Positions 1 to 37,718 of a DNA stretch of 37,718 nucleotides are shown in pieces; position 1 is the first letter of the stretch, and each line of letters starts with the position of its first letter. A program made the translations under genes and the position numbers. This DNA is from Polaromonas sp. (GTDB lineage Bacteria > Pseudomonadota > Gammaproteobacteria > Burkholderiales > Burkholderiaceae_C): positions 1-37,718 of the forward strand of contig JAPLPS010000120.1 in assembly GCA_026400075.1 (NCBI GenBank), given 5' to 3'. The notes under the pieces were generated by a model. The model saw nothing but the letters and a program-made list of their open reading frames with translations, made no database searches and had not been told where the DNA came from.

Positions 1-1
1 C

Positions 2-397
2 GGCCGCACCGGCCGCGCCGACGAGGAAGGCTGGGCGATCAGCCTCGCCAGCATGGACGAAATGGGCTCGGTCGGCAAAATCGAGCAATTGCAAAAAACC
101 GTTTCCGAGTGGCACAAGCTGGAAGAACTCACACCCGCCAGCTACGAGCCGCTGCTGCCGCCGATGGCGACGCTGCAAATCGTCGGCGGGCGCAAGGAAA
201 AAATCCGCGCTGGCGACGTGCTGGGCGCGCTGACCGGTGAGGCAGGCTTTACCCGCGAGCAGGTCGGCAAGATCAACGTGAACGAGTTTTCCACCTACGT
301 CGCGGTGGATCGCCGCATTGCCCACGACGCGCTGCGCAAGCTGACGCAGGGGCGGGTGAAGGGCAAGAGCGTGCGCGTGCGGCTGCTAGAGGACTAA
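2..397 (+). CDS. dbpA: ATP-dependent RNA helicase DbpA, C-terminal part (5' end outside window)
   Basis: The frame is open from base 2, so only the C-terminal ~131 residues of a DEAD-box RNA helicase are present. The first residues read GRTGRADEEGWAISL, the end of helicase motif VI (HRxGRTGR), whose arginines contact ATP. The rest matches the DbpA RNA-binding domain: LPPMATLQIVGGRKEKIRAGD, then GxLT, then VGKINVNEFSTYVAV, ending with a basic stretch. In the family this domain recognises hairpin 92 of 23S rRNA and targets the helicase to 50S subunit assembly. An internal ATG at 53 exists, but it lies inside the helicase core and is not the real start. The gene ends cleanly at TAA just before the mobile insert. 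Identity is seen in the sequence; the role is family knowledge. Confidence 0.9.
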   Translation, partial: GRTGRADEEGWAISLASMDEMGSVGKIEQLQKTVSEWHKLEELTPASYEPLLPPMATLQIVGGRKEKIRAGDVLGALTGEAGFTREQVGKINVNEFSTYVAVDRRIAHDALRKLTQGRVKGKSVRVRLLED

Positions 398-500
398 GTG
401 CAGAAAATCTGCAGATAAATTTCATTTCTGCCAAAATCAAGGCAGTTTTATCCATCCTGGGCTGCCGTTGATCAGCAAAATTGCTTCATAAAATCCCTGC

Positions 501-1556
501 ATGCAGCGCCTCCAATTGCAGTGGCTCAAGCAAGCCCCATCGCAGCCACTGCAGCAGGTGTTGAAAGACTTGGAGCGCGCCTGGAAAAACTTCTTTGAAA
601 AACGCGCAGCCTTTCCGAAGTTCAAGAAAAAAGGGCAGCGCGAGAGTTTTCGGTTTCCCCAAGGCTTCAAGATTGACCAGCCCAACAGCCGGATTTTCCT
701 GCCCAAGCTGGGCTGGCTGCGATACCGCAACACCAGGGAAATTTTGGGCACCGCCAAAAACATCACCGTCAGCCAGTCGGGCGGCAAGTGGTTTGCCAGC
801 ATCCAGACCGAGCGCGAGGTAGAACAACCCGTACCAACGGCCACCAGCGCCATCGGCATTGATGTGGGAATTGTCCGGTTTGCCGCTATGAGCGACGGCA
901 ATTTCATTGAGCCGCTGAACAGCTTCAAAAAGCACGAAAAGCGTTTGGCGAAGTACCAGCGGCGCATGAGCCGCAAAGTGAAATTCAGCAAAAACTGGCA
1001 CAAAGCGAAGTGCAGGGTTCAAAAAGTCCACGCCCAGATAGCCAACGCTCGAAAAGACTTTCTGCACAAAAAGACAGCTGAAATCAGCAAAAACCACGCA
1101 ATGGTCGCTGTCGAAGATTTGCAGATCAGAAACATGAGCAAGTCAGCAGCGGGTAATGCAGAAAAGTCGGGCAAAAACGTAGCCGCCAAGTCCGGGCTGA
1201 ACAAAGCCATCCTAGATCAAGGCTGGGCCGAGTTCCGACGGCAACTGGACTACAAACTGGAGTGGCAAGGCGGGATATTGATAGCCGTGCCGCCGCAATA
1301 CACCAGCCAGACCTGCCCATGCTGCGGCCATGTCACCAAAGAAAACCGGAAAACACAAGCCCAATTCGAGTGTGTCGATTGCGGCTACAAAAACAACGCC
1401 GACGTGGTCGGAGCAATGAATATATTGGCGCGGGGATACCGCGTTGCAGCCTGTGGAGAGGATGGCTCTGGCTCTGGTCGTAAGACGAGAGCGAAATCAG
1501 CCTCAGTGAAGCAGGAACCCACCGAAGCGACCAGGCAGGAGGCAACTCATGTCTAG
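501..1556 (+). pseudogene. tnpB: IS200/IS605-family TnpB (OrfB), 5'-truncated
   Basis: RNA-guided nuclease-type accessory protein of an IS200/IS605 or IS1341-like element, 351 residues. The RuvC residues are all visible: Asp in GIDVG (~residue 120), Glu in VAVEDLQ, and Asp in NADVVGAMN near the C-terminus. A zinc ribbon (CPCCG then CVDCG) sits between RuvC II and III. The N-terminus begins at the conserved WLKQAPSQPLQQ segment; by comparison with my memory of ISDra2 TnpB about 60 residues are missing. An in-frame TAA at 489-491 lies just upstream and no frame above supplies the lost part, so this is a decayed copy despite an intact catalytic core. No tnpA is present. The 3' end runs straight into a preserved right end (1557-1598). 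It could still be expressed from the ATG at 501, but the lost segment contributes to the wedge domain. Confidence 0.85.
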
Positions 1557-1598
1557 CGCCGTAGGAATCCACCGCCTTCAGGCGGGGGAGGATGTCAA
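1557..1598 (+). mobile_element. Right end of the tnpB element, with hairpin (putative omegaRNA 3' end)
   Basis: Directly after the tnpB stop the sequence shows the familiar IS1341/IS605 right-end layout: GTAGGAATCC, then a hairpin CCGCC-TTCA-GGCGG (1572-1585), then GGGAGGATGTCAA ending at about 1598. In this family the same bases form the 3' part of the omegaRNA scaffold, and the nucleotides immediately after the element act as the guide. The guide here would be the host sequence from 1599, only 23 bases before the start of the downstream ATPase gene. The hairpin is seen; the omegaRNA role is family knowledge. No matching left end was found. Confidence 0.7.
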
Positions 1599-1621
1599 GA
1601 TTTTTACTGCGAGATTTCTGC

Positions 1622-2902
1622 ATGTTGATTGAATTCTCCGTCACCAACTTCCGCTCATTCCGTGAGCGGCAAACCTTGTCAATGGTGGCCGCCCCGCGAC
1701 TGCGAAAGCGCGAAAACGTCTTCAAGCCTGAGTCGGCGGGCGAAAAGTTTCCTGACTTGCTCAAGGTGGCCGTCATCTATGGCCCGAATGCGTCGGGCAA
1801 GAGCAATTTGCTCAAGGCGCTGGATGTTGTCAGAAGGATGGCTAAACGTGAACCTAGCACTCGAAACATCCCGCTGCCGATAGCACCGTTCCAGTTTGAT
1901 CCTGCGCTGGCAGACCAGCCTAGTGTGTTTGAGTTGAATTTCATTCATGCGGGGATGCGGTATCAGTTCACGTTGTCCGCGACCAGCGAACGTATCGTTG
2001 GCGAAAAACTGCTGGCTTACCCAAAAGGGCAGGAATCACTGCTCTACAAACGGCTTCATTCGGCGCAGGGCGAGTCCTACCAATTTGGTGCGCTTCTGAA
2101 AGACAGCTTGAGCGTGGAACTTCTGGATGCCTGGCAAAAGTTAACACCATCCAAGTTGCTATTTATTGCGCAAGCGATGGCCAATAGCAGCGAAGCGCTG
2201 ACACCGTTGAAAGTGCCGTTTGAATGGCTTAAAAAATCGAGTGTTTCGGTATTGGATGGCATGCATCAAATGGCCGAAGCTTCGCAGGAGCTTGCCGAAG
2301 AATACGATATTTACGCCAAGGAAATTGCATCATTTCTTCGTGACGTAGATGTCCCCATTTCAAAAATGACAGTTGAAACATTTGAACTTCCTCATACTGG
2401 TTTAAATGCACTGAATAAAATTTTAGAGAAAGACAGCCATTTAATAAATACATCGCCAACATCTAGCAAGATGACTGTGCTCACTCATAAAACAGCTTTA
2501 GGCGATGCTGAATTGATGTATGAAAACGAGTCTGAAGGAACTAAAAATCTCATTGGATTTTGGCTTCCGTGGAGCATAAAGGGGCCGACTAACGGCCCAG
2601 TGTGCTTATTGGTAGTTGACGAACTTGACAGCAGCCTGCACCCAAAAATTGTCGCAACCCTGATCGAAAAGCATATCAATTCCAGCGTCCCTTCCCAGCT
2701 GATTTTTACCACCCACGACACACACCTGATGGATACAAAACTGCTGCGTCGGGATCAGTTCTGGATCACGGAACGGGACATGAACGGGGCTACACAGTTG
2801 CGCTCCATTCATGACTTTGAAGGCCGTGAAAGCGAAGACATCGAAAAGCGTTACTACGAAGGGCGTTATCGCGGCCTGCCATTCGTCAAACGGAGCGCTT
2901 GA
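1622..2902 (+). CDS. AAA15/RloA-type ABC-like ATPase of a two-gene defence-type cassette
   Basis: Predicted 426-residue cytosolic P-loop ATPase of the RloA/AAA_15 group. It starts with the group's typical MLIEFSVTNFRSFRE and has Walker A GPNASGKS (~54-61), Walker B LLVVDELDSSLHP (~329-341) and a switch histidine in TTHD (~363-366). The longer in-frame ATG at 1592 lies inside the IS right end, so 1622 is preferred, although its ribosome site is weak. It overlaps the next gene by 4 bases, which suggests coupled translation. In known systems such ATPases hold a nuclease or toxin partner in check or sense phage. GC content drops from about 2400 onward and codon use is more relaxed than in the flanking genes, which fits horizontal acquisition. 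Assignment to the family is firm; the defence role is inference. Confidence 0.85.
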   Translation: MLIEFSVTNFRSFRERQTLSMVAAPRLRKRENVFKPESAGEKFPDLLKVAVIYGPNASGKSNLLKALDVVRRMAKREPSTRNIPLPIAPFQFDPALADQPSVFELNFIHAGMRYQFTLSATSERIVGEKLLAYPKGQESLLYKRLHSAQGESYQFGALLKDSLSVELLDAWQKLTPSKLLFIAQAMANSSEALTPLKVPFEWLKKSSVSVLDGMHQMAEASQELAEEYDIYAKEIASFLRDVDVPISKMTVETFELPHTGLNALNKILEKDSHLINTSPTSSKMTVLTHKTALGDAELMYENESEGTKNLIGFWLPWSIKGPTNGPVCLLVVDELDSSLHPKIVATLIEKHINSSVPSQLIFTTHDTHLMDTKLLRRDQFWITERDMNGATQLRSIHDFEGRESEDIEKRYYEGRYRGLPFVKRSA

Positions 2903-3555
2903 AAATGGCGCGTAAATCTGGCTCTTCGCCGTTCGAGCGCAAGAAACCCAGCCTCAAGCAACAGCCACTCGTATTGATTATTTGTGAAGATACGAAATCC
3001 AGCTTGCAATATCTTAAAGATGCTGCTCGTCATTTTCGCGCAATTGTCGAGATTGAAAAGATTGAAAAAGTTAGTATTATTAATTGCGGAAAAAACGATC
3101 CATTAAATATTGTCAAAGAGGCTATAGAACGGCAGCGGTCGTTTGACCAAGTTTATTGCGCCATTGACCGGGATACGCACGAAAAGTTTGATGAGGCACT
3201 GGTGCTGGCTAAAGCACATAAGAAAATTTCGGTCATCGCTTCATACCCTTGTTACGAATTTTGGCTTTTGCTGCATTTTAAAAAGACACGCAAACCCTAT
3301 ACTGGGTTAGGTAAGAATTCATCATCAGGTGATCTGCTGGGAAAAGATTTGCGCAAATGCGAAGGCATGGAAAGCTACGAAAAAGGCAGTTCTGAAAACC
3401 TTTTTGAGCAGCTCTTTGACAAGCTGGAAAAAGCCAGGGAACGCGCTGAACAGGTGATGAACGAGGCGCTCAGTGATGGCGAGTTGAATCCTAGTACCCA
3501 GCTTCATCAACTGATTCAGCGCTTTGAATCACTGGGGACGCCACAGCCGATCTAG
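2899..3555 (+). CDS. RloB-like TOPRIM-type protein, partner of the upstream ATPase
   Basis: A 218-residue protein beginning at TTG 2899 or ATG 2905; both are plausible and differ by two codons. After a basic N-terminus it shows the RloB pattern: a beta strand ending in an acidic residue (LVLIICEDTKSS, Glu ~30), a conserved DRDTH motif (~90-94), and SYPCYEFWLLLHF (~residues 115-127). The spaced Glu and DxD resemble the metal-binding residues of TOPRIM nucleases. The start overlaps the ATPase stop, so the two form one transcription unit. RloA/RloB pairs are known as accessory genes of type I restriction loci and resemble other ATPase plus TOPRIM anti-phage pairs. No hsd genes are nearby. Local base composition is AT-rich (about 3000-3350), unlike the neighbours. 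The function as an effector nuclease is inferred. Confidence 0.8.
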   Translation: MKMARKSGSSPFERKKPSLKQQPLVLIICEDTKSSLQYLKDAARHFRAIVEIEKIEKVSIINCGKNDPLNIVKEAIERQRSFDQVYCAIDRDTHEKFDEALVLAKAHKKISVIASYPCYEFWLLLHFKKTRKPYTGLGKNSSSGDLLGKDLRKCEGMESYEKGSSENLFEQLFDKLEKARERAEQVMNEALSDGELNPSTQLHQLIQRFESLGTPQPI

Positions 3556-3589
3556 TGGTCATAAAGGCTGAGCGCGGCCCTTTCTTGGC

Positions 3590-4498
3590 ATGGCTATTGC
3601 GTCAAATACCGATACGTCAACGAAAGCATCTATGGTCAGGCTTCAGTTTTCCGTCGAACTCAACTATGACATCGCGCCGCCTGGTGGCGATTTCATTTTC
3701 AACATCCATGCGGCGCGCACGCCGCAGCAGACCGTGGTGCAGGAAAACCTGCGCGTCAGTCAGGCCGTGCCTTACGACATTGCCACCGATACGGTCAGCC
3801 GCAACCGCTACCTGCGGCTGCAGGCGGGCGCGGGCCACCTGCAGGTGCTGTACGCGGCCACGGTGGAAATATCCCACTACCGCGCCAATCCCGCCGAACT
3901 GAGCGAGGTGCCGGTGTGGCAGCTGCCCGGCGCGGTGCTGCCTTACATCTACCCGAGCCGCTACTGCCAGTCAGACCGGCTGAGCAAGCTCGCGTTCAAG
4001 GAGTTCGGCCATCTGCCGCAGGGCTACAGCCGGGTGCAGGCGGTCTGCGACTGGGTCCAGCAGCGGGTCAGTTTTGAGTCGAACAGCTCGGACGGCAGCA
4101 CCTCGGCCATCGACACGGTGATTGACCGCGTCGGTGTTTGCCGCGACTTTGCGCACCTGATGATTGCGCTGTGCCGGGCGCTCAATTTGCCCGCGCGCTT
4201 TGCCACCGGCACCGACTATGGCGCCGACCCGGTGCTTGGGCCGCCGGATTTTCACGCCTATGTCGAGGTCTATCTGAGTCACCGCTGGTATCTGTTTGAC
4301 CCGTCGGGCACCGCGATTCCGATGGGCTTTGTGCGCTTTGCCACCGGCCGGGATGCGGCGGACTCGGCTTTTGCGACGCTGTTTGGCAGCGTCATTTCCG
4401 GCCCGCCGATCATCCAGATGCAGCCGGTCGCCAACAGCCGGGGCCAGGTGCTGACGCCCCAGCGCGTCACTGAGGCCCTGTCCACCGACGCGGGCTAA
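3590..4498 (+). CDS. Transglutaminase-like cysteine protease/amidase family protein
   Basis: A 302-residue soluble protein without a signal peptide. The C-terminal half is a transglutaminase-like fold with the catalytic triad visible: Cys in RVGVCRDFAHL (~184), His in PDFHAYVEVYL (~222) and Asp in LFDPSGTA (~237). The N-terminal ~110 residues form the beta-rich domain that usually precedes it in bacterial members. The ATG at 3632 (MVRLQFSVEL) fits the conserved start of relatives better than 3590, but neither has a strong ribosome site, so the start is uncertain. Members cleave or cross-link peptides; the substrate cannot be told here. It is convergent with the broken FecR-like gene and lies just beyond the accessory insert. 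Confidence 0.85.
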   Translation: MAIASNTDTSTKASMVRLQFSVELNYDIAPPGGDFIFNIHAARTPQQTVVQENLRVSQAVPYDIATDTVSRNRYLRLQAGAGHLQVLYAATVEISHYRANPAELSEVPVWQLPGAVLPYIYPSRYCQSDRLSKLAFKEFGHLPQGYSRVQAVCDWVQQRVSFESNSSDGSTSAIDTVIDRVGVCRDFAHLMIALCRALNLPARFATGTDYGADPVLGPPDFHAYVEVYLSHRWYLFDPSGTAIPMGFVRFATGRDAADSAFATLFGSVISGPPIIQMQPVANSRGQVLTPQRVTEALSTDAG

Positions 4499-4754
4499 AG
4501 CGGCCGCGCTGCGGGTGCTTGCGCGGCAGGCTGGCGGCCCCTGCCTGACGGGGGCTTGGCCGGATCAAGGCTCGCGGGGCTGACGGGGCTCGTCTTCTGG
4601 TTTGCGCCGCTGCGGGCGGCCCGTTTCTGCGGGTGGCGTGGCTTGGCGTTCCTGCGCTTGGGGCTTGCGCTGCGCGGGCTGCGGATTTTCCCGTTCCGGT
4701 GCTGGATGCGGCTGGGTTGGCGTCAGGCCGGTTCGCGCTGTGCCGGGGGGCTGT

Positions 4755-5083
4755 GGCGTGGGCAGAACGGGCACCGGGCCAGCGGCGGGCGGCCGTGGCT
4801 GATCCCGCTCCCGCTGGGGGCGCTGGACTGGCATTTCCTCGGTGTGGCGGCGCTGCGCATCTTGCGGGAGTGGCAAATCGGTGGGCGAGCGCTGGGCTGG
4901 TTCGCGCTGTGATGGTGGCAGTGGCGATGGCGATGGCGATGGCGATGGCGGGTCGCGCCGCACCGCAGGCGGGTTGGCGATCTCCGTGTTTTGCGCAGGC
5001 GCGGGCGGCGTGCGCAGGATGGGGGGTAGGGCGGGGGGTTGCGGCGTGGGCAGAACTGGCGCCGGGCCAGCGGCGGGCGGCCG
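4755..5083. repeat. Pair of 41-bp direct repeats 288 bp apart
   Basis: Positions 4755-4795 and 5043-5083 match at about 39 of 41 bases and are 288 bp (96 codons) apart. They encode the duplicated peptide RPPAAGPxPVLPTPQPP on the minus strand, an internal duplication within the proline-rich tail of the FecR/DUF6600 gene. Confidence 0.8.
4923..4946. repeat. Hexanucleotide tandem repeat (GGCGAT)x4
   Basis: Four perfect copies of GGCGAT on the plus strand, followed by a degenerate fifth (GGCGGG). On the minus strand they encode a Ser-Pro dipeptide run in the proline-rich tail of the FecR/DUF6600 gene. Changes in copy number would keep the frame. Confidence 0.9.
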
Positions 5084-5162
5084 CCTGTTCGCCGGGGTGG
5101 CCGGGGCTGGCGCTGGCGCAATTTGGGGCTGTACCGGCTGCGATGCTGGCATCGGCGTTGGC

Positions 5163-5253
5163 CGGCCGTCCTGCCTCAGGGCGGCCCGCTTCCGGGCGCC
5201 CAGTCTCGGGCCGTCCTGCCTCTGGGCGCCAAGCCTCGGGCCGTCCTGAGCGT
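5163..5253. repeat. 15-bp tandem repeats, about six units
   Basis: Units of 15 bp such as GGGCCGTCCTGCCTC recur at 5164, 5209 and 5239, with diverged units between them in register. On the minus strand they code for a Gly-Arg-Pro-Glu-Ala type pentapeptide repeat. The third frameshift of the host gene falls at or next to this block, which fits slippage or a read error in repeats. Confidence 0.8.
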
Positions 5254-6872
5254 GGCGCACGCGGTTCGCGCTGTGCTTCATTCGGGCGCTCGCTGGCGCG
5301 CTCTGGCGGCGTCCACGGGCGACTGTCATGCGCGTCGCGGCTGCGCCCGACGGGGGGCGGATTCACGAGGGCGGGCGGCTGCTGGCGGGTCAGCGGCGGC
5401 TGGACGAACGGCGGCTGGACGGCGGGCGTCAGGCGCCGGGGCAGATCGTCATGCGTGGGGCGCGGCAGCCAGGTGCGGTGATCGTTCACCACCGGGGCCT
5501 GGTTCAATTCGCTGCTGCTGAACGGTTGCTGGTGCCTGCGCACCGGGCGGCCACGGGCGAAATCTTCCCGGCTCAGGGCCGAGACGGCGCCGGGCTGGCG
5601 CTGGTAGCGGTAGGCCGGCCGGAATTGCCGACAAAAGCCACCAGCGCCGGGGCGTACACCGGGCGCTGCGGCAAGCGTCCCGGCACCCAGGCCCAGCGCG
5701 GGCCGATTTGCGCCCAGCGTCCGTAGTGAAATGGCGCAAAGCCCCAGGGCGCCTCGTCGATCCAAGTCCAGCCCCAAGGGGAAATCCAGCGCCACAGGCC
5801 GGTGCGGTAGGGCGCCCAGTTGTCGGGCAGGCTGCGCGGCAGCCAGACGGCGCCATAGGTCGCGTCCTGCTGCCAGTCGCCATAGCGGTCGAGCTGCTGG
5901 TAGCCGACGGTTTCGCGCGGCACGTAGCGGGCCGATACCGACTGGTCTTCGGCGCGGTCGCGCTCGGCCGTCCACTGGTCAAAGCGGTCTTGCAGTGCAG
6001 CGCCCTGTGCGGCCGGGGTCAGGCTGGTGCCGCTGAAGCTGGCCTGCTCGCCGCCGTCGAGGGGCAGCGACTGGCCGTTGTCGCCGTAGAGCCAGCCGCC
6101 GCCCGACTGGGCCACCACGCGGCTGGTGTCGCGGGCCGGGTCCACGTCGAGCCGGTAGTGGCCCGGCTGGGTGATGACGAAGGCCAGGTTGGGCGTGTCA
6201 ATTTCCAGGCGCTGGCCGTCAAACAGGTGCCTTGTGCCAGCCGCAACTGGAGCCGGTTGTCGTCCAGCGCGACAAAGTCCAGGCCGGTTTCCGGGGCCAT
6301 CCGCACGGCGGTCGAGCCTATGTGCAGCTCGGTGCGGGCGCGTGCGCCGCTCCACAGACGGTCGCCCGCCACCAGTGGCCGGTTCAGCAGGGCGGGTTGC
6401 CAGTCGCCCGGCTCGCCGGAGCCGTTGGCACCGTCGGCATCGGCCGGGGCAAAGCTGACTTCGCCTTCTGCCAGGCCGAGCCAGGCGACGCGGGCGGGCG
6501 GATCCAGCGGCGCCGCTGGCGAGTAGCCGTTCTGAGCGTGGGCGCTGGCCAGCAGCGCCGTGAGCAGCCCCGCCAGCAGCAGGCGGGCCAGCATCTGCAG
6601 GCGGATTAAAGGGTGAAAGAGGGCGGGCATGGCGTGGGCTTTTTCCGTCAGTTAAATCAGGCAGGGGGTCAAGGATAGGGGGTGTTGCTCACTAGAACGC
6701 CTGAGCGGCTCAAAAGAACGGTCAAGCGCCGGTAAAGAATTGCATCAAGAGATGTGTGGCAGCCGCGCCACCGGAATCGGCCGTGTTTTACGGCGCTGGC
6801 CCGAACTGGCGCGGTGTTGGCCCGCTGTGGCTTAAAATCAGCAGTTCAGCCATTTTTAACCCGGAGCCCTTC

Positions 6873-7034
6873 ATGTCCAAAAAAATCAGAGTCGAAGCCG
6901 ACATCTGCGCCCCCAAGCCTGTTTGCCCTAAAGGTTACACCATCACCACTGGCAACGGCCAGAAATGCAGCCTGGAGCGCGGCGCCCACACCCGCAGCAA
7001 AAAGAACCCCGGCAAGCGTCCCCACCAGGGATAA
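6873..7034 (+). CDS. Small 53-residue Cys-containing basic protein, unknown function
   Basis: The ATG at 6873 follows a GGAG site (6863-6866) with good spacing and gives a 53-residue product. It starts MSKKIRVEADICAPKPVC and has a third Cys in NGQKC, then a Lys/Arg-rich tail (RSKKNPGKRPHQG). Three cysteines and a compact core could bind metal, but there is no CxxC pair to prove it. The reading frame is followed by a strong bidirectional terminator, which makes a real transcript likely. The longer open frame from 6756 has no good start and is less plausible. I do not recognise a named family. Confidence 0.65.
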   Translation: MSKKIRVEADICAPKPVCPKGYTITTGNGQKCSLERGAHTRSKKNPGKRPHQG

Positions 7035-7071
7035 GCCCGCCGACCGCCGGAGCCCCTTGTGTGCTCCGCGC

Positions 7072-7129
7072 AAAAAAGAACCCGAATCATCCAGACGCAT
7101 TGCGGCTGAGTGCTTCGGGTTATTTTTTT
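7072..7129. terminator. Bidirectional intrinsic terminator
   Basis: AACCCGAA (7079-7086) pairs with TTCGGGTT (7114-7121). The plus strand continues ATTTTTTT, and on the minus strand the stem is followed by CTTTTTTG. It sits between the small protein gene and the convergent cytochrome gene and can end both. The 27-base loop is long but may fold further. Confidence 0.75.
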
Positions 7130-7131
7130 GA

Positions 7132-7797
7132 CTATTTCAGCGAGGAAACATAGGCCGAGACGGTGCTGATGTCCTCGTCGGTCATCGCCTTGGTGCTGGG
7201 CGCCATCACGGATCCCTGGCGCACGCTGGAGCCATCGCGGTAGCGCTTGAGCGTCAGGGTCAGGTAGCCGGTTTGCTGACCGGCGATGCGCGCGAAGCCT
7301 TCGCTGCCGCGTCCCTGTTCGCCGTGGCAGGCCAGGCAGTTCTTGACGTAGTAAGCCTTGCCTTTGTCAGCCAGCGCGGTGTTGGCAGTGGGCTTGGTCT
7401 GGACTTCCTGGCTGGCAAAAAACACCGCGATACCGATTTTGTCTTCCGGTTTGAGCGCCTTGATCAAGCCCTCCATGAACTCGTAACGGCGCTCTCCGAC
7501 GCTGAACTGGCGCATCTGCTCCAGCAGGTAAGCCGGATTTTGTCCGGCCAGATTGGGAATGTCGGATTTGACGCTGTTGCCGTTGTCGCCATGACAAAAG
7601 GCGCAAACCGCCGCCGCTTTGCTGCCTAACTTGTAAGAGGCCTCAAACTGGGCAGGATTGGCTTGCACCGCCTTGACGCGCGCGCCCAGGTCTGTACTCG
7701 CTGGCGCCGCATCCTTGGCGGGCTGGCCCAGCGCCGGAAACGTCAGAAACATTGAAACCAGCACTGTGGCCAAGGCCACCGGAATCCGCTTTGTCAT
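7132..7797 (-). CDS. Di-haem cytochrome c4-like protein
   Basis: A 221-residue periplasmic cytochrome. It has a Sec signal peptide (MTKRIPVALATVLVSMFL, cleavage likely after PALGQ) and two class I haem sites: CAFCH (~65-69) and CLACH (~154-158). They lie in two similar halves, each with the surrounding HGxxG and NLAGQ/RIAGQ patterns of the c4 type. Methionines in MEGLIKAL and GSVMAPST are candidate distal ligands. The C-terminal half ends with the usual MTDEDISTVSAYVSSL helix. Relatives pass electrons to terminal oxidases or other periplasmic partners; the partner is not shown here. It is a single gene with its own terminator. Confidence 0.9.
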   Translation of the reverse strand: MTKRIPVALATVLVSMFLTFPALGQPAKDAAPASTDLGARVKAVQANPAQFEASYKLGSKAAAVCAFCHGDNGNSVKSDIPNLAGQNPAYLLEQMRQFSVGERRYEFMEGLIKALKPEDKIGIAVFFASQEVQTKPTANTALADKGKAYYVKNCLACHGEQGRGSEGFARIAGQQTGYLTLTLKRYRDGSSVRQGSVMAPSTKAMTDEDISTVSAYVSSLK

Positions 7798-7850
7798 GGC
7801 GATAACCTTGTTAGGAAAAAGGCAATTCTAGGCCATGACGATGCGATTGC

Positions 7851-10778
7851 TTACATATTGCGCCGATACTGCCCGCCCACTTCAAACAGCGCATTCGTAA
7901 TCTGCCCCAGCGAGCAAACCCGCACCGCGTCCATCAGCACCTCGAACACGTTCTTGTTTTCAATCACCGCCTGCTGCAGGCGCTTGAGCTGCGCCGGAGC
8001 CGCGTCCGCGTGGCGGGTGTGGAAATCCGCCAGCCGCTGCAGTTGCGACTGCTTTTCCTCGTCCGTCGAGCGGGCCAGTTCCAGCTTGTCATGCACCGCA
8101 TCGCCGTGCGGGTTGCGGAAGGTGTTCACGCCGATGATGGGCAGCTCGCCGGTGTGTTTTAGCATCTCGTAGTGCATCGACTCGTCCTGGATGCGCCCGC
8201 GCTGGTAGCCCGTTTCCATCGCGCCGAGGACGCCGCCCCGGTCGGCAATGTTCTGGAACTCGGCCAGCACGGCTTCTTCCACCAGCTCGGTGAGTTCTTC
8301 GATGATGAACGCGCCCTGTGACGGGTTTTCGTTCTTAGCCAAGCCCCATTCGCGGTTGATGATGAGCTGAATCGCCATCGCCCGGCGCACGCTGTCTTCG
8401 GTGGGCGTGGTGATGGCTTCGTCGAAGGCGTTGGTGTGCAGCGAATTACAGTTGTCGTAGATCGCGATCAGCGCCTGCAGCGTGGTGCGGATGTCGTTGA
8501 ACTGAATTTCCTGCGCGTGCAGGCTGCGGCCCGAGGTTTGAATGTGGTATTTCAGCTTCTGGCTGCGTTCGTTCGCGCCGTACTTTTCTTTCATCGCCAC
8601 GGCCCAGATGCGGCGGGCGACGCGGCCCATCACGGTGTATTCCGGGTCCATGCCGTTGCTGAAGAAGAAGGACAGATTCGGCGCGAAGTCGTCGATGTGC
8701 ATGCCGCGCGCCAGGTACGCTTCGACAAACGTGAAGCCGTTCGACAACGTGAAGGCCAGTTGCGAGATCGGGTTCGCGCCCGCTTCGGCAATGTGATAGC
8801 CGCTGATCGACACGCTGTAGAAATTGCGCACGTTGTGATGCACAAAATATTCGGCGATGTCGCCCATCACCTTCAGGCTGAACTCGGTGCTGAAAATGCA
8901 GGTGTTCTGGCCCTGGTCTTCCTTCAGGATGTCGGCCTGCACCGTGCCGCGCACGTTGGCTTGCACCCATTCGCGGATTTTGGCGGTTTCGGTTTCCGTG
9001 GCTTCGCGGCCATTGTCGGTCTTGAATTTTTCCAGATTCTGGTCGATGGCGGCGTTCATGAACATCGCCAGGATGCTCGGCGCCGGGCCGTTGATCGTCA
9101 TCGACACGGAAGTCGTCGGGCTGCACAGGTCAAAACCGCTGTACAGCACTTTCAAATCGTCCAGCGTGGCAATCGACACGCCGGAGTTGCCGACCTTGCC
9201 GTAAATGTCCGGGCGCGGATCGGGGTCGTTGCCGTACAGCGTCACCGAGTCAAAGGCGGTCGAGAGGCGCTTGGCTTCCATGCCGTCGGACAGCAGCCGG
9301 AACCGGCGGTTCGTGCGGAACGGGTCGCCTTCACCGGCGAACATGCGCGTTGGGTCTTCGCCCTCGCGTTTAAAAGCGAAGGTGCCTGCGGTGTAGGGGT
9401 AGCTGCCGGGCACGTTGTCCAGCGTCAGCCATTTCAGGATTTCGCCGTGGTCTTCGTACTGCGGCAGGGCGACTTTGCGGAGGGTGGTGCCGCTGAGGGA
9501 CTTGCTGGTCAGCGCGGTGCGGATTTCCTTGTCGCGGATTTTGACGATGTACTCGTCGCCCGCGTAGGCTTTTTGCATCGCGGGCCACTGGGTCAGCAGC
9601 TTTTTGGCGGCCGGGTCTTGCACCAGTTCGCGCTCGACGGCCAGGCCGATGACGGCTTCAACGGCGTCGGCTGTGGCGGTTTTGCTGGCGCTGAGCATGC
9701 CGGACGTGGCGCGCAGTTGCTGGATTTCTCGGGCCAGACGGGCCTGCTCACGGCCGCGCTGCTTGTAGCCGCGCACGGTGTCGGTGATTTCGGCCAGGTA
9801 GCGGGTGCGGGCAGCGGGCACGACCGGGGTTTGATTCGTGCTGTGGCGCACGTTGACCAGCGGCAGCGCGCCGTCGTTCAGCTTCAGGCCGAGCGCGTTC
9901 AGGCGCACTTTCAGCGCTTGATACAGCGCGGTCACGCCGTCGTCGTTGAAGCGGGCCGCCATCGTGCCGAACACTGGCATCTGCTCGGTCGGCGTGTTCC
10001 AGGCTTCCTTGTTGCGCGCGCCGCCGCTCTTGCGCCGCGACGGGTCGATGCTGATCAGGGCCACGCGCAGCTGGTCGCCCTGGTCGAGGCGCAGGCGGCG
10101 GATCAGCTCGTCGGTCAGCGACGACTTGCCCGCGCCGCCGGTGCCGGTGATGCCGAGCACGGGAATGGTTTTGGTGGCGGCCTGAACGCGCACGGCGTCC
10201 ACCAGCGCCGCGTCGGCTTTTTCGGCTTCGAGGGCGGTAATCAGCTGGGCCAGGGCGCGCCAGGCCATTTCGCTGTGGCCTTCAATCGCCGACAGCGCGG
10301 TGGGTGCGAAGCCGGACAAATCCTTGTCGCAGCGCATCACCATCTCGCCGATCATGCCTTGCAAGCCCATGCGCTGGCCGTCTTCGGGGCTGAAGATGTG
10401 CGACACGCCATAGGCGTGCAGCTCGCGGATTTCCGGCCCGACGATCACGCCGCCGCCGCCGCCGAACACCTGGATATGCTCGCCGCCCCGGCTTTTCAGC
10501 AGATCGACCATGTACTTGAAATACTCCACATGCCCGCCCTGGTAGGAGCTGATGGCGATGCCTTGGGCGTCTTCCTGCAGCGCGGCGGTGACGACTTCAT
10601 CGACGCTGCGGTTGTGGCCCAAATGGATGACTTCGGCGCCCATGCCTTGCAGGATGCGCCGCATGATGTTGATGGCCGCGTCGTGGCCGTCAAACAGGCT
10701 GGCGGCGGTGACGAAGCGCACCTTGTTCGTCGGGCGGTAGCTGGCAAGAGCCTTGTAATCGGTGGATAAATCGGTCAT
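7851..10778 (-). CDS. icmF: IcmF-type fused isobutyryl-CoA mutase with an apparently deleted G-domain core
   Basis: Predicted 975-residue adenosylcobalamin enzyme interconverting isobutyryl-CoA and n-butyryl-CoA or similar acyl-CoAs. Order: B12-binding domain ([37 protein letters not shown]; ~20-150), then a MeaI-like GTPase segment with Walker [13 protein letters not shown] (~205-216) and [10 protein letters not shown], then the mutase TIM barrel with its landmarks ([66 protein letters not shown]). Directly after SGGA (~residue 254, DNA ~10016) the protein jumps to [18 protein letters not shown]. In the Cupriavidus IcmF as I remember it, about 110 residues with the ETSG switch and NKxD motif lie between these points; IcmF is normally ~1090 residues. 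The start at 10778 is chosen over 10814 because GGAG precedes it with 8-base spacing and MTDLS matches relatives. Confidence 0.85.
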
Positions 10779-10835
10779 GGGGGTGTCTCCGGGGCGGATG
10801 GTGTGGGGCGTCAAAAGGTCAGCCCGGATGATATT

Positions 10836-10851
10836 ACGTTTACGTAAACGT
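10836..10851. promoter_or_regulatory. 16-bp perfect palindrome upstream of icmF (candidate operator)
   Basis: ACGTTTACGTAAACGT is a perfect 16-bp palindrome 58-73 bases upstream of the icmF start. ACGTWWACGT-type palindromes are, from memory, used by regulators of branched-chain amino acid and acyl-CoA breakdown (MerR-type LiuR and related) in proteobacteria. That would suit an acyl-CoA mutase. No regulator gene of that type is in the window. Confidence 0.6.
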
Positions 10852-11075
10852 CAACTTACGGCGCCCGGCATTTCTTCCAAGGGTTAACCCGTAGTTTTTG
10901 GCGCTGGCTGTTTTTTTACAGCGATTGCATGAAATATTTTGCAAGCATTGTTCAAAAAACTTCATCCTCTTTTGCCCTTTATTTGGCCTTTCTCTGAGGA
11001 AAACACTATGAAGCTTTCAGAATAAAGCGGCTAGATTTAAGCGTATTGACTTACCTTACCTATCCCGGAGACAGC

Positions 11076-12278
11076 ATGAGTACTCGTTTTGCTAAATTAG
11101 CCATTGCGTCAGCGGTTTTCAGCGTGGCCGGGCTGGCTGCCGCCGCCGAGCCGATCAAGATCGGCGTGGCCGGTCCGTTCACCGGGGGCTCGTCGTCGAT
11201 GGGCGTGAGCATGCGCGACGGCGTGCGCCTCGCCACCGAGGAAATCAACAAGGCTGGCGGCGTGCTCGGGCGCCAGTTGCAGCTCGTCGAGCGCGATGAC
11301 GAGGCCAAAAACGAGCGCGGCGTGCAGATCGCCCAGGAGCTGATCAACAAGGAAAAAGTCACCGCCACCGTCGGCTACATCAACACCGGCGTGGCACTGG
11401 CCTCGCAGCGTTTCTTTCAGGACGCCAAAATTCCGGTGATGAACAACGTGGCCACCGGCAGCGTCATCACCCAGCAGTTCAAAGACCAGCCGGAAAACTA
11501 CATTTTTCGCAACGCCGCGCACGACAGCATCCAGGCGCCGATGATTATTGAAGAGTCGGTGGCGCGGCGCGGCTACAAAAAGGTCGCCATCCTGGCCGAC
11601 TCGACCAACTACGGCCAGCTCGGCCGCGCCGACCTGGAAAAAGCGCTTGCCGCCAAGGGCATGAAGCCGGTCGCCATCGAAAAGTTCAACATCAAGGATG
11701 TGGACATGACGGCCCAGCTGCTCAAGGCCAAGGAAGCCGGCGCCGAAGCGATCCTGACCTACGGCATCGGCCCCGAGCTGGCGCAAATTGCCAACGGCAT
11801 GACCAAGCTGGGCTGGAAAGTGCCGATGATTGGCAGCTGGACGCTGTCGATGGCCAACTACATCGACAACGCTGGCCCCGGCGGCGAGGGCGCGCGCATG
11901 CCGCAAACCTTCATCCAGGAGCCGACGACGCCGAAACGCCAGTCCTTCATCATCAGCTACCTGAAAACCTTCAAGCCGAAGAACCAGCGCATCGACTCGC
12001 CGGTGTCGGCCGCCCAGGGCTACGATTCCATCTACCTGCTGGCCGCCGCCATCAAGCAGGCCAATTCGACCGACGGCCCGAAGATCAAGGCCGCGCTGGA
12101 AAACCTGAAAACGCCGGTTGAAGGCGTGGTGACGACGTACAACAAGCCCTTCACCGCCCAGGATCACGAAGCCATCACCGCGAACATCCCGGTGTTCGGC
12201 GAAGTCAAGGGCCAGCGTGTCGTCTATGCCTACGCGGACGACCAGAAGAAGGCCTCCGAAGTCCGGGTCAAAAAATAA
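11076..12278 (+). CDS. livK: Branched-chain amino acid ABC transporter, periplasmic substrate-binding protein
   Basis: A 400-residue type I periplasmic binding protein (Leu/Ile/Val-binding type). The signal peptide MSTRFAKLAIASAVFSVAG ends at AAAAEP, and the mature protein begins IKIGVAGPFTGGSSSMG, the typical strand and ligand loop of the family. EINKAGGVLGRQL and YINTGVALASQRF are further family landmarks. The start at 11076 has GGAG five bases upstream; an in-frame TTG at 11046 would add residues in front of the signal peptide and is rejected. It is the first gene of the liv operon and is followed by a hairpin terminator that probably lets it be made in excess over the membrane parts. The exact ligand (Leu, Ile, Val or an aromatic acid) cannot be read from the sequence. 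Confidence 0.92.
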   Translation: MSTRFAKLAIASAVFSVAGLAAAAEPIKIGVAGPFTGGSSSMGVSMRDGVRLATEEINKAGGVLGRQLQLVERDDEAKNERGVQIAQELINKEKVTATVGYINTGVALASQRFFQDAKIPVMNNVATGSVITQQFKDQPENYIFRNAAHDSIQAPMIIEESVARRGYKKVAILADSTNYGQLGRADLEKALAAKGMKPVAIEKFNIKDVDMTAQLLKAKEAGAEAILTYGIGPELAQIANGMTKLGWKVPMIGSWTLSMANYIDNAGPGGEGARMPQTFIQEPTTPKRQSFIISYLKTFKPKNQRIDSPVSAAQGYDSIYLLAAAIKQANSTDGPKIKAALENLKTPVEGVVTTYNKPFTAQDHEAITANIPVFGEVKGQRVVYAYADDQKKASEVRVKK

Positions 12279-12301
12279 GCCCGCCGCATCTTCAAATCCA
12301 G

Positions 12302-12334
12302 GCACCGCGCTCCCACTGAGGCGGTGCTTTTTTT
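12302..12334 (+). terminator. Intrinsic terminator/attenuator between livK and livH
   Basis: GCACCGC (12302-12308) pairs with GCGGTGC (12321-12327), followed by seven T. Lying inside the operon, it should act as a partial terminator that raises binding-protein output relative to the permeases. Confidence 0.85.
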
Positions 12335-12367
12335 ATCGCTTGCAGCTATTTTCACGGGACTAAATTT

Positions 12368-13243
12368 ATGGAAATCCTGCTCCAACTGGTGTACAGCGGC
12401 GTGGCCCTGGGCATGATCTACGCGGTCATTGCGTTCGGCTACCAGCTGACGTTCCAGACCTCCGACACCCTCAATTTCGGCCAGGGCGACGCGCTGATGC
12501 TGGGCGCGATGGTCGGGCTGACGCTGGTCAACTTCGGCGTGAATTACTGGCTGGTGATTCCGCTGGTCATCGTCTTTGGCCTGCTGCAGGGCGCGCTGGT
12601 CGAGCGCATCGGCGTGCGCCCTGCCATCAAGATCAAGAGCGAGTTCGGCTGGATCATGTCCACCATCGCGCTGGGCATCATTTTTAAAAACGTCGCGGAA
12701 AACATCTGGGGCCGCGACGATCTGCGCTTTCCCTCGCCGCTGCCTGAAGTGCCTATCAAACTGTTCGGCGCCAACATCATGCCGATGGAAATTCTGGTCG
12801 TCGGGGGCGCTTTGCTGATGATGCTGGCGGTCGAATTTTTCAACCGCAAGACGATTTACGGCAAGGCCGTGGTCGCCACCTTCAACGACCGCGACGCGGC
12901 CAAGCTGATGGGCATCAACACCGGACTGGTCATTACCTTTTCGTATGCGCTGTCGTCGGCGACTGCCGGTTTTGCCGGGGTGCTGATTGCGCCGCTGACG
13001 CTGACGGGTGCAACGATGGGCGCGGTGCTGGGGCTGAAAGCGTTTGCCGTCGCCATCATCGGCGGGCTGACCAGCGGGCTGGGCATCATCGTCGGCGGCA
13101 TCATCCTGGGCGTGGCTGAGACGACGACTGGCTTTTACATTTCCACCGGCTACAAGGACGTTCCCGGGCTGGTGCTGCTGCTGCTGGTGCTGGCCTTCAA
13201 GCCCGCTGGCCTGTTCGGCAAAAACGCGATCAAGAAAGTCTGA
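12368..13243 (+). CDS. livH: Branched-chain amino acid ABC transporter permease LivH
   Basis: A 291-residue inner-membrane permease with about eight hydrophobic segments. It begins MEILLQLVYSGVALGMIYAV and holds the LivH landmarks: LNFGQGDALMLGAM (~36-49), AxxNDRDAAKLMGIN (EAA-like loop that contacts the ATPase, ~175-190) and GLTSGLGIIVGGIILGVAE (~235-255). It forms the translocation pore together with the LivM part of the next gene. The gap to the next gene is two bases, so the two are co-translated. Confidence 0.92.
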   Translation: MEILLQLVYSGVALGMIYAVIAFGYQLTFQTSDTLNFGQGDALMLGAMVGLTLVNFGVNYWLVIPLVIVFGLLQGALVERIGVRPAIKIKSEFGWIMSTIALGIIFKNVAENIWGRDDLRFPSPLPEVPIKLFGANIMPMEILVVGGALLMMLAVEFFNRKTIYGKAVVATFNDRDAAKLMGINTGLVITFSYALSSATAGFAGVLIAPLTLTGATMGAVLGLKAFAVAIIGGLTSGLGIIVGGIILGVAETTTGFYISTGYKDVPGLVLLLLVLAFKPAGLFGKNAIKKV

Positions 13244-13245
13244 AG

Positions 13246-15174
13246 ATGAACCGCAAGACCCTGATTGCTGGTGCGGGACTGGCACTGCTGGCCGCCGTGC
13301 CGCTGATGACGAGCAACTCGTATTACATCCACATGGTCGGCACGATCATGATTTACGCCATCTTGCTGTTCGGTCTCGACATCGTCGTCGGTTACACCGG
13401 CCAGGTGTCGCTGGGCCACGCCGGGCTGTTTGGCGTGGGCTCGTACACGGCGGGCGTGCTGTTCATGAAGCTGGCCGCGCCGCTGTGGCTGATCATTCCG
13501 GCCAGCGTGGCGGTGACGGCTGTTTTTGGCGCGCTGCTGGCGCTGCCCGCGCTGCGCGTGACCGGCCCGTATCTGGCGATGGTGACGCTGGCCTTCGGCA
13601 CCATCGTGCAGATTCTGATCAACGAGATGACCTTTCTGACCGAAGGCCCGCTGGGCATCACGATTCCGAAGCCGTCGATTGCCGGTTTCAAGCTCGACGA
13701 GCACGGCTTTTACTGGCTGGTGCTGGCGCTGATGATCATGTCGCTGGTGGTGGTGGATCGCATCCTGCGCTCGCACTTCGGCCGGGCGTTTGAAGCGCTG
13801 CGCGGCAGCCCGGTCGCGTCGGACTGCATGGGCGTGTCGGTCTATCTGTACAAGGTGTTTGCCTTTGTCATCAGTGCCGGGTTTGCCGGTCTGGCGGGCT
13901 GCCTGTACGCCTATTCGGAGCAGTACATCTCGCCCAACACCTACAACTTCGAGTTGACGGTGCTGTTTTTGCTCGCCGTCATCATGGGCGGGCGCAAGAC
14001 GCGTTCGGGCGCGCTGCTGGGCGCGGCCATCATCGTGATCCTGCCCAAGCTGCTTGATGACCTGGAGCTGTTTCGCATCGTCGCTTCGACGCTGGCGGTG
14101 CTGATGCTCGTGGGTGCGGTGGTTGGTGTCGCTAGAAAGATGACCACGCCCAAGACGATGGCCATTCCGGTGGTCGGCACGATGGCGCTGGCCGGGTTTT
14201 CGTTCTGGCTCGAATCCATCACCGACTGGCGCTTGAGCATTTTTGGCCTGATGATTTTGTTTGTCGTTTATTACCTGCAGGACGGCATCGTCGGTTTTGT
14301 GCGCAGCCTGTTCCATGTGCGCAAGGTCGTCGAAATGGACGCCGAGCTGCCGCAGTCCGACAGCGGCAAAGACGCGCTGGTCGCAGCCGCCAGCAGCGGC
14401 GAAGTCGGCGGCGAGCTGCTGGTGGCCAAGGGCGTGCTGATGCAGTTCGGCGGCCTGAAAGCCATCAACCTGGTTGATCTGAACATCCGGCGCGGCACGA
14501 TTCACGGCCTGATCGGCCCGAACGGCTCGGGCAAAAGCACGATGATGAATGTGCTCACCGGCATTTACGTGCCGACGGCGGGCAGCATCGAGTTTGCCGG
14601 GCGCTCGGTGGTGGGGCGCACCTCGTCGGACATTGCGCTGTCGGGCATTGCGCGCACCTTCCAGAACGTGCAGCTGTTTGGCGAAATGACGGCGCTGCAG
14701 AACATCCAGGTCGGCCTGCACCACAGTTTCCGCAGCACTTTTGCCGACGTGGCGCTGCACATGCCGCGCTACCGGCGCGAGGAAACGGCGGCCACCGTGC
14801 GCGGTCTGGGCCTGCTGCGCTTTGTCGGCCTGGCTGATCTGGCGCAGGAAGAAGCGCGCAACCTGCCTTACGGCAAGCAGCGCCTGCTGGAAATCGCCAG
14901 GGCGCTGGCGCTGGATCCGCAGCTGCTGCTGCTCGACGAACCCGCCGCCGGACTGACCGCGCCCGACATCAAGGAGCTGGTCGCCATCATCCGCAAGATC
15001 CGCGACCACGGCATCACCGTGATCCTGATCGAGCACCACATGGACGTGGTGATGGGCATGTGCGACACCGTCTCGGTGCTCGACTTCGGCCAGAAAATCG
15101 CCGAAGGCAAGCCCGCCGATGTACAGGCCGATGCCAAGGTCATCGAGGCCTATCTCGGTGGCACAGCCGCCTAA
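13246..15174 (+). CDS. livMG: LivM-LivG fusion: ABC permease joined to ATP-binding domain
   Basis: A 642-residue protein. Residues ~1-350 are the LivM permease, with about ten membrane segments, GYTGQVSLGHAGLFGVGSY (~50-67), LRVTGPYLAMVTLAFG (~102-117) and the EAA-like LRGSPVASDCMGV loop (~185-197). After a charged linker (~360-390) comes a LivG-type ATPase: Walker A GPNGSGKS (~424-431), signature LPYGKQRLLEIARAL, Walker B LLLLDEPAAGL and switch His in LIEHHMD. The signature is slightly divergent (LPYGK instead of LSYGQ). Separate livM and livG genes are the usual arrangement; the fusion is one continuous frame with no sign of an error and occurs in other Burkholderiales. Confidence 0.92.
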   Translation: MNRKTLIAGAGLALLAAVPLMTSNSYYIHMVGTIMIYAILLFGLDIVVGYTGQVSLGHAGLFGVGSYTAGVLFMKLAAPLWLIIPASVAVTAVFGALLALPALRVTGPYLAMVTLAFGTIVQILINEMTFLTEGPLGITIPKPSIAGFKLDEHGFYWLVLALMIMSLVVVDRILRSHFGRAFEALRGSPVASDCMGVSVYLYKVFAFVISAGFAGLAGCLYAYSEQYISPNTYNFELTVLFLLAVIMGGRKTRSGALLGAAIIVILPKLLDDLELFRIVASTLAVLMLVGAVVGVARKMTTPKTMAIPVVGTMALAGFSFWLESITDWRLSIFGLMILFVVYYLQDGIVGFVRSLFHVRKVVEMDAELPQSDSGKDALVAAASSGEVGGELLVAKGVLMQFGGLKAINLVDLNIRRGTIHGLIGPNGSGKSTMMNVLTGIYVPTAGSIEFAGRSVVGRTSSDIALSGIARTFQNVQLFGEMTALQNIQVGLHHSFRSTFADVALHMPRYRREETAATVRGLGLLRFVGLADLAQEEARNLPYGKQRLLEIARALALDPQLLLLDEPAAGLTAPDIKELVAIIRKIRDHGITVILIEHHMDVVMGMCDTVSVLDFGQKIAEGKPADVQADAKVIEAYLGGTAA

Positions 15175-15202
15175 CGCCAGATAACGCCAGAAAGCATTCT
15201 CC

Positions 15203-15925
15203 ATGTTGAGCATTCAAAATCTCGAAGCCGGTTACGGCAAGGTGCAGGTGCTGCACGGCATTTCGCTCGAAGTGCCCAAGGGCAAAGTGGTGACGCTGAT
15301 CGGCTCCAACGGCGCGGGCAAAACGACGACGATGCGCGCCATTTCCGGCATGATCAAGCCGACGGCGGGCCAGATCAGCCTGCACGGCAAGCGAATTGAT
15401 GGGCTGGAGTCGTACACCATCGCCAAGCAGGGGCTGGCCCATTCGCCGGAGGGGCGGCGCGTTTTTGCCACGATGACGGTGACGGACAACCTGATTCTGG
15501 GCGCTTTTCCGCGCCTGACCGGCAGCCGCCCGAAGGGCGATGTGCAGGGCGATCTGGCGCGTGCGCTGGAGCTGTTTCCGCGCCTGAAAGAGCGGCAAAA
15601 CCAGCTGGCTGGCACGCTCTCCGGCGGCGAGCAGCAGATGCTGGCGATGGCGCGCGCCGTGATGCTGAACCCGGAAATCGTGCTGCTCGACGAGCCTTCA
15701 ATGGGGCTGGCGCCGATTCTGGTCGAGGAGGTGTTTCGCATCATTTCCGACCTGAAATCACAGGGCGTGACGATGCTTCTGGTCGAGCAGTTCGCCGCCG
15801 CCGCGCTCAAGGTGGCCGATTACGGCTACGTGCTGGAAAACGGCCGCATCTCCGTGCATGGCGAAGCGGCCAGCCTGCGCGACGATCCTGCCGTCAGGGC
15901 CGCTTACCTGGGCGGCGGCCACTGA
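15203..15925 (+). CDS. livF: Branched-chain amino acid ABC transporter ATP-binding protein LivF
   Basis: A 240-residue cytosolic ATPase, last gene of the liv operon, 28 bases after the LivM-LivG fusion. Walker A GSNGAGKTT (~34-42), signature LSGGEQQMLAMARA, Walker B VLLDEPSMGLAP and switch His-position LLVEQFA are all present. The LVEQ ending, in place of a histidine, is normal for LivF. It pairs with the LivG domain of the fusion to power transport. It is convergent with the PPK2 gene, with three bases between the stops. Confidence 0.93.
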   Translation: MLSIQNLEAGYGKVQVLHGISLEVPKGKVVTLIGSNGAGKTTTMRAISGMIKPTAGQISLHGKRIDGLESYTIAKQGLAHSPEGRRVFATMTVTDNLILGAFPRLTGSRPKGDVQGDLARALELFPRLKERQNQLAGTLSGGEQQMLAMARAVMLNPEIVLLDEPSMGLAPILVEEVFRIISDLKSQGVTMLLVEQFAAAALKVADYGYVLENGRISVHGEAASLRDDPAVRAAYLGGGH

Positions 15926-15928
15926 GCA

Positions 15929-16846
15929 TCACACCACCTTGATGCCCTTGAGCGCCGGGTCGCCGGGCGGGTAGCGCAGGTCGAGTTGCCTGAGCCTGCT
16001 GTGGACGATGCTGGCAATCATCAGGTCGCGGTGCGTCTTGGAGTTGGCGGGCACGACGGTCCACGGCGCCCACGGCGTGCTGGTGGCGTTGAGCAGGTCG
16101 GCGTAAGCCTGCTGGTAATGCTTCCACTGTTTGCGCGCCTCCAGGTCGCCGAGGCTGAACTTCCAGATTTTGCTCGGGTCATCGAGCCGGGCCTGCAGCC
16201 GCTCGCCCTGCTCGTCCAGGCTGATGTGCAGCATGAACTTCAGGATCACCGTGCCGGTTTCGCTGAGCATGCGCTCAAAGTCGTTGATGTGCTGGTAGCG
16301 CTGGGCCGTCTGCGCGGGCGTGATCCAGCCGTTCACCGGCGGCACCAGCACCTCTTCGTAATGGCTGCGGTTGAAAATCATCAGTTCGCCCGCGCCGGGC
16401 ATCACCTGGTGAATGCGCCACAGGTAGTCGTGGGCGCGCTCGTCTTCGCTGGGCGCTTTCCAGCCGACGGTGCGCACGCCCAGCGGGCTGATGCGGCCGA
16501 ACACGCCGCGCAGCGTGCCGTCCTTGCCCGAGGTGTCAGTGCCCTGCAAAATCACCAGCAGCTTGTAGCGCTTGTCGCCGTAAAACAGGTTTTGCAGCGC
16601 GTCCAGATCGGTCGCCAGCGTTTCGACCTGCGCCTTGTCGCGGGCCTTGTCGCCGCTGGAAAAAGGCCGGGCCGACGCGTCAAAATCGGCCATCGTGCAG
16701 GGTTTGCTCTTTTTGTTGCCATTGCCATTGCTATTGCCGTTGCCGTTGGTCAGTGGCGGCTGCCATCCGTCCAGCAGGCTGGCGAGCGACTTGAGTTCGG
16801 CTTTGCTGGGGCGGGCGCCGGGGGAGGCATCAAGGTTTGAGGACAT
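15929..16846 (-). CDS. ppk2: Polyphosphate kinase 2 family protein (PPK2)
   Basis: A 305-residue cytosolic kinase that transfers phosphate between polyphosphate and nucleotides. The P-loop reads GTDTSGKDG, followed by GVFGRISPLGVRTVGWKAPS and the DYLWRIHQVMPGAGELMIFNRSHYEEVLV block typical of PPK2. Then come DFERMLSETGTVILKFMLHIS with the lid region and WKHYQQAYADLLNATSTPWAPWTVVPAN. The start at 16846 has GGAG six bases upstream; the longer frame to 16906 lacks a good site. Near residue 33 is a Gly-Asn repeat tract from a hexanucleotide repeat (about 16719-16750). Whether it prefers AMP, ADP or GDP cannot be decided by eye. Confidence 0.9.
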   Translation of the reverse strand: MSSNLDASPGARPSKAELKSLASLLDGWQPPLTNGNGNSNGNGNKKSKPCTMADFDASARPFSSGDKARDKAQVETLATDLDALQNLFYGDKRYKLLVILQGTDTSGKDGTLRGVFGRISPLGVRTVGWKAPSEDERAHDYLWRIHQVMPGAGELMIFNRSHYEEVLVPPVNGWITPAQTAQRYQHINDFERMLSETGTVILKFMLHISLDEQGERLQARLDDPSKIWKFSLGDLEARKQWKHYQQAYADLLNATSTPWAPWTVVPANSKTHRDLMIASIVHSRLRQLDLRYPPGDPALKGIKVV

Positions 16847-16995
16847 CGGACACTCCGGTGGTTGGGTGGGGATACCGCCTGATTTTGCCGTGGCTGGCGG
16901 CGCCAATACACTTGTTTCTTTTACTGCGCCGCCACGCGCCCGTCCGGGTTAGACGTCAAGCGGCGCGCTCAACTTGACCGATGACAGGGCTCTTT

Positions 16996-17421
16996 ATGAC
17001 AACCGTTTTTTCGCTTCAAATCCAAGCTGCGTCCGGCTATGCGGGCGACATTTCCGCCGAGCTGGCCTGGCAATGGCTGCAGTCCGGCCAGGCCGTGCTG
17101 GTCGATGTGCGCACCGACGCCGAGCGTGAATGGGTCGGCGGCGTGCCCGGCGCTGTGGCGCTGGCCTGGAAGCAGTGGCCGGGCATGGCGATGAACCCCG
17201 GTTTTGACGCCGGACTGCAGGCGGTGGTGCCGACCGGCGCGAAGGTGGTGCTGCTGTGCCGCAGCGGCGTGCGCTCGGTGGCTGCGGCGAAACGGGCGAC
17301 CGAGCTGGGCCTGGAGGCCTACAACATCCTCGAAGGCTTTGAAGGCGACGCCGATGAAAATGGCCAGCGCGGCCGCCGGGGCGGCTGGCGCTTTCGTGGC
17401 CTGCCGTGGCGCCAGGGCTGA
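16996..17421 (+). CDS. Rhodanese-domain sulfurtransferase
   Basis: A 141-residue single rhodanese domain. It has AVLVDVRTDAEREWVGGVPGA (the CH2A region) and the active loop LLCRSGVRS, where the Cys carries the persulfide and the Arg/Ser hold the thiosulfate anion, then AKRATELGLEAYNILEGFEGD. The product is cytosolic, with no signal peptide. The start at 16996 has AGGG upstream at good spacing; ATG 16981 lacks a ribosome site. The physiological sulfur acceptor is unknown. The stop lies 16 bases before the lux-box-like palindrome of the quorum-sensing locus, so the gene itself is probably not part of that locus. Confidence 0.88.
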   Translation: MTTVFSLQIQAASGYAGDISAELAWQWLQSGQAVLVDVRTDAEREWVGGVPGAVALAWKQWPGMAMNPGFDAGLQAVVPTGAKVVLLCRSGVRSVAAAKRATELGLEAYNILEGFEGDADENGQRGRRGGWRFRGLPWRQG

Positions 17422-17437
17422 GCTTGGGGGCAAAAAT

Positions 17438-17457
17438 CCCTGTTAGTTCTGACAGGG
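17438..17457. promoter_or_regulatory. lux-box-like 20-bp palindrome upstream of the autoinducer synthase
   Basis: CCCTGTTAGTTCTGACAGGG is a near-perfect dyad with the CTG-N10-CAG core and 20-bp length of LuxR-type operators. It matches many fixed positions of the classical lux box. It lies 63-82 bases before the synthase ATG (17520), and an AT-rich stretch at about 17466-17480 (TGTAATAAATT) could be the -10 region. A LuxR-type regulator is encoded in the same locus at 21228. The palindrome could instead act as an RNA hairpin (9 bp, 2-base loop), but it has no T-run after it. Confidence 0.65.
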
Positions 17458-17519
17458 GTTAAAAGTGTAATAAATTGTTAGGAGATTTTCAATGAGGCTC
17501 TTTCAACCAGGAGTGCCTC

Positions 17520-18770
17520 ATGCAAGTTCTCGACCGCAAACTGTCTTCCGCCGCCCCGGCTTTTCACAATCCGGCGCTGGGCGCCCAGCTTGGCCAGCGC
17601 ATGGCCCGCGATTTCACGCCGCGCTGGCACCAGCAGTGGGGCGGCAAATTCATGCTGCACGGCCAGGCGCCCGGCCCCAACGCCATCCGGCTCGACGGCA
17701 ACGACTACCTCGGGGTGACCGGCCATCCGCAAATCGTCCAGGCCCAGATCGACGCGCTGGGCAAGACGCAGGAGTTTGTCGTCCAGTCCGGGGTTTTTCA
17801 CCTGGGCCAGCATCCGGCGCGGGCGCTGGAGACGGCGCTGGCCCGCTGGGTCGGCAAGGACGATGGCTTTTTGTGCCAGTCGGGCTATTCGGCCAATGTC
17901 GGGCTGCTGCAGGCGATTGCCGACGCGCAGACGCCGGTCTATCTGGACACGCTGGCGCACAAGTCGCTGTGGGAGGGCGTGCATGCGGCGCGGGCCCCGG
18001 CTTACGCGTTTCGGCACAACGATCCGGCGCATCTGGCGCGCATGATGGCCGAGCACGGCCCCGGCATCGTCGCGGTCGATTCGGTCTATAGCACCACCGG
18101 CGCGCTGTGCCGCCTGGCCGAGATCGTCGAGGTGGCCGAGGCGGGCGGCTCGATGATGCTGGTCGATGAGTCACATTCGCTGGGCACGCATGGCCCGCAG
18201 GGCGCGGGCCTGTGCGTGGCGCTGGAGCTGAGTGAGCGGGTGCATTTCATCACCGCCAGTCTGGCCAAGGCGTTTGCCGGGCGGGCCGGGTTTTTTACCG
18301 CACCGGCGCAGATGCGTTACTACATCCTGTGTACCAGTTTCCCGAATATTTTCAGCTCCAGCCTGCTGCCGCATGAGGTGGCGGGTCTGGCCGCGACGCT
18401 GCAAGTGATTCAGGACAGCGACGCGGCCAGAGCCCGGCTGCAGGCGCATACCCGGCGCCTGCGCGCCAGCCTGAGCGATCTGGGCTACCCGATTGACCAG
18501 GGCAGCGAGCAGATCATTGCGCTCGAAGTCGGGCTGGAGTGCGACACGATGGTGCTGCGCGACCAGCTGGAGGCGCGCGGGGTGTTTGGCGCGATGTTCT
18601 GCGCGCCCGCCACCAGCAGCAAGCGCGCGATGATGCGGCTGACGCTGAGCGCGGGGCTGATGGCGTCAGAATTGGCGCATGTGGAGGAGGCCGCGCGCGA
18701 ACTGGCACCGATTGCCAAGCCCTGGGACTGGCCGATTGCCCGGCGCGCCCGCGCCAGCCGGGGCGCTTGA
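17520..18770 (+). CDS. cqsA: Alpha-hydroxyketone autoinducer synthase (CqsA/LqsA/JqsA type)
   Basis: A 416-residue PLP enzyme of the alpha-oxoamine synthase family. Residues that hold PLP are visible: Asp216 and His219 in MLVDESHSLGTHG, and Lys250 in FITASLAKAFAGRAG. CqsA-type features rather than BioF or Kbl features are the N-terminus, LDGNDYLGVTGHPQIV, EFVVQSGVFHLGQHP and GPQGAGLC. The first in-frame ATG after a stop is 17520, with AGGAG six bases before it. In known systems the enzyme joins an acyl-CoA to an amino-type donor to make the precursor of an alpha-hydroxyketone signal (CAI-1, LAI-1). The identity is strongly supported by the adjacent CqsS-like kinase and LqsR-like regulator on the opposite strand. 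The acyl chain length made here cannot be read from the sequence. It is about 25 residues longer than Vibrio CqsA, at the C-terminus. Confidence 0.85.
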   Translation: MQVLDRKLSSAAPAFHNPALGAQLGQRMARDFTPRWHQQWGGKFMLHGQAPGPNAIRLDGNDYLGVTGHPQIVQAQIDALGKTQEFVVQSGVFHLGQHPARALETALARWVGKDDGFLCQSGYSANVGLLQAIADAQTPVYLDTLAHKSLWEGVHAARAPAYAFRHNDPAHLARMMAEHGPGIVAVDSVYSTTGALCRLAEIVEVAEAGGSMMLVDESHSLGTHGPQGAGLCVALELSERVHFITASLAKAFAGRAGFFTAPAQMRYYILCTSFPNIFSSSLLPHEVAGLAATLQVIQDSDAARARLQAHTRRLRASLSDLGYPIDQGSEQIIALEVGLECDTMVLRDQLEARGVFGAMFCAPATSSKRAMMRLTLSAGLMASELAHVEEAARELAPIAKPWDWPIARRARASRGA

Positions 18771-18774
18771 GGCG

Positions 18775-19764
18775 CTAATCGTGCAGCGTGCGTCCGCCGC
18801 AGCTGGCGATAAAGCGGGCGTAGCTGTGGGCCGCGCCCGGACACCATTCCTCGGGGACTGGAAACAGGGCGGCGTACAGCGGGGCGGTGGCGCCGGTGAT
18901 GCACCACGCCGGGCGCGCCTCTGGCGGGTGCAGGCCGCTCAGCGCCAGCTGCAGTTCCAGATTCGCGAGTTTTTTTCCGTCGCGGATGTCCTGGAGGATG
19001 GCAGCATCCCAGCCCTGGGATTCGGCCATTTCTGCCAGCTCGGGCAGCTTGTCGGCGGGCTCCAGCTGCAGCCAGCTGACGCCGCCTTGGGCGTTCAGCC
19101 CGAGCACACCAAAGGGCGCGCCGATGACAACATGCTCTATCCAGCCCTGGCTGAGCGCGAATTGCTCCAGCGCCTGGGCAATCAGCGGCTCGCCCAGCAG
19201 CGCCGACTGCTCGCGCGACAGGGTGGCGCGCCAGATCTGCTGGTGGCGCGGATCCGCCTGGTGGCGCTGGCGCTGGATTACGCTGCTCAGGTGCCTGCCG
19301 ATGTCCGGCGTCTGCTTGGGGATGAACTGCTGGATCAGGCCGCGATTGAAGGCCGAGACGGCCAGCTGCTCGTCAGCCCGGCCGGTCAGCAAGATGCGGG
19401 CGCCGGGCCAGTCGGTCAGCGCGCCCAGCACCTGCAGCCCGCTCATGGCTGGCATCGCGTAGTCCAGCACGCAGACCCGCATCAGCGCCAGGCGGGCGGT
19501 GCCGTCGTCGCGCCAGTACTGCAGGATTTGCGCAATCAGGCCAGCGCCTTCGCGCCAGCGGCGGATGATTTCCTGCTGGCTCCAGAGATCAGCCTCGTCG
19601 CGCTGGCATTCCTGCTGCAGCAGTGCTATGCAGGCGACGGGGCGCACGGACAGGCGCAGATGCCAATCGGGCGGCATGACTTCGGCCAGCATTTCCAGGT
19701 AATCCCGGTCGTCATCCAGAAAAACCACGCCGCCAAGTCGGCGGTAAAGGGCAAAAGAGGTCAT
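18775..19764 (-). CDS. LqsR/JqsR-type response regulator
   Basis: A 329-residue cytosolic response regulator. The receiver domain shows the acidic pocket (VVFLDDDRDYLE, ~14-23), phospho-acceptor Asp101 in VCVLDYAMPAMSG, Thr127 in ILLTGRAD and Lys150 in FIPK. An insert of about 35 residues between the second and third strands (WSQQEIIRRWREG and following) makes the receiver unusually long, as in LqsR-type regulators. The C-terminal ~170 residues show no HTH, GGDEF or kinase motif, which also fits LqsR, whose output is not understood. It lies 24 bases after the sensor kinase gene on the same strand and ends 4 bases from the convergent synthase. It should receive phosphate from the kinase. Confidence 0.8.
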   Translation of the reverse strand: MTSFALYRRLGGVVFLDDDRDYLEMLAEVMPPDWHLRLSVRPVACIALLQQECQRDEADLWSQQEIIRRWREGAGLIAQILQYWRDDGTARLALMRVCVLDYAMPAMSGLQVLGALTDWPGARILLTGRADEQLAVSAFNRGLIQQFIPKQTPDIGRHLSSVIQRQRHQADPRHQQIWRATLSREQSALLGEPLIAQALEQFALSQGWIEHVVIGAPFGVLGLNAQGGVSWLQLEPADKLPELAEMAESQGWDAAILQDIRDGKKLANLELQLALSGLHPPEARPAWCITGATAPLYAALFPVPEEWCPGAAHSYARFIASCGGRTLHD

Positions 19765-19788
19765 GGTGGATGAACGGGTATGGACGGG

Positions 19789-21132
19789 TCAGGAGGGGCA
19801 ATCATGCACGGCTGGGCGGGCCTCAGTGTAGTGCGCCACAGGCAGCTCGATGGTGAATTTCGCCCCGTGGCCGACTTGGGAGCTGACCGCGATGCTGCCG
19901 CCAGCGCTTTGCATCACCTGCTGGCAAAAAGCCAGGCCCAGGCCGTGGCCCATGTTGCGGTTGCTGGAGAAAAAGGGCTTGAAAATCTGCGGCAGCAGCG
20001 CCGCGTCAATCCCCGTGCCCTGGTCTGTCACGATGATGTGGCCCCGCTGGCCCTGGGCCAGGCAGACTTCCAGCCGCAGCGCGCCAGGGGCAAATTGCGA
20101 GTCAGCCGCCATCAGCGCGTGCAGCGCATTTTTGATCAGGTTGCTCAGCAGCTGCGCAAACTGGCCCGCATTGCCGTGAAAAATAAAGTCATCATGAATG
20201 TGTACCTGCACGCAGTCGCGCTGGCGCTCGGCGCGGTAGGGATAGGCCGCGCTGGTCTCGTTGACCAGCCGGGCGGCCGACACCGGCTCGGTGTGGCGCG
20301 GCAGCTGCAGCAGCCGGGCGTTGGTGATCTGGCTGTCGATCTGGTGGTTCATCGTGCGTACCAGGGCGTGCAGGCGCTGCGCCAGTTTGTCCAGCTGCGC
20401 GGCGCCGGGATGTCCGGGCTGGCGCTGCATTTCGATCTGGAGGGCGTCGCCCACCAGTGCCGCTGCCGACAGCGGCGTGCGCAGTTCATGCGCCATGATG
20501 CCGATGCTGGTCAGGGTGTGGGACAGCTGCTGGCGCCGCAGATTGGCCGATGACAGGTTCAGCACCATGCCAATCGAGCCAGCAAAGGCCAAGACCACCG
20601 CATGCACGGCCCACTGGCTCTCAGGCAGCGGCGGCACCGTTGGCCCCGCATAATGAAACAGTCCCCAGGCCAGCAGCCAGCCGCCCGCCAGGCCCGAGGT
20701 GCCCAGGCGCCAGTCAGAGGCCTGGTAATAGATCAGCACCATCGCCGTCATGCTGGCCAGCCAGACGGTGTTGGCGCTGTTGCATAAATACATCCAGCCA
20801 AAAAAAACCGGCAGCTCCAGCCAGAGCAGCAGGTTGAATACCAATTGGGTATGGGGGGCATCGGGGTTTTGCCTGACCCAGTCTCTCATCAGGATGATGC
20901 CGAGCAGGCTGACGGCTACCCGCAGTCCTGCATTCTCATAGGGCTGCGGCAGCCAGACCGACCAGATCCAGCCAAACAGGGCATGACCGGCCAGAAAAGA
21001 CAACCCCAGCCACCACATGCGCCGGGCTGATGCATGCAAAATGGGTTCAAGGAGCGCGAGTATTAAGTTCTCGTGTAACCATTGAAACCATTGGTGCAGT
21101 ACCAGTCTGGCGTGGAGGCCGGGGCGCCTCAC
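19789..21132 (-). CDS. cqsS: CqsS/LqsS-type membrane sensor histidine kinase
   Basis: A 447-residue inner-membrane kinase starting at GTG 21132, preceded by a TGGAGG site. About six hydrophobic segments lie between residues ~40 and 195 with very short loops, the signature of CqsS/LqsS sensors that bind a lipophilic signal within the membrane. The H box is SIGIMAHELRTPLSAAA (His ~215), the N box LLSNLIKNALHAL, the G1 box VTDQGTGID, the F box FKPFFSSN and the G2 box GHGLGLAFC. No fused receiver is present, unlike Vibrio CqsS, so phosphate must go to the separate regulator downstream. It is divergent from the luxR-type gene, sharing a ~95-base promoter region. The ligand is inferred from the adjacent synthase. 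Confidence 0.82.
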   Translation of the reverse strand: MRRPGLHARLVLHQWFQWLHENLILALLEPILHASARRMWWLGLSFLAGHALFGWIWSVWLPQPYENAGLRVAVSLLGIILMRDWVRQNPDAPHTQLVFNLLLWLELPVFFGWMYLCNSANTVWLASMTAMVLIYYQASDWRLGTSGLAGGWLLAWGLFHYAGPTVPPLPESQWAVHAVVLAFAGSIGMVLNLSSANLRRQQLSHTLTSIGIMAHELRTPLSAAALVGDALQIEMQRQPGHPGAAQLDKLAQRLHALVRTMNHQIDSQITNARLLQLPRHTEPVSAARLVNETSAAYPYRAERQRDCVQVHIHDDFIFHGNAGQFAQLLSNLIKNALHALMAADSQFAPGALRLEVCLAQGQRGHIIVTDQGTGIDAALLPQIFKPFFSSNRNMGHGLGLAFCQQVMQSAGGSIAVSSQVGHGAKFTIELPVAHYTEARPAVHDCPS

Positions 21133-21227
21133 CTTAAGAAAACCTCCAGGATCAACAAAAGAGCCCTCATGGATGATGAAGCGTGTGACATTTGCCTGTA
21201 TTTTCCACCTTTTGTTTTCGGATCCTG

Positions 21228-21896
21228 ATGACCCTACCTGTTAACTTTGACAGTCCCGCCGTCAGCGAAATCATGAGCGACTGGCTGGCTGCGCTTCGGG
21301 AGTTTTCCGTCGAATCGCTGATGGTGCTGGGGCCGGATCCTTTTGCCGGTCAGGAGGTTCGGTTGGTGCTGGCGCTGCATCCGCCGCGCCTGCTGGAGGC
21401 GGCCCAGTCGCTGGCCGAGAGCGGTGATTTCGGCGTCGCCTGGCGCGAATCGGACGCGCCGCTGGTGGCCTGGCAGGATATTTCAAAGTCGGCCTGCGAG
21501 CACCCCGAGCGCTGGCGCCGACTGTGGCTGGCGCACGGCTACCAGAGCGTGGTGCGTATCGCTTTTCCGCTCACGGTGGGGCGGGCTTTTGAATGCTATT
21601 TGTTCAGCTCGCGCCAGTGGGCAGACCGCAGCGAAGCGGCGCAGCTGGCCTGGTCGGCGCTGAACATCTGGCCTTTGCTCAAGCGCGCGCTGGCCGAGGC
21701 GCGTTGCCCCTTGAGTCCGCGCGAACTCGAATGCCTGCACCTGGCTTTTGAGGGGCTGACCGCCCGCGCCAGCGGCGAACAGATGCTGTGCAGCGAGCGC
21801 ACCGTCAATTTTCACCTGGCCAATGCGATGGCCAAGCTCAGGGTCGATAACAAGCTGGCCGCCGTGCAGCGCGCCAGCTGGTTTGGCCTGATCTGA
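21228..21896 (+). CDS. LuxR-type transcription regulator (no luxI in window)
   Basis: A 222-residue regulator. The C-terminal LuxR HTH is clear: LSPRELECLHLAFEGLTARA, CSERTVNFHLANAMAKL, then VDNKLAAVQRASWFGLI. The TVNFHL form is usual for quorum-sensing LuxR proteins. The N-terminal ~150 residues have a layout like the autoinducer-binding fold (WRESDAPLVAWQDI, HGYQSVVRIAFPLTVG), but the classical Tyr and Asp ligand residues are not convincingly placed, so an altered or lost ligand is likely. The ATG at 21228 is preferred; a TTG at 21192 is also in frame. No luxI-like synthase is in the window. Divergent from the sensor kinase gene, it is well placed to regulate the locus, and a lux-box-like site precedes the synthase gene. 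Confidence 0.8.
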   Translation: MTLPVNFDSPAVSEIMSDWLAALREFSVESLMVLGPDPFAGQEVRLVLALHPPRLLEAAQSLAESGDFGVAWRESDAPLVAWQDISKSACEHPERWRRLWLAHGYQSVVRIAFPLTVGRAFECYLFSSRQWADRSEAAQLAWSALNIWPLLKRALAEARCPLSPRELECLHLAFEGLTARASGEQMLCSERTVNFHLANAMAKLRVDNKLAAVQRASWFGLI

Positions 21897-21963
21897 AAAA
21901 CCTTGCGTCCTTATTCGCGCTGAAGGCGCTGGCGGGCGGCAAACCTGTTGATAATCCAGCCTC

Positions 21964-22734
21964 ATGACTTTTCTAGCGATTGACGTGGGCAATACCCGCC
22001 TGAAATGGGCTCAGTACGATGCCCCGATGGTGGGCGCCAAGCTGCTGGCGCACGGCGCGGTCTTTCTGGAAAACATCGACCGGCTGGCCGAGAACGACTG
22101 GAAAGATATGCCCGAGCCGTCGGCGATGCTGGGCTGCGTGGTGGCGGGCGACGCCATCAAGCGCCGCGTCGCCGAGCAGATGGAGCTGTGGGACGTGACG
22201 CCGCGCTGGGTCCACTCCAGCGCCCAGGAGGCCGGGCTGAGCAACGGCTACGACCATCCGGGGCGCCTCGGCGCCGACCGCTGGGTGGCGATGATTGGCG
22301 CGCACCACCGCTTGTTGCGGCGCGGCCTCCGAAAGCCCTGCGTGGTGGTGATGGTCGGCACGGCGGTGACGGTCGAAGCGATTGACGCGTCAGGAAAATT
22401 TCTCGGCGGCATCATCCTGCCCGGCCACGGCATCATGCTGCGGGCGCTGGAGTCAGGCACCGCCGGGCTGCATGTGCCCACCGGCGACGTGCAGGATTTT
22501 CCGACCAACACCAGCGACGCGCTGACCAGCGGCGGCACGTTTGCCATTGCTGGCGCCGTGCAGCGCATGGTCGATACCATCACCCGGCATTGCGGCGACG
22601 CGCCCGCATGCATCATGACCGGCGGCGCGGGCTGGAAAATGGCGCCCAGCATGTCTGTCAACGTCGAGCTGGTCGAGAGCCTGATTTTTGAGGGGCTGCT
22701 GGAAATCGCCTCGCGGCGCTTCAAGACGGCTTAA
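21964..22734 (+). CDS. coaX: Type III pantothenate kinase
   Basis: A 256-residue cytosolic enzyme that phosphorylates pantothenate in the first step of CoA synthesis. It carries the ASKHA-fold motifs of Coa[13 protein letters not shown] (phosphate 1, ~5-16), a middle loop [17 protein letters not shown] with the catalytic-base Asp, and [14 protein letters not shown] (phosphate 2). [20 protein letters not shown] and the C-terminal GGAGWKM strand complete the family pattern. The type III enzyme is usual in Burkholderiales, where it often follows birA. Here the gene follows the luxR-type gene with 67 bases between. It is convergent with the CoA transferase gene and their stops overlap at TTAA. 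Confidence 0.93.
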
Positions 22735-23978
22735 GCCACCACGCCGCGCTCGCGCAAGGCGCTGATTTGCGCTTCCGTTAAACCCACTTCGCGCAGCACC
22801 GCGTCGGTGTCCTGGCCCAGCGTCGGCGCGTTGCGCTGGTGGCTGCCGGGCGTGAGCGAGAGCTTGGGCACAAAACCCGGCACGGCCAGCGCGCTGCCGT
22901 CGGCCATCTGCACCGATTCGAGCATGCCGCGCGCCGCGTAATGTGGGTCGCTGGCGATGTCGGCGACGGTGTAGATTTTTCCGGCGGGCACTTCGGCTTT
23001 TTCCAGCGCGGCCAGCACGTCATCGACGCTGAGGGTTTCCGCCCACTGGCCGATGGCGGCGTCGAGTTCTTTGACGCGTGCCACGCGGCCGGTGTTGCTG
23101 GCCAGGCTAGAGTCCTGCGCCAGGTCGGGGCGACCGATGCAGGCCATCAGCCGTTTGAAAATGCTGTCGCCGGTGCCCGCTATCAGCGCGTAAGCGCCGT
23201 CGGCGCAGCGGTAGGCGTTGGTCGGCGCGATGCCGGGCAGCGCGCTGCCCGCCGGGCCGCGCACCGCGCCGAACGCGCTGTATTCGGGCAGCAGGCTTTC
23301 CATGCAGTTGAACACCGCTTCGTACAGCGCCACGTCGATCACCTGGCCCACGCCATGCGTGTTGCGGTGGTGCAGCGCCATCAAAATGCCGATCACGCCG
23401 TGCAGCGCGGCCAGCGTGTCGCCGATGCTGATGCCGACGCGCACCGGCACGCGGCCCGGCTCGCCACTCAGGTGGCGCAGGCCGCTCATGGCTTCGGCCA
23501 CCATGCCAAAGCCGGGCCGGTCGCGGTAGGGGCAGCTCTGGCCGTAGCCGCTGATGCGCAGCATGATCAGGCGCGGGTTCAGCGCATGCAGCGCGTCGGG
23601 GCCGAGACCCCAGTCTTCCATCGCGCCGGGGCGAAAGTTCTCGATCAGCACATCGGCTTCTTGGGCCAGCTGGCGAATGATGTCTTGCGCTTCGGGCTGG
23701 CGCAGGTCTAGCGCCACCGAGCGCTTGTTGCGCGACTGCACCTGCCACCAGACCGAGGTGCCGTCTTTTAACAAGCGCCACTGGCGCAGCGGGTCGCCCT
23801 TGCCGGGCGCCTCGATCTTGATGACTTCGGCGCCGAAGTCGGCCAGCGTCTTGGCGGCAAACGGCCCGGCAATGAGCTGGCCGAGTTCAATGACTTTGAG
23901 TCCGGCCAGCGGGCCAGCAGCGGTGGGCGTGGCGCTGGTCGCGGGACGGGCGATATTTTCAGAAGCGGAGGGATTCAT
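22731..23978 (-). CDS. Family III CoA transferase (CaiB/BaiF type)
   Basis: A 415-residue cytosolic enzyme that moves CoA between carboxylic acids through an aspartyl-CoA thioester. It opens with [20 protein letters not shown], then [21 protein letters not shown] and [14 protein letters not shown]. The likely catalytic Asp is 187 in [31 protein letters not shown] and [13 protein letters not shown] are further family signatures. Length is normal for the family (~400). The substrate pair cannot be assigned; neighbours do not form an obvious pathway, although icmF in the window also acts on acyl-CoAs. The N-terminal ~20 residues are Ala/Thr-rich and the true start could be slightly later. Confidence 0.9.
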
Positions 23979-24074
23979 GCGTCAGGCAATGGGCTGCGTT
24001 GAAAAGAAGTGCGTTACGGGCGCTATTTTGCGGTTCTTTGCGCGCCGGGACACAAGCCCTTCAGTTTTTCCGTC

Positions 24075-24848
24075 TCAGTCTTGCAGTTCCAGCCTGACCA
24101 CTTCTTCGTTGAGCCGCTCCATCGCGTCAACCGGCTGGCAGGCGGCGGCCTGCTCATAAAGCTGGCTGGCCTCCTGGATGCCCTGGTCGCCTTCGAGCAT
24201 CAGCAGGCCCTGAGCGTACTCGGCCATCACAATGGCTGAGAACGGGTTGAGCTGCAGTGCCTGCCGGAACAGCGACAGGCCCATGTCTTTTTTGGCACCA
24301 CAGGTCATGGCAGCAATCAGGGCGCCCATCTTGTCAATCAGGTCGGCATGGAAAGCGCCCAGCATCATGTAGGCATCGGCATGCAGCGGGGCCAGCTCTA
24401 TGGTTTGCGCCAGTGCCGTCTTGACCTGGTTGCCCAGGCCTTGGGCCAGTGCCTTGTTCACGCTCATGCCCTGGCTGTAGCGGCTCAGGGCGTAGGCCTG
24501 CCAGTACCAGGCATTGGCGTTTTCCGGGACGCTGGCTTGCTGCGCCTGTGCGCGCAGGGCGGTCTCCATCAGCAACTCCATGCGGATTTTTTCGCTGCTT
24601 TCGAGGTAGTTGGCGTACATGCAGGTCGCCTTGTTGGCGACTGTGATGCCATCGCCGCCGGCCTTGAGTCCGGCCTCGGCGGCTTGTTCAAATTCGCCGT
24701 TATGAAACAGTGTCCAGGCGTGCAGTACGGCCGGGTCTTTTGGCCAGGGCTCGCAGTCGCCCCGGTGCAGGCGATGCCAGTTGTTTTTCAGCCGATCCTC
24801 ATCAAAGGCATAGGCACCCGTATGGGGGAAGGGGGTCCATGTGGACAT
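24075..24848 (-). CDS. TPR-like repeat protein of unknown function
   Basis: A 257-residue soluble, Ala/Leu-rich helical protein with no signal peptide. Helix pairs in the C-terminal half fit tetratricopeptide repeats: PLHADAYMMLGAFHADLIDKMGA, SLFRQALQLNPFSAIVMAEYAQ and EASQLYEQAAACQP. The N-terminal part is rich in Trp and His (WTPFPHTGAYAFDEDRL, NWHRLHRGD). The start at 24848 has GGAG at good spacing; upstream extension to 24917 would overlap the preceding gene. It lies 56 bases after a TetR regulator on the same strand and is probably co-transcribed with it. TPR proteins usually hold protein complexes together; the partner is unknown. Confidence 0.75.
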   Translation of the reverse strand: MSTWTPFPHTGAYAFDEDRLKNNWHRLHRGDCEPWPKDPAVLHAWTLFHNGEFEQAAEAGLKAGGDGITVANKATCMYANYLESSEKIRMELLMETALRAQAQQASVPENANAWYWQAYALSRYSQGMSVNKALAQGLGNQVKTALAQTIELAPLHADAYMMLGAFHADLIDKMGALIAAMTCGAKKDMGLSLFRQALQLNPFSAIVMAEYAQGLLMLEGDQGIQEASQLYEQAAACQPVDAMERLNEEVVRLELQD

Positions 24849-24904
24849 GTAACGTGTCTCCTTAATTCGATTTTTTTTAATATTACGGGGTAGCCAGATC
24901 CGTT

Positions 24905-25576
24905 TCAGGTCGGGCAATTCGCCGGACTCTTGTGGGCGTTTGCCAGCGCCTCTAACTGCATACGCTGGCCCGGCTCCAAGTAGGGCAGCAGCAAACTCAG
25001 CACATGGTGGGCGCCTCGCCGCAGCGCCGATGGTGCATGTGTCGGCTCCAGGGCATGGCGTGGATTTCCCACATATTCAAAGCTCAACCAATAAGTCAGT
25101 AGCACCACCATGCTGGTGGCCGTGGTTTCTGTGGGGCATGACTCCATCGTCAGGCTGCCCGAACGGCGCATGTTGTCGAGCAGAATTTTGAGCGCGTGCG
25201 TTTTGTGTTTCAGCGCCCACTGGAAATGGGTTTCAAGCCGACGGTTCTTGCTCAGCAAATCATTGAGGTCGCGGTACAGAAAACGGTATTGCCAGATCAG
25301 CTCAAACAGGCTGTGCATGAAAAACCAGGCGTCTTCGATATCGCGCACTTCTTCGCTGGCATTGAGCTGCTCGTTCAAGGCGCACTCATAACGGTTAAAC
25401 AGCGCGTTGATCAGCTCGTCTTTGGCGGGGTAGTGGTAATAAAGGTTACCCGGACTGATGCCAAGTTCGGCGGAAATCAAGGTGGTTGACACATTGGGTT
25501 CGCCGAAACGGTTAAAAAGATCCAGGCAGACTTCTAAAATTCGTTCTGCCGTACGACGTGGCGCTTTTTTCACCAT
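24905..25576 (-). CDS. TetR/AcrR-family transcription regulator
   Basis: A 223-residue regulator. The N-terminal TetR domain is clear: AERILEVCLDLFNRFGEPNVSTTLIS, then the HTH AELGISPGNLYYHYPAKDELI (~35-56). The rest is all helical with a Trp/Phe-rich segment (DAWFFMHSLFELIWQYRFLYRDL), typical of the ligand pocket in TetR members that bind acyl-CoA or other hydrophobic ligands. An AGGAAG site precedes the start. It is likely co-transcribed with the TPR gene and may control its own promoter. A 9-bp inverted repeat lies 23-79 bases upstream. The ligand is unknown. Confidence 0.88.
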   Translation of the reverse strand: MVKKAPRRTAERILEVCLDLFNRFGEPNVSTTLISAELGISPGNLYYHYPAKDELINALFNRYECALNEQLNASEEVRDIEDAWFFMHSLFELIWQYRFLYRDLNDLLSKNRRLETHFQWALKHKTHALKILLDNMRRSGSLTMESCPTETTATSMVVLLTYWLSFEYVGNPRHALEPTHAPSALRRGAHHVLSLLLPYLEPGQRMQLEALANAHKSPANCPT

Positions 25577-25598
25577 AGGTTTTTCTTCCTCGTGACGG

Positions 25599-25655
25599 CC
25601 CCCACTCTAACCCAGCAGCGGCAGGCGCAGTACCGGAACATGTCATGAGTGGGGG
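25599..25655. repeat. 9-bp inverted repeat upstream of tetR
   Basis: CCCCCACTC (25599-25607) and GAGTGGGGG (25647-25655) are perfect inverted copies with 39 bases between them. They lie in the tetR leader/promoter region. They could be a long-loop stem in the mRNA leader or two half-sites; the spacing is too wide for one TetR dimer. Confidence 0.5.
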
Positions 25656-25866
25656 TGTTCAGCAGAGAAATTTTCCAGCGTCAGCCTGTTTAATGTGGTT
25701 TATCGTTCTCTTGTTACATATTGAGGTTATGGGAGAGGTACCCATTGGCGCGCCCGGCCGATTCAATCTGTTTGGCGGGGCGTAATTTTTCCCGGCAGTC
25801 ATGAACTGAAGCCGTTTTTGCGTTCATCCGGCATTTTTTGGCGGGCCGGATAAGGGTAGTTTGCAG

Positions 25867-25898
25867 CAGCAATTCATCTTGATTTGTTGCTGTTTTTT
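25867..25898 (+). terminator. Orphan terminator-like hairpin
   Basis: CAGCAA (25867-25872) pairs with TTGCTG (25887-25892), followed by six T. The stem is only six base pairs, half of them AT, so strength is doubtful. No plus-strand gene precedes it. Confidence 0.35.
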
Positions 25899-26018
25899 CC
25901 GCGCTACCGACGCTGAACGGGGTAGTTGTAAAAGTCTGTGAGGTTCTTATGTAACCACGCGGTAAATATTACTACAGATACCTTCCAGGCCCTGGGCGGC
26001 CCGCTAGCTCGGGCTATT

Positions 26019-27422
26019 TCAGGGCGTCAGCCAGCCGTTGATTTGGGTGATGACCCCGGTTTTTTCGCCGCCCGTCAGCGCTTGCAGCCGTACCCGTGAA
26101 ATCAGGTAAATGAAACGGGCCTGCGCCAGATCGCGCTGGGCGGACACTTTTTGCTGCTCGGCGTTCAGCGTGTCTATCAGCGTGCGGCTGCCCGCTTCAA
26201 ACGAGCGCCGGTTCGACAGCGCGACCTGCCCGGTTGAGCGCACCGCCTGCTCCAGCGCCTTGACTTTGAGCACGCCCTCGGTCACGCCGCGAAACTCGCG
26301 GTGTACCCGCACGCCCAGGTCGCGGCGCAGCGCTTCTAGCGCCTGCTCGGCGCGCTCCTGGTCGGCCAGCGCCTGGCGCACGGTGGCGTTGACATAGCCG
26401 CCGGAAAAAAGCGGCACGTTCAGCTGCAGGCCCAGCGATTTGTTCGTGTAGCGGTTGTTGACGCTGGTCACGGTGTCGCTGTCGCTGCGCGACCACTGGA
26501 GGGTGGCGTCGAGCGTCGGGTAGTGGCCCGCCTGGGCTTTTTCGACTTCGCGGCGGGCGGTTTCGACCTGGGCTTTGAGCGAGCGGATTTCCGGGCTGCC
26601 GGTTTCGGCGCGCTCAGTCCAGTCTTCCAGTCGGTCTGGGCTGGGTGGCGTCAGCGTCATTTTGGCCGGATCCAGCGCGGCCAGATGGTCAATTGGCTGG
26701 TTCACCAGGGTCTGGAGTTGCCTGCGGGTGAAGTCCACGTTCTGGCGCGCTTCGAGTTCCTGTGCCACATTCAGGTCTAGTGCAGCCTGCGCCTCGTCGA
26801 TGTCGGTGCGCGTGCCCGAGCCAGCGGCAAAGCGTTTTTTGGCCGCGTCGAGCTGGCTGGTGTAGGTGGTTTTCTGGGCCAGCACCAGGGCCAGCTGCTC
26901 GGCCGTGAACAGGGCTTCAAAGTAGGCGCTGCTGACGCGCACGGCGACGTTTTGCAGCTCGCGCTCCAGGATGGCGTCGGCGTCATCGACCTGGGCCTGC
27001 GCCTGGCGGTAATCGGCCATCTGGTAGGCGCGAAACAGCGGCTGCCTGAGCGTCAGCGCCTCGTTGCTGCTGGTGTAGTTTCGGTTCGTGGTGACCGGGG
27101 GGCCAAAAAAGTTTGGCGTCGTGCTTTCGAGCGCGTTGCGGTTGCGCGAGGCGCTGAGCGACAGATTGGGCAGCAACTGGGCGCGGGTTTGCGGCAGGCG
27201 CTCGTGCCGGGCGGCGGTGGCCGCCATCGTGGCGCGGATTGAGGCATCCTGCGTCAGCGCCGCTTGATAAGCTTGCGCCAGGTCCAGCGACCAGGCCGGA
27301 GCATAAAAAGCGCTGCCGATCAGCGTGACCGCCAGCGCCAAGGCGCGGCGGGCCGGGCGGGCGCCAGCCAGTGGGCGGGCCGTGGCGAACGGGGTCGTGT
27401 TGGGTTGGAAGAGGGCGTTCAC
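26019..27422 (-). CDS. TolC-family outer membrane channel of a type I secretion system
   Basis: A 467-residue outer-membrane efflux protein. A signal peptide region lies in the first ~45 residues (ALALAVTLIGSAFYAPAWSLDL). It has the two repeated TolC halves: SLDLAQAYQAALTQDASIRA, LTLRQPLFRAYQMADYRQAQ and, in the second half, LNVPLFSGGYVNATVRQA. RVSSAYFEALFTAEQL and SGTRTDIDEAQAALD are also typical, as is SYN-type ending RLQALTG. It forms the trimeric exit duct for the exporter encoded upstream. It is the last gene of the operon, 4 bases after hlyD, so the two are coupled. Confidence 0.9.
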   Translation of the reverse strand: MNALFQPNTTPFATARPLAGARPARRALALAVTLIGSAFYAPAWSLDLAQAYQAALTQDASIRATMAATAARHERLPQTRAQLLPNLSLSASRNRNALESTTPNFFGPPVTTNRNYTSSNEALTLRQPLFRAYQMADYRQAQAQVDDADAILERELQNVAVRVSSAYFEALFTAEQLALVLAQKTTYTSQLDAAKKRFAAGSGTRTDIDEAQAALDLNVAQELEARQNVDFTRRQLQTLVNQPIDHLAALDPAKMTLTPPSPDRLEDWTERAETGSPEIRSLKAQVETARREVEKAQAGHYPTLDATLQWSRSDSDTVTSVNNRYTNKSLGLQLNVPLFSGGYVNATVRQALADQERAEQALEALRRDLGVRVHREFRGVTEGVLKVKALEQAVRSTGQVALSNRRSFEAGSRTLIDTLNAEQQKVSAQRDLAQARFIYLISRVRLQALTGGEKTGVITQINGWLTP

Positions 27423-27426
27423 CGTG

Positions 27427-28782
27427 TCACTCCTCGTTCATCGAGGCGGCCACGCGCTTGGTCAGCGGGTGCAGCAGGTAAGTCAGCAGCGAGCGCTCGC
27501 CGGTCTTGAACACCACTTCGACCGGCATGCCGGGCTGCATCTGGTGCTTGCCGAGCTTTTTCAGGCCTTCTGGCGTCACCACCACGCGCGCCAGGTAATA
27601 GGCCATGCCGTTTTGCGGATCGGTCAGCAAGTCGCCCGAGACCGACACCAGTTTTCCGTCCAGCACCAGCTGGGGCGAGTGCGCGAACGAGGCAAAGCGC
27701 ACATCGACCGGCATGCCCGCGCGGATGCGGTCAATCAGGTGTGGCTGTACGCGCGTTTCGAGCAGCATCGGCTCGTGGGCGGGCACGATGTCCATCAGAT
27801 TCTGGCCGGGCGTGATGACGCCGCCGACGGTTTGTGCGGCCAGCGCCACCACCTGACCGGCGGCTGGCGAGTGGATGTCGGTGCGGGCCAGATCGTCCTG
27901 CAGCGCGCGCACTTTTTGTTCGTCGCCCTGGACTTCGCGGGTGATTTCGGCCTGCTGCGATTCGACTTCCTTGCGGTATTCCTGCTCGCGCACGATGGCG
28001 CGCTGGCGCATTTCCGTCATCGAGCGCCGGGAGCGGATGATGTTGCCCTGCAGTTCGGCAATGGCGCTGCCGGAGTCGGCGACCTGGCGCTCCAGTTCGA
28101 GCAGGCGGTTGCGCGGCACATAGCCTTCCTTGACGACGCTGCGCGTGTGGCCCAGCTCTTCGTTGAGCAGCGCCAGCTGGCTGCGCCGATTCACCAGCAT
28201 GCTTTCGTAAGACTGCAGCAGCCCGGCCTGGCCCTGGACGCTTTCTTCAATCGACTGCAGGTCGGCGCGCAGCGCGGCGCGGCGCGATTGCAGCAGCTGC
28301 TCCTGGTTCGTCATCTGCTGCTGGATCAGCGGATCGCTGGCGGCGGCGAGCAGGTCGGGGTGAAAGCTGATCTTGCTGTGCCCGGCCTGCTCGGCCTGCA
28401 GGCGGCTTTGCATGGCGCGCAGGCCGAGGTAGCGCTGGCGCACCGATTCCAGATTGGCTTTGGCGGCAGCGTCGTCGAGCTTGATGAGCAGCTGGCCTTC
28501 CTTGACCAGATCGCCTTCGCCGACCAGCACCTGCTTGACGATGCCGCCGCTCAGGTGCTGGACCGCCTTGCGCTTGGTATCGATGGCGACAAAGCCCTGG
28601 CTGGGCACGCCCTCGTCGAGCGGCGCCAGCGCGGCCCAGAGCAAAAAGCCGCCAAAACCGATGGCCAGCGCCCACAGGCCGATGCGCCCGGCAGAGCCGA
28701 AGTCAGGGCTGGCGCTGGCCGTTTCGGCCGGAAAACCGGCAGCCGAAGCCGCCGGAGGATTGCGTAAATCAGGTGTGGCCAT
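27427..28782 (-). CDS. HlyD-family membrane fusion protein of a type I secretion system
   Basis: A 451-residue periplasmic adaptor anchored by one N-terminal membrane segment (IGLWALAIGFGGFLLWAALAP, ~34-53). It shows VPSQGFVAIDTKRKAVQHLSGGIV (the first lipoyl half), a long coiled-coil hairpin (~100-290, rich in Gln/Glu/Arg), then RTDIHSPAAGQVV (second lipoyl half) and the beta-barrel with HMQPGMPVEVVFKTGERS at the C-terminus. This is the layout of HlyD/PrtE proteins. It bridges the ABC exporters with the TolC channel. Gaps to neighbours (48 and 4 bases) support one operon. Confidence 0.92.
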   Translation of the reverse strand: MATPDLRNPPAASAAGFPAETASASPDFGSAGRIGLWALAIGFGGFLLWAALAPLDEGVPSQGFVAIDTKRKAVQHLSGGIVKQVLVGEGDLVKEGQLLIKLDDAAAKANLESVRQRYLGLRAMQSRLQAEQAGHSKISFHPDLLAAASDPLIQQQMTNQEQLLQSRRAALRADLQSIEESVQGQAGLLQSYESMLVNRRSQLALLNEELGHTRSVVKEGYVPRNRLLELERQVADSGSAIAELQGNIIRSRRSMTEMRQRAIVREQEYRKEVESQQAEITREVQGDEQKVRALQDDLARTDIHSPAAGQVVALAAQTVGGVITPGQNLMDIVPAHEPMLLETRVQPHLIDRIRAGMPVDVRFASFAHSPQLVLDGKLVSVSGDLLTDPQNGMAYYLARVVVTPEGLKKLGKHQMQPGMPVEVVFKTGERSLLTYLLHPLTKRVAASMNEE

Positions 28783-28830
28783 GAGCAGACTTCTGGTGAA
28801 AGTAAGAGGTAAAAAAGGCTGAATCCGGCG

Positions 28831-30564
28831 TCAGGCGGGCTGGGCGGCGGCGTGGGGCGCGCTAGCGGGCGGCGCGCTGGCCGGTTGCTTGAGCGCGGCC
28901 AGCACGGCTTCTTTCGGGCCGTCGGTCGCCAGCTCGCCGTCGCGCAGAATCATCAGCCGGTCGGCGACAGCGATGGCGCCGGGGCGGTGGGTGATCAAAA
29001 AGACGGTTTTGCCCTTGGCTTTCAATTCGCGCACGGTGCGCAGCAGCGCCGCTTCGCCCGCGTCGTCGAGGTTGGCGTTGGGCTCGTCGAGCACGATCAG
29101 CGCCGGTTCGCCGTACACGGCACGCGCCAGACCGATGCGCTGGCGCTGCCCGCCGGACAGCAGGCCGCCCGCCTCGCCAATCGGCGTGTTGTAGCCCTTG
29201 GGAAAGCGTAGGATCATCTCGTGCAGACCCGCGCAGCGGGCAGCAGCAATCACCTTGGCCGAATCGACCTCGCCGAGCCGGGCAATGTTTTCGGCAATCG
29301 TGCCGTCAAATAACTCCACGTCCTGCGGCAGGTAGCCCAGATGCGGCCCGAGTTCGGTGCGGCTCCAGCGCTGCAGCGGCAGGCCGTCGAGCAGCACTTC
29401 GCCGCCAGTGTCCGGCCAGATGCCGACCATCACGCGCGCCAGCGTCGATTTGCCCGAGCCGGACGGGCCGACGATGGCGACCACGCTGCCCGCAGGCACA
29501 GCGAAGGAAATGTTTTTCAGAATCGGCGTGCTGCGCCCCTCGGCGCTGGCGACGACGCGGCGCAGCGTGATTTCGCCGCTCGGCGCGGCCTGGCTCAGCG
29601 CCGGATCGCGCTCGGGGTGGTCGAGCAGCAGTTGCTCCAGCCGCCCGAAAGCGGCCTTGCAGGCGGCAAAGCTGCGCCAGGCGGTGACGAGCTGGTCAAT
29701 CGGCGCCAGTGCGCGGCCCATCAGCACATTGGAGGCAATCATCGAGCCGGGCGAGAGCTGGCCGTCAATCACCAGCAGCGCGCCCGCGCCCAGCGACAGC
29801 GACTGCTGGCTGTAGCGGATGAATTTGCTCCAGGCGGTGATGCGGTGCGTCAAGCCTTGCGCGGCGGCGTTCTGGTCCATCCAGGCTTGGTACTGGCGGC
29901 TCCAGCGTTGCTGTAGGTTGCCAATCATGCCCATAGATTCGAGTACTTCGGCGTTGCGCAGCTTGCTTTGCAGGTAGCTGGTGGTGTCGCTGGCGCTTTT
30001 GGCGGCGGCTTCGGATGGTGCGATGGTTTTGCGGTGGCCGAACCAGGCCAGCGCCACCTGCACCAGCACAAACACCAGCGCCAGCATGCCTAGCCACGGG
30101 TGCAGGAAAAAAGTCACTGCTATATAGATAGGCGCCCAGGGCGCGTCAAACAGCGCAAAAATCCCGTTGCCAGTCAGGAACTGGCGAACCTGGATCAGGT
30201 CGCCAAAGGCCCGCGACGGCGTGCTTGAGGACTGGCTCAGATAGGCCTCAAAGCTGGCGTTGAAAACCCGTGTGCTCAACTGTGCGTCAAAGCGCATGCC
30301 CGCGCGCACCAGCACCCGCGAGCGCAGCCATTCGGAGCTGGCCATCACGGCAAACAGGAACAGCGTGATCAGCGACACCGCCAGCAGCGTCAGCTCGCTC
30401 TGGCTGGTCATGACGCGGTCAAACACCTGCAGCATGTAAATCGTCGGCGCCAGCATCAGCAGATTCGTCAGAAAGCTGAGCAGGCCGACGATGATGAATT
30501 CCCGGCGGAAGGCCCAGAGCGTGGCGGTCAGCTCGCTGCGGTTGAAAAATTCGGTTTTTTTCAT
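28831..30564 (-). CDS. Type I secretion ABC transporter (permease-ATPase), second of two
   Basis: A 577-residue PrtD/HlyB-like exporter half-transporter. About six membrane helices fill residues ~25-300 (FIIVGLLSFLTNLLMLAPTIYML is the first), with no N-terminal C39 peptidase-like domain. The ATPase has Walker A GPSGSGKST, Q-loop GYLPQDVELFDG, signature LSGGQRQRIGLARA, Walker B LIVLDEPNANLDD and switch ITHRPG, all canonical. It drives one-step export, usually of RTX or similar proteins with a C-terminal signal. It lies 38 bases after a paralogous ABC gene, which suggests a heterodimer or two alternative exporters. No substrate gene is in the window. Confidence 0.92.
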   Translation of the reverse strand: MKKTEFFNRSELTATLWAFRREFIIVGLLSFLTNLLMLAPTIYMLQVFDRVMTSQSELTLLAVSLITLFLFAVMASSEWLRSRVLVRAGMRFDAQLSTRVFNASFEAYLSQSSSTPSRAFGDLIQVRQFLTGNGIFALFDAPWAPIYIAVTFFLHPWLGMLALVFVLVQVALAWFGHRKTIAPSEAAAKSASDTTSYLQSKLRNAEVLESMGMIGNLQQRWSRQYQAWMDQNAAAQGLTHRITAWSKFIRYSQQSLSLGAGALLVIDGQLSPGSMIASNVLMGRALAPIDQLVTAWRSFAACKAAFGRLEQLLLDHPERDPALSQAAPSGEITLRRVVASAEGRSTPILKNISFAVPAGSVVAIVGPSGSGKSTLARVMVGIWPDTGGEVLLDGLPLQRWSRTELGPHLGYLPQDVELFDGTIAENIARLGEVDSAKVIAAARCAGLHEMILRFPKGYNTPIGEAGGLLSGGQRQRIGLARAVYGEPALIVLDEPNANLDDAGEAALLRTVRELKAKGKTVFLITHRPGAIAVADRLMILRDGELATDGPKEAVLAALKQPASAPPASAPHAAAQPA

Positions 30565-30602
30565 GGCGGTTTTTGTTGTTCTTGTGGGCGGTGGCGTGCG
30601 GC

Positions 30603-32354
30603 TCAGGCGGGGGTCAGGGCGTTGGCGCGTGGCGGGCTGGTCGGCTGGGCCGGGGCGGCGGCCTGGCTGTTGGCTTTTTTCAGCGCCGCCAGCACCTCGT
30701 CGCGTGGGCCAAAGGCCTGCATCGCGCCGTCCTGCAGGATCAGCATCTTGTCGGCCACGGCCAGCACGCTGGTGCGGTGCGTCATGATGACAAAGGTGGT
30801 GCCGCGCGCCTTGAGTTCGACAATCGCGGCGGCCAGCGCGGCGTCACCGGCATCGTCCAGGCTGGAGTTGGGCTCGTCGAGCACGACCAGCACCGGGTCG
30901 CCGTAAATGGCACGGGCCAGCGCCACCCGCTGGCGTTGCCCGCCCGAGAGCATCGCGCCGTCGCGCCCGACCGGGCTGTCGTAGCCCAGCGGCAGGCTCA
31001 TGATGAAGTCGTGCAGGCCGACCGCCTGGGCGGCAGTTCGGACTGCGGCCGGGCGCACGTCGCTAAAGCGGGCAATGTTTTCCGCCAGCGTGCCTTCGAG
31101 CAGTTCGACGCCCTGCGGCAGGTAGCCCAGGTACGGGCCGAGCTCGCTTTTGTCCCAGGTGAAGACATCGGCGCCGTCGAGCCGCACCTTGCCGCTGGCT
31201 GCGGGCCACAGGCCGACCAGCAGCCGCGCCAGCGTGGTTTTGCCCGCTGCCGACGGGCCGACGACGACCAGCACTTCGCCGGGCGCGAGTTTGAAGGCGA
31301 CATTTTTCAGAATTGCCACGTTGCCGCCGGGCGCGGCGGCGGCCAGGCTTTCGACCTGCAGCGCGCCACGCGGGGCGGGCAGCGCCATTGTTTCGGGCTT
31401 GGGCGGGATGGCGGCGAGCAGGCTGTCCAGTCGCTGCCAGGCGTCGCGCATGTTGACGACCAGGCGCCACTGGGTGACGATCTGCACCAGCGGCGCCAGC
31501 ACGCGCCCGCCCAGAATCGAGGCGACCAGCATCATGCCGGAGCCGCCGTTCAGGCTGTTGTGCAGCAGCAGCCAGGCGCCCAGGCCGAGCAGCAGCGAGC
31601 CCATGACGGTCTGCAAAAATTTGGTCATTGCCTGGTAGCCGCCAGCCCGGTCTGAGGCCAGCGCCTGCAGGTTCAAAAACTCGCGCTGCCTGGCCATCCA
31701 GCGGCGGTGAATGTCGCGCAGCATGCCCATCGCCTCAATCACCTGCGCGTTGCGCAGCGAGCCGTCGGCGTACTGCTGGGCGGCGATGGCGTAGCGGTTC
31801 GCGGCGACCAGCGGCGGCTGGGTGTTGCGCTCGTTGAGCCAGCCGATGAACACCTGCAGCAGCGAGCCGACAATCGCCGCCCAGCCCAGCAGCGGGCTGA
31901 CGGCAAACACCAGCGCCAGAAACACCAGCGAGACCGGCGCCTCCATCAGCGCCAGCAGCGGCGGCGAGCCGAGAAAATCGCGCAGCGTGCGCAGGTCATT
32001 GAGCGGCTGCAGGCTGCCGCCGGGGATTTTTTTCAGATTCGCTTGAAAAATGGCGCTGAAAATCCGGCTGCGCAGCTGGGCATCGAGCTGCACGCCAGCC
32101 TCATGCATGATTTGCGCGCGCACCCATTCGAGCACCTCCATCAGCACATAAGCGCCCAGCACCGCCAGCGTCAGCATGGCCAGCGTCAGGTGGTTGCGGC
32201 TGTTGACGACGCGGTCATAAACTTCGAGCATGTAGCCGCTCGGCGCCAGGATCAGCAGGCAGGAAAACAGGCTGAACCAGGCCGCGCGCACAAAATAAGG
32301 CCGAAGGGAACTGACGGCCAGGCGCAGTTCGGAAGGGGGTTTGAGGGTGCTCAT
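30603..32354 (-). CDS. Type I secretion ABC transporter (permease-ATPase), first of two
   Basis: A 583-residue exporter paralogous to the next gene. Six predicted membrane helices (~20-300), first one AWFSLFSCLLILAPSGYMLEVYD. The ATPase has Walker A GPSAAGKTT, Q-loop GYLPQGVELLEG, signature LSGGQRQRVALARA, Walker B LVVLDEPNSSLDD and switch MTHRTS. Neither of the two ABC proteins is degenerate, unlike some heterodimeric exporters. No C39-like domain. It follows the TnpB-derived small gene by 9 bases, so the two appear to be translated from one message. Tandem ABC genes in a type I system are known from the Vibrio rtxB/rtxE arrangement. Confidence 0.92.
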   Translation of the reverse strand: MSTLKPPSELRLAVSSLRPYFVRAAWFSLFSCLLILAPSGYMLEVYDRVVNSRNHLTLAMLTLAVLGAYVLMEVLEWVRAQIMHEAGVQLDAQLRSRIFSAIFQANLKKIPGGSLQPLNDLRTLRDFLGSPPLLALMEAPVSLVFLALVFAVSPLLGWAAIVGSLLQVFIGWLNERNTQPPLVAANRYAIAAQQYADGSLRNAQVIEAMGMLRDIHRRWMARQREFLNLQALASDRAGGYQAMTKFLQTVMGSLLLGLGAWLLLHNSLNGGSGMMLVASILGGRVLAPLVQIVTQWRLVVNMRDAWQRLDSLLAAIPPKPETMALPAPRGALQVESLAAAAPGGNVAILKNVAFKLAPGEVLVVVGPSAAGKTTLARLLVGLWPAASGKVRLDGADVFTWDKSELGPYLGYLPQGVELLEGTLAENIARFSDVRPAAVRTAAQAVGLHDFIMSLPLGYDSPVGRDGAMLSGGQRQRVALARAIYGDPVLVVLDEPNSSLDDAGDAALAAAIVELKARGTTFVIMTHRTSVLAVADKMLILQDGAMQAFGPRDEVLAALKKANSQAAAPAQPTSPPRANALTPA

Positions 32355-32363
32355 GGGGTCTCT

Positions 32364-32969
32364 TCAGGTCTCGTCAACCGTGACGTAGTCGGGGATTTCG
32401 CCGGATGCCTGCACAGGTGGAAGGCTTGCGGCTTCGACTTCGGCAGGGTCTGAAAATAAAAAAGACAGCTCAAAGCCGTCCTCAGGCGTTCGGGATAAAA
32501 CGATTTCGCGTAATTTGCTGTCGTGAAAGCGCGCTTCATCCTCGGGGCGTAGCGCCAGATGAAAGCGGATGCGTCCGTCCAGCGTGTACATCGACAGCTT
32601 GCCCTCCTTGACGCTGAGCGTGTGCCGGTCAAAGTAAACCGGGCAGCTGTCCGAAAAGCGCAGCAGTGGCAGCGCCTTGGCGCCGAGGCGGTTCAGATTG
32701 AACGGGCTGTCGGGGTGCTGATAGACCAGGCGGCTGGTGCGCGAGACGGAGTAAATCGCGTTGCAGACCATTTGCGAGCCCATGACGGGAAACTGCTCGC
32801 GCAGCTGCTTGTAGGCCAGGTGGTGCAGCGTGACGCGGTTCCAGCAGCGGCTTTGCTGCACCAGCGGCGCCAGCGCATTGCAGACCTGGGAAAAGGCGTG
32901 CTGCAGCGCGCGCAGGCTGGCAAGCTGCTCAGGCGAGCCGTTCAGGGGAATGCACAGGGCGGTGTTCAT
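32364..32969 (-). CDS. TnpB-derived protein without nuclease domain, first gene of the secretion operon
   Basis: A 201-residue protein that I read as the N-terminal (wedge/REC) half of an IS1341-type TnpB. The landmarks run in TnpB order: LRALQHAFSQVCNALA, NRVTLHHLAYKQLREQF, SQMVCNAIYSVSRTSR, then PVYFDRHTLSVKEGKLSMYT, LDGRIRFHLAL and DGFELSFLF. It stops just where TnpB enters RuvC I (GxDxG) and ends in an acidic tail (EIPDYVTVDET), so RuvC and zinc ribbon are absent. The frame is intact, in the same strand and 9 bases from the exporter gene. The start is unsure: ATG 32969 fits TnpB alignments, while ATG 32987 follows AGGAG too closely. The homology is by eye; a regulatory or RNA-binding role is inference. 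Confidence 0.6.
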   Translation of the reverse strand: MNTALCIPLNGSPEQLASLRALQHAFSQVCNALAPLVQQSRCWNRVTLHHLAYKQLREQFPVMGSQMVCNAIYSVSRTSRLVYQHPDSPFNLNRLGAKALPLLRFSDSCPVYFDRHTLSVKEGKLSMYTLDGRIRFHLALRPEDEARFHDSKLREIVLSRTPEDGFELSFLFSDPAEVEAASLPPVQASGEIPDYVTVDET

Positions 32970-33181
32970 GACCGACTTAGTGTACATTCTCCTATATGAA
33001 TTTTTTTGACCGACGAGTGGCTCTGAGCTGGGAGACATCAAGCGCGCAAAAACGCCCGATTTTGTGTGACTAGGGGAGGTAGGCCGGGCGCTTGGGGGTA
33101 AGTACCCAGCTACGGCGGAGATGACTGGAAGCCCTGATCTGCAACGTGTCGCCGGTTTACACGTTCAAATCTGAAAAGATT

Positions 33182-33216
33182 ATCTGGCAGGAAGGGCTGG
33201 GCCCTTCCTGCCAGAT
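33182..33216 (-). terminator. Strong hairpin terminator of hns
   Basis: The left arm 33182-33197 (ATCTGGCAGGAAGGGC) and right arm 33201-33216 form a perfect 16-bp stem with a 3-base loop. It lies 8 bases past the hns stop, and the minus strand continues AATCTTTTC, a short T-rich tail. Confidence 0.8.
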
Positions 33217-33224
33217 TGAAAAGA

Positions 33225-33566
33225 TTAGGCCTTGATCAGGAATTCTTCTTTTGTGCGGCCCGCAGCCAGCTGGACGCTCAGCCAGGAAGGCGATTTGCCA
33301 CGGCCAGTCCAGGTTTTGCCGCTGTCTGGATCCTGGTATTTAGGGGCTACCACGTTGCGCTTGTCGCCGCCGATGCGTTTGGCTGCGCCCTTGCCAGAAA
33401 AGCCCAGATCCGAAGCGGTCAGTTCGTGGGTTTTGATTAATTCCTTAACCGCTACAATGGCGTGCGTACGCTCACCTTTGCGCTCTGTTTCCAGTTGCTT
33501 GCGCAACTCGCTGGCGACGGCTTCGGCTTCATTGAGTTTTTGTTGCAATGCACTAACATTCGACAT
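33225..33566 (-). CDS. hns: H-NS family nucleoid protein
   Basis: A 113-residue DNA-binding protein. The N-terminal ~60 residues form the oligomerisation coiled coil (LQQKLNEAEAVASELRKQLE). The C-terminal domain holds the H-NS core KYQDPDSGKTWTGRGKSPSWL (~80-100, quoted here only by its key residues YQDP, TWTGRG and PSWL). The minor-groove loop TGRGKSP is of the Bordetella BpH3/Bv3F type. It silences AT-rich, often acquired, DNA. It sits between the type I secretion operon and the polysaccharide locus, either of which it may regulate. It has its own promoter with a clear TATAAT and its own terminator. Confidence 0.93.
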   Translation of the reverse strand: MSNVSALQQKLNEAEAVASELRKQLETERKGERTHAIVAVKELIKTHELTASDLGFSGKGAAKRIGGDKRNVVAPKYQDPDSGKTWTGRGKSPSWLSVQLAAGRTKEEFLIKA

Positions 33567-33621
33567 GAATAGGTTCCTTGTGGAGTTGAAGATATGTTTT
33601 TTTGATTGATGGCGATGCCGC

Positions 33622-33671
33622 CAATCTCTTAGAGAGGTTGTTGATTATAGTGCAGCAATCTCTAAGAGATC
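33622..33671 (-). promoter_or_regulatory. hns promoter flanked by two CAATCTCTWAGAGA dyads
   Basis: On the minus strand TATAAT (33644-33649) is a perfect -10 box for hns. Two 14-bp direct copies, CAATCTCTTAGAGA (33622-33635) and CAATCTCTAAGAGA (33656-33669), each contain the dyad TCTCTWAGAGA and are 34 bases apart. One overlaps the expected transcription start and the other the spacer/-35 region. The -35 is poor. This looks like a pair of operators, perhaps for repression or autoregulation. Confidence 0.6.
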
Positions 33672-33825
33672 TGATGAATTGTCATATTTTCAAAGGTAGT
33701 GAGTAATAAATTTTTGCACTCGTTTGTATCAAATGGTAAGCCGGGTGAATTTATAAATCATGTGTCTACGGATGCTACTCAAATAATTTCTTGAGTGGCA
33801 AGGTTTGAAGCAGGGGTATAAAAGA

Positions 33826-34674
33826 ATGAATGAAAAGAATTGTTTATCTGGCGTAAAGGAAGAGGCCGGTTTTCTGGATGTTCTACTTGTTTTAGCGGAG
33901 AACATCAAACTACTGATGATTTGGCCGCTAATTGTGGGTTTGTGTGCTTTTGGTATTGCTTTTGTGCTGCCGCAGACTTATCAAAGTATCTCGGTTCTTC
34001 AGGCCGATCAAGCCACGGCAAGCCTGATGACTACCACTTCGGTGCTGGATCCGGTCATTACCACTCATGATCTGGCCAAAGGCAAAACTCTTGAAGAGGC
34101 CCGTAGCCATCTGAAGGCGAGAATCCTGACTGCCATTGGCAGGGGAGACAAGCTGCTGACGCTGACTGTTTCGGCCGACACTGCGCAAAATTCTCAGGTG
34201 CTTGCCAATGCGCTGCTTCAGCATACTTATCTGGAAAGCCGTCCGAAAGGCAGCGCGCGGACGCGGCTTGAAGCACAACTGGCAGAGGCGAAAGCCCGCC
34301 TCAATAATGCCCAGTCGGCAGCGGCAGGCCTTTTGAAGCGCCTGGAGTCCAGCAACTCGGGCGCTAATGGCGGTGCCGAGATGGCGCGTGGCTATGCCGA
34401 TTTGTTGAATGCCGCCGGTGCAGCACAAACTCAGATCAGTATTTTGGAAACCCAGCTGGAGGGCGTCAGCGACTCCCAGCTGATTCAGCCGCCTTCGCTG
34501 CCGGAGAGGGCCAGCCAGCCGAAAAAACTCCTGATCGCTATCGGCGCTGCGCTGGCAGCGGGCATGGCCTTGTTGTTGTTTGTTGTCATGCAGCAAGCGT
34601 GGCGCAACGCGGCATCTAATGCGCGAGCTGCAGAAAAGGTGGTGCGTATTCGCCAGTTTCTGGGTCTGCAATAA
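33826..34674 (+). CDS. Wzz-like polysaccharide chain-length determinant protein
   Basis: A 282-residue inner-membrane protein of the polysaccharide co-polymerase type. It has a cytoplasmic N-terminus with FLDVLLVLAENIKLL, a first membrane helix (LLMIWPLIVGLCAFGIAFVL), a periplasmic part starting TYQSISVLQADQA with long helices (~90-220), the segment QPPSLPERASQPKKLLI that marks the family before the second helix, and the second helix (AIGAALAAGMALLLFVV). No C-terminal tyrosine kinase is fused. It sets chain length of O-antigen or exopolysaccharide. ATG 33826 with AGGGG upstream is the likely start; a TTG at 33805 is possible. It opens the locus that contains rfbBDA. Confidence 0.82.
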   Translation: MNEKNCLSGVKEEAGFLDVLLVLAENIKLLMIWPLIVGLCAFGIAFVLPQTYQSISVLQADQATASLMTTTSVLDPVITTHDLAKGKTLEEARSHLKARILTAIGRGDKLLTLTVSADTAQNSQVLANALLQHTYLESRPKGSARTRLEAQLAEAKARLNNAQSAAAGLLKRLESSNSGANGGAEMARGYADLLNAAGAAQTQISILETQLEGVSDSQLIQPPSLPERASQPKKLLIAIGAALAAGMALLLFVVMQQAWRNAASNARAAEKVVRIRQFLGLQ

Positions 34675-34776
34675 ACGCCTGACTGCGGCAGGCCGTGAGT
34701 CCCGTGCCGCCTGTCCAGCCAAACGAGCCACCCCTCCAAATAACCTGGCGGCTTTTGGCCGGAATCAGGGCAAATC

Positions 34777-35850
34777 ATGACCCTTCTAATTACCGGCGCC
34801 GCTGGCTTCATCGGCGCCAATTTTGTGCTGGACTGGCTGGCCCAGTCCGATGAAACCGTCGTCAACCTGGACAAGCTGACTTACGCGGGCAACCTGGAAA
34901 GCCTGGCCAGCCTGCAAGGCGATGCGCGGCATATTTTCGTGCAGGGCGATATTGGCGATGGCGCGCTCGTGGCCCGCCTGCTGGCCGAATACCGGCCCCG
35001 CGCCGTACTCAACTTTGCCGCCGAAAGCCATGTAGACCGCTCCATTCACAGCCCGGAAGATTTTATTCAGACCAACGTCGTGGGCACGTTTCGGCTGCTG
35101 GAGGCAGTGCGGGCTTACTGGGGCGCCTTGCCGGAGGCGGACAAGGCCGCTTTCCGCTTTCTGCATGTCTCCACTGACGAGGTGTATGGCTCGCTGGGCA
35201 AGAACGATCCGGCCTTCACCGAAACCCACCGCTACGAGCCCAACAGTCCTTATTCGGCCAGCAAGGCGGCCAGCGACCATCTGGTGCGCGCTTATCACCA
35301 CACCTACGGCCTGCCGGTGCTGACTACCAATTGCAGTAACAACTACGGCCCGTACCACTTTCCGGAAAAACTGATCCCGCTGATGATCGTCAACGCGCTG
35401 GCCGGAAAAGCCCTGCCGGTCTATGGCGACGGCATGCAGGTGCGCGACTGGCTGTACGTGAAAGATCATTGCAGCGCCATCCGCCGCGTGCTGCAAGCCG
35501 GGCAGCCGGGCGAGGTTTATAACGTCGGCGGCTGGAACGAAAAGCCCAATATCGAGATCGTCAACACCGTCTGCGCACTGCTTGACGAGCTGCGACCTAG
35601 AGCTGACGGCACCCGCTACAGCGCCCAGATCAGCTACGTCAAGGACAGACCCGGCCATGACCGGCGCTACGCCATCGACGCCAGCAAGATTGAGCGCGAG
35701 TTGGGCTGGAAACCGGCCGAAACCTTTGCCAGCGGCATCCGCAAGACGGTGCAGTGGTATCTGGCCAATCCGGACTGGGTGGCCCATGTGCAAAGCGGCG
35801 CCTACCGTGACTGGATACAAACCCAGTATGTGCGCGATGAAGCTGCCTGA
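34777..35850 (+). CDS. rfbB: dTDP-glucose 4,6-dehydratase
   Basis: A 357-residue short-chain dehydrogenase-type enzyme converting dTDP-glucose to dTDP-4-keto-6-deoxyglucose, the second step of dTDP-L-rhamnose synthesis. It has the NAD-binding [13 protein letters not shown] (~4-16), [29 protein letters not shown], the catalytic [10 protein letters not shown] (Thr-Asp-Glu), [14 protein letters not shown] (Tyr-x-x-x-Lys) and [18 protein letters not shown]. Length is normal. It is the first of three co-directional rhamnose genes, with 102 bases after the wzz-like gene and 66 before rfbD. Confidence 0.96.
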
Positions 35851-35916
35851 GCTCCGCACCGTGAGCCCATCGCCTGCTGATCCACGCTCTTCTGTTCTCC
35901 AGACGCACTCTCCAGC

Positions 35917-36825
35917 ATGAAAATCCTTCTTTTTGGTAAAAACGGCCAAGTCGGCTGGGAGCTGCAGCGCAGTCTGGCGCCGCTGGGCGAGCTGATTGCG
36001 CTGGATCGCCACAGCGCCGATTTTTGCGGCGACCTGACGAATCTGTCCGGCCTGGCCGAGACGCTGCAGCGCCTGCGCCCGGACGTGATCGTCAATGCCG
36101 CCGCCCATACCGCCGTAGACCGGGCCGAGAGCGAGCCCGAACTGGCCCGCCTCATCAACGCCAGCGCCCCCGGCCTGCTGGCTGCCGAAGCGCAAAAACT
36201 CGGCGCCTGGCTGGTGCATTACTCGACCGACTACGTGTTTGACGGCAGCGGCGACCAGCCCTGGCGTGAAACCGATGCGCCTGCGCCGCTCAACGTCTAT
36301 GGCCAGACCAAGCTCGAAGGCGAGCGGCTGATTCAGGCTGGCTGCGAGCGCCACCTGATCTTCAGAACCAGCTGGGTTTATGCCGCGCGCGGCGGCAACT
36401 TTGCCAAAACCATGCTGCGTCTGGCCCAGGAGCGCGAGCGCCTGACGGTGATCGACGACCAGTGGGGCGCGCCGACCGGCGCCGAGCTGATCGCCGATGT
36501 GACGGCACACGCTGTTCGCCAAGTCACGGGCGGTGGCGTTGGGCAAGCGCGTTGCCAGGAGGCGGGCCTGTACCATCTGGCCGCCAGCGGTGCAACCACT
36601 TGGAATGGTTACGCCAGCCATGTCGTGGCCCAGGCCCGGCGGACGCAGCCTGCATTGGTGCTGCGAGCCAATGAAGTCGCCCCGGTGCCGACCAGTGCTT
36701 TTCCCACCCCTGCCAGACGCCCGCATAATTCGCGGCTGGATACCGCTAAACTGCAGGCCTCTTTCGGGTTGCAACTGCCCGCCTGGCAGCAGGGTGTGGA
36801 TCGCATGCTGGCTGAAATTCTCTGA
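35917..36825 (+). CDS. rfbD: dTDP-4-dehydrorhamnose reductase
   Basis: A 302-residue reductase performing the last step of dTDP-L-rhamnose synthesis with NAD(P)H. It shows LLFGKNGQVGWELQR (~4-18), DVIVNAAAHTAVDRAESEP, the catalytic STDYVFDGSGDQPW, YGQTKLEGERL (Tyr-x-x-x-Lys) and FRTSWVYAARGGNF. The C-terminal RRPHNSRLDTAKLQ is also typical. It comes before rfbA, an order (rfbB-D-A) found in many gram-negative loci; rfbC is not in the window and probably follows. Confidence 0.95.
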   Translation: MKILLFGKNGQVGWELQRSLAPLGELIALDRHSADFCGDLTNLSGLAETLQRLRPDVIVNAAAHTAVDRAESEPELARLINASAPGLLAAEAQKLGAWLVHYSTDYVFDGSGDQPWRETDAPAPLNVYGQTKLEGERLIQAGCERHLIFRTSWVYAARGGNFAKTMLRLAQERERLTVIDDQWGAPTGAELIADVTAHAVRQVTGGGVGQARCQEAGLYHLAASGATTWNGYASHVVAQARRTQPALVLRANEVAPVPTSAFPTPARRPHNSRLDTAKLQASFGLQLPAWQQGVDRMLAEIL

Positions 36826-36843
36826 ACCCCTACAAATACCTTC

Positions 36844-37718
36844 ATGACTCAACGCAAAGGCATCATCCTGGCTGGCGGCTCCGGCTCCCGGCTGCATCCG
36901 GCGACGCTGGCCATCAGCAAGCAGTTGCTGCCTGTCTATGACAAGCCGATGGTTTACTACCCGCTGAGCACTCTGATGCTGGCGGGTATCCGTGACGTGC
37001 TGATCATCAGCACGCCGCAGGATACGCCGCGCTTTGCACAGTTGCTGGGCGACGGCAGCCAGTGGGGCATGAATTTGCACTACGCCGTTCAGGCCAGCCC
37101 GGATGGCCTGGCCCAGGCTTTCCTGATTGGCGAAGACTTCATCGGCAACGCCCCCAGCGCCTTGGTGCTGGGCGACAACATTTTTCATGGTCACGACTTT
37201 GCGCCGCTGCTGGCCCAGGCAGACGCGCAAACCGGCGGTGCCACCGTCTTTGCTTACCATGTACAAGATCCCGAGCGCTACGGCGTCGTGGCCTTTGATA
37301 CAAACGGCAAGGCCAGCAGCATTGAAGAAAAGCCGCTCAAGCCCCAGAGCAGCTACGCCGTGACTGGCCTGTATTTTTACGACAACCAGGTCATAGACAT
37401 CGCCAAGGCCGTCAAGCCCAGCGCCCGGGGCGAGCTGGAAATCACTGCTGTCAATCAGACTTATCTGGACAGGGGTCAGCTCAATGTGCAAATCATGGGG
37501 CGCGGTTACGCCTGGCTGGACACCGGCACCCACGACAGCCTGCTGGACGCCGGACAGTTCATCGCCGCGTTGGAGCGCCGTCAGGGATTGAAAATTGCTT
37601 GCCCGGAAGAAATCGCCTGGCGCAACGGCTTCATCACGTCAGAACAGCTCGATAAAATGGCCCGGCCGCTGGCCAAGAACGGCTATGTCCTGTACGTGCA
37701 GGGCCTTTTGAGGGAAGG
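36844..37718 (+). CDS. rfbA: Glucose-1-phosphate thymidylyltransferase (3' end outside window)
   Basis: At least 291 residues with no stop before the window ends; the family is usually 290-300 long, so nearly all of it is present. It makes dTDP-glucose from glucose-1-phosphate and dTTP, the first rhamnose step. It has the nucleotidyltransferase signature [22 protein letters not shown] (given here only for its G-G-x-G-x-R-L-x-P core), [38 protein letters not shown] (catalytic Asp), [12 protein letters not shown] and [15 protein letters not shown]. The start ATG 36844 lies 18 bases after rfbD. Confidence 0.95.

Follow-up and report, generated by a model that had tools for sequence, protein, structure and literature searches.

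We propose that the alpha-hydroxyketone (AHK) quorum-sensing locus of this Polaromonas genome has four components, and that the fourth, a LuxR-type regulator, is probably a dedicated transcription factor for the synthase gene lqsA, for itself and for a small regulon. The proposal is drawn from sequence: luxR is linked to the lqs genes, there is one candidate site before lqsA and another in luxR, the DNA of the luxR site is under selection, site and regulator co-occur, and lqsR and luxR are retained together in nine genomes. The four genes lie at positions 17520-21896 of the window (the whole stretch of 37,718 nucleotides that was analysed), where the initial annotation had put them, and encode an AHK synthase, an LqsR-type response regulator, an LqsS/CqsS-type membrane kinase and a divergent LuxR-type regulator. 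Synthase, LqsR and LqsS are already known as a three-gene set in betaproteobacteria, including Polaromonas. The LuxR gene, which relatives keep, genuinely belongs to the locus as its fourth component and has apparently been overlooked until now.

Genes of the locus and their linkage

The product of lqsA (17520-18770, plus strand; 416 aa) scored 544.6 bits on the NCBIfam profile NF005526, 'alpha-hydroxyketone-type quorum-sensing autoinducer synthase' (cut-off 428), and 214 bits on the bioF profile, below its cut-off of 426. The closest solved structures were those of CqsA (309 bits; the next scored 145), and the catalytic PLP lysine, K250 in SLAKAF, was invariant in an alignment of 35 rows. Grouping with BioF/Kbl enzymes had been named as grounds for rejecting the annotation. 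In our tree, the synthase fell among LqsA-type synthases, split with 100/100 support from 12 other superfamily enzymes whose reading frames had been picked by profile match; six of these 12 were scanned, and four exceeded the serine palmitoyltransferase cut-off, one exceeded the Kbl cut-offs and one was BioF-like below cut-off. Judged by its sequence, the lqsA product is an AHK-type autoinducer synthase of the LqsA/CqsA/JqsA family.

The lqsR-type gene (18775-19764, minus strand) encodes 329 aa with invariant D17, D18, D101, T127 and K150. It matched Legionella pneumophila LqsR (6sy9) with 61 bits by sequence and with an E-value of 2.6e-20 by predicted fold, and a domain profile search matched no DNA-binding domain in it. 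In the LqsR tree, which left 20 forks open and had long branches to the outgroup, incomplete loci were scattered. The lqsS/cqsS-type membrane histidine kinase (19789-21132, minus strand; 447 aa; H215 invariant) has five hydrophobic segments N-terminal to the kinase core; its match to HATPase_c exceeded the cut-off of that profile, and its match to HisKA stayed below cut-off. A PQPYEN-like regular expression, tried as a link between the kinase and CqsS, was found in 18 of 32 members of the kinase family and also in two of seven outside kinases. The residues expected for Lqs-type phosphotransfer are intact in both proteins (H215 in the kinase; D17, D18, D101, T127 and K150 in LqsR). Family profiles, structures and active-site residues agree with the signalling set as first annotated, and the genome is of the Comamonadaceae type, as the annotation had supposed.

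The annotation had also pointed to a LuxR-type gene transcribed divergently beside the kinase; its loss from relatives would have counted against the annotation, but the arrangement is conserved. Among family genomes that carry lqsA, 33 of 36 have luxR next to lqsS, as do 77 of 80 named loci, which are the best 80 of 223 matches. The family and named samples share part of their genomes and are therefore not independent, and keeping only the best matches tilts the named sample towards close relatives. Since those 77 of the best 80 loci hold the identical four genes in identical order, the four-gene set is far beyond chance. Seventeen family genomes have lqsR without lqsA, and in nine of them luxR is kept beside lqsR; these nine, five of which belong to one genus, have neither an lqsA over cut-off nor an LqsS-like kinase. 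Every one of the 42 genomes whose LuxR is intact has an LqsR scoring over 190 bits. Conversely, nine of 51 LqsR genomes lack this LuxR, so LqsR does not always depend on LuxR. Gene absences in the family genomes rest on first-look candidates, of which the top 4, 7 or 5 per genome were scored and, in seven genomes, 82 of up to 155.

The LuxR-type regulator and its proposed role

The luxR reading frame was first called at 21192-21896 (plus strand). The ATG at 21228 is the better start because it gives a protein of 222 aa (21228-21896), the length found in 26 of 31 relatives. A GerE helix-turn-helix was matched with 54.7 bits, as it was in all 32 family members, and it resembles that of QscR and CviR. 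The predicted structure (pLDDT 88.8) had QscR, RhlR, SdiA and TraR as its top full-length fold matches, with Z up to 13.7; the rmsd was about 6 to 14 Å over the whole length, so the domains are placed differently from those of the receptors. With its GerE domain and the predicted two-domain fold of quorum-sensing LuxR proteins, the regulator is of the LuxR type in the wide sense. To the eye, its N-terminus resembles the LqsR output domain; this candidate likeness was rejected, as comparison of the LqsR and LuxR profiles gave no relation, with a probability of 0.2% and those parts unaligned.

Based on family membership and intact active-site residues, we propose that LqsA makes an alpha-hydroxyketone and that LqsS is its sensor, with phosphate exchange between LqsS and LqsR. 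The DNA-binding domain that was not recognised in LqsR would be supplied by the divergently encoded LuxR-type protein, which is probably the DNA-binding output for LqsR. LuxR probably binds the palindrome CCTGTYA-N4-TRACAGG upstream of lqsA, and such binding would place signal synthesis under its control. As a near copy of the box lies in the first codons of luxR, LuxR probably represses itself. A further small set of genes, several of them for exported proteins, would also be LuxR targets. We infer both the control of LuxR by LqsR and the sign of LuxR regulation at lqsA.

An alternative, which we consider possible but rather unlikely, is that LuxR itself detects, in the cytoplasm, the AHK that LqsA makes or a related small molecule, and that LqsR works elsewhere. 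The cell would then read one signal at two places, through LqsS at the membrane and through LuxR in the cytoplasm; such a LuxR receptor, with the fold of acyl-homoserine lactone (AHL) receptors and a different pocket, would feed back directly on lqsA through the lux box, a scheme we hold to be equally doubtful. The predicted full-length fold is indeed that of ligand-binding receptors, conservation within the family is high (74% mean identity per column across the full-length alignment), and LuxR solos with non-AHL ligands are described in the available part of PMC13419125. However, LuxR is kept in the nine genomes described above, which lack both an lqsA over cut-off and an LqsS-like kinase and in which home-made AHK is not expected.

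Lux-box-like palindromes before lqsA and within luxR

The proposed LuxR operator O1, CCTGTTAGTTCTGACAGG, lies at 17439-17456, at a fixed place ahead of lqsA, and is a new observation of the present analysis. Among 79 named loci from the best 80 of 223 matches, the box matched the degenerate form exactly in 65, and in another 11 it departed from the strict form at one to three positions; no box could be recognised before lqsA in two loci that do have LuxR (L140 and L143). A conserved TTCAAT element, possibly a -10 element, follows at 17488-17493 (plus strand); in 58 of 62 relatives, this element or a close variant of it stands 38-39 nt from the box centre. The distance from box to lqsA start had a standard deviation of 6.6, compared with 47.5 for the distance to the upstream ORF. 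The dyad CCTGT-N8-ACAGG, which characterizes lux-box-type sites, is present in the proposed target promoters, and half-site and spacing are the same as in the reference lux box ACCTGTAGGATCGTACAGGT in the part of PMC4444344 available. This LuxR very probably shares with AHL systems its operator type, a lux-box-like palindrome. The stretch singled out in the initial annotation began at 17438, one base ahead of the palindrome, which went unmentioned there.

A near copy, CCTGTTAACTTTGACAGT, at 21237-21254, likewise a new observation, is the proposed autoregulatory operator O2 and falls within luxR codons 4-9. The copy in the window has two mismatches to the strict consensus; 73 of 77 named loci (from the best 80 of 223 matches) have none or one, and one locus with LqsR and LuxR (L068) has no box within luxR. 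In the same named loci of the best 80, the box codons are nearly fixed: CCT in 76 of 77 compared with 9% elsewhere in the same genes, TTT in 77 of 77 compared with 37%, and AGY in 76 of 76 compared with 55%. Where the peptide PVNFDS has shifted to PVKSDS or PVRTAS, the DNA still has no more than one mismatch to the box. These frozen synonymous codons indicate that the DNA of the luxR box is itself under selection. Upstream of luxR, TATTTT at 21199-21204 (plus strand), a possible -10 element, occupies the position at which 22 of 31 luxR upstream regions have TATTGT; in 16 of these 22 that element is 28-30 nt before the ATG.

The exact palindrome was present in 27 of 42 genomes with LuxR compared with one of 28 without it (Fisher 1.7e-7), a p-value that overstates independence because the genomes are related; the 42 were chosen, and the 28 were picked from earlier lists rather than drawn at random. 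Of the 15 LuxR genomes without the exact palindrome, eight have lqsA and seven do not. Among 36 further palindrome sites, 27 were intergenic, compared with 17% of random positions. A scan of the Polaromonas genome allowing up to two mismatches found 15 sites and three for the reversed control. Only the lqsA site was exact to the degenerate form, and we therefore claim no regulon for this genome.

The palindromes could instead be LexA-type sites, or RNA hairpins or terminators, with luxR merely a conserved neighbour. LexA sites have the spacing CTG-N10-CAG, with which the lqsA and luxR boxes are compatible; hairpin formation by the palindrome is possible, and the minus strand of the window carries a terminator-like stem followed by a T-rich tail (two such stems in the stretch compared with 0.4 expected). 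LexA, however, is widespread, whereas the site is nearly confined to genomes with LuxR, and L077, the one named locus of the best 80 of 223 matches with a clean loss of luxR, also lacks the box before lqsA. On the plus strand, 58 of 65 loci had no run of four or more T within 15 nt 3' of the box, and its constant arms enclose 29 different spacers. Together with the frozen codons of the copy in luxR, these results make both explanations improbable.

Signal specificity and relation to known systems

LuxR solos have no partner luxI by definition, and the statement in the initial annotation that no luxI is nearby is correct: the whole assembly, as searched, held no LuxI match. Nor did it hold a match to the autoinducer-binding domain PF03472. 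In 36 other genomes of the genus, no LuxI exceeded the cut-off (one match lay below), and three genomes (G776, G777 and G790) gave weak PF03472 matches of 20.7-29.1 bits. The pocket of TraR-type AHL receptors follows the pattern W-x3-Y-x8/9-DP-...-W. Neither this pattern, which three of five control receptors carry, nor PF03472 (E up to 1) was found in any of the 32 LuxR family members, and profile comparison of the LuxR N-terminal domain with AHL-binding domains indicated that they are unrelated (probability 0.3%). It is thus very unlikely, despite the predicted AHL-receptor fold, the similar helix-turn-helix and the lux-box-like operator, that LuxR senses AHLs of its own cell or a neighbour so that AHL and AHK signalling meet, and the earlier idea that two quorum-sensing types may be joined here is not supported. 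LuxR shares with QscR, SdiA, RhlR and TraR its predicted full-length fold, its GerE helix-turn-helix and the lux-box half-site and spacing of its proposed operator, but differs in the missing PF03472 match and AHL pattern, in its place beside an AHK synthase and in having its own proposed site within the coding sequence.

The Jqs system of Janthinobacterium sp. HH01/HH102 is described in the available parts of PMC3566124 and PMC5080296 as one cluster of JqsA, JqsS and the LqsR-type JqsR, in which JAI-1 signalling acts on violacein and on further genes, and regulated genes, jqsA among them, are preceded by a palindromic promoter motif. The clustering of a betaproteobacterial synthase, kinase and LqsR-type regulator, with a promoter palindrome before the synthase gene, resembles the Polaromonas locus. 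However, three genes are described, LuxR is not mentioned in that part of PMC3566124, that of PMC5080296 names just separate luxI/luxR pairs and solos, and the Jqs motif, TTGA-N6/7-TCAA, is another sequence than our palindrome. As a candidate operator, the JAI-1 motif was rejected, since it occurred in one of 33 lqsA, one of 32 luxR and none of 32 lqsS upstream regions.

Legionella pneumophila Lqs has homologues of LqsA, LqsS and LqsR, in a gene order unlike that of the Polaromonas locus. In the available parts of PMC3376566 and PMC10653808, the LqsR family, including Ralstonia PhcX, has an output domain that is not known to bind DNA, lqsR is reported to outlive lqsA in Ralstonia, and no LuxR-type cluster gene is mentioned ('luxr' is absent from that part of PMC10653808). 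A LuxR-type partner kept with lqsR was not found in the portions seen of the literature on the Lqs/LqsR family. Because no DNA-binding domain is recognised in LqsR, the route of AHK signalling to DNA outside Vibrio is poorly known. If our proposal is correct, Comamonadaceae-type bacteria hold the missing transcription factor within the AHK locus, and its recognisable operator would list the LuxR targets. The AHK synthase gene would be controlled through a lux-box-like site, and two styles of quorum sensing would be linked at the level of the operator, not of the signal.

In Vibrio, the hybrid kinase CqsS passes its signal on to LuxU/LuxO. The relay from CqsS to LuxU/LuxO is described in the part of PMC3376566 available. 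The Polaromonas locus resembles the Vibrio system in its synthase family (309 bits to CqsA structures) and adjoining membrane kinase, but differs in that LqsR is a separate protein and a LuxR-type regulator is encoded locally.

The alpha-hydroxyketone locus and its fourth gene

The alpha-hydroxyketone (AHK) locus of the window consists of a synthase gene (lqsA, 17520-18770, plus strand), a response regulator gene (lqsR, 18775-19764, minus strand), a kinase gene (lqsS, 19789-21132, minus strand) and, divergent from lqsS, a LuxR-type gene (luxR, plus strand, best start ATG at 21228, end at 21896). In a profile scan LqsA scored 544.6 bits against NF005526 (cut-off 428) compared with 214 against bioF (cut-off 426), and its nearest solved structure is CqsA. 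A 38-row tree, comprising 19 family synthases out of the 35 in alignment A2, 7 class-level synthases and 12 other enzymes, split the 26 synthases from the others at 100/100 support; the six of these 12 that were scanned are serine palmitoyltransferase-, Kbl- or BioF-like. The AHK synthase named in the initial annotation is thus borne out by both profile and tree. LqsR matches 6sy9 by sequence and by predicted fold, and its receiver residues D17, D18, D101, T127 and K150 are invariant (32 rows). LqsS matches HisKA and HATPase_c in 32/32 rows, has an invariant H215 across the aligned rows and, by simple hydropathy, contains five hydrophobic segments. Elsewhere in the window, 13246-15174 and 15203-15925 resemble, by look only, ABC transporter genes of the branched-chain amino-acid type, and the first (642 aa) appears to fuse a permease with an ATPase.

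NF005526 was above cut-off in 36 of 399 family genomes, that of the window included. luxR is divergent from lqsS in 32 of these 36 lqsA-bearing loci, again including the window, and in a 33rd genome (G335) luxR, lqsS and lqsR share a contig and lqsA lies at the edge of a different one. Three lqsA genomes are without luxR: G009, where lqsA is separate from lqsS-lqsR; G129, which has a distant system; and G093, which is 55% complete and has its locus at a contig end. A search of these three for luxR relatives gave at best 61 bits, over roughly the helix-turn-helix part only. A set of 80 named loci, the best 80 of 223 matches, came from Polaromonas, Hydrogenophaga, Ramlibacter, Caenimonas and others. 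All four genes stand in identical order in 77 of them; of the other three, two stop at contig edges, and the third, L077 of Polaromonas sp. OV174, has no luxR between lqsS and coaX. Conservation of luxR beside lqsS, in 33/36 lqsA-bearing family genomes and 77 of these best 80 loci, agrees with its place in the locus as first annotated. The synthase is present in 8 of 369 class-level genomes, and the six synthase genomes outside the family yielded no luxR relative (best match 47 bits, helix-turn-helix only). Because those genomes lack one and family loci have it, the sampled genomes suggest that the four-gene form is a feature of the lineage.

Two unusual arrangements were seen. The locus of G009 is split, with lqsS-lqsR and lqsA on different contigs (L171 and L056) and no luxR relative, and a weakly matching other kinase adjoins lqsA. 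G439, outside the family, has two CqsA/LqsA-like synthases (L158, L159), one linked to lqsR and lqsS and the other, at 371 bits below the family cut-off, with neither nearby.

Clusters of lqsA-lqsS(-lqsR) have been published for Polaromonas, Ralstonia and Burkholderia (PMC3376566), the Jqs system has been tested in Janthinobacterium (PMC3566124, PMC5080296), and the LqsR family has been surveyed (PMC10653808) in a main text from which the word 'LuxR' is absent. Titles and abstract openings of open-licence papers on lqs/AHK with LuxR, on jqsA or on Polaromonas report neither this LuxR gene nor the palindrome, and nor do those among the matches listed for Comamonadaceae genera or those for the palindrome half-site. 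As this literature reports Lqs/Jqs clusters with neither element, we take three-gene Lqs-type clusters as known and the fourth gene and palindrome as new, within the open-licence literature.

The LuxR-type protein

The GerE helix-turn-helix was matched in 32/32 LuxR rows and the autoinducer-binding domain PF03472 in 0/32. The LuxR model (pLDDT 88.8) matches QscR, RhlR, SdiA and TraR over the full length (Foldseek E down to 1.7e-10; Z up to 13.7), with an rmsd of ~6 to 14 Å over the whole protein, so the two domains fit better singly than together. Compared by sequence with five PF03472 proteins from order-level relatives, the N-terminal domain came out as unrelated (probability 0.3%) and the helix-turn-helix as related (37% identity). 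The AHL-pocket pattern of TraR-type receptors occurred in 0/32 LuxR rows versus 3/5 controls. PF03472 and LuxI scans covered 61 genomes each, 37 of the window's genus: the window's assembly matched neither, and among the 36 others of the genus PF03472 was matched weakly in three (20.7-29.1 bits) and LuxI in one, below cut-off. The reported absence of luxI nearby thus extends to the whole assembly as scanned. The suggestion that two quorum-sensing types are joined here is unsupported, because LuxR shows neither a match to the AHL domain nor the pocket pattern and the assembly matches neither PF03472 nor LuxI.

Palindromes before lqsA and inside luxR

A lux-box-like palindrome with C/G-rich flanks, a putative operator, lies upstream of lqsA at 17439-17456 (consensus CCTGTCA-N4-TGACAGG). 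It has the CCTGT-N8-ACAGG layout in common with the lux box ACCTGTAGGATCGTACAGGT (PMC4444344). Of the 79 named loci that include 130 nt or more ahead of lqsA, the degenerate form CCTGTYA-N4-TRACAGG is exact in 65, 11 more are 1-3 mismatches from the strict form, and three (L077, L140, L143) have 4-7; L077, the locus without luxR, lacks a box there, its best match differing at 6 positions. A scan of the window flagged a minus-strand stem that resembles a terminator. However, the 65 exact boxes have constant arms around 29 different spacers, 58 of the 62 loci in which TTCAAT or a close variant was found have it 38-39 nt downstream of the box centre, and the distance varies little to the lqsA start (sd 6.6 versus 47.5 to the upstream ORF). 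For these reasons a promoter operator suits the palindrome better than a terminator. TTCAAT(G), at 17488-17493 in the window, is itself conserved nearly like the palindrome at a fixed distance, and is a candidate -10, start region or other element.

A near copy of the palindrome, also a putative operator, lies at 21237-21254 in luxR codons 4-9, with 2 mismatches to the strict consensus. It begins at nucleotide 10 of luxR in 77 named loci and, against CCTGTYA-N4-TGACAG, has 0 mismatches in 51, 1 in 22, 2 in 3 and 3 in 1; no 45-nt stretch in the rest of these genes did better than 3 mismatches (2/1001). Its codons are nearly frozen compared with the same genes elsewhere: Pro is CCT in 76/77 (9% elsewhere), TTT is used in 77/77 (37%), GAC in 77/77 (74%) and AGY for Ser in 76/76 (55%), although binomial values overstate significance since the rows are related. 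Where lqsR and luxR are the only genes of the set, PVNFDS has become PVKSDS (L069) or PVRTAS (L067, L070, L074, L075) while the DNA is still at 0 or 1 mismatch; in L071 there are 2, and in the distant L068 the inner box is gone (6 mismatches). As codons are frozen and the DNA is kept where the peptide changed, the inner box is, on these patterns, under selection as DNA.

We scanned 70 author-chosen genomes, 42 with the LuxR family and 28 without. The exact degenerate box occurred in 27/42 versus 1/28 (Fisher 1.7e-7, kinship among genomes ignored), that is, in 25/33 LuxR genomes with lqsA and 2/9 without; a reversed control pattern occurred in none of the 70. The sole box in a genome without LuxR (G013) lies between two convergent ORFs. 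Across the chosen genomes, box and LuxR thus go together at the level of sequence. The 62 boxes in LuxR genomes comprise 24 at lqsA, 2 beside lqsR without lqsA (G162, G272) and 36 elsewhere. Of the last, 27 fall between genes, compared with 17% of random positions, and 23 of these 27 also lie no more than 350 nt ahead of an ORF start, compared with 13%. ORF rules called forty candidate target genes; of the 20 proteins scanned, 19 belonged to the forty, and a Pfam match was obtained for 12 of the 20. Groups of candidates that recur across genomes (assigned by phmmer, with one to three proteins per group scanned) were ShlB/FhaC two-partner-secretion transporters (G042, G047, G105, G164), GH5 cellulases (G099, G200, G395), phosphonate-type binding proteins (G164, G200, G395), TctC (G099, G395), the PF03602 family, presumably RsmD (G097, G198, G393), and an NDH-2-type oxidoreductase with an unnamed divergent gene (G047, G164).

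LqsR and LuxR without signal genes, and a model

The LuxR family is present in 43/399 family genomes (E up to 1e-20): 33 with lqsA, nine with an adjoining lqsR and no synthase above cut-off, and one (G279) with a broken fragment. Nothing LqsS-like turned up in the nine, where kinase matches were confined to the kinase core and reached 125 bits at most; five belong to one genus, and in the LqsR tree such loci are scattered, with 5 label changes of which at least 3 are forced. LqsR exceeded 190 bits in 42/42 genomes with intact LuxR, and luxR lies beside lqsR in 9/17 genomes with LqsR but no lqsA above cut-off. Thus lqsR and luxR often remain as a pair where synthase and kinase are missing, and this distribution favours LuxR as a partner of LqsR over LuxR as a mere receptor of a home-made signal. 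LqsR can also stand alone: 9 of 51 LqsR genomes are without LuxR.

Several solitary or reduced loci were noted. L164-L169 (genus g71: G070, G176, G254, G319, G377) and L170 (G243) carry lqsR orthologues that score 447-500 bits; the stretches covered contain neither lqsA nor lqsS nor this luxR. G254 has two copies, and at L164 and L166, the g71 loci that were read, lqsR adjoins a gene with the same C-terminal rhodanese domain as the window's. L172 (G112, 76% complete, no synthase above the NF005526 cut-off) has an lqsS-lqsR pair and is possibly a listener-only AHK locus. L073, the broken luxR remnant of G279, lies near coaX in a genome without lqsA above cut-off and points to decay of the locus.

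Based on the gene families, we propose that LqsA would make an AHK, LqsS would sense it and LqsR would be the phospho-partner. The output domain of LqsR is reported to be diguanylate cyclase-like, with activity not detected (PMC10653808), which leaves room for a separate DNA-binding partner. LuxR may bind the predicted box before lqsA, whose centre would be near -50 if TTCAAT is the -10, and could either activate or repress lqsA. LuxR may also bind the predicted box in its own gene, 3' of a -10-like TATTGT, where bound protein would block transcription. This element is found in 22 of 31 luxR upstreams; the window has TATTTT.
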